A DNA stretch of 64,000 nucleotides from a bacterium. Its GTDB lineage: Bacteria > Patescibacteriota > Minisyncoccia > Phycocordibacterales > Phycocordibacteraceae. The notes beneath the pieces are model-generated. The model was given only the letters and a program-made list of their open reading frames with translations, had not been told where the DNA came from and did not search any database. Made by a program: the position numbers and the translations under genes. The first letter of the stretch is position 1. Every line of letters starts with the position of its first letter. The DNA is taken from the NCBI GenBank assembly GCA_030651285.1, contig JAUSCN010000012.1, positions 1 through 64,000 on the forward strand, given 5' to 3'. Below are positions 1 through 64,000 of the stretch, piece by piece.

Positions 1-141
1 AAGTTAAACGGCTCCTCCTCTTCCTATGTCTCCACCTCCACACTCACTCCAGCTCAGGCAGATGCAATCATTGCGCTTATACAATCCTTCGGAGCAGATG
101 CTGCAGTGGTGGCGAGGGTGAAGGTGGTGTTGGGGAGGTGA
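1..141 (+). CDS. C-terminal fragment of a probable surface/secreted protein (5' truncated by window edge)
   Basis: Frame 1 is open from base 1 to TGA at 139-141: ...YVSTSTLTPAQADAIIALIQSFGADAAVVARVKVVLGR*; tail resembles C-termini of CPR surface proteins. Confidence 0.5.
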   Translation, partial: KLNGSSSSYVSTSTLTPAQADAIIALIQSFGADAAVVARVKVVLGR

Positions 142-154
142 AAGTAAAAGAAGA

Positions 155-189
155 TTGACATATATTATAGATTGTATCTATAATATATG
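155..189 (+). promoter_or_regulatory. sigma70-like promoter with overlapping 14-bp perfect inverted repeat (candidate operator)
   Basis: TTGACA at 155-160, TATAAT at 179-184 (18-nt spacer); CATATATTATAGAT-TGT-ATCTATAATATATG at 159-189. Confidence 0.7.
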
Positions 190-237
190 TAGATAGCTTG
201 GATCTATTGACTCACCAATAACACCAAGGAGGTATCT

Positions 238-522
238 GTGACAGCAACAGTCCTCGAGCGCGATAATGATCTGCCCCAATCAATCCTCACCGATTTCATC
301 GGTACTACCAAACATCTTGAACGGGTAGACGTTGTTGAGCGGACAATCGCGATCTCGTCTTCGCTCTGCTATTACCTCTTTGTGCAGACACAAAGAGGTC
401 GTCTGAGAATAACCCTCTCCAAGGAAATCTTCGAAATCCTTCGAGAGGGTGACTCCATCATCGTCCAATACCAAAAAGGACGATGGACAGGGGCCCTCAA
501 GGGCAACATTTTGCTGTCCTGA
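238..522 (+). CDS. small hypothetical protein
   Basis: GTG start preceded by AAGGAGG; own promoter and downstream imperfect hairpin with T-run. Confidence 0.65.
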   Translation: MTATVLERDNDLPQSILTDFIGTTKHLERVDVVERTIAISSSLCYYLFVQTQRGRLRITLSKEIFEILREGDSIIVQYQKGRWTGALKGNILLS

Positions 523-615
523 CCGCATATTGAGAAAATCGCCCACTACGGGCCACTTTCTTAGTGTGCGGTTTTCTTTTTTGCATACGAAAAGCAAGAA
601 GCGTATAATTGACTC

Positions 616-1698
616 ATGGCGAAAGACTATTACAACGTACTCGGTGTCGACAAGAAGGCGAGCAAGGACGATATCAAGAAAGCGTTTCGCAAACTTGCGC
701 ACAAATATCATCCTGACAAAGGAGGGACTGATGAGTCCAAATTCAAAGAGATCACCGAGGCATACTCGGTCTTGAGCGACGACAAAAAACGTCGTGAATA
801 CGATACCTACGGACAATCATTTCCAGGAGGCGGGAGTCAATCAGGCGGACAAGGATTCGGCGGATTCGACTTCAATGGATTTCAGCAAGGATTCGGCAAT
901 GGCGGTGTAGAGTTCGACTTCGGCGATATTTTCGGAGACATCTTCAATGGCGGTCGCGGCGCACAATCTCGCACTCCTCGCGGGCGCGACATCTCGATCG
1001 ATCTTGAGATTCCATTCAAAGATGCTGTGTTCGGTACTACGCGCACCGTGCTCCTTGCAAAAGTTTCGACATGCACCCTATGCAAAGGTACTGGAGCAAA
1101 GAGTGGCACCGAGCTTGAGACCTGCAAAACCTGTAACGGTAGTGGACGAGTGCATGAGACGCGCAATTCCATCCTCGGACAGTTCACGAGCGTTCGCGCC
1201 TGTAGCAACTGCGAGGGTACCGGAAAGATTCCAAAGGAGAAATGCACGGAATGCAAAGGGCATGGCGTGCACCGCAAAGAAGAGGAGATCAAAATTTCGA
1301 TCCCATCTGGCATCGACAATGGCGAGATGATACGCCTCCCTCAACAAGGCGAAGCGATCAAGGGAGGTATCTCGGGCGACCTGTATGTGAAGATACACGT
1401 GAAGCCGCATACTATTTTCCGTCGCGATGGATCAAACCTTGTTATGAATCTTTCCGTGAAGCTCACTGACTCCGTCCTCGGCACTACTATCCCTATCGAG
1501 ACTCTGGAAGGGAAGAATCTTGAAGTAAAAATCCCGCCAATGAAGCGAGCAGAAGAACTCCTCCGTGTGGCAGAGAAGGGAATTCCCGTTGATGGCGGCC
1601 GCGGCGACCTCATCATCCGCCTCGAAGTCGCACTCCCTCACAAACTCTCCTCAAAAGCTAAAAAGGCCATTGAAGAATTAAGGTCGGAAGGGCTCTAA
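616..1698 (+). CDS. dnaJ: molecular chaperone DnaJ
   Basis: N-terminal J domain with HPD, G/F-rich region, four CxxCxGxG-type zinc motifs. Confidence 0.96.
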
Positions 1699-1824
1699 AA
1701 CCTTGCCGCGTTTTGCATTTCAATCAAACATATGGTTTGATTCTGATCGGACGTCTCTTTTGAAAACAGATGCTGCTGACTCAGCTGCATCACACCAAAC
1801 ACATCACTCAGGAAGGAGCGCACG

Positions 1825-2175
1825 ATGAAGCGGGATCCCGTTCTAGCACAGTACACTGATCAGGTACGAAATCTGCTGATACACACATTCAATCTCCCCG
1901 AAAAGGAGATGCTGGCTCAGGATACTCTATGGAATCAGCTCATCGAGACACGTTTTAATCCCCAAAAGTTCTTGGGATCAAATAAGACCAAGGGCCTTCA
2001 AGCCCGGCTCCTTGCAATCCTCTTGGCACCAAGAGACCTCACACCCTTCTTGTGGAAGGGTGCCGTACCGAAGATAGAAATTGAACCAAAGGAATTTTCA
2101 CTTGGTCTGCAAAAATTCCATCAGGAACTTTGCAGGCACAATGAAAAGTATGCCTCGGCGACCTGTTCCCAGTGA
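1825..2175 (+). CDS. hypothetical protein
   Basis: ORF with AAGGAG SD and downstream terminator hairpin. Confidence 0.6.
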   Translation: MKRDPVLAQYTDQVRNLLIHTFNLPEKEMLAQDTLWNQLIETRFNPQKFLGSNKTKGLQARLLAILLAPRDLTPFLWKGAVPKIEIEPKEFSLGLQKFHQELCRHNEKYASATCSQ

Positions 2176-2197
2176 GAAACGCTAAACTCTACAGTCC

Positions 2198-2223
2198 CCG
2201 ACCGCGCACTCGCGGTCGGGGCT
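2198..2223 (+). terminator. rho-independent terminator-like hairpin
   Basis: CCCCGACCGCG-cact-CGCGGTCGGGG type inverted repeat after the 1825 ORF. Confidence 0.7.
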
Positions 2224-2261
2224 CTTCATTTTCAATTCCAGCGTGCTGTATACTATTTCGT

Positions 2262-2786
2262 ATGAATGCTGTTACCGACGGTGTCACTCAAGTAAGTACG
2301 CTTGCGACACACACCGCGATGACCGTGTGGAACGGTCTAGGCGACTTTCTTATTGTGCTGATTCTCCTCTCGGTTTTCTTTCTTTTTGCGTATTACGTTG
2401 GGCGCGGCCCTTTCGTTGCACTCCTGCTTTCGTTCTATTGCGCATATGCGCTGTACGCAATGTTCCCCTACATGTCGTATCTGCCGAGCGCACCAGCACT
2501 CACAGCACTTTTTACACATATCGGCCTATACGCCGCATTCTGTATTGCGTTCTATATCATTCTCAGGCGCGTAGTGGTATCTGACTTCCTCTATGTAGGT
2601 CTGTTCGGGCTCATTATCCTTTCTTTCCTCGCCGCGACATTCCTCATATCACTCGCGTATCACATGTTCCCAATCTCTTCTATTTATACATTCACTCCAG
2701 CAATGGATCTTCTCTTCGCTGCAAAAACCTATTTCTTCTGGTGGTTTGCTGCACCTGCAATAGGCCTCTTTTTCCTTGCCCGGTAG
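2262..2786 (+). CDS. multi-pass membrane protein of unknown function
   Basis: Strongly hydrophobic ORF; start refined to ATG 2262, 7 nt after TATACT. Confidence 0.65.
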   Translation: MNAVTDGVTQVSTLATHTAMTVWNGLGDFLIVLILLSVFFLFAYYVGRGPFVALLLSFYCAYALYAMFPYMSYLPSAPALTALFTHIGLYAAFCIAFYIILRRVVVSDFLYVGLFGLIILSFLAATFLISLAYHMFPISSIYTFTPAMDLLFAAKTYFFWWFAAPAIGLFFLAR

Positions 2787-2801
2787 TGGTATAGTCTCCC
2801 C

Positions 2802-4055
2802 ATGACTCTGACTGACGAACTGAAAGCGCGCGGACTTATCGAGCACTCATCTGCAACGCCAGATGAGATTCTTTCGGCACCACGCACTGCCTATGTCGGA
2901 GTAGACCCGACCGCCGACTCGCTGCACGTCGGTCACCTTGCGCTCATCCTCCTCATGAAGCGTCTCGGCGACGCGGGCAATACATTGTTCTTTCTCGTTG
3001 GCGGCGGCACTGGCCAAATCGGCGACCCTAAAGAAAAAGGGGAGCGACCAATGCTCACCGAAGACATAGTCGCAGAAAACACTCGCGCTCTTAAATCTCA
3101 ATTGAAAAAACTTCTCGGAGAGACGCCGTTCACTATGGTCGATAATGCCGACTGGCTTCTGAGTGTAAAGCTGGTACCTTTTCTTCGCGAAGTTGGAAAG
3201 TATTTTACGGTAAATGATCTTATCAAGCGCGACATTATTAAAAAGCGCCTCGATACACCCGATGAAAGCATTTCATATACGGAGTTCACGTATTCCCTCC
3301 TGCAAGGATTTGACTACCTGACCCTCAACGAAAAGTATGGTGTCGACCTACAAGTCGGCGGATCAGACCAATGGACGAATATCCTTTCAGGGGTTGATCT
3401 CGTTCGAAAGAAGCTGGGGAACCAAGTGTTCGCGATAGGCATGCCACTTGTCACCGATGCTTCTGGAAAGAAATTCGGCAAGAGTGAGGGAAATGCCGTG
3501 TGGCTTGACCCGGAGAAGACATCCCCATTCCAGTTCTATCAATTCTGGATGAATCTCCCGGATGAAGGTCTCGAGAAGTATCTCAAGGCATATACCTTTT
3601 TACCGCTCCCGGACATTGAGGCGCTCATGGAGAAACATCGCCAGAGTCCTGCAGATCGAGAGGCCCAGGAAACCCTCGCGCGACTCGTTACCGAAATCGT
3701 GCATGGCCCTGCCGCAACCGCTCAAGCAGCAGCAACCACTGATGCGCTTTTTGGCGACACGCCATTTACTGAACTCTCGCGAGATGCAGTTGCCGTAGCG
3801 CTATCTGAAGCTCCCTCAGTAGCACTCGGATCCAGCGATCTCGATGGCGGATACTCACTAGCCGAAGCGCTCGTTACTGGCGGGCTCGCATCTTCCAAAT
3901 CAGAAGCGCGACGTCTTATTGAAGGGAAGGGCATCACACTCTCAGGCCAAACCATCGAAAACCCTGATCAGAAAATTTTCCCAGGAGATCTCTCGCACGG
4001 ATTTTCACTTGTGCGAAAAGGGAAGAGAGGAGTGCTCATTCTTGTATTGAAATAA
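2802..4055 (+). CDS. tyrS: tyrosyl-tRNA synthetase
   Basis: YVGVDPTADSLHVGHL, GSDQWTNI, KFGKSEGNAVWL class I motifs, C-terminal S4-like domain. Confidence 0.96.
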   Translation: MTLTDELKARGLIEHSSATPDEILSAPRTAYVGVDPTADSLHVGHLALILLMKRLGDAGNTLFFLVGGGTGQIGDPKEKGERPMLTEDIVAENTRALKSQLKKLLGETPFTMVDNADWLLSVKLVPFLREVGKYFTVNDLIKRDIIKKRLDTPDESISYTEFTYSLLQGFDYLTLNEKYGVDLQVGGSDQWTNILSGVDLVRKKLGNQVFAIGMPLVTDASGKKFGKSEGNAVWLDPEKTSPFQFYQFWMNLPDEGLEKYLKAYTFLPLPDIEALMEKHRQSPADREAQETLARLVTEIVHGPAATAQAAATTDALFGDTPFTELSRDAVAVALSEAPSVALGSSDLDGGYSLAEALVTGGLASSKSEARRLIEGKGITLSGQTIENPDQKIFPGDLSHGFSLVRKGKRGVLILVLK

Positions 4056-4058
4056 AAA

Positions 4059-4093
4059 GATGGCCAGCTTGCGATACTCGCAAAGCTGGCCAT
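4059..4093. terminator. terminator hairpin after tyrS
   Basis: ATGGCCAGCTTGCGA..TCGCAAAGCTGGCCAT inverted repeat. Confidence 0.7.
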
Positions 4094-4102
4094 AAAATAT
4101 GC

Positions 4103-4318
4103 TTATAAGTGGGCATGTGGCAGCGCCAAAAGCAGCTGAAGCCGACTTTCTTTTGGAGCATTTGGACACTCTCCTTCAGGATTCACACCTTCCGGACCGC
4201 CAAAACGTTGCGAATCCTTCCAGCATCCGCACTTATAGACACAGAAGATAGTGGCACCTTCTTTCATCCTGACGCCAGGAACTCTGTGATACTTATGATC
4301 ACCACATGTTTCGAGCAT
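4103..4318 (-). CDS. small Cys/His-rich protein, possible zinc-binding
   Basis: Minus ORF MLETCGDHKYHRV...FCVYKCGCW...GECP; AAGGAGGG SD before ATG; TTGACG-17-TAGAGT promoter-like sequence upstream. Confidence 0.6.
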   Translation of the reverse strand: MLETCGDHKYHRVPGVRMKEGATIFCVYKCGCWKDSQRFGGPEGVNPEGECPNAPKESRLQLLLALPHAHL

Positions 4319-4472
4319 GTAGCCCTCCTTCCTTAGTCACGATTAAAGGACAGCAACCATTTCTAATGTCGCACTCTACAGTAAAATGCTATAACCGTCA
4401 ATAATGCTCGCTGGGGAAACTGATGGAGTACGTTTTGAAATAAGCTCAGAATCAGCTATAGTGTGGCGTATT

Positions 4473-4559
4473 GCGTCGGTGGCGGAGTGGTCAATCGCAA
4501 CAGGCTGTAAACCTGTCGGACATAGTCCTACGAAGGTTCGAATCCTTCCCGACGCACCA
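4473..4559 (+). tRNA. tRNA-Tyr (GUA), CCA encoded
   Basis: Acceptor GCGTCGG/CCGACGC, CTGTAAA anticodon loop, long variable arm, GGTTCGAATCC T-loop, terminal CCA. Confidence 0.93.
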
Positions 4560-4589
4560 TACAAGGGCATGTGCTGGTATAATGGCACC

Positions 4590-5303
4590 ATGGAGGGAAT
4601 GCCGAGAAAACGAGTATTTGCAGTTGGGATACTGGTAATAGCTATCGTAATCCTGATACTCGCTTTTGTTTTTGTAAGAATTCAAACCAACTCCACCGAC
4701 AATTTAGTGGCTACAGGTAGCGAGACGATCAATACCATCACTCAAGGCAAAACATCAGGAACTGATTCTACTGCTCCACGACTGTCTATCGCCGAAGCGA
4801 TACAGGAAATACATCGAACATATGATTACGGATCGGGGGCTGATATTATCGCCACCAGTACTAATCGCGTATGGTTTATGGCGCCTTGGGCAAAAGATGG
4901 TTGTCCCTACTATAGCTATATAGACCTAGCAACAGGGAAAGAAGTTGAGACCACATTAAGAGCGTGTCCAAAGATTAATGTGCAAGATTCCTATCCCTTC
5001 TATATTGAAGATTGCGAATACTCCGAGTGCTATGACTTTAAAACCCTCTACGTGGTGAACCTCGACACTCTTGAGCGGAAACCCGTACATGTAATTTCTA
5101 AACAAAATGAGACAACGAAGAAAGGGTGTTATGACGCCGACTTCGGGGTATCTTGTGCATCAAATATCACCATCTCAAAAGGAATTCTTAGCATACCGAT
5201 TTATAAAAACAGTGTAAGAAAACCTCAGGAGTTCTTTTATGAAAATGGTGAGCCAATCAGGGTAGATACTGTTGATTTGTTCGAAAAATTTGGATTAAAA
5301 TAA
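4590..5303 (+). CDS. membrane-anchored hypothetical protein
   Basis: N-terminal TM segment then Cys-containing extracytoplasmic region; TATAAT 6 nt before ATG 4590. Confidence 0.65.
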   Translation: MEGMPRKRVFAVGILVIAIVILILAFVFVRIQTNSTDNLVATGSETINTITQGKTSGTDSTAPRLSIAEAIQEIHRTYDYGSGADIIATSTNRVWFMAPWAKDGCPYYSYIDLATGKEVETTLRACPKINVQDSYPFYIEDCEYSECYDFKTLYVVNLDTLERKPVHVISKQNETTKKGCYDADFGVSCASNITISKGILSIPIYKNSVRKPQEFFYENGEPIRVDTVDLFEKFGLK

Positions 5304-5370
5304 TTCAGTTGCGGAGTTTCGACCATAGGTCCTTCCTTCTACTCATTTATTTTTGTGGTATCGTAGTCCC

Positions 5371-6330
5371 ATGTCCAACGCGAAGCCCGTCCTTGTCTCC
5401 GCCGTGAAGCCGACCGGGGATTTGCATATCGGAAACTATTTCGGCGCGATGCGCCAATTCGTCGAGTTGACGAAAGAAGGGAAGTACCAGTGCTTTATTT
5501 TTGTCGCTGACTACCACGCCCTCAACACGATGCAAGATGCCGAGGAGATGCGCCGCCGCACCCGCGAGCTCGTGATGGCCTATATCGCCATCGGCCTTGA
5601 CCCGAAAGAGGTCGTGTTTTTCAAGCAGTCAGATGTGCCTGCACACACCGAGCTCTGCTGGATTTTCGACACCATCACCACGATGCCGTATCTCATGCGT
5701 GCGCATGCTTTCAAAGATGCTGAGGCAAAAAATAAGGAAATCAGCGTTGGCACATTCAACTATCCATTACTCATGGCAGCAGACATCTTGCTCTACGATG
5801 CGAAGATCGTACCTGTAGGCCAGGACCAGAAGCAGCACATAGAGTACGCTCGCGATACGGCGGAGAAATTCAATCGCACATTTAAGTCAGAAGTATTCGC
5901 CCTCCCTGAGCCCTACATCATGCCCGACGTCGCAATAGTCCCAGGCACCGACGGCCAGAAGATGAGCAAGAGCTACGGTAATGTCATTCCGCTGTTTGCA
6001 TCACGCGAAGAGCTCGAAAAGTGCGTGATGGGTATCGTGACCGATTCATCTGGAGACAGACCAGAAAACGTGTACCAAATACACCGCCTCGTGCGCAGTG
6101 CCGATGAACTCGACCCACTCTACGAGGAACACCGCGGGAAATACAAAGTACTCAAAGAACTGCTTATTGAAGACCTCGACCGCTACCTTGCGCCGATGCG
6201 CGCGAAATACGAAGAACTCAAGAACAATTCAGGCATCGTGGAGGAGATTCTTGCGAAAGGGAAGACCGCCGCACGAACAATGAGCGAAGCAAAAATGGAG
6301 CAAGTACGCAAAGCAATCGGCACCGCATAA
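5371..6330 (+). CDS. trpS: tryptophanyl-tRNA synthetase
   Basis: KPTGDLHIGNYFGA, VGQDQKQHIE, KMSKSYGN motifs. Confidence 0.96.
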   Translation: MSNAKPVLVSAVKPTGDLHIGNYFGAMRQFVELTKEGKYQCFIFVADYHALNTMQDAEEMRRRTRELVMAYIAIGLDPKEVVFFKQSDVPAHTELCWIFDTITTMPYLMRAHAFKDAEAKNKEISVGTFNYPLLMAADILLYDAKIVPVGQDQKQHIEYARDTAEKFNRTFKSEVFALPEPYIMPDVAIVPGTDGQKMSKSYGNVIPLFASREELEKCVMGIVTDSSGDRPENVYQIHRLVRSADELDPLYEEHRGKYKVLKELLIEDLDRYLAPMRAKYEELKNNSGIVEEILAKGKTAARTMSEAKMEQVRKAIGTA

Positions 6331-6403
6331 TCTATTGCTTTTTATTTAAAAGCTGCCACTATTGCAGCCAGATATAGCTCACAATCACAGAAAGGGGGTT
6401 AGC

Positions 6404-6943
6404 GTGAAAGATGTTGCTACTCAACACTTAGACCGCCAAAGAGCATCTGTACGGGACAAATCAAGATTCGAGATCTGGAGGTCCATCGTATTGGGCATGT
6501 ATCACGATGCAAACGCATTACTCGCGGCACTTACATCGCAGCACTGCGAAATCAGCCCCGAGACCGAACAGATAATGCGGGGAAAATATTTTGCACTTAC
6601 GCCCGAGATGACAGTACTCAATCTGACCACCGTATCCCCACGACAGCTCGGCTTCACCAGAAATGCGCAGTATGGGAACATCTTCGCACAAGGCACAGTA
6701 CAGGGACTGTTAGCCTGCCCAATTGAGATGCCCGCACAACTACGCCGACAATACGGAAATCAGCCGGAGGGCCAAATACTCCGTGTCGTATCCCGTAGCA
6801 AAATCCCTGACCCGCAAGGGAGACCGCGCATTTTCACGCTGACACAATATGCGAAAACACCTTACCTTGCTCTCTGTACCGCAGGATCAGACACATGCTT
6901 CGGACTCGACGACCTGTTTGTCTGGATCTGCCCATCAAAATGA
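6404..6943 (+). CDS. hypothetical protein
   Basis: GTG start after AAAGGGGG SD; terminator hairpin follows. Confidence 0.6.
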   Translation: MKDVATQHLDRQRASVRDKSRFEIWRSIVLGMYHDANALLAALTSQHCEISPETEQIMRGKYFALTPEMTVLNLTTVSPRQLGFTRNAQYGNIFAQGTVQGLLACPIEMPAQLRRQYGNQPEGQILRVVSRSKIPDPQGRPRIFTLTQYAKTPYLALCTAGSDTCFGLDDLFVWICPSK

Positions 6944-6966
6944 CGTTTAGTTTCTTGCCTGCTTGC

Positions 6967-6996
6967 GGCCGGAATCTCGAAAGAGGTTCCGGCCGT
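6967..6996 (+). terminator. terminator hairpin
   Basis: CGGCCGGAAtctcgaaagagGTTCCGGCCG followed by T-rich tract. Confidence 0.7.
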
Positions 6997-7000
6997 TTAT

Positions 7001-7028
7001 TTGACTTTTTATATAGTACTGCTATAAT
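7001..7028 (+). promoter_or_regulatory. sigma70-like promoter
   Basis: TTGACT 7001-7006, 16-nt spacer, TATAAT 7023-7028. Confidence 0.6.
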
Positions 7029-7088
7029 AGCTATAGACAATTAAACCCTTTTGGGAAGTACCAAACACATCACCACAGGAGGCTCAGA

Positions 7089-8060
7089 ATGCATGACTTG
7101 ATACGGTGCGCCGACTCACTGGCATTCCTTGCGGAACCAGGCATGCGCCCAATATTCACCACTCGTCCCAAAAACCTGCAGCTGGCACACCTCACCACCG
7201 TTAAACCCTTCATTAAGGACTTTGATGAGGTCGTGGTGGCACACAAAGAATTTGTCTCTCAAGTACACCTAAATCCAGGGGTGCGGACAATTCTTACGAG
7301 ATATGATCTCGATGCGCCACTCAATGAGATGAGTCTTTTGTTTGGAATGCAACACACACCAGCAGGAATGAACCTCAACCGGATGCAGATCTTGAAAGAG
7401 ATCGGACTGCGGGTCATATCCATCGCCTACGCTGATCCAAACGAGTACGGTTGCGGCTATGCGGGCGATAGTGGTTTGACGCCACGAGGCCAGGACCTGA
7501 TCGTAGACGCAACCGAAAGCGGCATGATTGTGGACCTGTCTCATGCAAGCAACCAAACTGCGATTGATGCTCTTGACTTCATCGAAAGAGAACAGTTTCA
7601 GACGCATGTCATGGCCAGCCACTCCGGGTGCAATTCAGTATTTCCACATCCGCGGAACCTGCAAGACGATGTTCTGCGAGGAATCGCTGAATTGCATGGA
7701 TATGTCGGCATACCACTCATTACATTCCTCCTCGGCAAAGAGGGAAGTAATCCCTATGTTGAGTGCGTACGCCATGTGAGGCACGCTCAAATCCTGATGG
7801 GATTGGGCAAGGTTGGCATCGGGTCTGACTGTATGCACCAAGACAGAACCATCGGTGAAGCGGCAGGGTATTTTGAGAACATGCTCAAAATGCTAAAGCC
7901 GGACCCGAAGCTTGGCGCACGCTTTCCGGATCGTCCGGAAAGAATCATAGAACAGGGTAGCGACTTGTTCGGAGTTCTTGAGGACGAAATCGGATACAAC
8001 AGAGCCGTTTTGAGTGAGAATTTTATCGCGTTCCTTAGAAGATCTCTTCCTGTGGAGTAA
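7089..8060 (+). CDS. membrane dipeptidase (peptidase M19)-like protein
   Basis: GLTPRGQDLI...GMIVDLSHAS, MASHSGC, HPRNLQDD, GIGSD segments typical of M19; AGGAGG SD. Confidence 0.75.
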   Translation: MHDLIRCADSLAFLAEPGMRPIFTTRPKNLQLAHLTTVKPFIKDFDEVVVAHKEFVSQVHLNPGVRTILTRYDLDAPLNEMSLLFGMQHTPAGMNLNRMQILKEIGLRVISIAYADPNEYGCGYAGDSGLTPRGQDLIVDATESGMIVDLSHASNQTAIDALDFIEREQFQTHVMASHSGCNSVFPHPRNLQDDVLRGIAELHGYVGIPLITFLLGKEGSNPYVECVRHVRHAQILMGLGKVGIGSDCMHQDRTIGEAAGYFENMLKMLKPDPKLGARFPDRPERIIEQGSDLFGVLEDEIGYNRAVLSENFIAFLRRSLPVE

Positions 8061-8077
8061 GAAGGATCTCAAAATAC

Positions 8078-8104
8078 ACCCCCGCCAAAATATTGCGGGG
8101 GTGT
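8078..8104 (+). terminator. terminator hairpin
   Basis: ACACCCCCGC..GCGGGGGTGT then TATTTT. Confidence 0.7.
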
Positions 8105-8121
8105 GCTATTTTATAGGTTAT

Positions 8122-9477
8122 ATGCAGGAACGAACGTTTATCGGTGACCTCGGCGCACACATTGGCGAACAGGTCTCCATGTCAGGCTGGGTAGATGTGC
8201 GCCGCGACCAGGGGAAAATGGTCTTTTTTGATTTCCGCGACCGAAGCGGGAAAGTGCAGGGCGTCGTTCTCCCGGGCAGCCCTGCCATGGATACTGCCAA
8301 AGAGATGCGCGTAGAATTCGTCGTCCGAGTAGAAGGAGTCGTGAACAAGCGCCCAGAGAAAAATATACAAGCTGGCAAGCAGAACGGCGATATTGAGCTC
8401 GAAGTAAAAGCCATTGAAGTTTTGTCGAATTCAGAAGTGCTACCGTTTGATAAAGACGCTGAACTCAATCTCGATACGTACCTTGATAATCTGCCAATCA
8501 CACTGCGCCGACCGAGTGCTCGAGCCACCTTCAAAGTCCAGGCAGAAATCGTGAAAGCATACCGTGCATTTCTAGATAACGAAAAATTCACTGAATTCCA
8601 ATCCCCGAAACTCATTGGTGACGACGCCGAAGGAGGTGCGAACGTATTCTCAGTGCCGTATTTCTACGGCAAGACTGCGCACCTCGGCACATCGCCGCAG
8701 TTCTATAAGCAGATCATGGTGGGAATATTCGAGCGAGTGTACACGCTCGGCAACGTCTTCCGCGCCGAGAAGCACGCGACCACTCGACATCTGAACGAAT
8801 ACACATCGATGGACGTCGAGATGGGATTCATCAAAGACCACCATGACATCATGGTGCTTGAAACCCGCCTCATGTGCTACATCATCGAGCATCTACGCAA
8901 CACGTGCTCTGAAGAATTTGCTTTGCTCGGTGCCGAACTTCCGATCATTCCAGAGGTCGTACCCACAATGAAGCTGCGCGAAGCTCAGGAACTTATCTTC
9001 AAAGAGACGGGTGCTGATAAGCGCAATGAACCTGATCTCGAACCCGAAGATGAACGCTGGCTCTGTGAGTGGGCAAAGAAAGAGAAGGGGAGTGATTTCA
9101 TATTTATTACGCACTATCCGGTCGACAAACGTCCGATGTATACCTATGAAGACCCGAGCGATCCAGGCTTCACGAACAGTTTCGACCTCCTTTTCCGCGG
9201 CGTCGAAATAACCACTGGCGGTCAGCGCCGACACGACTATCAGAACCTCGTTGACGGCATCAAGATGAAAGGTCTCGATCCGGAAAAATTCTCGTACTAT
9301 CTACAAGCCTTCAAATATGGCATGCCGCCGCACGGCGGATGGGGCATGGGCCTCGAGCGTCTCACTCAGAAGATGCTCGGTCTCGCGAACGTAAAAGAAG
9401 CGACACTCTTCCCACGAGACATCAACCGTATCGACCAACTTCTCTCAGGCGCGGTCGACGAAACTGAGAAACAATAG
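8122..9477 (+). CDS. aspS: aspartyl-tRNA synthetase, archaeal/eukaryotic-type (aspartate--tRNA(Asp/Asn) ligase)
   Basis: Class II; about 452 aa without bacterial GAD insertion; GVEITTGGQRRHDY, YGMPPHGGWGMGLERLTQKMLGLANVKEATLFPRD. Confidence 0.9.
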   Translation: MQERTFIGDLGAHIGEQVSMSGWVDVRRDQGKMVFFDFRDRSGKVQGVVLPGSPAMDTAKEMRVEFVVRVEGVVNKRPEKNIQAGKQNGDIELEVKAIEVLSNSEVLPFDKDAELNLDTYLDNLPITLRRPSARATFKVQAEIVKAYRAFLDNEKFTEFQSPKLIGDDAEGGANVFSVPYFYGKTAHLGTSPQFYKQIMVGIFERVYTLGNVFRAEKHATTRHLNEYTSMDVEMGFIKDHHDIMVLETRLMCYIIEHLRNTCSEEFALLGAELPIIPEVVPTMKLREAQELIFKETGADKRNEPDLEPEDERWLCEWAKKEKGSDFIFITHYPVDKRPMYTYEDPSDPGFTNSFDLLFRGVEITTGGQRRHDYQNLVDGIKMKGLDPEKFSYYLQAFKYGMPPHGGWGMGLERLTQKMLGLANVKEATLFPRDINRIDQLLSGAVDETEKQ

Positions 9478-9479
9478 CG

Positions 9480-10223
9480 ATGGAAACTGCGGCCCCGAAA
9501 ACCGGATTTTTTGTGAAGGCCGGTACCTATGAGGGACCGTTTGAGCTCTTACTCGACCTTATCGAGGCGCGCAAATTCCTAGTCAATGACCTCGCACTCG
9601 CAAACATCACTGAAGACTTCATTCAGCACGTGCGCGGACAAGCTACGTTCCCAGTCGAGGAGACCGCAAATTTCATACAGATAGCCGCGACACTTCTCCT
9701 CATAAAATCAAAGTCCCTGATTCCGGACCTCACCCTTACTGAAGAGGAGAACGCAGATGTTGAAGACCTCAAGCGCCGGCTTGCTGCATATGAAAAAGTG
9801 CGTGAAGCGTCACGCGAACTCTCGCGCATATTCGGAAAGAACGTCATGTTTTCAGCAGGGGAGCGCCGTCCAGAAGCCACCTTCGCCCCTTCTCGCGATT
9901 TTTCAGCAAACGCGCTTGCCGAAGCCCTCACCCGAGTCCTTGTAGCACGCGAAGCAGTCAAAGAGCTTCCTGAGGTGCGCGTGAAGCCGCTTGTCACGAT
10001 TGAAGAGATAATGGACCAGCTCGCCAAGCGCGTCGAAAGATCGCTGACGCTTTCATTCAAAGAATTCGCTGGCAGCACGAAAGAAAAAGTGGAGATCATT
10101 GTGTCTTTCCTCGCACTTCTCGAACTTGTAAAGCAGGGAGCAGTTGCCGCTGAGCAGCAAGACACCCATGGCGACATCCGCATCAGCCACACCGCATCAT
10201 CCTCCGTCCCGCGATACGGGTGA
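9480..10223 (+). CDS. scpA: segregation and condensation protein A
   Basis: YEGPFELLLDLIEARKFLVNDLALANITEDFI ScpA N-terminal signature. Confidence 0.93.
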   Translation: METAAPKTGFFVKAGTYEGPFELLLDLIEARKFLVNDLALANITEDFIQHVRGQATFPVEETANFIQIAATLLLIKSKSLIPDLTLTEEENADVEDLKRRLAAYEKVREASRELSRIFGKNVMFSAGERRPEATFAPSRDFSANALAEALTRVLVAREAVKELPEVRVKPLVTIEEIMDQLAKRVERSLTLSFKEFAGSTKEKVEIIVSFLALLELVKQGAVAAEQQDTHGDIRISHTASSSVPRYG

Positions 10224-10236
10224 TATAATCCATTGC

Positions 10237-12102
10237 ATGAATAAAGGTGTAGCCTCTCTGCTAGTACTAATTTTGGCTGCAACTTTTTTACTCGGCGGCG
10301 GCGGAATACTTGCGTATCTGAAAACCAAGTCGGGCCCAAAACTTACAAATGCTAGTGGGGTACAAAAAATACCTATCGCACAATTATCAGATAAGCCTGC
10401 CCGGCACGGGAACATATTGTTTGGTGATAGAGCTTATTACAACAATCTGTCGGATATAGAAAAATCCATAGTTGAAAGATATTTCATTAATTTTGGTTAC
10501 AATCGAGACAATAATGGCCTTGAAGCTGACTCTTGCTCGTTGAAGTACTACGATGCGATTCGAGCTCTTGTTGGTTGCCACGATTCCAAAACGAAATTGA
10601 GAATCCATCGTCTTATTTCTCTCGCTGATCTGACAAGAGAAAATTTCAAACTCTTTAGATCGGAACCATCCTTTGTGAGCAACAATGGAGAGAAGATTGA
10701 TTCTATAAATTTAAGTAGTGGATATGACACGAGTAGCGCTGTTTTTTCAATTGAAAATAGTGGGATTGTCTACTATGAACCAGGGGACTCCGTAATAAGA
10801 AAAATCCCAAATTCAGCACTATCTACAACAAGCGAAACCTACAACGGAGTAAGTGACACTGACGGAGGATATATATCTGCTTATAATCCTCATTCAAGAA
10901 CTCTTTCCGTCTTTGTTTATAAGCAAAACACATATCTGGACTATAACCAGAAGATTTACGATGCAACATATACCTTACCCTCAATGACTGAGCGTTTGCC
11001 AAGCGCCCCCATACGATCGGAATCGTTAAACAAAGAAGGGCGTATGTTGCGTGAAAATTCTGCCTATGAATACCTTTCTTCGGAAGGTAAAACTATTGTT
11101 ACAGACTATTATGATTCGATATGGCGTGGGGTTCCCGCGTACGATCGCCCTGACATCTCCTACTGCCTTCTAGAGTATTATGATACCAGCAGAGCGCTTA
11201 TATCATGCCCTAATGGAAAAGAGTTTCAGCCCCATGTTTCTACTCTTATAGACAGGCGCGACATGTCGAAGCTCGGATCAATGGGCAGCTATGCGCAGTA
11301 TACGATATCTGACAACTATATTATTTCAGTTAATGATGATGGCATCTCATATTATAGAGCTGGAGATTCATTAATACGTACGGTTTCAAACTCACAATTG
11401 ACAGCTGGTAAAACGTATATGCTTTCCGCCGATAGTTTTGATGCAATAACTAATCTATCTATCGATGAATTAACAGGGAAGCTTATAGTTTCAGTATATT
11501 ACAAAGACAGTGCTCCCCATGTAAAACAAAAAATACGCACTGCAAAGTTTGTGCTGCCGTCATATATAGAGAAAATCCAAATCAATGAACATAGGGCGCT
11601 GAACTCAGTGGCAGATGAAGATCTAAAAACATACACATCCGCAAAATATGGGTTTAGTTTTAAATATCCCACTACCCATGAAGTATATTCGCGAATAGGC
11701 AATATCCTTCAAAACAACCCAAACGATACTAATGATTTATATATAGGGAGACAGGGATTAAACGCTCAAAATTTTAGTAACGCTGCCTTTTCCATACAAG
11801 TGGGGTATGACACTTTTAATGACAACGATACGCTTGATTCATTCAAAAAATACCTTATTCAAAATTATCAATCTGAGTTAGAAATAGGCGCGGTCAAACA
11901 GATGCCTAGAGCTATAGAAAATCTTACAGATTCAGGTGACGAGTTTCTTGAGCTTTTCTTTTCGAATACATATTCGTCGAATTACTATTTCGTCAATAAA
12001 TTGCTTCACATTACCATCCAAATGATACGGTATTCGGTAGGTAATAGGGAAGATACCACAGCTCTGGAAACGATTTTATCTTCTCTCTCATTTAATAAGT
12101 AG
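10237..12102 (+). CDS. membrane-anchored protein with two tandem homologous domains and a C-terminal PsbP-like segment
   Basis: N-terminal TM; repeats around 'SGIVYYEPGDSVIRKIPNSALSTTSETYNG' and 'DGISYYRAGDSLIRTVSNSQLTAGKTYML'; 'YTSAKYGFSFKYP'; ATG 7 nt after TATAAT. Confidence 0.75.
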   Translation: MNKGVASLLVLILAATFLLGGGGILAYLKTKSGPKLTNASGVQKIPIAQLSDKPARHGNILFGDRAYYNNLSDIEKSIVERYFINFGYNRDNNGLEADSCSLKYYDAIRALVGCHDSKTKLRIHRLISLADLTRENFKLFRSEPSFVSNNGEKIDSINLSSGYDTSSAVFSIENSGIVYYEPGDSVIRKIPNSALSTTSETYNGVSDTDGGYISAYNPHSRTLSVFVYKQNTYLDYNQKIYDATYTLPSMTERLPSAPIRSESLNKEGRMLRENSAYEYLSSEGKTIVTDYYDSIWRGVPAYDRPDISYCLLEYYDTSRALISCPNGKEFQPHVSTLIDRRDMSKLGSMGSYAQYTISDNYIISVNDDGISYYRAGDSLIRTVSNSQLTAGKTYMLSADSFDAITNLSIDELTGKLIVSVYYKDSAPHVKQKIRTAKFVLPSYIEKIQINEHRALNSVADEDLKTYTSAKYGFSFKYPTTHEVYSRIGNILQNNPNDTNDLYIGRQGLNAQNFSNAAFSIQVGYDTFNDNDTLDSFKKYLIQNYQSELEIGAVKQMPRAIENLTDSGDEFLELFFSNTYSSNYYFVNKLLHITIQMIRYSVGNREDTTALETILSSLSFNK

Positions 12103-12171
12103 GCGAATTCCCGGAGTGCGTCCACAAGTGGGAACGTTGCTGTAGGGAAGGGAGGCGGCTATGATGGGGAA

Positions 12172-12729
12172 ATGCTTACTCCTGCCGCAGCCGTAGAAGC
12201 TCTCCTTTTTGCTGCTGGCGAACCTCTCGAAAAGAAGCGGTTGGCAAACCTCCTAGGAATAAATGAATCAGATATTCAGCCGATTCTTGAGGAACTAGCT
12301 GAAGCCCTTCAAGGGCGGGGCATCGCACTTATCGAGACGGATTCTCTCGTGGAATTACGCACATCTCCTGAGGCCGCAGAGATCGTGAAGAAGTTTCGCG
12401 ACAGCGAATTCACGCGCGACCTCGGTACGGCAAGTCTTGAGACGCTTGCCGTCGTCGCGTACCAGAACGGAACGACTCGCAGCGAGATCGACTGGGTCCG
12501 TGGAGTTAATTCTTCAGCATCGCTCCGCACACTCCTTCTGCGCGGACTCATCGAGGGAAAAGAAGATGCGGTCGACAAGCGCCGCACGCGATACACACTG
12601 ACACCAGATGCATTTGCGCACCTTGGCATCACGAAGCTAAGCGAACTCCCGCGAGCAGCCGAACTCTCAGCGGCGGCTGCTGCGATTATCGCGACTGAAG
12701 GTTCCCCAGCATCCGAGTCTCAAGCATAA
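12172..12729 (+). CDS. scpB: segregation and condensation protein B
   Basis: VEALLFAAGEPLEKKRLANLLGI..., LETLAVVAYQNGTTRSEIDWVRGVNS signature. Confidence 0.93.
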   Translation: MLTPAAAVEALLFAAGEPLEKKRLANLLGINESDIQPILEELAEALQGRGIALIETDSLVELRTSPEAAEIVKKFRDSEFTRDLGTASLETLAVVAYQNGTTRSEIDWVRGVNSSASLRTLLLRGLIEGKEDAVDKRRTRYTLTPDAFAHLGITKLSELPRAAELSAAAAAIIATEGSPASESQA

Positions 12730-12738
12730 GATGTTTTC

Positions 12739-13689
12739 ATGACTATCCCTGATCTTCAGAAAATTGCTCTGCACTCGCGCTTCATGCGCGAAGCGGGCTT
12801 TACGCTCCTGATGGCTTCAGGTATTTTGGCGCTTTTTCTTTGGGTACCTACCACGCCGCCGAGGGAAACAACGACCCCATCCATCACCATCGCAACATCA
12901 ACGACGCCGAGCGCGTTTGCTCAGATACCGCTTGAAGCAAAAGCGGCGATAGTCTACGACCTCGCCCTCGGGGAAACACTCTATGAGAAAAATGCCGATG
13001 CACAGCTTCCGCTCGCCTCACTCACGAAACTTCTGACTGTATATGCCGCCATCTCTGCACTCTCACTAGAAACTCCCATAACCATTCCTCAGGATGCCAC
13101 TCGCGTCGATGCACCTCGCGTATTTTCTGCAGGACAGATATTTTCGCTCGCCGACCTTTCGCGCCTCACCCTCGTCGCATCTCTTAATGACGGCGCTGCG
13201 GCGATCGCAAACACGATCGCACTCCATCAGAACCGCTCGGAGCACGAAGCGCTGGCCGGCGTAGCTGCAGCTCTCAATCTCTCGCAAACATATGCGGTGA
13301 ACGGTAGTGGTCTTGATGTTTCCGAAAATATTTCTGGCGGGTACGGCTCCGCTCGCGACCTAGCTCGCTTGGCTGGCGCTCTCGTTGAAAAAGCCCCGAA
13401 CGTTACCGCCGCCACGACCAAGAAATATGCCGAAGCGAAGTCTGCTGGAGGAACAGCATTCAAGGTTAAAAATACCGACCCGATGGTAGACACCATTCCT
13501 CGGCTCCTCTTGTCAAAAACGGGGTACACTGATCTTGCGGGCGGCAATCTTGCTCTTGTAATTGATGCCGGCATCGCGCACCCTATCGCCATCATCGTCC
13601 TTGGTTCTTCCGTGAAAGATCGCTTTACGGATGGCACGGCGCTCGTGGCGGCGACGTTCGCTCATTTTGCAGGAGTACCTTCACTATGA
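12739..13689 (+). CDS. D-alanyl-D-alanine carboxypeptidase-like protein (S11 family)
   Basis: PLASLTKLLTVYAA (SxxK), NGSGLD, SKTGYTDLAGGNL (KTG). Confidence 0.88.
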   Translation: MTIPDLQKIALHSRFMREAGFTLLMASGILALFLWVPTTPPRETTTPSITIATSTTPSAFAQIPLEAKAAIVYDLALGETLYEKNADAQLPLASLTKLLTVYAAISALSLETPITIPQDATRVDAPRVFSAGQIFSLADLSRLTLVASLNDGAAAIANTIALHQNRSEHEALAGVAAALNLSQTYAVNGSGLDVSENISGGYGSARDLARLAGALVEKAPNVTAATTKKYAEAKSAGGTAFKVKNTDPMVDTIPRLLLSKTGYTDLAGGNLALVIDAGIAHPIAIIVLGSSVKDRFTDGTALVAATFAHFAGVPSL

Positions 13690-14756
13690 TCACTTCAAAC
13701 CTCATAAAAGTATTCATCCCTGCCACCGCAGCATTTGCGGTCGGCATTCTTTTTGCACCACTGCTCACACACTATCTGTATAAATATCGTGTATGGAAGA
13801 AGTCAGTAGGGAAGACCGCGCTCGACGGTACGGTCGCCGTAGAATTTGAAAAACTACGTACCGATACCGAAACAAAGACTCCGCGCATGGGCGGCATCCT
13901 CATCTGGGCGAGCGTACTCATTGTTACCGCAGGCACCTGGATCCTCGCGCACATAGTGCCGACGCCGCTTACCGAAAAACTCGACTTCCTGAGCCGCAGC
14001 CAGACATGGATACCATTCTTCACTCTGCTTGCTGGAGCCGGCATGGGATTCATTAATGACATACTTGATATCCAGCCATCAGGCGAGCGCGGCGTGCGTC
14101 TGCGCACGCGACTACTCTTTGTCACCCTGGTTTCGCTTTTCATCGGCTGGTGGTTCTATGCAAAACTTGGCGTGACCAGTATCGGCATCCCGGGCGATGG
14201 CACACTTGAGCTTGGTGCACTCATCATTCCACTCTTCATACTCATCACACTCGGACTCTATGCCGGAGGAGTAATTGACGGTATCGACGGCCTCTCAGGC
14301 GGAGTGCTCGGTTCTGCATTCATGGCCTATGCCGGCATCGCATACTTCCAAGGCCAGCTGGACGTAGCCGCGTTTTCAGGAACAGTCACTGGCGCAATAC
14401 TTGCATTCTTGTGGTTCAACATTCCTCCGGCGCGATTCTGGATGACCGAGACGGGTACCATGGGCCTCACTATGACTCTCGCAGCAGTCGCATTCATGAC
14501 TGACACGCTTGGAAATGGTTATGGCATCGCAGCGCTTCCTGTCATCGCACTTCCGCTTGTCATCACGGTGCTTTCAAACATCATCCAGATCGCTTCGAAA
14601 AAATTCCGCGGGAAGAAAGTGTTCCGCATCGCACCGCTCCATCACCACCTCGAAGCGATCGGCTGGCCATCATACAAGGTCACCATGCGCTACTGGATCA
14701 TCTCCATCGTATGTGCGATCGTTGGCATGACGATCGCACTCTTGAAGCCACTATGA
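13686..14756 (+). CDS. mraY: phospho-N-acetylmuramoyl-pentapeptide-transferase
   Basis: TPRMGG, GFINDILDI, VIDGIDGLSGGV, FRIAPLHHHLEAIGW. Confidence 0.95.
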   Translation: MITSNLIKVFIPATAAFAVGILFAPLLTHYLYKYRVWKKSVGKTALDGTVAVEFEKLRTDTETKTPRMGGILIWASVLIVTAGTWILAHIVPTPLTEKLDFLSRSQTWIPFFTLLAGAGMGFINDILDIQPSGERGVRLRTRLLFVTLVSLFIGWWFYAKLGVTSIGIPGDGTLELGALIIPLFILITLGLYAGGVIDGIDGLSGGVLGSAFMAYAGIAYFQGQLDVAAFSGTVTGAILAFLWFNIPPARFWMTETGTMGLTMTLAAVAFMTDTLGNGYGIAALPVIALPLVITVLSNIIQIASKKFRGKKVFRIAPLHHHLEAIGWPSYKVTMRYWIISIVCAIVGMTIALLKPL

Positions 14757-15850
14757 AGTTCATTACCGGCGACCGCATATTCCTGATGCTCGTACTTGGG
14801 ATCTCCCTCGCCGGCTTTGCCATTTTTTCTTCCGCAAATCTCGGGTTCCTCGCACGAGAGGGAAGCTCAATATCTCAGGACATCCTTCTTCAAGGGGGTC
14901 TAGGCCTCGGTCTCGGATTCTTAGCATTTCTTATCGCTCGCTCCGTACCACTCATACACGTAAAGCGTTTTGCGCCATACATCTACGTCGCTTCGCTTAT
15001 TTTTACTGCACTAGTGTTCGTGCCAGGCATCGGGCTTCATGCAAACGGAGCGACCCGCTGGATCAACCTAGGATTTACCACCATACAACCTGCCGAATTC
15101 CTGAAGATCGGCATTATACTCATGCTCGCACGATGGCTTTCATCCAACGCGCAACAGCTTTCGAATCCCAAAAAAGGTCTCGCACCTTTTCTGGCATTTC
15201 TCGCGGGACCAATCGCTCTTCTGCTCGCACAGCCAAACACTTCAACCACCCTTCTCATACTTGCTACGGGCACCGTCATGTATTTCGCTGCGGGAGCTCC
15301 ATGGCGCGATTTCGGGTATTTAGCCGCGGGAGCTATCCTCGCCCTCCTTATTATCGTATCCATGCGCCCGTATGTGCTCGAACGATTCAAGACCTTCTTT
15401 GATCCATCCGCAAATTCTTTGAGCAGCGGGTACCAGATCCAACAGTCATTGATCGCCATAGGTTCCGGTGGCCTACTCGGACGAGGGTTCGGACAAAGCG
15501 TAGGAAAGTTCAACTACTTACCAGAACCGGATGGCGACTCGGTCTTCGCTGTTTTCTCAGAAGAGACCGGCTTCTTAGGCGCGATGATCCTAGTCGTTCT
15601 ATTCTTGGCGCTGTCCGCTCGTGGCATCGTGATAGCAGGACACTCATCAGACCTTTTCGGAGGAAGCTTAGCTCTCGGTTTTTCGTTCATCATCATCCTG
15701 CAAGCATTTATCAATATCTCCGCGATGCTCGGCATCATCCCGCTTACTGGATTGCCACTCCCATTCCTATCTCATGGGGGCACCGCGCTTATGGCCGTCC
15801 TAATCATGTGCGGATTTATCCTGAACGTCGCCGCTCATAAAAAGGCCTAG
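14753..15850 (+). CDS. ftsW: FtsW/RodA/SpoVE family peptidoglycan glycosyltransferase
   Basis: GATRWINLGFTTIQPAEFLKI, EETGFLGA, GLPLPFLSHGGTAL; ATG overlaps mraY stop. Confidence 0.9.
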   Translation: MKFITGDRIFLMLVLGISLAGFAIFSSANLGFLAREGSSISQDILLQGGLGLGLGFLAFLIARSVPLIHVKRFAPYIYVASLIFTALVFVPGIGLHANGATRWINLGFTTIQPAEFLKIGIILMLARWLSSNAQQLSNPKKGLAPFLAFLAGPIALLLAQPNTSTTLLILATGTVMYFAAGAPWRDFGYLAAGAILALLIIVSMRPYVLERFKTFFDPSANSLSSGYQIQQSLIAIGSGGLLGRGFGQSVGKFNYLPEPDGDSVFAVFSEETGFLGAMILVVLFLALSARGIVIAGHSSDLFGGSLALGFSFIIILQAFINISAMLGIIPLTGLPLPFLSHGGTALMAVLIMCGFILNVAAHKKA

Positions 15851-15874
15851 GAGCTGCTACAATACAAATCACGT

Positions 15875-17011
15875 ATGACTATCGTGTTTACTGGAGGAGG
15901 AACGGGAGGGCACTTTTACCCGATCATCGCTATCGCAGAAGCCATCACCGATATCGTCCGTGAGAAGCGTCTCATCGCGCCTAAGATGTATTACCTGGCT
16001 CCGAACGCGTTCGACGAAAAAGCTCTCTTCGAGAACGGAATCGTCCATATCAAGATTCCTGCTGGCAAAGTGCGCCGCTATGCATCGATCAAGAATGTCA
16101 CCGATTCTTTCCTTACACTCATCGGACTTATCACGGCGATCGCCGCCCTCTTCCGTCTATATCCAGACGTAGTGGTCAGTAAGGGCGGCTATGGCAGCGT
16201 ACCGACGATTCTTGCAGCACGACTGCTACGCATTCCTGTCGTGATTCATGAATCAGATGCAAAACCTGGTCGCGCGAATCTTCTCGCTGCAAAATTTGCA
16301 CAGAAGATAGCTATTTCTTTTGAGAGCGCAGGTGCATATTTCCCTAAAGAGGTTCAGTCAAAGATTGCTCGTACTGGCATTCCAATCCGCAAAGCGCTCA
16401 TGCGCGTAGAGGCCGAAGGCGCACGGCAATATCTCGGACTCGAAAAAGACATACCAACCGTTCTAATTCTTGGAGGGTCCCAGGGCTCAGTACGCATAAA
16501 CGAAACCGTGCTCTCGTGCCTGACGCGTCTCCTATCAATCGCCAACATCATCCACCAGACAGGCCAAGCAAATTTCAAAGATGTGCAGTCGGTAGCAAAC
16601 GTCATCCTCAGCGAGGATCCGCAAGCGGCTCGTTACCATCCGATCAACTATCTTTCAGAGACTTCGCTACAGCGGGTGGCAAGCATAGCAGATATCGTCA
16701 TCTCGCGCGGCGGCGCAAACTCAATCGCCGAAATCGGTCTTTGGAGAAAACCAGCAATCCTTATCCCAATTCCAGAGTCAATTAGCCATGACCAGCGTTC
16801 GAATGCTTACTCATTTGCAAAAACAGGGGCGGCCATTGTGATCGACGAAGAAAATCTCAATCCGCATATTCTCGCTTCCGAGATTGAGCGCATCCTCCAT
16901 AATCCGGAGCTCAGCAAGCGCATGGGCGCTGCAGCAGAAGGATTTACTGACCCAGACGCAGCACGCGTCCTAGCTAACGAAGTGCTAAACATCGCCGTTT
17001 CGCACGAATAA
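15875..17011 (+). CDS. murG: UDP-N-acetylglucosamine--N-acetylmuramyl-(pentapeptide) pyrophosphoryl-undecaprenol GlcNAc transferase
   Basis: FTGGGTGGHFYP, GGYGSVPTILAA, VISRGGANSIAE. Confidence 0.95.
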   Translation: MTIVFTGGGTGGHFYPIIAIAEAITDIVREKRLIAPKMYYLAPNAFDEKALFENGIVHIKIPAGKVRRYASIKNVTDSFLTLIGLITAIAALFRLYPDVVVSKGGYGSVPTILAARLLRIPVVIHESDAKPGRANLLAAKFAQKIAISFESAGAYFPKEVQSKIARTGIPIRKALMRVEAEGARQYLGLEKDIPTVLILGGSQGSVRINETVLSCLTRLLSIANIIHQTGQANFKDVQSVANVILSEDPQAARYHPINYLSETSLQRVASIADIVISRGGANSIAEIGLWRKPAILIPIPESISHDQRSNAYSFAKTGAAIVIDEENLNPHILASEIERILHNPELSKRMGAAAEGFTDPDAARVLANEVLNIAVSHE

Positions 17012-17013
17012 TC

Positions 17014-18348
17014 ATGAGCACCGTTATTACCCGCATCCCACCGAGCCCGACCGGTCGATTCCACATCGGCACGGCTCGCACTGCGCTCTTCAATTATCTA
17101 TTCGCCCGGCACAATGGGGGCAAAGTCGTGTTTCGCAGCGAAGACACGGATCGTGCGCGCAGCAAAAAAGAGTTTGAGGAAGAGATCATGAACGGCATTA
17201 AGTGGCTTGGGCTATCGTGGGATGAATTTTCGCGTCAGAGCGAACATACCGACCGGTACCGAGAACTGCTTGAGAAGATAATCCGGGACGATACCGCTTA
17301 CGTTTCTGCAGAACCCGCCAAGGACGATCCGAGCAAGATGGTCGAGGTTATACGCTTACGCAATCCAGGAAAGAGCGTCACGTTTACCGACCTCATTCGC
17401 GGAGACATCACATTCGATACGACTGAACTCGGTGACTTCGTCATTGCACGATCGATGACCGATGCTTTATATCACTTCGCCGTTGTTGCAGACGACATGG
17501 ACTCAGGAATTACACATGTCATACGCGGCGAAGATCACATATCAAATACCCCGCGTCAGATTTTAATACAAGAAGCACTCGGTGCGCCGCGCCCGGCCTA
17601 TGCGCACCTGCCGCTCATTCTTGATGAAAAACGCGCGAAGCTTTCCAAACGCACTGGAGCAACAAGCGTGATGGATTATCGCGACGAAGGCTTCCTGCCA
17701 GAAGCACTCGTGAACTATCTCGCACTTATTGGCTGGAACCCGGGCGACAATCGTGAAGACTTTTCTCTCGCACAACTCGTCGAAGAATTTTCGCTCGAGG
17801 GTGCACAGAAAGGCGGCGCAGCGTGGAATCGCGAGAAGCTTCTCTCGGTAAATCAGCGCTGGATGCGTAAACTCTCGACTGAAGAATTTATTTCGCGTGG
17901 AAATCTCACGGCGTCAGATACGAAGAAACTCTATCTGTCCGCACCACTCCTCAAAGACCGCGCACGGACATTTCATGAGGCTCGAGAGATGCTTTCGGGC
18001 GAGCTTTTATGCCTCTTTACTGAACCGTCTGTAGCCCGGGAAAGCCTGGTCATGAAAGAGCCTCCGGACCGCCCAGAAATGACCAAATTTGCCCTAGAAA
18101 GCCTTTCTGAGGCCATAAAAGGGCTTCCTGAGGACGTTTCTATAGAGGTGGTAAAAGAGATACTTATGCCGCTTGCTGACGCTGAGGAGGCGAAAGGGAA
18201 GGGGGGTCGTGGAGCAGTCCTCTGGCCCCTCCGGTATGCCCTCTCTGGACAAGAGCGCTCCCCCGACCCATTTACGCTCGTCTCAATCCTCGGAAAAGAA
18301 GAGTCCGTTGCGCGAACACAGAAAGCTATTGCTATACTCGAGGGATGA
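17014..18348 (+). CDS. gltX: glutamyl-tRNA synthetase
   Basis: PPSPTGRFHIGTARTALFNYLFAR, KLSKRTGA. Confidence 0.95.
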   Translation: MSTVITRIPPSPTGRFHIGTARTALFNYLFARHNGGKVVFRSEDTDRARSKKEFEEEIMNGIKWLGLSWDEFSRQSEHTDRYRELLEKIIRDDTAYVSAEPAKDDPSKMVEVIRLRNPGKSVTFTDLIRGDITFDTTELGDFVIARSMTDALYHFAVVADDMDSGITHVIRGEDHISNTPRQILIQEALGAPRPAYAHLPLILDEKRAKLSKRTGATSVMDYRDEGFLPEALVNYLALIGWNPGDNREDFSLAQLVEEFSLEGAQKGGAAWNREKLLSVNQRWMRKLSTEEFISRGNLTASDTKKLYLSAPLLKDRARTFHEAREMLSGELLCLFTEPSVARESLVMKEPPDRPEMTKFALESLSEAIKGLPEDVSIEVVKEILMPLADAEEAKGKGGRGAVLWPLRYALSGQERSPDPFTLVSILGKEESVARTQKAIAILEG

Positions 18349-19682
18349 TGCGCATTGGGTTTCTGCTTTGTACCGTGTTTGCCGGAGCTGTTTTTGGAAT
18401 TCCGCATATCGCATTTGCTCAATCAGCTTCAGATATTCAGTCAAAGATTACTGCCAATAAAAGTCAGATTGAATCTCTTGAGGCAGAGGTAGCTGCGTTC
18501 CAAAAACAGCTTGATAAACTTGGGTCGCAAAAAAACACACTTCAGTCGACCATAGACACGCTCACAATCTCTCAGAAGCAACTCGCGGCGCAGATCCAGG
18601 TCACACAGAGCAAGATTGCATCTGCAAATCTCGAGATACAGAATCTCTCCAGTTCAATCGGTGATAAGGAAGAGACTATATCTGCAAATCAGGAAGCCAT
18701 CGCGAAGATCTTGCGTCGCACCGCGCAAGACGAACGCACACCACTCGTCGCGAACCTCATCTCATCAGATTCGCTCAGCGATGCGTGGCGAATAACCGAC
18801 CAGGCCGTACAGTTTAATCGAGCCCTTTCTGAAGACATCGAGGAATTGCGTGTCGCCAGAACAGAGCTCACGAAAGATCGCGACCAAGTGACTGCTGCGA
18901 AAGCGAAACTCGTCTCACTCCACACTGACCTCACCCTGCAGAAGCGTTCCGTAGATGCAAGTAAGCAAACACAGCAGCAACTCCTCTCGCAGACCAAAAA
19001 TCAAGAGAAGAATTATCAACGACTTATTGCCCAGAAAGAAGCGGCGGAAAAGGCTTTTGAACAAGATCTTGTCAACCTACAGGGACAGCTCAACCTGATA
19101 GTGAACCCGAACCTACTACCGAAAGTCGGTTCGGGAGTCCTTTCATGGCCACTTAGCAAGCTCTTCATGTTCAACTGCACGAAGCGCAGTAAAGTTTTTG
19201 GGAACCTGTTCTGCATCACGCAGTATTTTGGAAATACCCCGTTCTCGACCGCAAATGCGCAGGTATATAACAATCATGGACACAATGCAATCGATATGGG
19301 CATACCTATCGGTACGCCCATACTCTCATCAGCTGATGGCGTCGTTCTCGGAACAGGAGATACTGACATTGCACGCGGATGTTATTCCTTTGGAAAGTGG
19401 GTGATGGTGACTCATGGCAATGGCCTCAGTACCCTGTACGCACACCTCTCGAGCATCGATGTAGTAAAAGGACAAAATGTATCGACCGGCCAAGTACTCG
19501 GACTCTCGGGTATGACCGGCTATGCCACGGGTCCGCACATTCACTTCGGCGTCTATGCGACCCAAGGCGTACAAATTTTGAAGCTCGGGGACTATCGGAG
19601 CAGCGCAAAAACCCCGTGCGCTGGAGTCACTATGCCTGTCGCGACTCTGACTGCCTATCTTAATCCGCTTTCGTATCTTTAA
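18345..19682 (+). CDS. coiled-coil murein hydrolase activator / M23 peptidase
   Basis: Signal peptide, long coiled coil, C-terminal HNAIDMGIPIGTPI...GHNGLSTLYAHLS...GPHIHFGVY-type LytM domain. Confidence 0.88.
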   Translation: MMRIGFLLCTVFAGAVFGIPHIAFAQSASDIQSKITANKSQIESLEAEVAAFQKQLDKLGSQKNTLQSTIDTLTISQKQLAAQIQVTQSKIASANLEIQNLSSSIGDKEETISANQEAIAKILRRTAQDERTPLVANLISSDSLSDAWRITDQAVQFNRALSEDIEELRVARTELTKDRDQVTAAKAKLVSLHTDLTLQKRSVDASKQTQQQLLSQTKNQEKNYQRLIAQKEAAEKAFEQDLVNLQGQLNLIVNPNLLPKVGSGVLSWPLSKLFMFNCTKRSKVFGNLFCITQYFGNTPFSTANAQVYNNHGHNAIDMGIPIGTPILSSADGVVLGTGDTDIARGCYSFGKWVMVTHGNGLSTLYAHLSSIDVVKGQNVSTGQVLGLSGMTGYATGPHIHFGVYATQGVQILKLGDYRSSAKTPCAGVTMPVATLTAYLNPLSYL

Positions 19683-20349
19683 TTATTGCTGATCGAGTTC
19701 TCCAAAGTAAGAGTGATGCGTAGGACCGGTGCGGCGACCATTTTTTTGAAATTGCGAGCAGGGAAGTGCGCGGGGTGTTTTTGGGAAGGTCGTAGATCAT
19801 TTCGATCGCACGAACAAGACCTAGATCACTGATGGAGAACACGTCTTCGCGGCCAAGGGAATTCATCATGAACATGTCGACCGACCAAGGACCGAGACCC
19901 CATATCTGTAGCAATTGTTGAGACGCCTCTGATTCGGGAAGTCGCTTAAGTACGAGGAGGTCTAAAGAGTTATCCCCAACTGCCTTTGCAATGGATTTGA
20001 GCGTTTTTACCTTTGCGGCCGAAATACCAGCCCTGCGTAGCTCGGCTTCCCGAGTTTTAAAAACGGACTCAGAAGTCACTCTCCTCCCACAGGCTTTCTT
20101 TACATTTGAAGTAATCGTGTTCGCTGCAGCAATACCCAGCTGCTGTGCAATAACGATGGATACCAATGATTCAAATAATTCCTTGCGTGTACGTCTCTCA
20201 GGAAGCTCTCCCGGGAGAGAAGCGTGGTGAGCCGAGGTCGCTTTATAAAAGCGCGGATCAACTCGCTTGAGATGCTTCAGTGCCGCATCCTTTCTCGACC
20301 CCTTAGAATCACCCGACTTTAACCCCTTGTTTCTAACGGGTCTCGTCAT
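19660..20349 (-). CDS. HhH-GPD DNA glycosylase (DNA-3-methyladenine glycosylase II-like)
   Basis: SIVIAQQLGIAAANTI, ELRRAGISAAKVKTLKSIA, IWGLGPWSVDMFMM; start refined to ATG 20349 (TACTAT 6 nt upstream). Confidence 0.85.
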   Translation of the reverse strand: MTRPVRNKGLKSGDSKGSRKDAALKHLKRVDPRFYKATSAHHASLPGELPERRTRKELFESLVSIVIAQQLGIAAANTITSNVKKACGRRVTSESVFKTREAELRRAGISAAKVKTLKSIAKAVGDNSLDLLVLKRLPESEASQQLLQIWGLGPWSVDMFMMNSLGREDVFSISDLGLVRAIEMIYDLPKNTPRTSLLAISKKWSPHRSYASLLLWRTRSAIIKDTKAD

Positions 20350-20401
20350 GCCGAGATAGTACCATTGTCCCTGTAAGGTGCTGTATAATAGGGGGAACCC
20401 C

Positions 20402-20584
20402 ATGTATCCTATATTTAAGGCAATTTTCTGGGTGTTCGTCCTACTCCTTGCGTTTTCGTTTTTCGGCATCTCGATTCAGTCGGTCATAAACTCTCCCGCT
20501 GGTCAGCAAAATTTTGGCTATGCACTCAACCTTCTTTCGCAAACTTGGGATTGGCTCGTACACTTTGTCCGCAGCATTCCATAG
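20402..20584 (+). CDS. small membrane protein
   Basis: 60-aa ORF with N-terminal TM; TATAAT at 20384-20389. Confidence 0.5.
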   Translation: MYPIFKAIFWVFVLLLAFSFFGISIQSVINSPAGQQNFGYALNLLSQTWDWLVHFVRSIP

Positions 20585-20975
20585 ACAATTACATGCGGAA
20601 GGACTTGATACATACTGACAGAGCCTCGTCGTCTAGAGACTCTAGGGTAGTGTCGTAAAAGATATATTGTGCGACGTATAGCTACTTCGAGCCTTGTACT
20701 CAATATCTATATCTATGATGACCTATGCCCTCTTGTACAAAGGGAAAGAAAATACGCCCGAACAAAAGTCATGTGAGGTTACGTATCTACACACATTAGA
20801 AAATAAATCCTGATGCTTATAGCAAATATTTTCTTGCCGTCGTCATACTCTTCTCACAAAAAGAAACAGACAAGGGGAGCGTGATTATAAGGATCCGTGA
20901 CGGGGACTTCCCTATTCGAACGACATTGGTTAGCAATTAACGCCTGAGAGATATTGGGCGTATACTTCACTGCAT

Positions 20976-21218
20976 ATGAACCCAAACGATGTACCGAAGA
21001 AATTGGTTGATCAAGCTACTGTAGGCAGTAATCCAGCGTTGTTTATGATTCTCTTCGCCACCGGTAACGAGAACCATGGGTTTGCGATAACGCCCGAAGG
21101 AGCGAAGGCATTCTACGAGAACCTAGGTGCGCATATAAAAGAATATGAAGCCACTGTTCGATCCATTGATACAACGGGTCTTGCGCCACAGATTTTGTCA
21201 CCGATTCAAAAAAAGTAA
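20976..21218 (+). CDS. hypothetical protein
   Basis: 80-aa ORF; TATACT upstream of ATG. Confidence 0.5.
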   Translation: MNPNDVPKKLVDQATVGSNPALFMILFATGNENHGFAITPEGAKAFYENLGAHIKEYEATVRSIDTTGLAPQILSPIQKK

Positions 21219-21288
21219 AGCGGCCCGTCTTGCCATCCTCACCGCAACACGAGCAAGGCATTCTGGCCGATTCCAGTAACTCCTGAAG

Positions 21289-21402
21289 TTATTTTTTTAT
21301 TGCAAGAAGAATCACCTGCGCCAAACTAATGAAGGTGCTCATGAGTCCCGTCCAGAACGCGTAGACTTCAAGATTATTTCTCCAGCCTTTTTTCTTTACC
21401 AT
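21289..21402 (-). CDS. 37-aa single-TM protein
   Basis: MVKKKGWRNNLEVYAFWTGLMSTFISLAQVILLAIKK; TATCCT 7 nt before ATG. Confidence 0.45.
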   Translation of the reverse strand: MVKKKGWRNNLEVYAFWTGLMSTFISLAQVILLAIKK

Positions 21403-21511
21403 AGGGAAGAGGATAGCACGTGCCCCTCCCTCACTTCCCTTTCTATGTGCATTGCGATAGAAGGCTTTGCTCAAGAGCCGTTTTTGACTGTAATCCATTC
21501 CCATAAAAATG

Positions 21512-22285
21512 TTAACAAGAGACGTTTGCGGTCACTTGCTCGTATGCTTCGTCGACAGAATCGACAATGGTGTAGAGGGTCATGTCTTTTTCATCGATTG
21601 CACCACGACTCTTGTATAAGGTCTGCTCGATAAACGCATGGAGCGGTTCCCAATATGCTTTTCCAAAAAGAATGATTGGCACTTTGCGAATCTTCTTGGT
21701 CTGCACCAAGGTAACGATTTCAAAAAACTCATCCAGCGTTCCAAAACCTCCCGGGAAATAGACATATACCTCAGATGCGTACGTAAGCATCACTTTGCGC
21801 ACAAAGAAATGATCGAAGCCGAACTTCTCGGTAAGGTACGGATTGTAGTGCTGTGCCTGCGGAAGATTGATATTAAGCCCGACAGAGGCACCACCAACTT
21901 CAAATGCCCCCTGATTTCCTGCCTGCATGATGCCAGAACTACCGCCAGTCACGACAGCAAACCCTTTCTTAGCCAGTCGCTGTGCAAGCTCTCGAGCATT
22001 CTTATAGGTCTCGTCATCGATTGATACGCGTGCACTGCCAAAAAAGGTCACTGCAAGCCCGTAGCGGCGGATAATGTCGAATCCCTCGATGAATTCTGAC
22101 ATTATCTTGAAGACGCGCCACGATTCTATCTTTTGTGGCTTACAGACAAGGAGCGGATGCTCTTCTGGCATCGTGCGCTGACCTTCGTGAACCACTTTTG
22201 CAAGACGCTCGGCCGTCTTGTTGATCGACACATCGCGCGAGAGCAGGTCTGAGGACTGAGTAGCGCTAGTCGAATGTTCATTCAT
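21512..22285 (-). CDS. LOG family (TIGR00730-like) Rossmann-fold protein
   Basis: VVTGGSSGIMQAGNQGAF, YFPGGFGTLDEFFE (PGGxGTxxE). Confidence 0.9.
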   Translation of the reverse strand: MNEHSTSATQSSDLLSRDVSINKTAERLAKVVHEGQRTMPEEHPLLVCKPQKIESWRVFKIMSEFIEGFDIIRRYGLAVTFFGSARVSIDDETYKNARELAQRLAKKGFAVVTGGSSGIMQAGNQGAFEVGGASVGLNINLPQAQHYNPYLTEKFGFDHFFVRKVMLTYASEVYVYFPGGFGTLDEFFEIVTLVQTKKIRKVPIILFGKAYWEPLHAFIEQTLYKSRGAIDEKDMTLYTIVDSVDEAYEQVTANVSC

Positions 22286-22306
22286 GTTCTCAACTATGAT
22301 ACCAGA

Positions 22307-22669
22307 TTAAATTCCCGGGCAATTCGTTGCAGGAGAATAACCGGCCCTTCGTGCCACATCGATAGACTCGAACCAGACTTTATTAGCATCTGAAATGCGC
22401 GTCGCACCTGAACACTGAGGGAGATAGTATTTCGTCCCATTTCTTGAGGCAACCACCTTCCCTTCCCCAGGCGAAACTTCGGGGGAAATGTTCTCTGGAC
22501 TGACTTCTACGAGCGAAAATTGGGTTGTTTGGGCTGTATCCCGGCCAGCCAGGTACCCGAGCCCGAAACTGAGGGAAGAAGCCAGTAAAAGGATAGTAAT
22601 GATCAGCACATCCCGGGGTATACTGCCTATAAAGGCTTTGCATTTCTTATGGGATTCTGATATAGTCAT
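22307..22669 (-). CDS. membrane-anchored protein with Ada-like metal-binding segment
   Basis: TM helix then GTKYYLPQCSGATRISDANKVWFESIDVARRAGYSPATNC. Confidence 0.6.
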   Translation of the reverse strand: MTISESHKKCKAFIGSIPRDVLIITILLLASSLSFGLGYLAGRDTAQTTQFSLVEVSPENISPEVSPGEGKVVASRNGTKYYLPQCSGATRISDANKVWFESIDVARRAGYSPATNCPGI

Positions 22670-22688
22670 CGTGTAAAACTATACCACC

Positions 22689-22961
22689 ATGGCATCAACA
22701 AAAGCAGGCGGCTCAGCGAAAAACCTCAATACTTCAAACCCGAAATACCTCGGAGTGAAGCTTGCTGATGGTGCTTCGGCTCGTCCAGGAATGGTCATCG
22801 TCCGCCAGCGCGGCACGAAGATCGAGGCAGGAAAGAACGTCGGCATCGGCCGCGATCACACCCTCTTCTCTCTCGCTACTGGTACCGTCTCGTACCGCAC
22901 TCGCCGAAAGACGAGCTTCACGGGAAAGAATTTCGCGAAGAAAGTAGCAGACGTTATCTAA
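22689..22961 (+). CDS. rpmA: 50S ribosomal protein L27
   Basis: [49 protein letters not shown]. Confidence 0.95.
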
Positions 22962-22982
22962 CTCTAAGTTTTCAGTAGGAAC

Positions 22983-23020
22983 AAAAGAAAAACCGCGGCA
23001 TAAACCGCGGTTTTTCTTTT
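22983..23020. terminator. bidirectional terminator between rpmA and rplI
   Basis: Perfect 16-bp stem AAAAGAAAAACCGCGG-cataaa-CCGCGGTTTTTCTTTT. Confidence 0.88.
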
Positions 23021-23037
23021 AGTTTTTTTAGGAAAAA

Positions 23038-23481
23038 CTATTCAGCCTCGATAGTGATTGAGAACTTTCCGAATGCTCCCGCGACAGCGACCGGCACTTC
23101 GAAGGTACCGCATTCTTTGAACGGCTTTTCAAGCTTGATGGCGTCGTCAGAAAGGTCGACATGTGCCTGCTCCTTTGCTGCCTGACGGATCTCATTTTCC
23201 CCTATTGCATCATAGAGATGATTCTTCTCATTTACCTTCGCCTTTATGACGATACGTGCCTCGACAAGAGCAGCGACATTCTGAGCGAGGAGCGCTGCGT
23301 CGAGCGCCGAACGGTCAACCACCTGCTTGCGGCGAAGTTCCGCCTCCTTCTGGGCCGTCGGGGTTGCCGAAACAGCAAAATGCTTCGGGATTAGGTAGTT
23401 CAGAGCATGACCATCGGCCATGTCGACCGTCTCATGCTTGCGCCCAATGCCCTTGATATCCTTCAACAAAATTACTTTCAT
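23038..23481 (-). CDS. rplI: 50S ribosomal protein L9
   Basis: MKVILLKDIKGIGRKHETVDMADGHALNYLIPKHFAV. Confidence 0.94.
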   Translation of the reverse strand: MKVILLKDIKGIGRKHETVDMADGHALNYLIPKHFAVSATPTAQKEAELRRKQVVDRSALDAALLAQNVAALVEARIVIKAKVNEKNHLYDAIGENEIRQAAKEQAHVDLSDDAIKLEKPFKECGTFEVPVAVAGAFGKFSITIEAE

Positions 23482-23499
23482 GTGAACCAGCGTACATCA

Positions 23500-24756
23500 T
23501 CACTTGCCGGTAGTCAAAAAGTCTACCGCCCGCTTCATCTGCGGATCGCGCTTCGCCTCAGCATCAGCTGCCGTGAACGGCGCTGCGATATCCGGCGCGA
23601 TACCGTTACCCATGATCCAGTGCCCTGCGGGAGTGACCCAGCGGGCAATAGTGACTTTGAGCGAGCCACCATCGAGATCGTAGAGGGTCTGCACTGATCC
23701 TTTTCCGAACGATTTCGTTCCAATCAGAGTTGCGACTTTTGCGTCTTGCAGAGCGCCGGCAAGAATTTCAGACGCTGAAGCGGAACCGCCATCAATAAGC
23801 ACGACGACTTTCGCTCCTTGAGGAAGATCGTTATAGCCATGACTCGAGTGCACCTGATTTGGTTCTTTGCCGCCGAAATCTTCCGTTACGACCACTGTAC
23901 CTTTCGGAAGGAAATGACTTGCAATATCGACTGCTGCGTCGAGATATCCGCCCGGATTAGAACGCAGGTCGACAATGAGCTTTTTTGAGCCAGAAGCCTT
24001 GAATCGGGAGAACGCCTGACTGAAGAGACTCGCTGAATTCGAGGTGAATTCATACAGCGCAATGCTATAGACACCACTCTTTTCATCGAGAGAATCTTTA
24101 GTCTCAGGCACTTGGATCGTATCGCGCACGACTTTTATCTCGAATGGCGTGCCGCCATTGCGGATAATGGTGAACTCAACGGTCGTACCGATCTCGCCAC
24201 GTATCTTCTTCACAGCTTTTTCAGTCGAAAGACCGTCGGTCGATTTTCCATCGATGGCGATGATTTGATCGCCTGCTCGTATGCCCGCAGCCTCTGCCGG
24301 AGTGCCTTTAAGAGGAGCTACGACGGTCAGCACACCCTCTTTCACACCGATCTCCATGCCGACACCGGCAAAACTTCCTGAAATATTTTCAGCGAACGAT
24401 TTCGCCTCTTCTGGCGGGAAAAATACCGTATATGGATCGCCATATGAAGAAGCGAGGCCACTGATGGCACCATGCAACCGCTCTTTCACAGTAGGAAGCG
24501 TCGAAGATGCGTGTGTGCTTATGTAATTTTCATTAAGCGCGTTCCACGCCTTCCAGAAAACAACGAGATCAGCGCTCTGATCCGGCGTCGCATTAAGCCC
24601 ATCACCGATGAACGGAACGCGCGACGCAATCGTCATGCCGGAGCTGCTCGTACCGACAGAAAGGCCTATGAAAAAGAAAAGTACGGCAATAAGCGCAGAC
24701 GAAATACCGCGCGTCGCTACGCTAGTACCGGAGCGAGATAAGTCTTTAGATTCCAT
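23500..24756 (-). CDS. S41 family C-terminal processing peptidase with PDZ domain
   Basis: GVGMEIGVKEGVLTVVAPLKGTPAEAAGIRAGD; VVLIDGGSASASEILAGALQD; start refined to ATG 24756. Confidence 0.92.
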   Translation of the reverse strand: MESKDLSRSGTSVATRGISSALIAVLFFFIGLSVGTSSSGMTIASRVPFIGDGLNATPDQSADLVVFWKAWNALNENYISTHASSTLPTVKERLHGAISGLASSYGDPYTVFFPPEEAKSFAENISGSFAGVGMEIGVKEGVLTVVAPLKGTPAEAAGIRAGDQIIAIDGKSTDGLSTEKAVKKIRGEIGTTVEFTIIRNGGTPFEIKVVRDTIQVPETKDSLDEKSGVYSIALYEFTSNSASLFSQAFSRFKASGSKKLIVDLRSNPGGYLDAAVDIASHFLPKGTVVVTEDFGGKEPNQVHSSHGYNDLPQGAKVVVLIDGGSASASEILAGALQDAKVATLIGTKSFGKGSVQTLYDLDGGSLKVTIARWVTPAGHWIMGNGIAPDIAAPFTAADAEAKRDPQMKRAVDFLTTGK

Positions 24757-24870
24757 TGTACGAAGTGTAACATGCGATGCTTCATCGCACTGTCGAGTGT
24801 GACGCCTCGACAGACAGTCGGTCAAGTGAGACACAATTATGCACATGATCGCGTATGCTATTCTTTGCAT

Positions 24871-25791
24871 ATGATATTTCGCTACGAGTATCACGGCGGC
24901 GTCTGGATTGATCTTGAACAACCGACTGAAGAAGAATTGCGCGACATCACGCACGAATTCTCGATCAGCAGCCGCATCGAAAAAGAACTCGTCTCCCCGA
25001 CCCCGACCCCGCTCGTCATAAGCGACCCTGACGCTACATTGCTCGTACTTCATTTCCCGACGCACGGGGCAGAAAAAGGCAAAATAGGAAGCCAGGAAAT
25101 TGATATCGTCGTTGGCACCAAGTTCATCATCACCGTACGATACGAAGTTATCGCACCGCTCTACCATCTGAAGAAGCAGCTTGAGACTCAGCAGCTTGTC
25201 GCCCCGCGCGCACTTATCACCGCTGAAGTATTGTTCGAAATACTCTTCGTGCACCTCTACACCTCAGTGCACGACCAGATCAATCACACAGCCGACCACC
25301 TTACGCGCATCGAGCAGGACATGTTCGACAATCATGAGCGTATGACCGTGCGTTCGATTTCAAACATCATCCGGGAATTCCTACACATGGAAGCTACTCT
25401 GGCCAACCAGGAAGAACCTCTCAGTCGCTATATGGACGTGCTCTCGCGACACAAGTTCTTCAAAGCATCTTTCTCAGAGCGTGCCGATCATATTCTCGCG
25501 GAGCGCTCGCAAGCCTCCCGCCTCATCGAGACTCACCGCGCCGTCGCAACTGAACTCCGCGAAACGAACATGGCGCTCCTGGAAGTGCGCCAGAATGAGA
25601 TCATAAAAGCGCTCACGCTGATCACGGTCATCGTGCTGCCGCTCGAACTCATCGCCGTCATCTTCGGTATACACGCCCCTGGCACCCCTATAGAAGGCGA
25701 CCCAAATGCATTCTGGATCATCATGGGCATCATGTTCTCCACCGTAGGACTCATGACGATATATTTCGCGCGAAAGCGTTGGATCTCGTAA
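24871..25791 (+). CDS. CorA-like divalent cation transporter family protein
   Basis: CorA-like N-domain and two C-terminal TM helices; start refined to ATG 24871. Confidence 0.8.
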   Translation: MIFRYEYHGGVWIDLEQPTEEELRDITHEFSISSRIEKELVSPTPTPLVISDPDATLLVLHFPTHGAEKGKIGSQEIDIVVGTKFIITVRYEVIAPLYHLKKQLETQQLVAPRALITAEVLFEILFVHLYTSVHDQINHTADHLTRIEQDMFDNHERMTVRSISNIIREFLHMEATLANQEEPLSRYMDVLSRHKFFKASFSERADHILAERSQASRLIETHRAVATELRETNMALLEVRQNEIIKALTLITVIVLPLELIAVIFGIHAPGTPIEGDPNAFWIIMGIMFSTVGLMTIYFARKRWIS

Positions 25792-25818
25792 TATACTCAA
25801 ACAACATCCTTATATCGC

Positions 25819-27279
25819 ATGAACTGGCTCGCTCGTATTTTCAAGAAAAGCACCGATACCACACCGGCCCGCGTGCCACAGATATTTTTCACTAATACCC
25901 TTTCCGGCACTAAGGAAGTGTTCGTATCCCTGAAGCCGGGTATGGCACTCCTCTACTCGTGCGGACCGACCGTCTACAGCAAAGTACACATCGGTAACTT
26001 GCGCGCATACATATTTTCAGACACAATCGCGCGCACACTTTCTGCTGCAGGATATCGCGTCCGTCGCGTCATGAACATCACAGATGTCGGCCACCTCGTC
26101 GGCGACGCCGATGGCGGAGAAGACAAAATGGCGGTCGGTGCCGCGCGAGAGCACACAACCCCCGAGTCGATCGCGGAGCGCTACACGAAACTCTTCATCG
26201 GAGATTTGGGAGATCTCAATGTCGATACCGACGACATCACCTTCCCGCGTGCCACCGACTACATCAAAGAACAGATCGCGCTCGCAAAGACACTTGAAGA
26301 AAAAGGATTCGCCTATCAGCTTGCAGATGGGCTTTATTTCGATACTCACAAGTTCCCGAACTACGGAAAACTGGGCGGTCTTTCACAAGCCAATCTCGAG
26401 GCTGGAGCACGTGTAGAACTCGTCAGAGGCAAGCGCAATCCGACCGATTTCGTGCTCTGGAGAGCTGCGAAGCCGCATGACCTGCAGCAATGGGATAGTC
26501 CCTGGGGCCGCGGTAATCCTGGTTGGCACATCGAGTGCTCCGCGATGTCTCGCGCTCTTCTCGGACAGGAAATAGACATTCACACGGGCGGTGAAGATCT
26601 CGCACAGATACATCACAATAATGAGATCGCTCAGTCAGAAGCGGCAAGCAACCGGACATTCGTACGGTACTGGATGCACAATGCCTTCCTCACCATGAAC
26701 GGCGAAAAAGCATCCAAGTCGCTAGGAAACGTAGTCTATCTTTCAGACATCATCGAGAAAGGATTTAACCCCCTCTCGCTGCGCTACTTCTTCCTTCAGG
26801 CGCACTACCGCACACCGCTTTCCTTCTCCTGGGATGCACTCGCAGGCGCCGCAAGCGCACTCGAGCGTCTCTGGAAGCTATCAGAGGAGATCGCTGACGA
26901 GTCTGGACGAGCGAGTGCACCTTCCGAGGCTCGCGATCGCTTCCTCGCCTTGATGCGCGATGACCTGTCCACCCCACAAGCGCTCGGCACCATCTGGGAG
27001 TCGCTTAAAAGCGAGGAATACACACCCGCAGAAAAATGGGGCCTCCTTGAAGCTGCCGATGCTCACTTCGGCCTTCTTCTGGTTAATCCGCCGACTCCTA
27101 AGGCTCTGACGGAAAAAGATTTACCTGAGGCGATACGGAAAATGCTTGCAGAACGCATTGCAGCCCGTACCAGCCGCAACTTCAAAGAAGCCGACCGTAT
27201 CCGGACTGATATCGAAGCCGCGGGGTACTGCATCGAAGACGGGCCGGGGGGAGCCATATTAACTAAGACCCCTCTTTGA
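25819..27279 (+). CDS. cysS: cysteinyl-tRNA synthetase
   Basis: YSCGPTVYSKVHIGNLRAYI, GWHIECSAMS, GGEDLAQIHHNNEIAQSEA, KASKSLGN. Confidence 0.95.
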   Translation: MNWLARIFKKSTDTTPARVPQIFFTNTLSGTKEVFVSLKPGMALLYSCGPTVYSKVHIGNLRAYIFSDTIARTLSAAGYRVRRVMNITDVGHLVGDADGGEDKMAVGAAREHTTPESIAERYTKLFIGDLGDLNVDTDDITFPRATDYIKEQIALAKTLEEKGFAYQLADGLYFDTHKFPNYGKLGGLSQANLEAGARVELVRGKRNPTDFVLWRAAKPHDLQQWDSPWGRGNPGWHIECSAMSRALLGQEIDIHTGGEDLAQIHHNNEIAQSEAASNRTFVRYWMHNAFLTMNGEKASKSLGNVVYLSDIIEKGFNPLSLRYFFLQAHYRTPLSFSWDALAGAASALERLWKLSEEIADESGRASAPSEARDRFLALMRDDLSTPQALGTIWESLKSEEYTPAEKWGLLEAADAHFGLLLVNPPTPKALTEKDLPEAIRKMLAERIAARTSRNFKEADRIRTDIEAAGYCIEDGPGGAILTKTPL

Positions 27280-27293
27280 TATACTGAGCGGCA

Positions 27294-28649
27294 ATGGCCG
27301 TCGACCGAGTTCCCCCTCAATCCCTTGAATCAGAACGCGCCCTTCTTGGCGCCCTACTCCTAAAGCCTGACGCCATCCACGACGTCTCGGACCTGATCCG
27401 CTCAGATTCGTACTACGCAGAGAAACACCGCATCATATTCAGCGCAATGCGCGAGCTTTCCGAGCGCGGGGAGCCAATAGACCAACTCTCCCTCTCCGAA
27501 CGCCTACAGGGCCAGGGACTTCTTGAACGCAGTGGTGGCCGCAGCTATCTCGCCGAGCTCGCCGACTCAGCCCCAGCTCCAGGCAATTTCGCCCACTATG
27601 CAGAACTCGTATCACGCAAATTCTTGATGCGTTCGCTCATCGACGCTGCGCATGGCATCTCTGAATCTGCCTATGACGACTCGCGCGAGACCATGGAAGT
27701 GCTCGACGAAGCCGAGAAAAGCATCTATGCGATCGGCAACGCATCTGCCGCGCACAAATTCACCGCGATCGGCGATAAAGTGCACGAGGCATGGGACCGC
27801 ATCGAGGCACTCTCGAAAAAAGAAGACGGTATTCGTGGCGTTCCTTCCGGCTTCCCCGCTCTCGACAACCTCCTCTCCGGATTTCACCCTTCTGACCTCG
27901 TAATCCTTGCGGCACGTCCATCGATGGGTAAGACCTCGCTTGCGCTCGACATCGCCAGGAACGCCGCAGTGCGCCACAATGTTCCAGTCGGTATCTTCTC
28001 GCTCGAAATGAGCTCTGAGCAACTCATCGACCGCATGCTTGCGGCGGAATCATTCGTCAACTCATGGAAACTGCGCACTGGCCAAGTCCGAGATGAAGAG
28101 GATTTCAATCGTATCCGTGATGCTCTTGAAACACTCTCGAAGGCTCCGATTTTCATCGATGATAAACCGGGCAATAATATTCTCGCCATGCGCGCAGTCG
28201 CGCGCCGCCTGAAGCGTGAACGCGGCATCGGGCTTATCGTTGTGGACTATCTTCAGCTCATGACACCAACTTCGACTAAGGCCTCTGATTCCATGGTTCA
28301 GCAAGTGACTGAAATATCCCGCTCTCTCAAGTCTCTTGCTCGCGAACTCAGTGTGCCAGTGATCGCCCTTTCGCAGCTCTCGCGTGCCGTCGAGCAGCGC
28401 GGGGGCAAACCTCGCCTGAGCGACCTTCGCGACTCCGGAAGTATCGAGCAAGATGCCGACGTCGTGATGTTTATTCACCGCGAAGACAAAAAGAATCCAG
28501 ACAGCGACCGACACCACATCGCCGAAATCATCATCGAAAAACACCGCAACGGCCCGACCGGTACCGCAGAACTCTTCTTCGACGAGAAGCGCGCCTCCTT
28601 CCAGCCGCTCGATACTTCCGGTTATGGCGAGCTCGCTACGGAATTTTAG
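27294..28649 (+). CDS. dnaB: replicative DNA helicase
   Basis: PPQSLESERALLGALLL, ARPSMGKTSLALDIARNAA, VVDYLQLM, LRDSGSIEQDADVVMFIHRE. Confidence 0.96.
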   Translation: MAVDRVPPQSLESERALLGALLLKPDAIHDVSDLIRSDSYYAEKHRIIFSAMRELSERGEPIDQLSLSERLQGQGLLERSGGRSYLAELADSAPAPGNFAHYAELVSRKFLMRSLIDAAHGISESAYDDSRETMEVLDEAEKSIYAIGNASAAHKFTAIGDKVHEAWDRIEALSKKEDGIRGVPSGFPALDNLLSGFHPSDLVILAARPSMGKTSLALDIARNAAVRHNVPVGIFSLEMSSEQLIDRMLAAESFVNSWKLRTGQVRDEEDFNRIRDALETLSKAPIFIDDKPGNNILAMRAVARRLKRERGIGLIVVDYLQLMTPTSTKASDSMVQQVTEISRSLKSLARELSVPVIALSQLSRAVEQRGGKPRLSDLRDSGSIEQDADVVMFIHREDKKNPDSDRHHIAEIIIEKHRNGPTGTAELFFDEKRASFQPLDTSGYGELATEF

Positions 28650-28661
28650 CCTTGCACTACA

Positions 28662-29264
28662 ATGGATCGGATCGACGAACTTGCTCACGCCCTCGCTCGC
28701 CTTCCCGGCATCGGTCCACGCCAGAGCAAGCGCTTCGTGTTTTATCTCCTCTCTGCCCCTGCAACCGAGCGAGCAAAGCTCGCAGAGCTCATAACCGCTC
28801 TTGGCAAAGATGTACACCAGTGCCCTAAATGCTTACGCTTTTTTAATGGTGCCTCAGCAAACATCTGCAACTACTGTTCAGATACTCGCCGCGATGACTC
28901 GCTCCTGATGCTTGTCGAAAAAGACCAAGACTTAGCGGCAGTCGAACGTGCTGGCACGTATCGCGGCCGATATTTCGTACTGGGCGGCGTTCTCACCCTC
29001 ACTGGTAAGGGCTCAATTCGCGGGAAGGAATTGGTACGTACAGTGGAAGAACGCCTCAAAGAAAGCCTCAAGGAGGTCGTGCTGGCTCTTTCTGCAACGA
29101 GTGAGGGTGAACACACGGCAGATCACATTCGCGAACTGCTCATGCCCTATCGCGATCATTTAAAGATATCAGCGCTCGGTCGCGGCCTCGCAACTGGTAG
29201 CGAGCTTGAATACTCTGACGCAGAAACTCTCCGCGCAGCTCTCATAAATCGCACCGAGGCATAG
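28662..29264 (+). CDS. recR: recombination protein RecR
   Basis: LARLPGIGPRQSKRFVFYLL, CPKCLRFFNGASANICNYCSD, GLATGSELEYSDAETL. Confidence 0.94.
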   Translation: MDRIDELAHALARLPGIGPRQSKRFVFYLLSAPATERAKLAELITALGKDVHQCPKCLRFFNGASANICNYCSDTRRDDSLLMLVEKDQDLAAVERAGTYRGRYFVLGGVLTLTGKGSIRGKELVRTVEERLKESLKEVVLALSATSEGEHTADHIRELLMPYRDHLKISALGRGLATGSELEYSDAETLRAALINRTEA

Positions 29265-29284
29265 GATTTGGTAGAATACACGGT

Positions 29285-29671
29285 ATGGTAAAAAAGATCG
29301 TTTACTTTTTCGATAAACTAGAAGACAAAGTCCGCATCACTCTGAGCCATCGCCCGATTCTCTACGCCATTGTCGGCGGTATCGGCATCATCCTTTTCTG
29401 GAAGGGTGTGTGGGAAATAGCAGAGGTCTTCCCTATCTTGCACGGCCTGGGCTCAGTCGTTCTTGGTGTATTCATCCTCCTCATGACCGGCCTGCTTGTA
29501 TCCTTTTTTATCGGCGACAGCATCATTCTTTCTGGATATAATCGCGAGAAAAAACTTGCAGAGAAAACCGAGATGGAGGTTCGCGAAGAAAGAAACACCG
29601 ATGAATGTATCATTGAACACCTCGAGGCGATTGAGAAAAAATTGGACGCTCAAGAAAAAGATAAACGATAG
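29285..29671 (+). CDS. small membrane protein of unknown function
   Basis: Two TM helices; TAGAAT 7 nt before ATG; terminator downstream. Confidence 0.6.
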   Translation: MVKKIVYFFDKLEDKVRITLSHRPILYAIVGGIGIILFWKGVWEIAEVFPILHGLGSVVLGVFILLMTGLLVSFFIGDSIILSGYNREKKLAEKTEMEVREERNTDECIIEHLEAIEKKLDAQEKDKR

Positions 29672-29673
29672 GT

Positions 29674-29710
29674 ATACAAAAAGCACCTCCGTAGAGGTGC
29701 TTTTTGTATT
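29674..29710. terminator. bidirectional terminator
   Basis: TACAAAAAGCACCTC-cgta-GAGGTGCTTTTTGTA between convergent genes. Confidence 0.85.
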
Positions 29711-29721
29711 GTAAGAAACGA

Positions 29722-31092
29722 TTATCTCTCCTGAACAAAGGTCAGCGCGCGACCCTTGAGCGAAGCACGGCCGGTGCGGCCGATGCGGTGCACGTAGTCC
29801 TCGTAGGTCGACGGCAAGTCATAGTTGATGACGTGCGAGACTGCGGGAATATCGAGACCGCGAGCAGCAACGTCAGTGGCCACAAGCACGCTCACCCTGC
29901 CCGCCTTGAAGGCCTCGAGGGCGCGTATGCGCGCTCCGTGTGACTTGTTGCCATGGATGCTCTCCGAATGGATACGCATGTGAGAAAGGGCCTTTGCAAG
30001 CTTCTCGACACCGAACTTCGTGCGTCCGAAGACGAGCACGCGACTGAACTCACGGTCCTTGAGGAGCTCCGTAAGCACGTCAAACTTCTCCTTTCCGCGC
30101 GGGATGCGGACGACGTCCTGATCGATGTTCTTGGAAGTTTCGCGAGTTCTTACCGAGATGATAGTTGGGCTCGAGAGAAATTCGCCGATGAGACGCTCGA
30201 TCTCCTTCGACATCGTCGCCGAGAAGAAGAGTGTGTGACGCTCCTTGTTCATCTTCGCGAGGATCAAGCGCATGTCGTCGATGAAGCCCATGTCGAGCAT
30301 GCGGTCCGCCTCGTCGAGAACGACTGTACCGAAACTTGAGAGATCAAGTGAACGGCGCTCCATAAGATCCTTCAAGCGCCCCGGAGTACCGATGACGAAT
30401 GCCGGATTATGACGGAGCTGTGAGACCTGGGGGCCGATGTTTGCACCTCCCACAGCGACCATACCGCGAAATCCGAGACCCTTTGCAAATCCTGCGAGCT
30501 CTTTTTCGATCTGTACCGCGAGCTCACGCGTCGGCGCCATGATGAGAATACGATCACCCTTCTGCTTCATGACCTTGTCGATGAGGGGGATGAGGAAGGC
30601 AGCCGTCTTTCCTGTACCAGTCTCAGCGAGACCGACGACGTCCTGCCCGAGAAGTACGTGCGGAATGGCTTTGTCTTGAATCGGAGTCGGGAGCTCATAA
30701 CCTCGCCCTTCGATATTCTTCTTCAAATGCGCATTGATATCGAAATCTGCGAACTTGTGCTCAGGGACGAAGACCGGCTCTTCAGTCGTGACTACCGCCC
30801 TGTTCATGAATTTTGAAATTTCAGCCTCTGTTTCGCCGAAGGAGCCGAAGCCACCACGTCGACGCGCCGGCGCGCGCCCCCCGCCACGGCCACCAGAAAA
30901 TCCTCCACTAAAGCCACCCCTACCCTCTGAGCGACGCGGGCCACCGAAGCCTCCGCCGCGCTGTGGTGGACGCGATGAATATGAGCGCTCGCTGCTGCCG
31001 CCGCGAGAGTCTCTAGAGAAGCCTGAAGAACGCTCGCTTCTCTGCGAGCCATGTGCTGATGATGATTGATGATTCCAACGCCCTACCTGCAT
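29722..31092 (-). CDS. DEAD-box RNA helicase with N-terminal RGG-rich region
   Basis: AETGTGKTAAFLIPL, VLDEADRMLDMGF, FFSATMSKEIE, HRIGRTGRA; about 95-residue Gly/Arg/Ser-rich N-terminus. Confidence 0.93.
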   Translation of the reverse strand: MQVGRWNHQSSSAHGSQRSERSSGFSRDSRGGSSERSYSSRPPQRGGGFGGPRRSEGRGGFSGGFSGGRGGGRAPARRRGGFGSFGETEAEISKFMNRAVVTTEEPVFVPEHKFADFDINAHLKKNIEGRGYELPTPIQDKAIPHVLLGQDVVGLAETGTGKTAAFLIPLIDKVMKQKGDRILIMAPTRELAVQIEKELAGFAKGLGFRGMVAVGGANIGPQVSQLRHNPAFVIGTPGRLKDLMERRSLDLSSFGTVVLDEADRMLDMGFIDDMRLILAKMNKERHTLFFSATMSKEIERLIGEFLSSPTIISVRTRETSKNIDQDVVRIPRGKEKFDVLTELLKDREFSRVLVFGRTKFGVEKLAKALSHMRIHSESIHGNKSHGARIRALEAFKAGRVSVLVATDVAARGLDIPAVSHVINYDLPSTYEDYVHRIGRTGRASLKGRALTFVQER

Positions 31093-31272
31093 AATTGTAT
31101 GTAACTAGATAAATAAAGAGTACTTTGCTCCCTGCGCTTGTCTCACAAGAGCAAATGCGGACATTTGTTCTTGACTCAACTCGCTTGGTAGTAAAATGAA
31201 AAAGGCTAAAGCCTTCTTTTGTAGGTCTGTATTCGCCAATGCGACGATATGTCGCTTTAAAAACAAGGAGTC

Positions 31273-31590
31273 TTAAGAGATCGAATCGATCTTCACTTCG
31301 AGAAACGGCTGGCGATGGCCTTTGCGCTTGTAATAGCGACTCTTCGGCTTATATTTCACCACCTCGAGCTTCTTTCCTAGTCCGGCGAGAACAACAGTGC
31401 CCTTGACCTCTGCACCCTTGATAACAGGTGCACCGATGGTCGTGTCCGAGCCGTTGTCGACGAGGAGCACCTCGTTAAAGACAACTGTGTCACCTTTTTT
31501 CAAATCCCCTGGGAGCTTCTCAATAGCGATAGTGTCGCCTTTTGAGACGACATACTGCTTCCCACCAGTCTTGATTACGGCCACTTCCAT
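31273..31590 (-). CDS. rplU: 50S ribosomal protein L21
   Basis: VIKTGGKQYVVSKGDTIAIEKLPG; YKPKSRYYKRKGHRQPFLEVKI. Confidence 0.94.
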   Translation of the reverse strand: MEVAVIKTGGKQYVVSKGDTIAIEKLPGDLKKGDTVVFNEVLLVDNGSDTTIGAPVIKGAEVKGTVVLAGLGKKLEVVKYKPKSRYYKRKGHRQPFLEVKIDSIS

Positions 31591-31660
31591 AGTCTGTGCA
31601 ATGTAGCACGCTTGGTCGCAAAAAGCAAACTGACGACTCAACAGATGATGGGGCTGTTAA

Positions 31661-31696
31661 AAACGAAAAAGCCCCGCGAGAAGCTTGGGGCTTCTT
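31661..31696. terminator. terminator hairpin
   Basis: GAAAAAGCCCCgcgagaagcttGGGGCTTCTTC. Confidence 0.6.
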
Positions 31697-31719
31697 CGCT
31701 GGGGCCTATTGCCGATGCG

Positions 31720-31947
31720 TCAAGGCAGAGAAACTTCCTGAAGCTTGTAGAGCTTCACAACGTTCTCCCACGGACGGCACCCGTTCTGGGCTTGCTGACG
31801 GGCGTCGTTGTCATCCTTGGCGAGGGTAACCAAGATAGTCCGCGACGGCGCTCCCGATGAGTGTGTGAGAGCAATATACTCGGTTATGGCGAGCGCTTTT
31901 GCCATTTTCTCGCGATCTACTAGGACTGCATTGTCATTTTCGGACAT
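31720..31947 (-). CDS. small hypothetical protein
   Basis: SD AGGAGG before ATG; upstream TTGACA-17-TATCCT; own terminator. Confidence 0.55.
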   Translation of the reverse strand: MSENDNAVLVDREKMAKALAITEYIALTHSSGAPSRTILVTLAKDDNDARQQAQNGCRPWENVVKLYKLQEVSLP

Positions 31948-32001
31948 GGTATCCTCCTATCTGCTTAAAAGGGAGAGGAGATATTCCTCTCTGGCTATCT
32001 G

Positions 32002-32065
32002 TTGTAGGATAGCACGCAGTGTATTTTATGTCAATACCCGCTTACTCTTTCCTGTTATCCTACAA
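32002..32065. repeat. 10-bp inverted repeat flanking the promoter of the 31720 ORF
   Basis: TTGTAGGATA 32002-32011 and TATCCTACAA 32056-32065. Confidence 0.6.
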
Positions 32066-32140
32066 TTAAAACTGTTTGTGAAATAAGAAAAACGCACGTA
32101 CCCGAAGGCCGTGCGTTTCCATGTTGTGATTGACAAATAA

Positions 32141-32401
32141 TCATCTCCTTTTACCGAAAACCGGTGGAACAATGCAATGAAGATCGTGCACCACGCAGTA
32201 AGCCCAGAGTGCAAAACTAATTAGAGCTGGCCCTCCAAAAACGAAGAACAAATCTTCGGAGATGCCGGCAGCATGGCCCAGCAGCTGTAGACAAGTCGAA
32301 ATTAAAACTGAAAGAGCGCAGCACAAGGCAACGCCCCACAATTTATCTTTTTCCCAAATAACCAACCAGATAACCTTTGTGACATCTACAATTCTCTTCA
32401 T
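32141..32401 (-). CDS. small membrane protein
   Basis: MKRIVDVTKVIWLVIWEKDKLWGVALCCALSVLIS...; GGGAGG SD; terminator hairpin 32090-32121. Confidence 0.5.
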   Translation of the reverse strand: MKRIVDVTKVIWLVIWEKDKLWGVALCCALSVLISTCLQLLGHAAGISEDLFFVFGGPALISFALWAYCVVHDLHCIVPPVFGKRR

Positions 32402-32463
32402 TAGAGTCCTCCCAGTCCTCAAGTTAGAGCTTAATCCGTTTTTGTTGTATTATAAAGACATTA

Positions 32464-32653
32464 TTATGTCAACTCACCGCTTGGTTTTTCGAGGAGTTCC
32501 GGTTCGATGCCAATTTTTGATTCGCTGATGCGGTAGACATCTTTATCTATCTTGCCGAGCTCTTTGTAGCCCGCATTATAATGGCTCACGGAGGTGCCGA
32601 GCGAGACGCCGAGCTTGCGATAGAACTCTTCGTAGGCGGCAACATGCTTCCCT
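32464..32653 (-). pseudogene. duplicated 3' tail of rmuC (truncated copy)
   Basis: About 52/60 aa identical to RmuC C-terminus; 190 nt without indels against 33036-33225. Confidence 0.9.
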
Positions 32654-32663
32654 ATAAAAAACA

Positions 32664-32692
32664 AGACCGCGCGGATTCCTCCAACGCGGTCT
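32664..32692 (-). terminator. terminator of the 32701 ORF
   Basis: AGACCGCG...CGCGGTCT with T-run on the minus strand (TTGTTTTTTATAG). Confidence 0.7.
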
Positions 32693-32700
32693 CAATTCGA

Positions 32701-32958
32701 TTATCTCCAAGATGGACAGGCACGCCCCATGATCCCGATAGTCCGCACAACGGACTGCTGAACGTAAGACTCTTCGTCTCGACTCTCTGCGTACGACACC
32801 AAGGCGATGACCCCGATATTCACTACGAGCGCGAGGGTCATGAATGCCCAAATTCGCCCACTGGTTTTTTGCTCCGAAGGTCCAGAAATCAATACCAAAG
32901 CCGGAGCAACAGCTGCGAGCATGCCTGCAAACACCATTAGAATTGTATAGGTCAACAT
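32701..32958 (-). CDS. small membrane protein lying between duplicated rmuC tails
   Basis: MLTYTILMVFAGMLAAVAPALVLIS...; AAGGAG SD; TTGACT-16-TATTAT promoter overlapping the rmuC stop. Confidence 0.6.
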   Translation of the reverse strand: MLTYTILMVFAGMLAAVAPALVLISGPSEQKTSGRIWAFMTLALVVNIGVIALVSYAESRDEESYVQQSVVRTIGIMGRACPSWR

Positions 32959-33035
32959 TGCAGTCTCCTTAATGATTTGTAGCGAATCTGCTACAGGAAC
33001 TATCTACCTGTAAACATAATACACTGTTCCTATAT

Positions 33036-34085
33036 TTAGTCAAGTGCATCCACCGGCTTGTCGAGTAGTTCGGGCTCGATGCCGATTTTTGTTTCGCTGA
33101 TGCGGTAGACATCTTTATCTATCTTGCCGAGCTCTTTGTAGCCCGCGTTGTAGTGGGACACCGAAGTACCGAGCGATACGCCAAGTTTCTTATAAAACTG
33201 CTCATAGGCGGCAACATGCTTCCCTAGCTCCCCTACCCGCTGCTGTATCTCAACCGCCTTTTCTTCAATCTGGAGCGCCTTTAGGCCCTGCATGACCGTC
33301 TGGAGGTAAGCGAGAAATGATGTTGGCGAGACGATGATGACCTTATACTTCCCCGCCGCTCTCTGGATGAGATTCTCGTCTTCTCCGCCACCTACTTGGT
33401 TCGTGAGAAGGTCGTAATAAATGCCTTCGGAGGGAATGAACATGAAAGCGAAATCCATCGTCCCCTCATCGGGACGGATGTACTTGGCGGTCTCAGTGAT
33501 GCGCATCTTGAGATCGTTCACAAATGCTTTCTCAAACGCCGGACGCTCCGCGTCCGGCGCGTGCACGAGGCGGTTGTAGTTATCAAGTGAAAACTTCGAG
33601 TCGATAGGAACAATCTTGTCGCTCACGAACACAGCCGCATCGACAATCTCGCCGTTCTTGAAGGGGTACTGCATCTGATACATGCCGGGCGGGAGTACAT
33701 TTTTCAAAACAGTTTCGAGATAGTATTCGCCAAGAATGCCGCGCTGCTTCGGATTCTTCAAAATATCCTGCAGATTTTGCAACTGCTCGGCGAAACCCTG
33801 CGTCTGCCGACCAATCTCTTTCACCGAGGTAACTTCTTGTGTGATCTCTTTAATCAACCGATTCGACTCAGAAAACTGTTTATGAGAGCTTTCTTGCATC
33901 GCGCGCGACGACTCCGACATGCGAGTGTCGAGGGTCCGAGCAAGTTCCTGCATCTGAGCCTGAAGCAGCATCATGCCATTACCCTCTTCAACAGGAGCTT
34001 CCTTGCGACGAAGTATGAGATACACACCGATCCCTTGCACGATAATAAGAACTACGACGATGATTGTGATGCTGATAAAACTCAT
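33036..34085 (-). CDS. rmuC: DNA recombination protein RmuC
   Basis: N-terminal TM, coiled coil, ILKNPKQRGILGEYYLETVLKNVLPPGMYQMQYPFKNG, IPIDSKF-type motif. Confidence 0.93.
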   Translation of the reverse strand: MSFISITIIVVVLIIVQGIGVYLILRRKEAPVEEGNGMMLLQAQMQELARTLDTRMSESSRAMQESSHKQFSESNRLIKEITQEVTSVKEIGRQTQGFAEQLQNLQDILKNPKQRGILGEYYLETVLKNVLPPGMYQMQYPFKNGEIVDAAVFVSDKIVPIDSKFSLDNYNRLVHAPDAERPAFEKAFVNDLKMRITETAKYIRPDEGTMDFAFMFIPSEGIYYDLLTNQVGGGEDENLIQRAAGKYKVIIVSPTSFLAYLQTVMQGLKALQIEEKAVEIQQRVGELGKHVAAYEQFYKKLGVSLGTSVSHYNAGYKELGKIDKDVYRISETKIGIEPELLDKPVDALD

Positions 34086-34111
34086 ATGTTAGGTATAGTA
34101 TACTCTGACAC

Positions 34112-34567
34112 ATGGCTATACACGAAACAATAAAGCAATCGATTCCTGAGGCACTCCGCGCGCACGACGAAGTGCGGCTGCGCACCCTCCGCTCGCTCGT
34201 GACCGCGATGACCAACGAAGTTGTCGCCAAGAAACGCAAGCCGAACGAATTCCTTACCGACGACGAGGCTATCGCCGTCGTGAAGCGCGCCGCCAACCAG
34301 CGCAAGGACTCCATCGAGCAGTTTGAAAAGGCGTCCCGTAACGACCTCGTCGAGCCGGAGAAGGCCGAGCTCGCCATCCTCGAGTCGTACCTCCCCACTC
34401 TGATGAGCCGCGAAGAAATCGTGCCCATCGCGAAAGCGAAAATGACTGAGCTCGGCGTCTCGACCAAAGCCGACGCGGGAAAATTCACCGGCGCTCTGAT
34501 GAAAGACCTCAAAGGTAAGGCCGATGGGAACGACGTTAAAGCAGTTGTGGATAGCTTGCTTTCTTAG
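34112..34567 (+). CDS. GatB/YqeY domain-containing protein
   Basis: LRTLRSLVTAMTNEVVAKKRK..., SYLPTLMSREEIVPI, GALMKDLKGKADG. Confidence 0.9.
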   Translation: MAIHETIKQSIPEALRAHDEVRLRTLRSLVTAMTNEVVAKKRKPNEFLTDDEAIAVVKRAANQRKDSIEQFEKASRNDLVEPEKAELAILESYLPTLMSREEIVPIAKAKMTELGVSTKADAGKFTGALMKDLKGKADGNDVKAVVDSLLS

Positions 34568-34621
34568 GTAAAGAGTGGTATAGTCTTCCTTAGGTAACCC
34601 TTCACACATAGGAGGTGTCCT

Positions 34622-34891
34622 TTGGTTAAAGAAGACCCTAAGTTTTCAGAGATCGACGTTGCTGAGGGCTGGCTTTTTTCAAAAAGGAAACACCATTTTC
34701 CTATCGACAAGCCGACCCTGAAAAAGAGAGCCGAAATGGCTCTCAAAAGACAGCACGATTGCCCCACGCTCTCCTTTCAGGAAATCATGCGGATCGTTCT
34801 GTCTGACATTGACTTCTCTGAACGCAGAGCTTATGCCTCCGGCATTGGCAAAATGTTCAGCATTCGAAATCACCAACACGTTCCGGCCTAG
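34622..34891 (+). CDS. small hypothetical protein
   Basis: TTG start 6 nt after GGAGG; TTGCTT-17-TATAGT promoter-like sequence. Confidence 0.45.
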   Translation: MVKEDPKFSEIDVAEGWLFSKRKHHFPIDKPTLKKRAEMALKRQHDCPTLSFQEIMRIVLSDIDFSERRAYASGIGKMFSIRNHQHVPA

Positions 34892-34975
34892 CACTTACGA
34901 GTGGACTGCTTACCAGCCCACTCGTATCATTTCTATCTTTCCTCCACTCCTTTTTTCTGTTATAAAACAAAGGAC

Positions 34976-35050
34976 GGCCTCATCGTCTAACGGTTAGGAC
35001 ACAAGCTTCTCAAGCTTGGAATCGGGGTTCGATTCCCCGTGAGGTCACCA
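34976..35050 (+). tRNA. tRNA-Glu (CUC), CCA encoded
   Basis: GGCCTCA/TGAGGTC acceptor, TTCTCAA anticodon loop, GGGGTTCGATTCCCC T-arm, CCA. Confidence 0.93.
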
Positions 35051-35070
35051 GTCAATTTCTCTAGTCTTGA

Positions 35071-35100
35071 CAACAAACGGCTCGGTTGAGCCGTTTGTTG
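35071..35100. terminator. terminator hairpin after tRNA-Glu
   Basis: CAACAAACGGCT-cggttg-AGCCGTTTGTTG perfect 12-bp stem. Confidence 0.8.
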
Positions 35101-35162
35101 TGTTCAGCCCTACGGGGACTCGAACTCATTTCTATTTTTGATGCTTTTGCTACTATTGGCAC

Positions 35163-35600
35163 ATGGAAATCAAATCGAGAATTTTAGAAGTTTTGCAGAG
35201 CGGACATCTCATGAGTCTTGCCACTTCAGATGAAAATGGTTTGTGGGTGTCGGATGTAGTTTATATTTTCGACGAAGACCTAAATATCTATTGGATGTCT
35301 GATCCGGATGTTCACCACTCAAAATCAATTGTAAAGAATGGGCAAGCCGCAGGCACTATAACCATCAGCAACAAAAGCAAAGGGTCTAATCTCGGGATTC
35401 AGTTTTCTGGAATAGCCAGCAAGATAGACGGACCGAGATATGATTTGGCAAAAAAGCATTTGAAGAAAAGGAGTCATCCTGAACCGAAAGAGGAGGATGA
35501 CGTATTGAAGGGGGATTCCTGGTACGTTCTAAAACCAAATAAAATTGATCTTATCGATGAGGCACAATGGGGTTACGACAAGAAGAGTTTAAGTTTATAA
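35163..35600 (+). CDS. pyridoxamine 5'-phosphate oxidase-like (split beta-barrel) protein
   Basis: LEVLQSGHLMSLATSDENGLWVSDVVYIFDEDLNIYWMSDPDVHHSKSI. Confidence 0.8.
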   Translation: MEIKSRILEVLQSGHLMSLATSDENGLWVSDVVYIFDEDLNIYWMSDPDVHHSKSIVKNGQAAGTITISNKSKGSNLGIQFSGIASKIDGPRYDLAKKHLKKRSHPEPKEEDDVLKGDSWYVLKPNKIDLIDEAQWGYDKKSLSL

Positions 35601-35635
35601 AGGTTCGTACGCCAAAGGCGTGAAGGGACCCCTAA

Positions 35636-35752
35636 CTATGCTGCACGCTTTTGGTCTTTGACGACTGGTATACTTTCCTCTACGTCAACGCTCATGAAAA
35701 TATCCAGTATCTGCCTTATGCGAGTTCGAGGTTTATCCCGATAAGGATCACA
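35636..35752 (-). repeat. dispersed tail repeat R1
   Basis: Minus frame CDPYRDKPRTRIRQILDIFMSVDVEESIPVVKDQKRAA*; 96-nt core 35657-35752. Confidence 0.85.
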
Positions 35753-35787
35753 ACTGAACTGTGGGGTTAATTTCCCTGTCTTGACAC

Positions 35788-35815
35788 GAAAAATGGCTCA
35801 ACGGAGCCATTTTTC
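35788..35815. terminator. terminator hairpin
   Basis: AAAAATGGCT-caacgg-AGCCATTTTT followed by TTTTA. Confidence 0.75.
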
Positions 35816-35847
35816 TTTTAGAATCTTTCCGTAAATAACGATGACCC

Positions 35848-36072
35848 TTAAGGGGACTCGAACTCGATCATTGTTTTTAATTCTTCGAGAATTTCCTTTG
35901 CGTGTTTTGTATCTTCCCTAGCGAGACGTTTCGAAATTCCTACAACGATTATCGCGAACTCTCGCAGATTCTCACGCGCAGCTTCTCGTTCCGCCTCAGT
36001 CGCATTCGGCATGTAGCGATCGAGGATAAGGTCACCCGGACGATGATTCGAGGGATTCGGTTTGTGGTCCAC
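35848..36072 (-). CDS. small hypothetical protein
   Basis: MDHKPNPSNHRPGDLILDRYMPNATEAEREAARENLREFAIIVVGISKRL...EFESP*. Confidence 0.6.
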   Translation of the reverse strand: MDHKPNPSNHRPGDLILDRYMPNATEAEREAARENLREFAIIVVGISKRLAREDTKHAKEILEELKTMIEFESP

Positions 36073-36156
36073 AGAGATATGACCGCTTGGTTATGAACGG
36101 TCAGTCCGATGATCCTCCACTCAACCGAATAGATACCGATAAAGTATACTGGGGCG

Positions 36157-36606
36157 ATGATTGATTGCGTTTACTGTAATTCACCCGAGATAAAAGGCAG
36201 AACTATTTTTCGGAACGATCTTGCATGGGCATTCCCGACAAATATGCCAATTACTCCTGGGCACATCCTTATATCACCTGTTCGCCACGTCAGAACATTT
36301 GAGGAACTAACGGATGATGAACGAGATGCCCTATTCACACTCACCATTAAAATGAAAATCGCACTGAAGACTCTCTTCGGTGCAGAAGGATTCCATCACG
36401 CATGGAACGAGAGCGAGGTAGGCGGCCAATCGGTTCCTCATTTTCATCTTCATATTGTGCCAAGGAAGAATGGAGATGCGGGAATTACGGAATATGAGCC
36501 GAGAAAGTTCCTCTACCGGCCAGGATCACGGGAATCCACTCCGGAGGATGAATTGAGAGTAGTTGCGGAACAAATCAAAGACAAATATCTAGAATCTGAG
36601 TCCTAG
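36157..36606 (+). CDS. HIT family hydrolase
   Basis: FHHAWNESEVGGQSVPHFHLHIVPR HIT motif HxHxH. Confidence 0.92.
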   Translation: MIDCVYCNSPEIKGRTIFRNDLAWAFPTNMPITPGHILISPVRHVRTFEELTDDERDALFTLTIKMKIALKTLFGAEGFHHAWNESEVGGQSVPHFHLHIVPRKNGDAGITEYEPRKFLYRPGSRESTPEDELRVVAEQIKDKYLESES

Positions 36607-36640
36607 GGATATTTGAACATTCAGCAGAAGTTTCCATTTA

Positions 36641-36757
36641 CTATGCCGCGTACTTCAGTTCTGTCACGACCGGTAAAATTTCCTCCGCGTCAACGCTCAT
36701 GAAAATATCCAGTATCTGTCTCACGCGAGTTCGAGGTCTATCCCGATGAGGGTCACA
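36641..36757 (-). repeat. dispersed tail repeat R2
   Basis: Minus frame CDPHRDRPRTRVRQILDIFMSVDAEEILPVVTELKYAA*; 96-nt core 36662-36757. Confidence 0.85.
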
Positions 36758-36833
36758 TGTCAAGACGTGAGAACGTGCCAAATAGGCAACATTTCAAGCG
36801 TAACGCCTCAGATAAGTAGAGGTGTTTAGCTGT

Positions 36834-37697
36834 ATGAAAGCCCTTATCTCGAAACTAGAAAAGAACTCATATGTCAGATCTATAGCCCTGCTTGCCTTAG
36901 TCCTTGGAGCTTTCATAACGATCGGCACCTTTGTACGAGGAATCGGAGGCTATTTAAGCGAGGACGTTTTTGTATCAAGAAATATATCCAAACAACTTGA
37001 ACATCTCTCAGCCGGACAAAGTATTGATTACTTCAAGAAGTATTTGGGCCCACAAATTCTTCAACGAGAGGTTGGCGCGAAAATGTCTGAGAGCGTCTTC
37101 TACTACAAAGGAGCGTACATCCAGGCTTTGGTGGACAAGAGCAACAATGAGGCGGTTTATTGGGCTGTTACCTATTGCGAGCCTCTTGTACTCAACCGCC
37201 CAGTTTTTTCAATGGGAAGATATGTTGCCGCCAAGGATGTTTTGAAACCAGGTGCGGGCACAACCATACTTGCGCCAAGACTGATTTTGAACAAGTCAAC
37301 TTTCACTGATTTCTTGAAAGACGAGAGGGGTGAATTGCATGAATTTATCTCAGGAGCAACGGCCAATTCTTATGCATATGAAGCCGTGTACTTGGGCAAT
37401 CCTAGTGCATATCAAACTCTCCTCGTTGGCGTCAATGACATTTGCCCATCATCATCAGATCTAGACGACCATTTAGATGCTGATCCGATGTGGTTAGAGT
37501 CAGGGGAAAAGCCAACCGAAGATGCCATCAAAAGATTTAGGGAGGGGGTGCGAATAAATACATATGGGGAAACGGCGCCCTTCATGGGGGAGGAGGTGGT
37601 TAAGCTATTAAATGCTGTTCACTCCGACAAATTGGAAGAGCCCTATTTAAATTTTGGGGTTGATAGGATTAGAGTTCGTTACTTCCCTGACCGATAG
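36834..37697 (+). CDS. membrane-anchored hypothetical protein (possibly ETEC_3214-like)
   Basis: N-terminal TM, then a soluble domain; family suggestion is from memory only. Confidence 0.5.
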   Translation: MKALISKLEKNSYVRSIALLALVLGAFITIGTFVRGIGGYLSEDVFVSRNISKQLEHLSAGQSIDYFKKYLGPQILQREVGAKMSESVFYYKGAYIQALVDKSNNEAVYWAVTYCEPLVLNRPVFSMGRYVAAKDVLKPGAGTTILAPRLILNKSTFTDFLKDERGELHEFISGATANSYAYEAVYLGNPSAYQTLLVGVNDICPSSSDLDDHLDADPMWLESGEKPTEDAIKRFREGVRINTYGETAPFMGEEVVKLLNAVHSDKLEEPYLNFGVDRIRVRYFPDR

Positions 37698-37741
37698 ACC
37701 TTAGGGACGTTGTTCAGACTCCCGTTTCTCAACTTATATAC

Positions 37742-38002
37742 CTAGCTGCTCTGAATAGAGCCTATTTTCTTCTGCCCCCTTTCCCAAGTTTTTCGAGAAA
37801 GATAGCGCGCAAACCAAACAGCAAAGATGAGAGCGGCAATTGCCCCTACTGATGAAATATCTTCGTTTTCTAGCCCCAGATGACTAAATACAAGAATGGC
37901 TATAACAGCAGTTCGGATGATTAACCACGAGACAAGTAGAGCCATGAGGCATTGCCACCATGAATTTCTAAAAGTCATCTTGAATTCATTTTGTGTTTCC
38001 AT
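37742..38002 (-). CDS. small membrane protein
   Basis: Two hydrophobic segments; TATAGT 8 nt before ATG. Confidence 0.55.
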   Translation of the reverse strand: METQNEFKMTFRNSWWQCLMALLVSWLIIRTAVIAILVFSHLGLENEDISSVGAIAALIFAVWFARYLSRKTWERGQKKIGSIQSS

Positions 38003-38045
38003 ATTCAGAAACTATAGCATCCGCCTGCCTGGGGACTTGGGGATA

Positions 38046-38273
38046 TTAGGGACGTTGCTCGGACTCCCATTCCCTTTTCACCTTCTTCACATACCGCTTC
38101 AGGTTGTATTCCTCTATCTTCTTCCAGCCCGCGTTTGGTTTTTTCTTTGGTATGAAATCTTCTTCGTCATCTGTCACGGTGGGAGATTTTTCCTCCTGGT
38201 CAACGCTAGTGAAAATATCTAGTATCTGCTTGATACGAGTTCGAGGTTCATCTCGGTGCTGGTCACAATGCAA
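38046..38273 (-). CDS. small hypothetical protein beginning with the R-repeat peptide
   Basis: MHCDQHRDEPRTRIKQILDIFTSVDQEE...KREWESEQRP. Confidence 0.4.
   Translation of the reverse strand: MHCDQHRDEPRTRIKQILDIFTSVDQEEKSPTVTDDEEDFIPKKKPNAGWKKIEEYNLKRYVKKVKREWESEQRP
38172..38267 (-). repeat. dispersed tail repeat R3
   Basis: 96-nt indel-free alignment with R1 and R2; minus frame CDQHRDEPRTRIKQILDIFTSVDQEEKSPTVT. Confidence 0.85.
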
Positions 38274-38317
38274 AGCGTAGGCCGCCGAAAGGCGGCTTTT
38301 GCGTTGTAACCTCGGAA

Positions 38318-38944
38318 CTATGTTTTTCTTTCGAGCAAAACTATGAGTGGAGAGCAGGCAGAAAAATATTTACTACGATCTCTCCCGATAAGGACAATGA
38401 GCTGTTCCAGTAATTCACGCACATCCTTCTGGTCGCCGATCTTGTCTCGCTTATGAGCGACCAAGGCATCGTGCTCAATAGAAAACTCCTTCCAGGTATG
38501 CCCGCCCTGAATATAGTTAATAATCATCGGAATAAACTTATCAACCGCATTCACGAAACGAGCTTCAGGATCGCTTCGTTTTTCATACGTTTCGATCGTC
38601 TCGTGTAAATCCGTGAATTCAGGGAATTCGCCAGCGATCCGAACACGAGCATTCTTTTCCCTGTCCTTTTTTGTTTTCAATCCCTCCTGATCAAATATGT
38701 AGGTGTCTCCGGCATATGCTTCATGCAGGTCATGTGCAAGAGCATACTGAAGCACTTTCTCTTTAGAATATTCTAATCGCAACGTATCACAGAGATACCA
38801 GCAAAGCATGGCAAGAAAATATGAGTGCTCTACATCATTTTCTCGGCGCGAAAGATCTCCCGTATGAGCCACCCTCTCAACTGACTGGAAGGTGTGCAGC
38901 AATCGCACGAAGGCCGCAGCTCGTTCCGCATCGGGAATCATCAT
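38318..38944 (-). CDS. HD domain-containing phosphohydrolase (YfbR-like)
   Basis: RENDVEHSYFLAMLCWYLCD, ALAHDLHEAYAGD. Confidence 0.85.
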   Translation of the reverse strand: MMIPDAERAAAFVRLLHTFQSVERVAHTGDLSRRENDVEHSYFLAMLCWYLCDTLRLEYSKEKVLQYALAHDLHEAYAGDTYIFDQEGLKTKKDREKNARVRIAGEFPEFTDLHETIETYEKRSDPEARFVNAVDKFIPMIINYIQGGHTWKEFSIEHDALVAHKRDKIGDQKDVRELLEQLIVLIGRDRSKYFSACSPLIVLLERKT

Positions 38945-38983
38945 AAGGCGAAGTATACTCTCACACTTTACTGCGTAAAGAAC

Positions 38984-39037
38984 GCACAGTAATAATGCAA
39001 AACCGCCCCTTATGGCGGTTTTGCATTATTACTGTGC
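38984..39037. terminator. 24-bp perfect stem, 6-nt loop hairpin
   Basis: GCACAGTAATAATGCAAAACCGCC-ccttat-GGCGGTTTTGCATTATTACTGTGC. Confidence 0.85.
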
Positions 39038-39048
39038 ACTTGGAAATA

Positions 39049-39510
39049 CTATTCAACAATCAGGTTCCCCCTCTGGCCGAGTTGGCGATGATTGTATTTG
39101 CTGCAGTAGTACTCGAACGTTCCTGCCTTATCTGCCACGAACTCTACAGTCACCGGCTGATTGAGTGGAGTGTCTTTCCTGATGCCAAACTCATCGAGAG
39201 TGAAGTCGTGTGTGCCTGCGGTATTAGTAATAGTGATTTTTACCGTGTCACCCTTTTTCACCTTCATTTCGCTCAAAGAAAAATGAGGCGACATCTTCCC
39301 GTCTGCGGTCTTATCCATCCACGAGGTCATCATGAACTCTTTTATGCCAGCAGTCGTGGTGGCAGTATTCTGAACATCTGAATTTGGAACAGTGGCCGTA
39401 ACATCTGCTTTCGGCACACCACTATTTCCGCGATCTGCACCATAAAACGCATAGCCCCCGAGTAACGTGAGCACGATCAATATTGGAAGGATAATTTTCA
39501 TATGTTGCAT
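39049..39510 (-). CDS. cupredoxin domain-containing protein
   Basis: N-terminal TM; THDFTLDEFGIR and FEYYCSKYNHRQLGQRGNLIVE copper-site-like region. Confidence 0.85.
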   Translation of the reverse strand: MQHMKIILPILIVLTLLGGYAFYGADRGNSGVPKADVTATVPNSDVQNTATTTAGIKEFMMTSWMDKTADGKMSPHFSLSEMKVKKGDTVKITITNTAGTHDFTLDEFGIRKDTPLNQPVTVEFVADKAGTFEYYCSKYNHRQLGQRGNLIVE

Positions 39511-39566
39511 ACATTATTAATCAAACATCGTTGCTAGTATATACCCCCGATTCACGCGCGCGAAAC

Positions 39567-40838
39567 CTACAACTTCTTCCACGCGCTCTCTTGGCGGACG
39601 AGCTTTGCGACGTCAGAACGATTAGCAAGGAGCGCCTCCACGATTCGCTCAGTACGAACGGACTGCGAGCCTTTCACGAGAATGACATCGCCCTTCTGAA
39701 CGAGCTCCGGGAGCGCGTGCACGACAGCTTGAGCAGTATCAAACGACTGCACCTCGGCATCTCCAGGAACGGTGACGAACGCACGAGAACGGATACCAAC
39801 AGCGACGACAACGTCAGCCGCGCTGCGTGCCAGCTTGCCGATGTGCTCGTGCTCCATCACCGAGTAGCGCCCAAGCTCTAGCATGTCGCCCAAGACGGCA
39901 ATGCGCCTCTTCGCGTGAGGAAAATGCTTTAGTGTCTCCAAAGCTTCTTCCACTGCCGCTGGGGAAGCATTATACGAATCATCGATGATGATGGAACCAT
40001 TCAGTCCTTCGAGGATACGGCCTCGGCCAGGTGGCGGCACATATGCTTCAAGCGCTTTAATCGCTTCAGGAAGCGGTATGTGAAATGCGCGCCCGACAGC
40101 AAGCGCTGCAGCCGCAGGAAGGAGCTGTACACTCCCAACCGATCCATGCACCACAAGTTCTCCCTTCTCACCCTCTACGCTTACGTTCGCCTGCATGCCA
40201 ATGACTTTGCGCGACTTCTCATGACATTTTGCACTACTGATACGCACCATAGCATTTTCCGAACTGCCATAAGAGATGATGTGTGCAGGAATACGCATCG
40301 CCATATCTAGCGCATACTGATCGTCAGATGAAATGATGAGCGGAGAGGCAGGAGGGAGCGCATATGCGGGAGAAAACTCCTCCTCGCGCACTGCTTCTGG
40401 CGAAGCATACGCTTCGACGTGTACTGGAATCTCGGGCAATCGCGTCACCACGACCGCATCTGGAGTTGCAATGCGGACAATTCGTTTAAGATCGCCTGGT
40501 CGGTCGGCCCCCACTTCAAGCACGAGCATGTTCGGATAATGATTGGGTAACACAAGAAGCGCGAGCGTGCTTCGTACTATCGAAAGCCATGCGAGCGGAT
40601 TGCCCCACGGATTTGAAACACCAAGAATGGTAAATGGTACGCCAAATTCGCTATTAAAACTCTTTTCACTCTTGCGCACATAGAACCGCGATGCGAGTAC
40701 GGTCGCCACAGCATCTTTGGTCGATGTCTTCCCTACCGAGCCAGTGATCATCACGATGCGCGGATGATACCGCTGCACGACAGATCGTGCGGCAATTGCA
40801 AGCATCGAGACGACGATTGATTTCAGTATGTTTTTCAT
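39567..40838 (-). CDS. murF: UDP-N-acetylmuramoyl-tripeptide--D-alanyl-D-alanine ligase
   Basis: MITGSVGKTSTKDAVATVL, IIDDSYNASPAAVEEALETLK, AVLGDMLELG. Confidence 0.94.
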   Translation of the reverse strand: MKNILKSIVVSMLAIAARSVVQRYHPRIVMITGSVGKTSTKDAVATVLASRFYVRKSEKSFNSEFGVPFTILGVSNPWGNPLAWLSIVRSTLALLVLPNHYPNMLVLEVGADRPGDLKRIVRIATPDAVVVTRLPEIPVHVEAYASPEAVREEEFSPAYALPPASPLIISSDDQYALDMAMRIPAHIISYGSSENAMVRISSAKCHEKSRKVIGMQANVSVEGEKGELVVHGSVGSVQLLPAAAALAVGRAFHIPLPEAIKALEAYVPPPGRGRILEGLNGSIIIDDSYNASPAAVEEALETLKHFPHAKRRIAVLGDMLELGRYSVMEHEHIGKLARSAADVVVAVGIRSRAFVTVPGDAEVQSFDTAQAVVHALPELVQKGDVILVKGSQSVRTERIVEALLANRSDVAKLVRQESAWKKL

Positions 40839-42571
40839 AGCGGTGTAGTGGTGGCGATGCCGCGATCCGGCGGTACCGCGTAATAGTCAATGAGGAAGTG
40901 CACTAGGTCAAGGAAGGTCGTACCGAGCGTATCTGACGCATACGTGACGTTCTTGGGATCGTTCGTGTACAGCAGAATGATGAATCGAGGATTATACGAC
41001 GGGAAAAACCCTGCAAACGAGTGGAAGAATCGGTCCGAAGCGTAACCTCCACGACCATCAGTAAGCTGGGCAGTACCCGTCTTCGCAGCCACTGACATCG
41101 TAGGAATCTTCGCCTTGCCGTTCTCAAGCTTTTCATCAACGACAGCCGTCATCATTTCTGCGGTATCACGAACGGCTGTCGCCGAGAATACCTGGACCCC
41201 TTTACCCCAATCAAGTTTCCGATCAATACCTGAATTGAGGCGTATCGTGCTCACTAAATGCGGCTGCACCATCACACCCCCGTTTGCGAGCGCACCAAGA
41301 GCACGGATCATCTGAATTGGTGTGACGGCGATACCTTGCCCATATGATGCAGTGTCATAGTTGATTTGTTGCGGCTTCGAAAGATTGCTGAGAAGCGCTC
41401 GGCCCTCATTTGGAAGATCTATACCCGTTTTCTGACCAAATATTTTTGTAAAATATTCACGGAATGAATCCTGACCCAATTCTGTCGCCACCCATGATGC
41501 CCCGACGTTGAGCGACTGTACGATGATTTGCCTCATAGGAATGACGCCTCGAGGCTTTAAATCCCAATTACAGATGCGCGCCGTGTTCACGGTGATACAG
41601 CCTGTGTCGTTATATGTCGTCTGCGGCGTGATAACTCCCGCATCAAGCCCCGACGTCATGGTAATCGGCTTCATGATCGAGCCGAATTCATGCACGTTTT
41701 CTACGAGAGGATTCCTGAGCGCTGACGGACCTACCTCTTGGCGATTATTTTCATCAAAGGTCGGGAACGAAGCAAGCGCGATTATTTCTCCGGTCGCCGG
41801 ATCCATAATGATGCCCCCCGACTCCCGACTCGAGTAACGATCATTCAATTTTGCAAGATCGTTTTCAAGACGTGTCTGCACTTCAGGCTCGATCGTCGTC
41901 ACGACGTCTCCTTCTCGTGCATCTCTTGCGGAAACCAGTAGGTTGCCGACATTGGAGAATAGCTCTGCAAAAAAATTCTTATATAGACCATTGCCCGAGC
42001 GCATAAGCGGCACATCGTACGCAGCCTCAAGACCTGTCTGGCCGCTCAGTGTATCGCTTGAGCCATACGACACGGTACCAATCGAATGCGCGGAGAGTGT
42101 GGCGCCAGGATAGTAGCGCCAGCGTTCGCGCAGCACCTGCACGCCAGGAATAGCTTTTTCGGCGAGCGTTTTACCATCTGCCTCAGAAAGGCGATGAGCG
42201 ACTTCAATGTATACCTGCGTCTTCTTTGTGGCCGCAGCGAGAAATGCGCTTTTCGATAATGTCGAAGAAGAGACTGCGCTTATAGCTCCATACGCACCTT
42301 CAGGATCAGCGAGCGTCTGCGGGTTTATCGCGACAAGGAACCCTGTAGTGACCGTGGCAGCAGAAATGAGCGTGCCATCTTTTCGAGTGAAATAAATTGA
42401 GCCCCGATCAAAGAGGCCGCTTCCGCCAGACGCAAATTGGCGATCAGCTTTCTGCGAGTATTCCTCACCATGGACTATCTGTATGAAATAAAGGCGAGTG
42501 AGGATGAGGAGAGCTGCAAGGACAATGAACGCGAGAATGAGACGTATGCGGGAGCGAAACTGGGCGCGCAT
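40835..42571 (-). CDS. ftsI: penicillin-binding protein (FtsI/PBP3-like transpeptidase)
   Basis: EFGSIMKPITM (SxxK), VAAKTGTAQL (KTG), dcw-cluster position. Confidence 0.9.
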   Translation of the reverse strand: MRAQFRSRIRLILAFIVLAALLILTRLYFIQIVHGEEYSQKADRQFASGGSGLFDRGSIYFTRKDGTLISAATVTTGFLVAINPQTLADPEGAYGAISAVSSSTLSKSAFLAAATKKTQVYIEVAHRLSEADGKTLAEKAIPGVQVLRERWRYYPGATLSAHSIGTVSYGSSDTLSGQTGLEAAYDVPLMRSGNGLYKNFFAELFSNVGNLLVSARDAREGDVVTTIEPEVQTRLENDLAKLNDRYSSRESGGIIMDPATGEIIALASFPTFDENNRQEVGPSALRNPLVENVHEFGSIMKPITMTSGLDAGVITPQTTYNDTGCITVNTARICNWDLKPRGVIPMRQIIVQSLNVGASWVATELGQDSFREYFTKIFGQKTGIDLPNEGRALLSNLSKPQQINYDTASYGQGIAVTPIQMIRALGALANGGVMVQPHLVSTIRLNSGIDRKLDWGKGVQVFSATAVRDTAEMMTAVVDEKLENGKAKIPTMSVAAKTGTAQLTDGRGGYASDRFFHSFAGFFPSYNPRFIILLYTNDPKNVTYASDTLGTTFLDLVHFLIDYYAVPPDRGIATTTPL

Positions 42572-42582
42572 ACGTATTCACT

Positions 42583-42879
42583 CTAGCGCAGGGCTGTCAC
42601 GCTTTTAGCCGGCACGAAGATCTTTGCGCTCGGCTCTGCATATCCGGCTGCGACGTAGTCCGTCTTCGAGATGCGTGCCATTGTCGCCAGATATTCTCCC
42701 TCGAGCATCGCGACCGCCGTCTCATCATTTCTCACCGACTGCGAGAATTCTACCGTGTGCGCGGCATAGCTCATGACAACAGCAATGAGTCCGATGTACG
42801 AGACCGCGAGCGCCATGACGAGGCCAAAAGCAATCTTAACTGGAGAATATGGGAAATGAGTAATGAGGTTATATGACAT
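42583..42879 (-). CDS. small bitopic membrane protein, FtsL-like by position and topology
   Basis: Single TM between rsmH and ftsI; start refined to ATG 42879. Confidence 0.55.
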   Translation of the reverse strand: MSYNLITHFPYSPVKIAFGLVMALAVSYIGLIAVVMSYAAHTVEFSQSVRNDETAVAMLEGEYLATMARISKTDYVAAGYAEPSAKIFVPAKSVTALR

Positions 42880-43819
42880 AAGAAAGAGCTGAGGCTGGTA
42901 TTTCTGAACCGGCGGTTTCTGCGACGGAACGCTCGAAGACCCGAAGCTTCGCGCTTCGTGCGCGTCGATTCTTGAGAATCTCCGCACGCGACGGAACAAT
43001 CGGCTTCTTCGGGTTCAACGTGCCCATCCCTACTTCAACGGCGTCGCGCAGCAAACCCTTCACAACACGGTCTTCGATACTGTGGAATGAGATCACTGCA
43101 AGCTTCCCGCTCGGCGCAAGTGCCGAAAGACCTGCAGCAATACCTTGGCGCATCGCACCGATCTCGTCGTTTACTGCAATACGGAGCGCCTGGAAGGTCT
43201 TGGTTGCCGGATGAATTTTTCGATCGTGATACGCACGTGGAGTGCCCGCCTTCACTGCAGCGACGAGCGCAGCAGTCGTCAGGATGCGCTCCTTCGAACG
43301 CGCAGCGACAATCGCGCGTGCGATACCGCGAGCAAAGCGCTCCTCGCCGTACGTAAAAATGATGTCTGCAATCTCTTCTTCGGTAGCAGAATTCACGATG
43401 TCTGCTGCTGTCTCCCCTCCTTCGCCATACGTCATAAGTAGCAGCTCATCGTTCTGGAAAGAAAATCCGCGAGGAGCAGCGATCTGGTATCCGCTCCACC
43501 CGAGATCGAAAAGCATTTTGTTGACCTGACCGACGCCGAGTCGTTCAAGGATGTGCGAAATATTACGAAAATTGTCGTTCACAAGATGCGCGACAGGGCG
43601 CTCCGGGCGGCGATCCTGCGCGTATGCTTCGCGAGCGCGCTCTACCGCTGCAGAGTCAGCATCAATACCGATGACGATACCTCCCTCGCCAAGAGCGGAA
43701 AGAATCTCTTTGAAGTGACCGGCTCCCCCGAGAGTTGCGTCTATGACCGTGTCGCCCGCCTGCACATCGAGTGCCTCGAGCACCTCATCCATAAGTACGC
43801 TGTCGTGGCGAGCTTCCAT
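42869..43819 (-). CDS. rsmH: 16S rRNA (cytosine(1402)-N(4))-methyltransferase
   Basis: HDSVLMDEVLEALDVQAGDTVIDATLGGAGHF, ISFHSIEDRVVK. Confidence 0.94.
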   Translation of the reverse strand: MEARHDSVLMDEVLEALDVQAGDTVIDATLGGAGHFKEILSALGEGGIVIGIDADSAAVERAREAYAQDRRPERPVAHLVNDNFRNISHILERLGVGQVNKMLFDLGWSGYQIAAPRGFSFQNDELLLMTYGEGGETAADIVNSATEEEIADIIFTYGEERFARGIARAIVAARSKERILTTAALVAAVKAGTPRAYHDRKIHPATKTFQALRIAVNDEIGAMRQGIAAGLSALAPSGKLAVISFHSIEDRVVKGLLRDAVEVGMGTLNPKKPIVPSRAEILKNRRARSAKLRVFERSVAETAGSEIPASALSYVI

Positions 43820-43820
43820 A

Positions 43821-44252
43821 TCAGTTTTGGGTGTCACCGAGTTTCTCAGCGAACGCGTCAGCATCACGCTCGATAGCAGCCGTATATGCCTTCCATGCAT
43901 CCTCATCCCAGATCTCAATGCGGCTTGCAACACCTGCGATGACCGTCTTCGCAGAAAGCCCTGCAAAGCTCTTCAGGTGGTCCGGAATAAGCACACGACC
44001 AACAGCATCGACCTCTGCCTCCATGGCACCGGCAAGAAAAAGGCGGGCGAGACCGCGTGCTGCCGCTGTCCCTCCCGCATGAGCTGCCCGTGCCTCGGCC
44101 TCCTTTGCCCACGCCTTCTTCGGATACACGAAGAGGCAATGATCGAGACCTCGCGTCATAACCACTGTACGACCTAGATCCTTCCGGAATTTTGCCGGAA
44201 GCGAAATACGATTCTTAGGATCTAGGGTGTGCAGGTATTCGCCGATAAACAT
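43821..44252 (-). CDS. mraZ: transcriptional regulator MraZ
   Basis: MFIGEYLHTLDPKNRISLPAKFRKDLG, VDAVGRVLIPDHLKSFAGL. Confidence 0.94.
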   Translation of the reverse strand: MFIGEYLHTLDPKNRISLPAKFRKDLGRTVVMTRGLDHCLFVYPKKAWAKEAEARAAHAGGTAAARGLARLFLAGAMEAEVDAVGRVLIPDHLKSFAGLSAKTVIAGVASRIEIWDEDAWKAYTAAIERDADAFAEKLGDTQN

Positions 44253-44295
44253 GGTGAAATTTTTGAGACAGAGCGGAAGGAAGATTACTCTTCTT

Positions 44296-44341
44296 CCCAC
44301 TTCATCCCACTGGTATTGAATTATATGCCACTTCCTCCCAC
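44296..44341 (-). promoter_or_regulatory. putative MraZ boxes flanking a TATAAT -10 element
   Basis: Minus strand GTGGG repeats: + strand CCCAC 44296-44300 and 44306-44310, GCCAC 44327-44331, CCCAC 44337-44341; TATAAT at 44320-44325 (minus). Confidence 0.75.
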
Positions 44342-44437
44342 TACCCTACTCTTCTTATCCACACTTTTGCATACCGAGAACAACGAAAAACTGGCGCAGA
44401 AATGTGCCAGTTTTTCATTGCTATGTCCCGGTAATTC

Positions 44438-45889
44438 CTATCGCGGACGCATCAGAGGAAATATCTGCCCCTCCCGCACAGAAACACCTTCAAGGAAGCT
44501 GAAGAGTCGCTCAGAAACACCGAAGCCGAATGCGGGTGGCATACCATATTCTAGAGCTTCTACATACTCGGCGTCTGGCATCTGCGCTTCTTCATCGCCA
44601 GCGTCACGCAGCTGTTGTTGACGCTTGAAACGCTCAGTCTGATCGACAGGATCGTTCAACTCGCTGAATCCTTTCCCTATCTCCGAACCGGCAATCATTA
44701 CCTGGAAGCGCTCGACAACACGCGGATCTTTTATACTTTTTTTCGCGAGTGGCTCCATATAGACCGGCACATTTACGAGAAACCCGGGGCCTTGCAGAGT
44801 TTTCCGAATCTGTTTCCATGCAATATCAACAAGTCGTTCAATGCCAGCACCGGACTCGAATGGAATATTTCTCTTTCCCAGTGCAGATATCCAATCAGCT
44901 TTCTCATCAAGCGGATCGAGACCGTACTCCTTTTTCATCAGTGCACAGAAATCATACGTCTCCCATTCCTTATCCAGGTCGATAGTAGAATCTTTAATCT
45001 TGAAAACGCGTGTGCCGTAGACTTTGTCTGCGATCGTGCGATACAGATCGGTAACCATCTCCATGCCAGCCCCATAATCTTTAAATGCCTCGTAACACTC
45101 CATCTGCGTATAATCTTGCGCATGTTCCGCTGACATCCCTTCATTACGGAAGATGCGTCCGATTTCAAACACCTTCGGAAGTCCGGCGATGATAAGACGC
45201 TTCTGCCAGAGTTCTCCAGCAGAAATGCGCAGATACACATCTATGTCGAGCGCATTGTGATGCGTCTCAAACGGGCGCGCTTCCGCGCCGCCAGTCGTCG
45301 TCTCCAGCACGGGTGTTTCCACTTCGACGAAGTCCCGTTCAAGGAGGTACGAACGGATAACATTCCAAAACTTCGAACGTCTGCGGATACGGTCAGCGAG
45401 ATCCTTCGAAAGCAAGATATCGAGATAGCGTTTTCGAAATCGTTCATCCTCGTCCTTGATACCGTACCACTCATCGGGCAAAGGTCGCAGCGACTTCGCG
45501 AGCATCCGCCATCCGGTCACATCCAATGACGGCACGCCGCGCTTGGTCGTAAATGCCAGACCGGAAAACTCAACGATATCGCCAGCATCGACAGTACCAA
45601 CAAAAAGATTGTAGGATGATTCCCCGAGCTTATCGCGCTGTACATAGCACTGCCCCTTTATTCCATCAAAAATATCAACGAAAAGCGAACCTCCGTGTTC
45701 GCGTATGGACATCACTCGCCCAGCGAGCATCACCTGCTCACTGTCCTTCTCGAGAGAAGGATGATTCTCAAGAAACTGGTCGACCGCATGCGTACGCCCC
45801 GTGTGAGCCGGGTACGAATCCATACCCGCCTCTTTGAGACGTTCTATTTTCGCCAGTCTCTCGGTGCGCACCGTTTCAAGCAAAGCCAT
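44438..45889 (-). CDS. lysS: lysyl-tRNA synthetase (class II)
   Basis: RYLDILLSKDLADRIRRRSKFW, FEIGRIFRNEGMSAEHAQDYTQME; TATAGT 7 nt before ATG 45889. Confidence 0.95.
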   Translation of the reverse strand: MALLETVRTERLAKIERLKEAGMDSYPAHTGRTHAVDQFLENHPSLEKDSEQVMLAGRVMSIREHGGSLFVDIFDGIKGQCYVQRDKLGESSYNLFVGTVDAGDIVEFSGLAFTTKRGVPSLDVTGWRMLAKSLRPLPDEWYGIKDEDERFRKRYLDILLSKDLADRIRRRSKFWNVIRSYLLERDFVEVETPVLETTTGGAEARPFETHHNALDIDVYLRISAGELWQKRLIIAGLPKVFEIGRIFRNEGMSAEHAQDYTQMECYEAFKDYGAGMEMVTDLYRTIADKVYGTRVFKIKDSTIDLDKEWETYDFCALMKKEYGLDPLDEKADWISALGKRNIPFESGAGIERLVDIAWKQIRKTLQGPGFLVNVPVYMEPLAKKSIKDPRVVERFQVMIAGSEIGKGFSELNDPVDQTERFKRQQQLRDAGDEEAQMPDAEYVEALEYGMPPAFGFGVSERLFSFLEGVSVREGQIFPLMRPR

Positions 45890-45912
45890 ACGCACTACTA
45901 TACATCAGATTG

Positions 45913-46386
45913 TTACGCGACCTTCTCGATCATGTACGTCTGCTTGCCGTTTGGAGTGCTGAAGGTGAATACATCACCTTTCTTCTTTCCCATGAGCGCA
46001 GAGCCGAGCGGAGAGAGGTGCGAGAGCTTTTTTACGCGCATGTCTGCCTCTTCACTACCGACGATAGTGTATTCGTGCAAGTCAGCGCTACCCTCCTTTT
46101 TGATGCTGACCTTCGAGCCAAAACTAACCTCACTCTTCTTCTTGCCGTCGGTGATAATCTTCGTAAATTTCACTAGCTCTTCAAGCTTCTTGATGCGTTC
46201 TTCAGTCGCAGCCTGCAAGTCACGGGCCTCCTGATACTCTGCGTTTTCTGAAAGGTCGCCGAGCGAGCGAGCGTATTCGAGACTCTTTGCTATCTCAGTG
46301 CGACGCACTGTTTTCAAGTGATCGAGCTCTTGTAGCATCTCATCGAACTTTTCCTGCGACACTACGGCTTGTTGTGCATCGGGCAT
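45913..46386 (-). CDS. greA: transcription elongation factor GreA
   Basis: ARSLGDLSENAEYQEARDLQA; SPLGSALMGKKKGDVFTFSTPNG. Confidence 0.94.
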   Translation of the reverse strand: MPDAQQAVVSQEKFDEMLQELDHLKTVRRTEIAKSLEYARSLGDLSENAEYQEARDLQAATEERIKKLEELVKFTKIITDGKKKSEVSFGSKVSIKKEGSADLHEYTIVGSEEADMRVKKLSHLSPLGSALMGKKKGDVFTFSTPNGKQTYMIEKVA

Positions 46387-46462
46387 ATGATCGTGGTATG
46401 GGAAGCATTGTACGCGGTCCATACCAGAGCGCAATAGCACACTCAAACAAAGAAAATAAAAG

Positions 46463-46490
46463 AGGGACAGGTCGTATGACCTGTCCCTCC
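46463..46490 (-). terminator. terminator after ppdK
   Basis: GGGACAGGTCgtatGACCTGTCCC with minus-strand T-run. Confidence 0.75.
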
Positions 46491-46505
46491 GAATGCTCAG
46501 CGCTT

Positions 46506-49289
46506 TTAATTAGCGCCAGAAGCCTCCTTTCCTTGTTCATCATTAAGAGCTGCATGTGCTGCCGCCAATTTCGCAACCGGAACGCGATAGGGCGAGCAAC
46601 TGACATAATCCAAACCTAACTCGTGACAGAACTCGACAGAACTCGGATCACCGCCATGCTCACCACAGATTCCAAGCTTGATAGCAGGCCTGGTCTTGCG
46701 TCCGCCAGCGATTGCGATCTTCATCAAGGCTCCAACCCCTTCACGATCAAGTGTCGCAAAAGGATCAAACCCCATGAGTCCATTCTCCCTGTAGAACTCA
46801 ATGAACTTCGCAGCATCGTCGCGGGAAAACCCGAACGTGGTCTGCGTAAGATCATTGGTTCCAAAGGAAAAGAACTCTGCCTCATTCGCAATCCGATCTG
46901 CGGTAACTGCCGCACGCGGCAGCTCGATCATGGTTCCCACAAGGTACGACAGCTTCACGCCGTAGCGCTTCATGGTCTCCTCTGCGACTTCACGAACGAG
47001 ATCCTTCTGCGACTTCATTTCGGACTCCATGCCCACAAGAGGAATCATGATCTCCGGAACGATCCTAATGCCTTCTTTTGCCAACTCGCAGGCTGCCTCG
47101 ATAATAGCTCTGGCCTGCATTCTGGTGATTTCTGGCATCGTGATACCCAACCGACATCCGCGGAGGCCGAGCATGGGATTGAACTCATGCAGTTCCTCCA
47201 CTCGTGCCAGCAGCTGTCGCTTTTCTTTCAGCTTCTCCTCATACCCACGCATATATTCCAACCGCGCGACATCGACCATCAGGTCCTCACGCTTCGGCAG
47301 GAATTCATGCAATGGCGGATCGAGCAGCCGGATCGTCACCGGATAGCCCTGCATTTCACGATAGATGCCGATAAAATCCTCCTTCTGTAGCGGCAAGAGT
47401 TGTGCGAGATACTTTTCCCGCTCCTCGCCCGTGCTCGCCAAAATCATGGACTGAATAATCGGAAGTCGATTATCGCCGAAGAACATGTGCTCGGTGCGAC
47501 AGAGACCAATCCCTTCCGCACCGAAGCCTCGCGCAATCTTCGCCTGACCCGGCGTATCTGCATTTGCACGAACCCTCAACCCCGCAACACCACTGGCCCA
47601 CAAGAGAATCATCATGAACGCGTCATACTTCTTCGACCTCTCTTCAGCCAGTTCTCCCTTGATCACTTGAATGATTTCGGATTCCATCACGGGAATTTCT
47701 CCCTTGTAGACGTTCCCGGTCGAACCATTCAACGAAATGAGATCGCCTTCGCGAAACACTTCTTCACCGATCCTTACAGACTGGGTATCGAGAACCACAA
47801 CAGCCTCACACCCTGCCACGCAGACTCTGCCCATCTGCCTGGCCACAACTGCAGCATGAGATGTCATCCCGCCACGAGCAGTCAGAAATCCAGCTGCGGC
47901 ATTCATTCCATGAATGTCGTCTGGACTTGTTTCTTGCCGTACGAGCACGACTTTCGCCCCTGCTGCCGCCATCTTGACCGCGCGGTCAGACGTAAAGACA
48001 ATCTTCCCCGCAGCTGCACCAGGACCCGCAGGCAATCCTTTGCCTATCGGAGTCAACTGCTTCTCTGCTTTGGCGTCGAAAATGGGATAGAGACACTGAA
48101 TCAATTGATCCGGATCGATCCGCTGCACAGCCGTTCGCGGTGATATGAGTCCTTCTATAACCATATCAACAGCAATCTGCACAGCGGCAGGACCAGTTCG
48201 TTTTCCGACACGCACCTGAAGCATGTAGAGCTTGCCCTCCTGGATTGTGAATTCCAGGTCGAGCATGTCGCGATAGTGCACCTCCAATATCTTGTAGGTT
48301 TTCACCAATTCCCGATAGGCTGCAGGGACCAAGTCCTCAAGTTTGTTCACCGGTAGTGGCGTGCGAATGCCCGCCACTACGTCTTCTCCCTGAGCGTTCA
48401 TCAAGCATTCTCCGTAGAAATTCTTGTCGCCCGTAGCAGGATCACGCGTGAACGCAACACCCGTACCACTCGTCTCCCCCATATTTCCGAAAACCATGGC
48501 AACGACATTGACTGCCGTTCCCCAATCTCCAGGAATGTGATGGATCTCCCGATACGTAATGGCCCGAGCGCAGTTCCAGGAAGAGAACACGGCGTGGATG
48601 GCCATCCTCAACTGATCCATAGGATCGTCGGGAAAAACTTGTCCCGTCATATTCTTCACCAGATCTTTGAACTCGATGACGAGCTGCGCCAACACCGAAG
48701 CATCAAGGTCAGTATCATTCTTTGCGCCGACCCTTCTCTTCGTGTCCCTGAGCAGATGCTCGAAGGAGTCACGCTCGACGCCCATCACGATACTCCCGAA
48801 CATGGCAATGAACCGACGATAGCAATCCTGCGCAAATCGCTCATTGTGAGTTCTTCGCGACAGTCCTTCGACCGTCTTCGTGGTCAGCCCGACGTTTAGG
48901 ACCGTATCCATCATTCCAGGCATGGATGCCCGAGAACCGGACCGGACTGCAACGAGGAGCGGATTTTCTGCATCACCGAAATTCATTCCCATCAACGATT
49001 CAACACGTCGCAAGGCCTGTAAGGCCTGCTCCCACATTCCGGGAGGAAAGTGTTTATTTTGCCGATAGTACTCGATACAGGCGGTAGTCGGAATCGTAAA
49101 TCCCGGGGAAACAGAGATACCAAGATTGGCCATCTCGGCCAGACCGGCACCTTTGCCACCCAGCAATTCCTTCATGTCCTTTTTACCTTCCGCCTTGCCA
49201 CCGCCGAAGGCGTATGTCCACTTCGGGTCACTCACATTTTTTGCACCCACAGACTTTTCACTCCCCGAACCTGTCGCTAGCGTCATCAT
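46506..49289 (-). CDS. ppdK: pyruvate, phosphate dikinase
   Basis: GGKGAGLAEMANLGISVSPGFTI, GGMTSHAAVVARQMG, CGEHGGDPSSVEFCHELGLDYVSCSPYRVPVAKLAAAHA; N-terminal start uncertain. Confidence 0.94.
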   Translation of the reverse strand: MMTLATGSGSEKSVGAKNVSDPKWTYAFGGGKAEGKKDMKELLGGKGAGLAEMANLGISVSPGFTIPTTACIEYYRQNKHFPPGMWEQALQALRRVESLMGMNFGDAENPLLVAVRSGSRASMPGMMDTVLNVGLTTKTVEGLSRRTHNERFAQDCYRRFIAMFGSIVMGVERDSFEHLLRDTKRRVGAKNDTDLDASVLAQLVIEFKDLVKNMTGQVFPDDPMDQLRMAIHAVFSSWNCARAITYREIHHIPGDWGTAVNVVAMVFGNMGETSGTGVAFTRDPATGDKNFYGECLMNAQGEDVVAGIRTPLPVNKLEDLVPAAYRELVKTYKILEVHYRDMLDLEFTIQEGKLYMLQVRVGKRTGPAAVQIAVDMVIEGLISPRTAVQRIDPDQLIQCLYPIFDAKAEKQLTPIGKGLPAGPGAAAGKIVFTSDRAVKMAAAGAKVVLVRQETSPDDIHGMNAAAGFLTARGGMTSHAAVVARQMGRVCVAGCEAVVVLDTQSVRIGEEVFREGDLISLNGSTGNVYKGEIPVMESEIIQVIKGELAEERSKKYDAFMMILLWASGVAGLRVRANADTPGQAKIARGFGAEGIGLCRTEHMFFGDNRLPIIQSMILASTGEEREKYLAQLLPLQKEDFIGIYREMQGYPVTIRLLDPPLHEFLPKREDLMVDVARLEYMRGYEEKLKEKRQLLARVEELHEFNPMLGLRGCRLGITMPEITRMQARAIIEAACELAKEGIRIVPEIMIPLVGMESEMKSQKDLVREVAEETMKRYGVKLSYLVGTMIELPRAAVTADRIANEAEFFSFGTNDLTQTTFGFSRDDAAKFIEFYRENGLMGFDPFATLDREGVGALMKIAIAGGRKTRPAIKLGICGEHGGDPSSVEFCHELGLDYVSCSPYRVPVAKLAAAHAALNDEQGKEASGAN

Positions 49290-49500
49290 TCTTCGCCTCC
49301 CTAGTGAAGTGTAATTGAGTGACACCGACCTGAACTCTAAGACGATGCGGCTCCTAGCACTAAGATCCCCGTATAGACTCTCCTTTCTTCTGTCTGTCTG
49401 TTTAGGTTTGTTTTATGTACTTAGCAACGTACCTCCGAGGCAACTATAATGAGAATTATGGTGTCTGTCAAAATTATTCGCCCTATCAATTTGCAGCATT

Positions 49501-51237
49501 TTATTGCACAGTTTGACCAGCTGAAACACGGATGTGCTGGCCACCTGGCAGCCGCACAGTCGTGGTAGCAGTCCCGCCGACATACGGAGAATTTTCTGCA
49601 TATAGAGATTCAAAAAGTTCGCGCATCACACTCACTGCTTGCGACCCAGCACCAGCAGGACCGCGCTCAAGTGCGACCGTAAATGCGTATTGCGGATTAT
49701 CATAAGGAAAGAAGCCCACCACCCACGAATTGTCGAACTGGTTGCGCGTACCGGTCTGCGCCGTACCAGTCTTCGCAGCTACTTTCACATATGGAAAATT
49801 CAGGGCACTAGCAAGTGCCTCCGTAACAGTCTTTCTCATGCCCTCTTGCACGACCTTGAGTGCAGCCGCATCGACCGGTACGACCGCAAATTCAGGGATC
49901 TGATCCGCAAGAAGTTTTGGCGCGAGAAGTTTTCCGCCATTAGACACGGCTGCAATCGCCCGAACCATCTGTATCGGCGTCACTTGCACCGAGTATTGCC
50001 CGATTGATGTAAAGAACGTGTCACCGAGATACCACGGTTCGTTAAACGTTTCTTTTTTCCATTCAGGAGTCGGAATGAGCCCACTTACCTCTCCGGGCAC
50101 ATCGATACCCGTCACACTCCCAAGCCCGAATTGGTGGTACCAATATGCGAGCCGATCTATACCGAGACCCTTTTGCCCGCCAAATCCGCCACCGACCGTA
50201 TAGAAAAAGACGTCCGATGACCATGCGATCGCCTTCCGCACATCAACTGGACCGAGCGCCTTCCAACCCTTGAAGACGAATGATTTGCCTGGGTGGTACG
50301 GATCTGGCATTGAGAGAGACCCTGGGTCATTGATGACCGTATCAGGCGTGATGATGCCGTCGGTAAGCGCTCCTGAGGCCACGAGCGGCTTCACGATGGA
50401 ACCCGGCGCGTACACACCCTGCACAGCATGATCTAGGAATGGATGCCCCGGATCTTTAGAGTACTGAGCGATAATATCTGAAGGACCGCCACTTGCCATG
50501 ACATTTGGATCGTAGCTCGGATAGGAGACGATCGCGCGCACCGCGCCTGTGTGTACGTCCATAATGACGCCGGCACCTGCAATGAATCGCTTGGACTCAA
50601 CCACGTCGGCGATAATCTTTGCGAATGTTTCCTCAAGGGCGGCATCGACCGATAACTGTAGCGTCCCGCCTACCTCAGCGGGCACGACAGTACCCTGAGA
50701 ACGGACCTGTCCGAGAGCATCGACTTCGGTAAGTAGTTTTCCATTTTTCCCCGCAAGGAGCGCGTCATACTTCGCCTCAAGACCGGCAAGACCGGTTTGT
50801 TTCGTGTCGTAATACACCCCCTTTGAGTCTTTCTTCGGGTACGACACGTAGCCGATGATGTGCCCAAGAGCCGGAACAGGATAATTTCGCCGCACACTCC
50901 TGTCTTCTTTTTCAATGTTTTCAGCAACAACCGCCCCAAACACGTCCGTAATGATGCCTCTCGGCGCAAAAAGTGTTCTGACCTCAAGCGCATTATCTGC
51001 ACTGTTGGTAGCAAATTCTTTGCCCTGGACGATCTGCAGATCCCAAGCACGCACCGAAAGAACGAGGAAAAGGATGGTGAGTGCAATACCGAGCGAGAAG
51101 AATGCACTGTGCGAAAGAGGCTTCTCGAGTCGTCCTTCAAAACGCGCCCGATCAAAATCAGGTGCGTTTGATGCATCTAGGAATATCTCATCAGGAGCGA
51201 TCTCCGGATCTTTCCGTCTTTTCTTTCGCCACAGCAT
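49501..51237 (-). CDS. mrdA: penicillin-binding protein 2
   Basis: GVYAPGSIVKPLVASGAL (SxxK), AAKTGTAQTG (KTG), GLAGLEAKYDALLAGKNG. Confidence 0.93.
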   Translation of the reverse strand: MLWRKKRRKDPEIAPDEIFLDASNAPDFDRARFEGRLEKPLSHSAFFSLGIALTILFLVLSVRAWDLQIVQGKEFATNSADNALEVRTLFAPRGIITDVFGAVVAENIEKEDRSVRRNYPVPALGHIIGYVSYPKKDSKGVYYDTKQTGLAGLEAKYDALLAGKNGKLLTEVDALGQVRSQGTVVPAEVGGTLQLSVDAALEETFAKIIADVVESKRFIAGAGVIMDVHTGAVRAIVSYPSYDPNVMASGGPSDIIAQYSKDPGHPFLDHAVQGVYAPGSIVKPLVASGALTDGIITPDTVINDPGSLSMPDPYHPGKSFVFKGWKALGPVDVRKAIAWSSDVFFYTVGGGFGGQKGLGIDRLAYWYHQFGLGSVTGIDVPGEVSGLIPTPEWKKETFNEPWYLGDTFFTSIGQYSVQVTPIQMVRAIAAVSNGGKLLAPKLLADQIPEFAVVPVDAAALKVVQEGMRKTVTEALASALNFPYVKVAAKTGTAQTGTRNQFDNSWVVGFFPYDNPQYAFTVALERGPAGAGSQAVSVMRELFESLYAENSPYVGGTATTTVRLPGGQHIRVSAGQTVQ

Positions 51238-51294
51238 CCCCCCATGATACTCGTCCCGTTAGAGATAGAAAGTCCTTGGAGACTGGTTTTAACA

Positions 51295-51552
51295 TCACAG
51301 ATCTCTAACAGGACTCGCTCTGACGCGATTACGCAGCACGAATGCGATGGCTGTACAGATCGCGCCATAGATCGTAAAGAGTGGGACCGTATGCGCCTGT
51401 GGCGTGTAGTACAACACATCAGCCAGGATTCCGGCGGCGAGTGGTACGAGCGGCTCCATGAACGACACGCTGATCGCAAGTACCGCAGCAAACTTCCAGG
51501 GGAAAAAGATGACGGACAAGAGCGTAGCTATCGTGAGTGTCGCCCTCATCAT
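51295..51552 (-). CDS. short MreD-like membrane protein
   Basis: Hydrophobic 85-aa ORF between mreC and mrdA. Confidence 0.55.
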   Translation of the reverse strand: MMRATLTIATLLSVIFFPWKFAAVLAISVSFMEPLVPLAAGILADVLYYTPQAHTVPLFTIYGAICTAIAFVLRNRVRASPVRDL

Positions 51553-52391
51553 GGTGAGGTTGAAGTTGCTGAAGACTTACCCAGAAGCCCCACGCCCGTG
51601 TCGCGCAACATGACCCACGTAACTGAGAAAAGATTTACCGCAGGTATAATACGGAGCACGACCTCAGGAGCTGCAGGATCATCATCGATGCGCGTAACGC
51701 TCCCGATGGGAAGCGCTCCCGGGCCCGGGACATACACGACATCGCCTACTGCGACGTTTGCAGAGCGCGCAAGAGTCGCGCTCATCGCACCGCCACCCGC
51801 ACCTTCGATGGTAAGCGGCACATGAGCGTACCCGACCCAACCATGGGTCACCATGCCTGGCGCTGAAAAAAGCGTGACTCGAGAATACTCGGGCAAGACT
51901 GAAGAGATGGCACCAATAGGTACGCCCCCCGCACCAAATACTTCCATCCCAACCGTGACACCTGCATCAATTCCTTCAGAGAGTACGAGCGTGTCATAAG
52001 GACTTTCAGGCGGACGAACGATAACGCTCGCAAGAATTCCGCTGACAGCAGTCTTCCCCGATGTCGTAGAACTCAGGAGAGCCGAGAGACTGGAGACCTT
52101 CACGAGGAGCGCACGATTTTCACTCGCAAGGGCGGCATTTTCACTCGCAAGCAGCTCATTCTTAGAGGAGAGAGTTGCGGCGTCGCCAAAACTGGAGACG
52201 AACCCATGACCAGCGGCAGCAACAGAATCGGCCCCGCGATAGAGCGGAGCGAATAGATTCCAGAAAAAATTTGGCGCGAAGAACCGTACAAGAAAGACGA
52301 TAAGTACGAACATGAGCGCAGCAACGCCCCACGAGAAACTCTCGGGCGAAAATATCGCGTTACTACGCCTCGTTAAGTATGTCCTCTTCAT
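51549..52391 (-). CDS. mreC: rod shape-determining protein MreC
   Basis: N-terminal TM, coiled coil, ILASVIVRPPESPYDTLVLSEGIDAGVTVGMEV. Confidence 0.9.
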   Translation of the reverse strand: MKRTYLTRRSNAIFSPESFSWGVAALMFVLIVFLVRFFAPNFFWNLFAPLYRGADSVAAAGHGFVSSFGDAATLSSKNELLASENAALASENRALLVKVSSLSALLSSTTSGKTAVSGILASVIVRPPESPYDTLVLSEGIDAGVTVGMEVFGAGGVPIGAISSVLPEYSRVTLFSAPGMVTHGWVGYAHVPLTIEGAGGGAMSATLARSANVAVGDVVYVPGPGALPIGSVTRIDDDPAAPEVVLRIIPAVNLFSVTWVMLRDTGVGLLGKSSATSTSP

Positions 52392-53415
52392 CGATGAAAA
52401 ATTCCGCGTATGGTTCGGGATTTTCGGTCACGATGCCAGCGCCGCGCACTACGGTCGTGAGAGGGTCTGCTGCGACCCTCACTGGCACACCGAGCATCTT
52501 TGCGAGCACCTGCGGGAGTCCGCGCAGGAGCGCGCCACCACCGAACACAGTAACCCCGTGCTGTAATACGTCCGAAAGAAGCTCGGGCGGCGTCGACTCA
52601 ATCACTTCCTTCATAGATTCCATGAGCGAATCAAGCGACGAAGAAATCGCCTCTCGAACATGCGAATCGGTCAGAATGATCTCTCGCGGAAGCCCCGTCG
52701 CAAGATCTCTCCCGCGCACGCTTCGCGAAAGAGCTTCAGGAAGTTCAGTGACTGCCCCAATCGATATTTTCACATCTTCCGCTGTGCGCTCGCCGATGCC
52801 GAGCTTGAACTCGCTTCGCACGAAGTCGATAATGTTGTCATTGAAACGATCGCCCGCGACATGAGAGCTCTTAGACGCCACGACCCCTCTAAGAGCAATG
52901 ACTGCAATGTCGGTCGTGCCGCCGCCGATGTCGAGCACCATCGTCCCAACAGCATCAGTCACCGGCAGCTTCGCACCAATGGCGCCTGCGACCGGCTCTT
53001 CAATAATGATTGCTTCGCGTGCACCCGCATTCCTCGCCGCATCACGCACAGCTCGACTCTGTACGTTGGTGACGCCGGTCGGCACACCCACCACCACGCG
53101 CGGTCCAAAGAGTCGTGCACGACCGCTCTGTGCTTTATTGATGAAATACGTGAGCAATTCTTCCGTCACCTCGAAGTCAGAGATGACGCCATGGGAAAGT
53201 GGGCGCACGACGCGAATATGCTCGGGAGTCTTCCCGAGCATCGTCTTTGCTTCTCTTCCCACGGCCACAACTTGACGCGTCTTGTCATTGACCGCGACGA
53301 CCGACGGCTCATTGATGATGACTCCTTTCCCGCGCACGTACACGAGCGTATTCGCAGTTCCTAGATCGATCGCAATGTCGGTACTGAAGAATGCATTCTT
53401 TGAAAATCTAGCCAT
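52363..53415 (-). CDS. mreB: rod shape-determining protein MreB (paralog 1)
   Basis: DIAIDLGTANTLVYVRGKGVIINEPSVVAV, MVLDIGGGTTDIAVI. Confidence 0.95.
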   Translation of the reverse strand: MARFSKNAFFSTDIAIDLGTANTLVYVRGKGVIINEPSVVAVNDKTRQVVAVGREAKTMLGKTPEHIRVVRPLSHGVISDFEVTEELLTYFINKAQSGRARLFGPRVVVGVPTGVTNVQSRAVRDAARNAGAREAIIIEEPVAGAIGAKLPVTDAVGTMVLDIGGGTTDIAVIALRGVVASKSSHVAGDRFNDNIIDFVRSEFKLGIGERTAEDVKISIGAVTELPEALSRSVRGRDLATGLPREIILTDSHVREAISSSLDSLMESMKEVIESTPPELLSDVLQHGVTVFGGGALLRGLPQVLAKMLGVPVRVAADPLTTVVRGAGIVTENPEPYAEFFIDEEDILNEA

Positions 53416-53417
53416 AC

Positions 53418-54662
53418 TTAAGAGAGAAGCTCTGTGCGCGTCTTCTTTGCGACCTCTCCAGTTGCGCGAGTAACCACCTCGAACTGACCTGTAGCGACTG
53501 CATCGCGACCGACAATGATGCGGCGTGGAATACCCAAAAGATCGCTCTCCGTAAATTTCTGACCAGCAGATATATCACGATCGTCATAAAGAACCTCGAC
53601 TCCCGCTTTCACAAAATCAGCATACAGAGCATCAGCCATCTGGAATGCTTCGTCTCCTGACTTTCCAAGAGACATGAGGTGCACTGAAAATGGAGCGACA
53701 CTCTCCGGCCACACAAGCCCGTTCTCATCGGCCATGAGCTCGACAATCGTACCCATCAGGCGCCCCGGACCAATACCATAGCTTCCCATGAAGACCGGTG
53801 TCGCCTTCCCTTCCGCATCCTTATAGGAAAGACCAAGCGCTTCTGAAAATCGCGTACTGAGCGTGAAGATGTTTCCTACCTCAATCGCTTTCGCCTCCTT
53901 TAGATTTGCTTTGTCGATGCCGGTTGTCGCATACACTTCTGCATCGTCATACACTTCCTTATTGAGCGCGAGCCGCTTCGAATCATCGATATAAATGGTG
54001 TCCTCACCAGCACCACAAATGGTCTGATACTCGTGCGAATACTTGCTGAAGGAGCCGCCGGAAGCAAATGTGCGATAGGTTTTCTCGCCGATGCCGACGC
54101 GTTTGAAAATGTTCTCGTATGCTGCGGCGACCTTTTCATAAAACTCGTTATGGCTCTCGAGATTCGTCGAGAAGGAGTAGAGGTCCTTCATGATGAACTC
54201 CCGCGCGCGCATGATGCCGGACTTCGCACGAGTCTCGTTACGAAATTTATTCTGGAACTGATACACGTAGCGCGGCAAGTCTTTGTAGGACGAGATGTGT
54301 TCGGTCATGAGCGCGGTCAGCGCCTCTTCGTGCGTATTGCCGAGACCGAGCTCGCTACCATTCTTCAAGTGCGTCTTGAACCACACATCGACGACCGAAT
54401 CATCCCAGCGACCGCTTTTCTTCCAAGCTTCAGGGTCTTGGAGCGTCGTCAGGAGCACCTCCTCTCCACCAATCGCATTCATCTCCTCACGGATAATGCC
54501 GATAATCTTATTGAGCGTACGCAGACCGAGCGGTAGGAAGGAGTAGACACCCGCCATCTCTTTGTGAATGTAGCCGGCACGCACCAGGAGCTGCGCGTTC
54601 TTCGCGACTTCATCTGAAGGCGCCTCGCGCCGAGCCTTCGTGAAGAGTCTTGATTGCCTCAT
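53418..54662 (-). CDS. proS: prolyl-tRNA synthetase
   Basis: AGVYSFLPLGLRTLNKI, NTHEEALTALM, FRNETRAKSGIMRAREFIMKDLYSF; TATACT 7 nt before ATG 54662. Confidence 0.95.
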   Translation of the reverse strand: MRQSRLFTKARREAPSDEVAKNAQLLVRAGYIHKEMAGVYSFLPLGLRTLNKIIGIIREEMNAIGGEEVLLTTLQDPEAWKKSGRWDDSVVDVWFKTHLKNGSELGLGNTHEEALTALMTEHISSYKDLPRYVYQFQNKFRNETRAKSGIMRAREFIMKDLYSFSTNLESHNEFYEKVAAAYENIFKRVGIGEKTYRTFASGGSFSKYSHEYQTICGAGEDTIYIDDSKRLALNKEVYDDAEVYATTGIDKANLKEAKAIEVGNIFTLSTRFSEALGLSYKDAEGKATPVFMGSYGIGPGRLMGTIVELMADENGLVWPESVAPFSVHLMSLGKSGDEAFQMADALYADFVKAGVEVLYDDRDISAGQKFTESDLLGIPRRIIVGRDAVATGQFEVVTRATGEVAKKTRTELLS

Positions 54663-54694
54663 GCGCCACAGTATACGCCCCCGCCCCGCTCCCA

Positions 54695-54747
54695 GCAAAA
54701 CAAGGCTTGACCTTGGGAAGGCGGATTAAGGTCGAGCCTTGTTTTGC
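54695..54747. terminator. long hairpin (20-bp stem with one G-T mismatch)
   Basis: GCAAAACAAGGCTTGACCTT...AAGGTCGAGCCTTGTTTTGC. Confidence 0.7.
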
Positions 54748-54753
54748 GTTACA

Positions 54754-54789
54754 TTACCCGACGATCTTGAAGAGGTTGTACGCGGCGGG
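54754..54789 (-). repeat. short rseP-like 3' tail remnant
   Basis: Minus frame AAYNLFKIVG* vs RseP TAHDIFKIVR*; nucleotide similarity to 55217-55252 including GACGATCTTGAA exact. Confidence 0.5.
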
Positions 54790-54847
54790 ACAGTCTGTGG
54801 ATATATACGCAACGCCTCCTCACAGCGGCCGTGATACACTTTTTCGC

Positions 54848-55183
54848 ATGATTACCGATGCGGACATTACGAAACTCAAAGGGGTCTTTGCGACGAAGGA
54901 TGACTTAAAGGGGTTCGCAACAAAAGATGACTTAGGGAGGTTTGCGACGAAGGATGCTCTCGCTGAATTACGTGCAGATATGCAAGTGGGGTTTGGCGAG
55001 GTAAACGAAAAGATAGATACACTCGCGACCGCTTTCAGCCGTATGGAGAATACCTTGGATGGCATCGTCGGAGCAATCCAGGATTTGCGAACAGAAAACG
55101 GCGCGGGTACCACCCACCTCCTACGACATGATCGGCAGATAGAAGCGCTCGCGCTCGCAACAAAAGTCACACTCCCCAATTAG
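54848..55183 (+). CDS. small protein with FATKDDL repeats and coiled coil
   Basis: KGVFATKDDLKGFATKDDLGRFATKDALAELRADM; TACACT 7 nt before ATG. Confidence 0.65.
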   Translation: MITDADITKLKGVFATKDDLKGFATKDDLGRFATKDALAELRADMQVGFGEVNEKIDTLATAFSRMENTLDGIVGAIQDLRTENGAGTTHLLRHDRQIEALALATKVTLPN

Positions 55184-55216
55184 TGACAACATCGCGTGCT
55201 GTTAATTTTTTAAGAA

Positions 55217-56317
55217 TTACCTGACGATCTTGAAAATGTCGTGCGCGGTGACAAGCACCATAAGGAGGATGAGGAACGCGAAGCCGACCATGTTGATGGA
55301 ATTAGCCAGACTTGTCTTGATCGGGCGGCGAATGATGCTCTCAATGATCACGAAGAGGAGTCTGCCGCCATCGAGTGCAGGAATTGGAATGAGGTTGATG
55401 AGCGCCAAGTTGATCGAGATCACTGCCATGATGGAGAGTAAGTCGCCAAATCCTTGTGCAGAGGCACTACCGACAGCTCCCGCAATACCAACAGGACCCG
55501 ACACCTGCGAGAGATCAGCCGAGAGCGTGAGGATGCCATAGAAGAAGTGACCGAGCCCGATCGCGGTCATCTTGGTAGCCGTCCAGGTAAGCTGCGCACC
55601 TTCGACGATCGCATCAACAAACGAGAGCGGTACGGTACCGACAGTTGCAACCTCTACACCAAGAGCGTAGCGAGACGGATCATTCTGATTAAGACCACTC
55701 TTCGCTACTGCTTCGACTATCTTCTCTTCCCCATTATGCTTCACTGTGAGCGTTACAGGAGTGCCCCCACTCGAAGCGACGAATGCCGAAAAGCTTTTTG
55801 GATCAGACGCGCCCCATTCCCCTTTCGCGCCCTTCGCATTCAAGATCGAATCGCCAGGAACGAGACCTGCCTGTGCGGCAGGAGTACCAGGAAGCACGTT
55901 TGCCACCATAAGTTCCAAGTTGCGAGCGTTCGCAACTTCGCTCTCCGAAAGCACACGCGGCGTACCCGCAATAAGTGCACCGGTTATGAGCACGTACGCG
56001 AAGACAAGGTTCATCGTGATACCTGCAACGAGCACAATCGCCTGCGCGAGACGCGGCCTCGCAGAGAATGCATGGGGATCCTTGGGCGCGCCAGGGGTCA
56101 AACCATCTTCACCATAAATTTTCACGAACCCGCCAAACGGTAGCCAGTTAAGTGTGTATTCGGTACCACCAATTTTCCCAATCGTGAACGCGCGCGGAGG
56201 GTATCCGAGACCAAATTCATCAACACGCATTCCCGAGAGCTTCGCAGCGACAAGATGTCCAAACTCGTGAACAACGATGAGAGCAACGATGACGCAGAGG
56301 AAAATCAGGATGCTCAT
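55217..56317 (-). CDS. rseP: M50 family site-2 metalloprotease with PDZ domain
   Basis: VVHEFGHLVAAKLSGM (HExxH), NLIPIPALDGGRL, PDZ segment. Confidence 0.93.
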   Translation of the reverse strand: MSILIFLCVIVALIVVHEFGHLVAAKLSGMRVDEFGLGYPPRAFTIGKIGGTEYTLNWLPFGGFVKIYGEDGLTPGAPKDPHAFSARPRLAQAIVLVAGITMNLVFAYVLITGALIAGTPRVLSESEVANARNLELMVANVLPGTPAAQAGLVPGDSILNAKGAKGEWGASDPKSFSAFVASSGGTPVTLTVKHNGEEKIVEAVAKSGLNQNDPSRYALGVEVATVGTVPLSFVDAIVEGAQLTWTATKMTAIGLGHFFYGILTLSADLSQVSGPVGIAGAVGSASAQGFGDLLSIMAVISINLALINLIPIPALDGGRLLFVIIESIIRRPIKTSLANSINMVGFAFLILLMVLVTAHDIFKIVR

Positions 56318-56320
56318 AAT

Positions 56321-56872
56321 TTATTGGGCGATTTCCGTTTCTTTCTTCTCGAGCGCTTTCACAAGAGCCTCATTACCGGTATCAATAAGTTTCTGCACTT
56401 CGGTCTTAAGACGCTGGAGCTCGTCTTTGCCCATACCACCATCTTCACTCGCCGCCTCTAACGTATGCAGCGCATCGGTACGATGGGAGCGGAGTGTCAC
56501 TTTCGCCTGCTCAGTCTTGTCTTTAGCGATCTTCGAAAGCTGCGTACGGCGTTCGCTCGTGAGCTCGGGAAACGAAATGCGGAGACCTTGATCATCAGTC
56601 GATACACCGACACCAAGGTTTGCATCGATAACCCCTTTTTCTATCGCCTTCAAAAGCGACATGTCCCACGGGATGATACGCAGTGTGCGAGCGTCCTCAA
56701 CGGAAATAGCAGCAAGCTCTCGCATTGGCGAGCGCGTGCCGTATGCCTCAGGCTTCACGCCGTCGAGCAGTGTCGGCGTCGCGCGACCAGTGCGAACACC
56801 TGAAAGCTCGCGTGAGAGCCATTCTTCAGTCTCCATAATATTCGTCTTTAATTTTGAAAAATCATATGCCAT
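56321..56872 (-). CDS. frr: ribosome recycling factor
   Basis: LSGVRTGRATPTLLDGV, IRISFPELTSERRTQLSKIAK-like core. Confidence 0.94.
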   Translation of the reverse strand: MAYDFSKLKTNIMETEEWLSRELSGVRTGRATPTLLDGVKPEAYGTRSPMRELAAISVEDARTLRIIPWDMSLLKAIEKGVIDANLGVGVSTDDQGLRISFPELTSERRTQLSKIAKDKTEQAKVTLRSHRTDALHTLEAASEDGGMGKDELQRLKTEVQKLIDTGNEALVKALEKKETEIAQ

Positions 56873-56892
56873 ATAGCAACATCATAACAAAC

Positions 56893-57585
56893 CTACGTAT
56901 GCACAGATAGGTCTTTCGGCACGACAATTGCGAGATGCTCAAGAATCATGCGTACTGGCGCACTCCGGTCATACAAATGGCTCCGTAACTCGGAGATTTC
57001 CGAAAGAAGCTCGACACTAGCTTTGTATTTTTTTACGCGCAGCGCTGCATATGCCGCGACTTCAATACCATTCACGATCTCTATTGCCTCATCACGACGA
57101 GCTCGCCGATCATCCTCGTCCTTCCCGCTCGTCAGTTTCTTTATCATCGTACTGCGTTTCTCGCGACTCGATTCTATAAACTTCTGCGCCATTTCTGAAA
57201 TAGCGTCGGCAGGGAGTCTTTCAGAGGAAGTAAGTAGAACGACGCGCGAGCGCAATGTCGGCAACAGACCGCCAAGCGTCGGCAGCACTAAGAAAAGATA
57301 TGTTCCCCGAGGTGGTTCTTCAAAAATCTTCAGCAACGCATTCTGCGCCTCATGATACGCGCGACCAGCAGTGATGATGAGCGCTTTGTATTGACCCTCA
57401 AATGGCGCTTGCGCAGCAATATCAGCGATTCGGCGTGCATCAGAAACCGACAAGAGCCCATAGCGGAGTACGACCACATCAGAATTCCCTTTCGATTCCA
57501 TCTTGAGCTCGCTCGAGAGCCATCGCTCCGCGATGCCAACTCCCTTTTCCATATTCGCCTCGATAACAAACGCATGGTGCCGCAT
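56893..57585 (-). CDS. DNA polymerase III delta'-like subunit
   Basis: ALIITAGRAYHEAQNALLKIFEEPPRGTYLFLVLPTLGGLLPTLRSRV. Confidence 0.82.
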   Translation of the reverse strand: MRHHAFVIEANMEKGVGIAERWLSSELKMESKGNSDVVVLRYGLLSVSDARRIADIAAQAPFEGQYKALIITAGRAYHEAQNALLKIFEEPPRGTYLFLVLPTLGGLLPTLRSRVVLLTSSERLPADAISEMAQKFIESSREKRSTMIKKLTSGKDEDDRRARRDEAIEIVNGIEVAAYAALRVKKYKASVELLSEISELRSHLYDRSAPVRMILEHLAIVVPKDLSVHT

Positions 57586-57631
57586 GAAAATAAGTATAGC
57601 TCCTCCCCTCAATTTCTCGCGGGTATATTGA

Positions 57632-57649
57632 CATATTATATATAATATG
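57632..57649. promoter_or_regulatory. 18-bp perfect palindrome adjoining TTGACA
   Basis: CATATTATA|TATAATATG. Confidence 0.5.
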
Positions 57650-57720
57650 CTGAAATAGATTTAGAGACACTGCTTGGCGACTCAAAAACCAATGAGATCT
57701 TTTATAGAAAGGGGTATGCG

Positions 57721-58089
57721 ATGAGGAACTCAATCGCAACAGTTATGCTGTTTTGTTTAGTGGGCCTGATATGCAGTTGTGGCCTCTCAAAAGAGGAAAA
57801 AGAAGCAGCTGAGATTCCAGCCGAACCACAAATGACTCCCTGGGTCCCGGAAGAAACCTTTGTGACCATCCGGCCAGTCGAAAGAGTCAAGGATTCCACA
57901 AAAGGGTTCGTACCAGTTCGCCGACTGAAAACTGGTAGCGTATACTCCGCCGAGCTCGAAATATATCGAGAGGTTCCCGTCGGATCCAAAGTCACGGTAT
58001 CCAAAATGGATTGGCCGATAAGCAGCGCTCAGAGATTTGGCTCTGATGCGGCGCACCTCATTATTACGGAAGCTTTGATAGACAAGTAA
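57721..58089 (+). CDS. small lipoprotein
   Basis: MRNSIATVMLFCLVGLICSC lipobox-like signal; GAAAGGGG SD; own terminator. Confidence 0.7.
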   Translation: MRNSIATVMLFCLVGLICSCGLSKEEKEAAEIPAEPQMTPWVPEETFVTIRPVERVKDSTKGFVPVRRLKTGSVYSAELEIYREVPVGSKVTVSKMDWPISSAQRFGSDAAHLIITEALIDK

Positions 58090-58107
58090 TACCTGTATAG
58101 CGGGCTC

Positions 58108-58130
58108 CTGACGGAAACGTCAGGAGCCCT
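58108..58130 (+). terminator. terminator
   Basis: GGGCTCCTGACGgaaaCGTCAGGAGCCC then TTTCTTTTA. Confidence 0.85.
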
Positions 58131-58135
58131 TTCTT

Positions 58136-59161
58136 TTATTGCTTCGCGATGATGCTCTTCTGATACGTGTCCAGGTGCTTCAGTGCGATGCCGGTACCGC
58201 GCGCGACGCAGAAGTAAGGGTCCGTCGCAAGTTTTGCGACCACACCCGTACGACGAAAGACGAGTTCTGGGAGCTGACGCAACTGCGAAGAACCACCAGT
58301 AAGAATGATGCCATTGTCGATGATATCTGCAGCAAGCTCGGGCGGAGTCTCTTGAAGCACTTTGCGAATCGCCTGCATCATCTCACGAAGTTCGCGTGCC
58401 ATCGCCTGCACAAGATCATTAGAAGTGAGCTCAATGGTGCGCGGAAGACCACTTACCATATCGCGCCCCTTTACTGACATCGTAAGCTCGTCATTAAGCG
58501 GTACGGCAGTGCCAATCTTTATCTTTACTTCCTCAGCAGTCTTGTCGCCGATCGAAAGATTGTGCTGTTTCTTTACATAATCGATGACGGCACGATCAAG
58601 ACGATCCCCCGCACACTTCACACTCGTCGATGCAACGATGCCGCCGAGCGAGATCACTGCTACGTCGATCGTGCCGCCGCCAATATCTACAACCATGCGC
58701 CCCATCGGCTCATGAATCGGGATGCCAGCGCCAATAGCAGCAAGGATCGGCTCTTTCACCACGTACGCATTTTTTGCCCCGGCTTTTACTGCAGCCTCGA
58801 TAACCGCACGCTTCTCTGTCGATGTGACTCCTGCAGGGACCGAAATAAGCATTGTCGGCTTGAACGGGTTTCGGCCAAGTGCTTTTCGTATGAAATACCG
58901 GAGCATTGCTTCAGTTACGCGGTAATTCGCGATCACGCCATCTTTCATGGGGCGGTACGCGACGATGTCATCCGGGGTGCGGCCGATCATCTTCTTTGCA
59001 TCTGCGCCTATGGCAAGAATCTTGTTACTTCCGCGTTTTCCATGCTCCTTGCCGACCGCAACAACCGACGGTTCATTGATCACAACCCCCTTCCCAGGCA
59101 CAAATACGAGCACATTGGTTGTCCCCAGATCAATACCGAGCTTCGGAGAAAAGAAAGACAT
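58136..59161 (-). CDS. mreB: rod shape-determining protein MreB (paralog 2)
   Basis: KLGIDLGTTNVLVFVPGKGVVINEPSVVAVG, MVVDIGGGTIDVAVI; TAGTAT 7 nt before ATG 59161. Confidence 0.93.
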   Translation of the reverse strand: MSFFSPKLGIDLGTTNVLVFVPGKGVVINEPSVVAVGKEHGKRGSNKILAIGADAKKMIGRTPDDIVAYRPMKDGVIANYRVTEAMLRYFIRKALGRNPFKPTMLISVPAGVTSTEKRAVIEAAVKAGAKNAYVVKEPILAAIGAGIPIHEPMGRMVVDIGGGTIDVAVISLGGIVASTSVKCAGDRLDRAVIDYVKKQHNLSIGDKTAEEVKIKIGTAVPLNDELTMSVKGRDMVSGLPRTIELTSNDLVQAMARELREMMQAIRKVLQETPPELAADIIDNGIILTGGSSQLRQLPELVFRRTGVVAKLATDPYFCVARGTGIALKHLDTYQKSIIAKQ

Positions 59162-59278
59162 TGTTCGCATACTACCAAATGCTCCCTGTTTTGCACCCAA
59201 TGGCACGATGAGACATCGCCCAAGAGCGCAGCGATTGGCTTTTGCAAACAGCAGTCCTTTAGGGGTAAGATACTTCGC

Positions 59279-60589
59279 ATGCCAAGTGGAATAAACTTTA
59301 AGATCGAGGGCGGGAAGAAACTGAAAGGGCGCGTTGAGACAAGTCGTTCGAAAAATGGCGCTGTGGCACTCCTGGCGGCATCACTCCTTAATAAAGGACG
59401 CACCACGCTCGAGCACATGCCGAAGATCGAGGAGGTCAACCGCCTCATCGAAGTACTGCGCTCGATCGGCGTCTCGGTCGAGTGGCAGGGATCAAGCGTC
59501 GTGATTCAGCTGCCGAAGAAAATCTCTTTGAAAACTATCGACCGTACCGCAGCGACTCGGACCCGCAGCATCCTGATGTTCATTGGCCCCCTGCTCCACG
59601 TATTTAAGAAATTCGATTTGCCACAGTCAGGCGGCTGCACGCTTGGGCTCCGCTCCGCACGCCCGCACCTGATGGCGCTCGAGAAGTTCGGTGTCGATAT
59701 TGAGGCCCGCTCCGAATCTTTCACCGTCACTTGCGAGAAGCCCGTCCCCGCCGACGTCATCCTCTACGAGTCGAGCGACACAGCGACCATTAACGCACTG
59801 TACGCAGCCGCACGCACAGATGGTGTAAGCACTATCAGATACGCATCTGCGAACTACCAGGTGCAGGAAGTCTGCGGATTCTTGCAGGCACTTGGCGTCT
59901 CAATTGAAGGAATCGGGTCAACATCGCTCACGATTCACGGCGTAACCGATATCAATCGTGATATTTCCTACAGCATCGCCGAAGACCCGACCGATGCGAT
60001 GTTCTTCATAGCGACCGCAGTAGTGACAACCTCTGCAATCACGATCGCTGGCGCACCTATCGAGTTCCTCGAAGTCGAGCTTCTTCTGCTCGAAAAGATG
60101 GGCCTCAAATTCTCCCTTTCAAATCCTCGCCTATCTGACAACGGCATCACAAAGCTTGTCGATATATCGATCAAGCCCTCAAAACTGGTAGCATTCCCTG
60201 AAAAGATTCACGCACGCCCGTACCCTGGTCTTAACATCGACAACCTTCCCTTCTTCGCAGTCATTGCGACACAAGCAGAAGGCATCACACTCATTCATGA
60301 CTGGGTCTACGAGAAGCGCGCCATCTACTACACCGAGCTCGATCGTCTTGGCGCATCCACCACTCTTCACGACCCGCATCGCATTTCAATCAAAGGCGTT
60401 TCAAGACTGAAGCCAGCTGAAGTCATATGTCCGCCAGCACTTCGCCCTGCGACCATCATTCTTGTAGCGATGCTCGCAGCAAAGGGTCACTCACTGCTTC
60501 GCAACGTGTACAGCATCAATCGTGGATACGAAGATATCGTAGCTCGCCTACAGAAACTCGGCGCTTCGATCGAAGCACACACTGACTAA
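59279..60589 (+). CDS. murA: UDP-N-acetylglucosamine 1-carboxyvinyltransferase
   Basis: SRSKNGAVALLAASLL, SGGCTLGLRSARPHL (catalytic Cys position), GYEDIVARLQKLGA; TAAGAT 7 nt before ATG. Confidence 0.92.
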   Translation: MPSGINFKIEGGKKLKGRVETSRSKNGAVALLAASLLNKGRTTLEHMPKIEEVNRLIEVLRSIGVSVEWQGSSVVIQLPKKISLKTIDRTAATRTRSILMFIGPLLHVFKKFDLPQSGGCTLGLRSARPHLMALEKFGVDIEARSESFTVTCEKPVPADVILYESSDTATINALYAAARTDGVSTIRYASANYQVQEVCGFLQALGVSIEGIGSTSLTIHGVTDINRDISYSIAEDPTDAMFFIATAVVTTSAITIAGAPIEFLEVELLLLEKMGLKFSLSNPRLSDNGITKLVDISIKPSKLVAFPEKIHARPYPGLNIDNLPFFAVIATQAEGITLIHDWVYEKRAIYYTELDRLGASTTLHDPHRISIKGVSRLKPAEVICPPALRPATIILVAMLAAKGHSLLRNVYSINRGYEDIVARLQKLGASIEAHTD

Positions 60590-60593
60590 TTCA

Positions 60594-60887
60594 ATGAAAT
60601 CAATCAAAGACATTCTTCCCGATATTCAGAAAAAGGCAGCAGAAGCGCCAAAGGGAAAGAAGCGTCAGACCGAGCGTGGAGAACTCATGCGCTTCTTCCT
60701 GCGCCACCTTAATCACGCCCGCACACACGACGGCCTCGCACCCATGACCATGGCACACCTCGGTGTCGTGCTTGAACAAATTCCAACCGCAGACCTCTAC
60801 TACCTGAAGAGCGTATGCAGTCAAGCAAAGAATTTCAGCAAGAAATTCTGGTGGGAACTAGACCCCACGAAGCACCCGTCTCCTTGA
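60594..60887 (+). CDS. hypothetical protein
   Basis: 97-aa ORF directly after murA. Confidence 0.6.
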   Translation: MKSIKDILPDIQKKAAEAPKGKKRQTERGELMRFFLRHLNHARTHDGLAPMTMAHLGVVLEQIPTADLYYLKSVCSQAKNFSKKFWWELDPTKHPSP

Positions 60888-60908
60888 TTTTTTGCTATAG
60901 TTCGCCGC

Positions 60909-62255
60909 ATGAAAGAGATCGTGCAAGATGGTGCGCCCGTACTGCGTAAAGTCGCAGAACTAGTCCCCGAAGAACTCTTCGGGACGCCTGCGCTTGCGCG
61001 CATGATTAAAGATATGGAGGAGGCTCTTGATAAGGAGCTCGATGGTGTCGCGCTCGCAGCACCGCAAATCGATCTCTCATACCAAATATTTATCGTGCGC
61101 AAAGACCGCACACTCCCACCACTTCCAAAAGGAACGCAAAACACTCCCTCATCTTCGGAAACAGACATATATATCAATCCGAAAATTGTGCGAACTTCTC
61201 GCAAGCGCGCAAAAAGAGATGAGGGCTGTCTCTCCGTGCGCGGTGTCTACGGCACCACTGATAGGCACGAGCGCGTCACCATCAAAGCGCGTCGACCAGA
61301 CGGTTCCCAGGTCGAGCGCGGTGCAGGTGGCCTCATGGCACAGATATTCGAACACGAAATCGACCACCTCAATGGCATTCTTTTCATTGACCACGCTACA
61401 CAGCTCGTACAGGTTGCGCGCGGTTCAGAACGCCGCTTCGCCTACTTCGGCACACCGAAAGTCTCGAGCGACACGCTTTCCATCCTTATTGAGAACGGCT
61501 TCATTCCTGCAGTCGTCATCACCTCGCCAGATGCGCCGCGCGGCCGCGGCCTCACGCTCACGCCCTCAGAAACGAAGTCTGTAGCGCTTGAGCACGACAT
61601 TCCTGTCCTGACCCCGGAAAAACTCGATGCCGATGCAATTGCCGCAATCCACGCATACGAGTGTGACTATGCGCTCGTCGTCGCCTACGGAAAGATATTT
61701 CCCGAGACACTTATTGAATCTTTCCCGCACGGAGTCCTGAACGTGCACTATTCCCTGCTTCCGAAATACCGCGGAGCAACACCAATGGAAGCTGCGCTCC
61801 TTGCTGGCGACCCGACGACCGGCGTGACCATTCAGAAGATGGTGAAAGAGCTCGACGCAGGAGACATCATCGCCCAAAAAGAAACGAAGATAGAGTCAGA
61901 TGAAACCGCTCGCGAACTACGCCCAAGACTCATCGAGATGGGTGCTGGACTACTCGTTGCGACGCTTCCAGACTATCTGAGCGACGCCATCACCCCAGTT
62001 CCGCAAGACCACTCAAAAGCGTCGCGCTCCCGCAAGACCAAGAAAGAGGAAGGTCAACTTTCCCTTGATGCATCAGCACTCGAGAATTGGAATAAATACC
62101 GCGCATACGCTGATTCTATCGGCACGTATTTCTTCGAAAACGGAAAACGGATCAAGATAACTTCGGCGGCACTCAAGAACGGAAACTTCGTCATCGAACG
62201 AGTCATCCCCGAAGGCAAGAAAGAAATGTCGTACAGCGACTTCTCCAAAAAATAA
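60909..62255 (+). CDS. fused peptide deformylase - methionyl-tRNA formyltransferase
   Basis: PDF motifs GVALAAPQ, EGCLS, HEIDH; then FAYFGTP, VLNVHYSLLPKYRGATP, ELDAGDIIAQ of Fmt in one uninterrupted ORF. Confidence 0.93.
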   Translation: MKEIVQDGAPVLRKVAELVPEELFGTPALARMIKDMEEALDKELDGVALAAPQIDLSYQIFIVRKDRTLPPLPKGTQNTPSSSETDIYINPKIVRTSRKRAKRDEGCLSVRGVYGTTDRHERVTIKARRPDGSQVERGAGGLMAQIFEHEIDHLNGILFIDHATQLVQVARGSERRFAYFGTPKVSSDTLSILIENGFIPAVVITSPDAPRGRGLTLTPSETKSVALEHDIPVLTPEKLDADAIAAIHAYECDYALVVAYGKIFPETLIESFPHGVLNVHYSLLPKYRGATPMEAALLAGDPTTGVTIQKMVKELDAGDIIAQKETKIESDETARELRPRLIEMGAGLLVATLPDYLSDAITPVPQDHSKASRSRKTKKEEGQLSLDASALENWNKYRAYADSIGTYFFENGKRIKITSAALKNGNFVIERVIPEGKKEMSYSDFSKK

Positions 62256-62256
62256 A

Positions 62257-62281
62257 GCCCGCATTGTGCGGGCTTTATTTT
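62257..62281. terminator. terminator
   Basis: ATAAAGCCCGCattgtGCGGGCTTTAT. Confidence 0.85.
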
Positions 62282-62288
62282 TCAATGC

Positions 62289-62651
62289 TTAGCGTCCGAA
62301 ACGGAGGAGACTCTTCAGTGCTGCACCGCCCCGCCGGAAGAGTTTCCGTGCGCGCCCGCGCGAGCGGCGTATCTCCGCTTCAAGATCGCCGCGTACCCTA
62401 TCTGCCGCCGTCGCCGCCGTCGGCTTCACTACTTCAGCGCGATATACTTCATTATCAACCTTGATACGCGCAACAAGACGACAAGGTTCCGCTGAACGCC
62501 CTTCTGCCGGAGCATTCTCGATCTCGATTTCAAGCAATGCTGTTTCAGCCTTATCTCCGAGAAGGCGCAGCGGCGCCGATAACTTTTCCTTAAGAAGAGC
62601 TTCTGTCTCGGGAGTGAGGTTATATCTCGTCGCTCTAATGGTGATGTTCAT
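62289..62651 (-). CDS. ribosome hibernation factor (HPF/RaiA-like)
   Basis: MNITIRATRYNLTPETEALLKEKLSAPLRLL..., Arg-rich C-terminus. Confidence 0.85.
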   Translation of the reverse strand: MNITIRATRYNLTPETEALLKEKLSAPLRLLGDKAETALLEIEIENAPAEGRSAEPCRLVARIKVDNEVYRAEVVKPTAATAADRVRGDLEAEIRRSRGRARKLFRRGGAALKSLLRFGR

Positions 62652-62662
62652 GGTGAGGATTA

Positions 62663-62881
62663 TCAGCTGATAACACTGATCATTTTACCGCGAGAACGGT
62701 GCCCTGTCAGGATACGCACTTTCCCCAACGGCCTCCCGAGCCGCAGTGCGACCAGCTCACGCACCCGATCGTTTGCACGGTTCTGAGCCGCGGGCTCTTT
62801 GACTGAAATTAGAAGCATCTCCCCTTTTTCTTCGATCTTCTCCTTCTTCGCATCTGGCGTGACGAATACTTTTATATACAT
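62663..62881 (-). CDS. DUF167 (YggU) family protein
   Basis: MYIKVFVTPDAKKEKIEEK...VKEPAAQNRANDRVRELVALRLG; start chosen 7 nt after TATACT. Confidence 0.85.
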   Translation of the reverse strand: MYIKVFVTPDAKKEKIEEKGEMLLISVKEPAAQNRANDRVRELVALRLGRPLGKVRILTGHRSRGKMISVIS

Positions 62882-62973
62882 CATCAAAAGTATACTCTCC
62901 TCAAGCAGGCTTTGCGGCTGACGCTGTTTAGGCTAGAATGCCTAAGCGCTTTCTAGGAAGCGTACAGAACCAT

Positions 62974-63045
62974 TCCGCGGTAGCTCAATGGTAGAGCAGC
63001 GCCCTGTTAAGGCGTTGGTTGTAGGTTCGAGTCCTACCCGCGGAG
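62974..63045 (+). tRNA. tRNA-Asn (GUU), CCA not encoded
   Basis: TCCGCGG/CCGCGGA acceptor, CTGTTAA anticodon loop, GTAGGTTCGAGTCCTAC T-arm. Confidence 0.93.
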
Positions 63046-64000
63046 CAGAGTTGGACAAGCAGCGACAAAATCCTCATTTCGACTAGAAGTATCAACGATA
63101 TTTCTAGGTTCGAACCGGGGATTTTTCGCTTTTACCTCAAGTAAGCCGTCCGCAAATATTTGGAGCGGTTTCTTCAAGCAAACATTGAGTTTTTTATCGT
63201 GCAGAGTTAGGTTCTGACTGATCTCGATAAGAGCGTCTTTCTTGGCATCGAAGTCATCACTCAAGAAGACTTCCGAAAGTCCGACCGGAAACGAAAACAC
63301 CCTCGCGGCCGCGTCTTTACGCTCTCCTGCGGTATCCTTCAGTTTTTCCCTGATCTCCTCTATATCGGCCAATATGGGGGCGGAGAGCCGCATAAACTTA
63401 TCTTCCTCAATCAACCCCTTTGCGTGCATACCGACGAGCCCATCATATTCGTGTTCCTTCTTGGAAAGTTCCCGTTCCCAAGCCACCGTTACGTCCTTTG
63501 CGAGAAGCGCGTCTTTCTTCTCGAGCTCGTTGAGATAGGCTAGGCACCATTCACTTAGAGCTGGAGAGATCTCGAGGTTTTCTTGCACATAACTCGCCAT
63601 AGTCTCATTTGCTTTGCGTTCCTCGACGCTCTTCTGACGACAACCTTTCCGACCCCAGCGGGAGCAATGCAGGTAGATGTAGCGTAGGAACTTCGCCCCT
63701 TTCATCTTGCTGATGGAGAGCTCACAATTTGGGCATTCATCTCTGTTGAGGTAGGAAAACTTGTGGCGGCACTCGGGACAGATGATCTGGTGCTTTATCT
63801 CTGCGGTAACGGGGCCTCCGCAATCCACACACTTTGCCAGTCCGCTGTATGCAGAGAGATTCTTGCGAGTTTGTGGGCGCGGCCGGTCCGAGCAGCCCAT
63901 CATCGTGAGAATGCGGTAATGCTGTTCTCGAGTGATCATACGAGGAACCGCCGGATTCACCTGATACTCCTGACGTTCTCCATTCTCGTTGATGGCGTAG
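63034..64000 (-). CDS. serine recombinase/integrase, C-terminal part (N-terminus beyond window)
   Basis: Recombinase and zinc-ribbon segments (CVDCGGPVTAEIKHQIICPEC, CPNCELSISKMKGAKFLRYIYLHCSRWGRKGCRQKSVEE), coiled coil; frame open to the right edge. Confidence 0.85.
   Translation of the reverse strand, partial: YAINENGERQEYQVNPAVPRMITREQHYRILTMMGCSDRPRPQTRKNLSAYSGLAKCVDCGGPVTAEIKHQIICPECRHKFSYLNRDECPNCELSISKMKGAKFLRYIYLHCSRWGRKGCRQKSVEERKANETMASYVQENLEISPALSEWCLAYLNELEKKDALLAKDVTVAWERELSKKEHEYDGLVGMHAKGLIEEDKFMRLSAPILADIEEIREKLKDTAGERKDAAARVFSFPVGLSEVFLSDDFDAKKDALIEISQNLTLHDKKLNVCLKKPLQIFADGLLEVKAKNPRFEPRNIVDTSSRNEDFVAACPTLLRG

Follow-up and report, generated by a model that had tools for sequence, protein, structure and literature searches.

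Within the window, meaning the whole 64,000-nt stretch analysed here, we identified a single gene in which the coding sequences of peptide deformylase (PDF, def) and methionyl-tRNA formyltransferase (FMT, fmt) are joined (Table 1). The ORF list and our reading of the sequence agree on one uninterrupted frame of 448 codons with no internal stop. A preliminary description had proposed such a single-ORF fusion, and matches of both halves in Pfam and NCBIfam bear this out. In Pfam, PF01327 matched the first 166 residues with an E-value of 4e-39 and 134.1 bits against a cut-off of 22.8, followed by PF00551 over residues 181–352 (E 4.5e-36) and PF02911 over residues 377–424 (E 3e-6). In NCBIfam, the PDF model TIGR00079 scored 107.6 bits (curated cut-off 103.95) and the fmt equivalog TIGR00460 scored 206.6 bits (curated cut-off 201.5). 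Just upstream lies a 97-codon ORF without a Pfam match (60,594–60,887, plus strand). A 120-aa ORF on the minus strand (62,289–62,651) gave an S30AE (ribosome-hibernation) match below threshold (17.9 bits versus 23.7).

Table 1 Features of the def-fmt fusion gene, in window coordinates.
Feature	Position	Strand	Basis
def-fmt fusion gene, 448 aa, ATG to TAA, one frame	60909..62255	+	ORF list; Pfam, NCBIfam
Peptide deformylase half, residues 1–168	60909..61412	+	PF01327 match, residues 1–166; NCBIfam
PDF motif I GVALAAPQ, third residue Ala	61044..61067	+	Alignment
PDF motif II EGCLS, metal ligand Cys107	61221..61235	+	Alignment
PDF motif III HEIDHLNG; metal ligands His149 and His153, catalytic Glu150	61353..61376	+	Alignment
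Junction, 66 nt (22 codons), motif III Gly to FMT YFGTP motif	61377..61442	+	Spacing comparison
Methionyl-tRNA formyltransferase half, residues 177–448	61437..62252	+	PF00551 at 61449–61964; NCBIfam
FMT catalytic motif NVHYSLLPKYRGATP (Asn278, His280)	61740..61784	+	Alignment
FMT motif ELDAGD, catalytic Asp316	61848..61865	+	Alignment
Partial PF02911 (FMT C-terminal domain), profile positions 2–49 of 100	62037..62180	+	Pfam
Likely intrinsic terminator directly past the stop codon, GCCCGCA-TTG-TGCGGGC then T-rich run	62257..62282	+	Read by eye, unscored

The catalytic Asn, His and Asp of FMT and its HxSLLPxxRG signature are all found in the window protein, in NVHYSLLPKYRG and ELDAGD. In the PDF half, motif I reads GVALAAPQ and does not satisfy the classical GxGxAAxQ. 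Across 23 aligned fusions, the PDF residues Q53, C107, H149, E150 and H153 and the FMT residues H280 and D316 are invariant, while N278 is kept in at least 90%. Two traits that the preliminary description had attached to the fusion turned out to belong to the wider family. All 91 loci of the family, fused or unfused, carry the motif I alanine, which also turned up in a few further Patescibacteria (L261, L271, L296 and L156). The reduced C-terminal part of FMT is equally short in unfused relatives, whose FMTs are mostly 265–290 residues long, compared with 267–280 residues in the fused ones.

An AlphaFold model of the fusion protein had a mean pLDDT of 90.8 over both domains. The pTM was 0.61, so the placement of the domains relative to each other is unsure. 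Complete solved structures of FMT could be aligned with the FMT half of the model across about 300 columns, with a TMt of about 0.8.

The host draft genome comprises 855,539 bases in 30 contigs, with an estimated completeness of 96.7% and a contamination of 5.3%. In a profile search of this whole draft genome, PF01327 and PF00551 each matched once, and both matches were the fusion ORF; separate def or fmt copies, which the preliminary description had suggested looking for, were not detected elsewhere in it. The genome also encodes FolD and a methionine aminopeptidase. FolD supplies formyl-tetrahydrofolate, and methionine aminopeptidase carries out the step after deformylation. Among 45 tRNA genes there is a single tRNA with a CAT anticodon, which is elongator-like (seen in the overlapping loci L305 and L320). 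An initiator tRNA-fMet was not found in the draft assembly by pattern and ARAGORN searches; its gene may be absent from the assembly or interrupted. The closest named relatives of the fusion protein come from Candidatus Paceibacterota metagenome-assembled genomes, at 70–75% identity, which places this ultra-small bacterium within the Patescibacteria.

To place the fusion among its relatives, we used a family sample of 99 genomes. A PDF match was present in 93 of them, and 93 likewise had a match to the formyltransferase core. We read 91 def-fmt loci, 90 from relatives and the one in the window. The two genes were fused in one frame in 13 loci and separate in 78, always in the order def to fmt. 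In 68 of the 78 separate pairs, fmt is read in the +1 frame with respect to def, and the typical overlaps of these pairs measure 17 nt (n = 28), 11 nt (n = 15), 8 nt (n = 12) or 20 nt (n = 6). Such conserved +1-frame overlaps in most unfused genomes (among the family's def-fmt loci, L063 to L152) suggest translational coupling of the two genes. Of the 13 genomes of the genus with a fusion, 11 have no PDF besides the fused one. The other two carry a second, separate PDF (G049, C3:17666–18127, locus L035; G067, C57:1106–1570, locus L033). These separate PDFs outscore the fused PDF on the profile, which resembles the case of Exiguobacterium discussed below.

The junction is short. The most frequent end point of a separate PDF in the genus is 19 residues past the motif III glycine, and a separate FMT starts most frequently 8 residues ahead of the FGTP motif. 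In the window gene these two ends meet within the 22 codons between the motifs, confirming the earlier remark that there is almost no linker. Since a separate PDF ends and a separate FMT begins near the join point, the fusion costs neither fold any part. A junction of 21–22 residues is common to the clade of five genomes that includes the window. A missed frameshift at this site, raised as a concern in the preliminary description, left no signal when we compared relatives, and the same in-frame junction is present in four sister genomes.

The distance from the motif III glycine to FGTP is most commonly 67 nt in the separate loci (21 loci); six of the 13 fused loci, the window included, measure 66 nt and another two 63 nt. 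Removing a net single base from the overlap is therefore enough to convert one arrangement into the other. In this genus, def and fmt are usually adjacent and overlap in different frames. We infer that, most simply, a net deletion of one base there shifted fmt into the reading frame of def and removed the def stop codon, and that the fmt start codon would have been lost along with the fusion. With the join point falling where a separate PDF ends and a separate FMT begins, no linker would have been needed.

We built a genus tree from the concatenated domains, leaving out the junction. The window gene groups with four fused loci (L090, L094, L126 and L144; support 99/90). Synonymous sites within this clade are saturated or nearly so. 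For comparisons with a finite dS, dN/dS ranged from 0.08 to 0.16 for PDF and from 0.04 to 0.13 for the FMT N-terminal domain, values that are rough at such divergence; in the FMT C-terminal part dN/dS reached 0.27 in one pair. Saturated synonymous divergence together with low dN/dS thus indicates that the fusion is old and that both halves are constrained, as judged from these codon comparisons. A chance origin of the fused ORF is excluded, because two full domains share one frame, are under purifying selection and are linked by a junction conserved in sister genomes.

On the genus tree the fused label needs five changes, and starred branches alone force three of them. The fused genomes are clustered in clades, and none of 500 shuffles gave so low a count. 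A single fused clade in the genus was rejected by the AU test (p = 6.6e-5) and appeared in 0% of the bootstrap trees. Because fused groups sit among unfused ones, this pattern is most simply read as several gains; some losses are possible as well, and counting alone cannot separate gains from losses.

We extended the search to a phylum sample of 240 Patescibacteria genomes, of which 212 had a PDF match. Among the matches listed, at least ten were full def-fmt fusions in other families of Patescibacteria, with PDF frames of 442–481 aa, some of them in single-contig genomes (for example G159 and G261). Together with 12 in the genus, this gives at least 22 further fusions in Patescibacteria besides that in the window. 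Among the loci of other bacteria retrieved by similarity to the window protein, we found no fusion outside the genus. The combined tree, which has 119 rows, requires nine changes of the fused label, five of them forced by starred branches, counts that are rough given a quickly built tree with several long branches.

The PDF matches in this sample showed further peculiarities. No PDF match was present in 28 of the 240 genomes, 20 of which are of good quality, and several of the PDF-less genomes share one family code, f23. Deformylation may have been lost in these lineages. One in-frame TGA lies in each of the PDF matches of G143 (C14:79115–79573) and G291 (C13:985–1419), possibly a recoded TGA; recoding of TGA is known in some Patescibacteria. 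An in-frame TAA was present in the PDF matches of G239, G215, G299 and G183.

Taking these results together, we consider it probable (roughly 0.85) that the gene encodes a single bifunctional def-fmt protein, that it arose by a one-base deletion and that its main effect would be a fixed 1:1 expression of the two enzymes. Judged by its conserved residues, the window fusion protein probably has both activities. The FMT half would formylate the initiator Met-tRNA with 10-formyl-tetrahydrofolate, and the PDF half would deformylate the N-termini of nascent chains at the ribosome. Substrate channelling appears unlikely, as the two reactions would stand at opposite ends of the formyl group's life: it would be implausible because the formyl group stays on the chain through initiation and early elongation between the two steps. 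Fixed 1:1 expression is the main expected effect, and would be certain if the product stays whole. We take a near-neutral origin of the fusion as the default, because overlapping genes make fusion mutationally easy.

The alternative that fares best is that tethering was selected, either as a ribosome-associated unit or for strict 1:1 stoichiometry, and did not merely follow near-neutrally from the overlap. The recurrence of the fused state, with at least five label changes in the genus and nine in the wider sample, speaks for it, as does the persistence of fused clades across saturated synonymous divergence. However, 78 of the 91 loci are unfused, the overlap makes fusion a one-step event so that mutational opportunity alone can produce recurrence, and substrates are not handed directly from one enzyme to the other. 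We therefore regard selected tethering as unlikely. The broader proposal, that Patescibacteria repeatedly fuse their sole PDF and sole FMT because coupling the formylation cycle benefits reduced cells, seems to us more doubtful still.

It is considerably less probable that the fused mRNA yields separate enzymes, through internal initiation at the fmt half or post-translational cleavage. An in-frame ATG is kept at the junction in the fused relatives L087, L111, L120 and L127, where internal initiation would be conceivable, but neither the window gene nor 7 of the 12 other fused genes of the genus have an in-frame ATG, GTG or TTG there, and an unsystematic look at the junction showed no evident processing site.

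We consider it very improbable that one half is catalytically dead and serves as a structural partner only, for instance PDF through its motif I alanine. The departure from the classical motif that would favour this is shared by every locus of the family, in most of whose genomes it is found in the single PDF, and 24.5% of reference genomes lack any PDF exactly matching the classical motifs (PMC12690207). The metal ligands and the catalytic Glu are retained, and purifying selection acts on both halves. Least credible of all is an assembly or sequencing error in which a one-base indel makes two overlapping genes look fused: the commonest separate and fused spacings do differ by exactly one base and the assemblies are of metagenome type, but we rejected such a frameshift on the sister genomes and the clade structure, the thirteen fused genomes of the genus falling into clades that no shuffle matched, the window clade having neither the fmt ATG nor the def stop while its adjoining codons have diverged in the new frame, and further fusions lying in other families, some on single contigs.

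The def-fmt fusion is a recurrent state within a whole phylum, mostly as sole copy, and the pathway concerned is essential and drug-targeted. One genus contains both genomes with fused and genomes with overlapping genes, and the likely one-base step between the two can be seen there, which makes this a tractable case of fusion between overlapping neighbours. Annotations of fused def/fmt genes in such genomes need not be errors. Should coupling be advantageous, fused and unfused sister species would amount to a natural experiment on the reason for formylating initiator Met in bacteria.

We compared the gene with known systems. Like the PDFs described by PF01327 and TIGR00079, the window PDF has intact motifs II and III, a near-intact motif I and a score above cut-off; unlike them, it carries the genus-wide alanine in place of the third-position glycine of motif I, and its C-terminus leads straight into FMT. 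Exact conservation of the motifs is not needed for PDF activity, and an updated motif demands no full GxG (PMC12690207). The FMT half shares with TIGR00460 enzymes (PDB 1fmt/2fmt and 4iqf) the catalytic N-H-D, the SLLPxxRG motif and the overall fold, but it has no free N-terminus, and its C-terminal domain is shortened, with half of the domain matched by PF02911, as in its unfused relatives. The E. coli-type def-fmt operon, as presented in the source that cites it (Meinnel and Blanquet 1993, cited in PMC12690207), consists of the same adjacent genes of the same pathway but makes separate proteins, whereas the window gene encodes one. While def and fmt are co-localised in 58% of bacterial species (PMC12690207), their adjacency is nearly universal in the genus studied here, usually with overlap.

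The nearest precedent is the fusion in Exiguobacterium, likewise def and fmt in one ORF, which a survey of 5,042 reference genomes found in four, each of them from Exiguobacterium (PMC12690207, Mol Biol Evol 2025, msaf311). An E. coli delta-def-fmt mutant regained growth with the E. alkaliphilum fusion gene, and Exiguobacterium genomes with the fusion always carry a second intact PDF (PMC12690207). In contrast to this backup in a member of the Bacillales, the window fusion is the only PDF and the only FMT in its draft genome. Its host belongs to a different phylum, and the fusion in Patescibacteria therefore presumably arose independently of that in Exiguobacterium. Among openly licensed PMC papers we found no report of a def-fmt fusion in Patescibacteria. 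The def-fmt fusion as such is already known; what is added here is its sole-copy state and its recurrence across a phylum.
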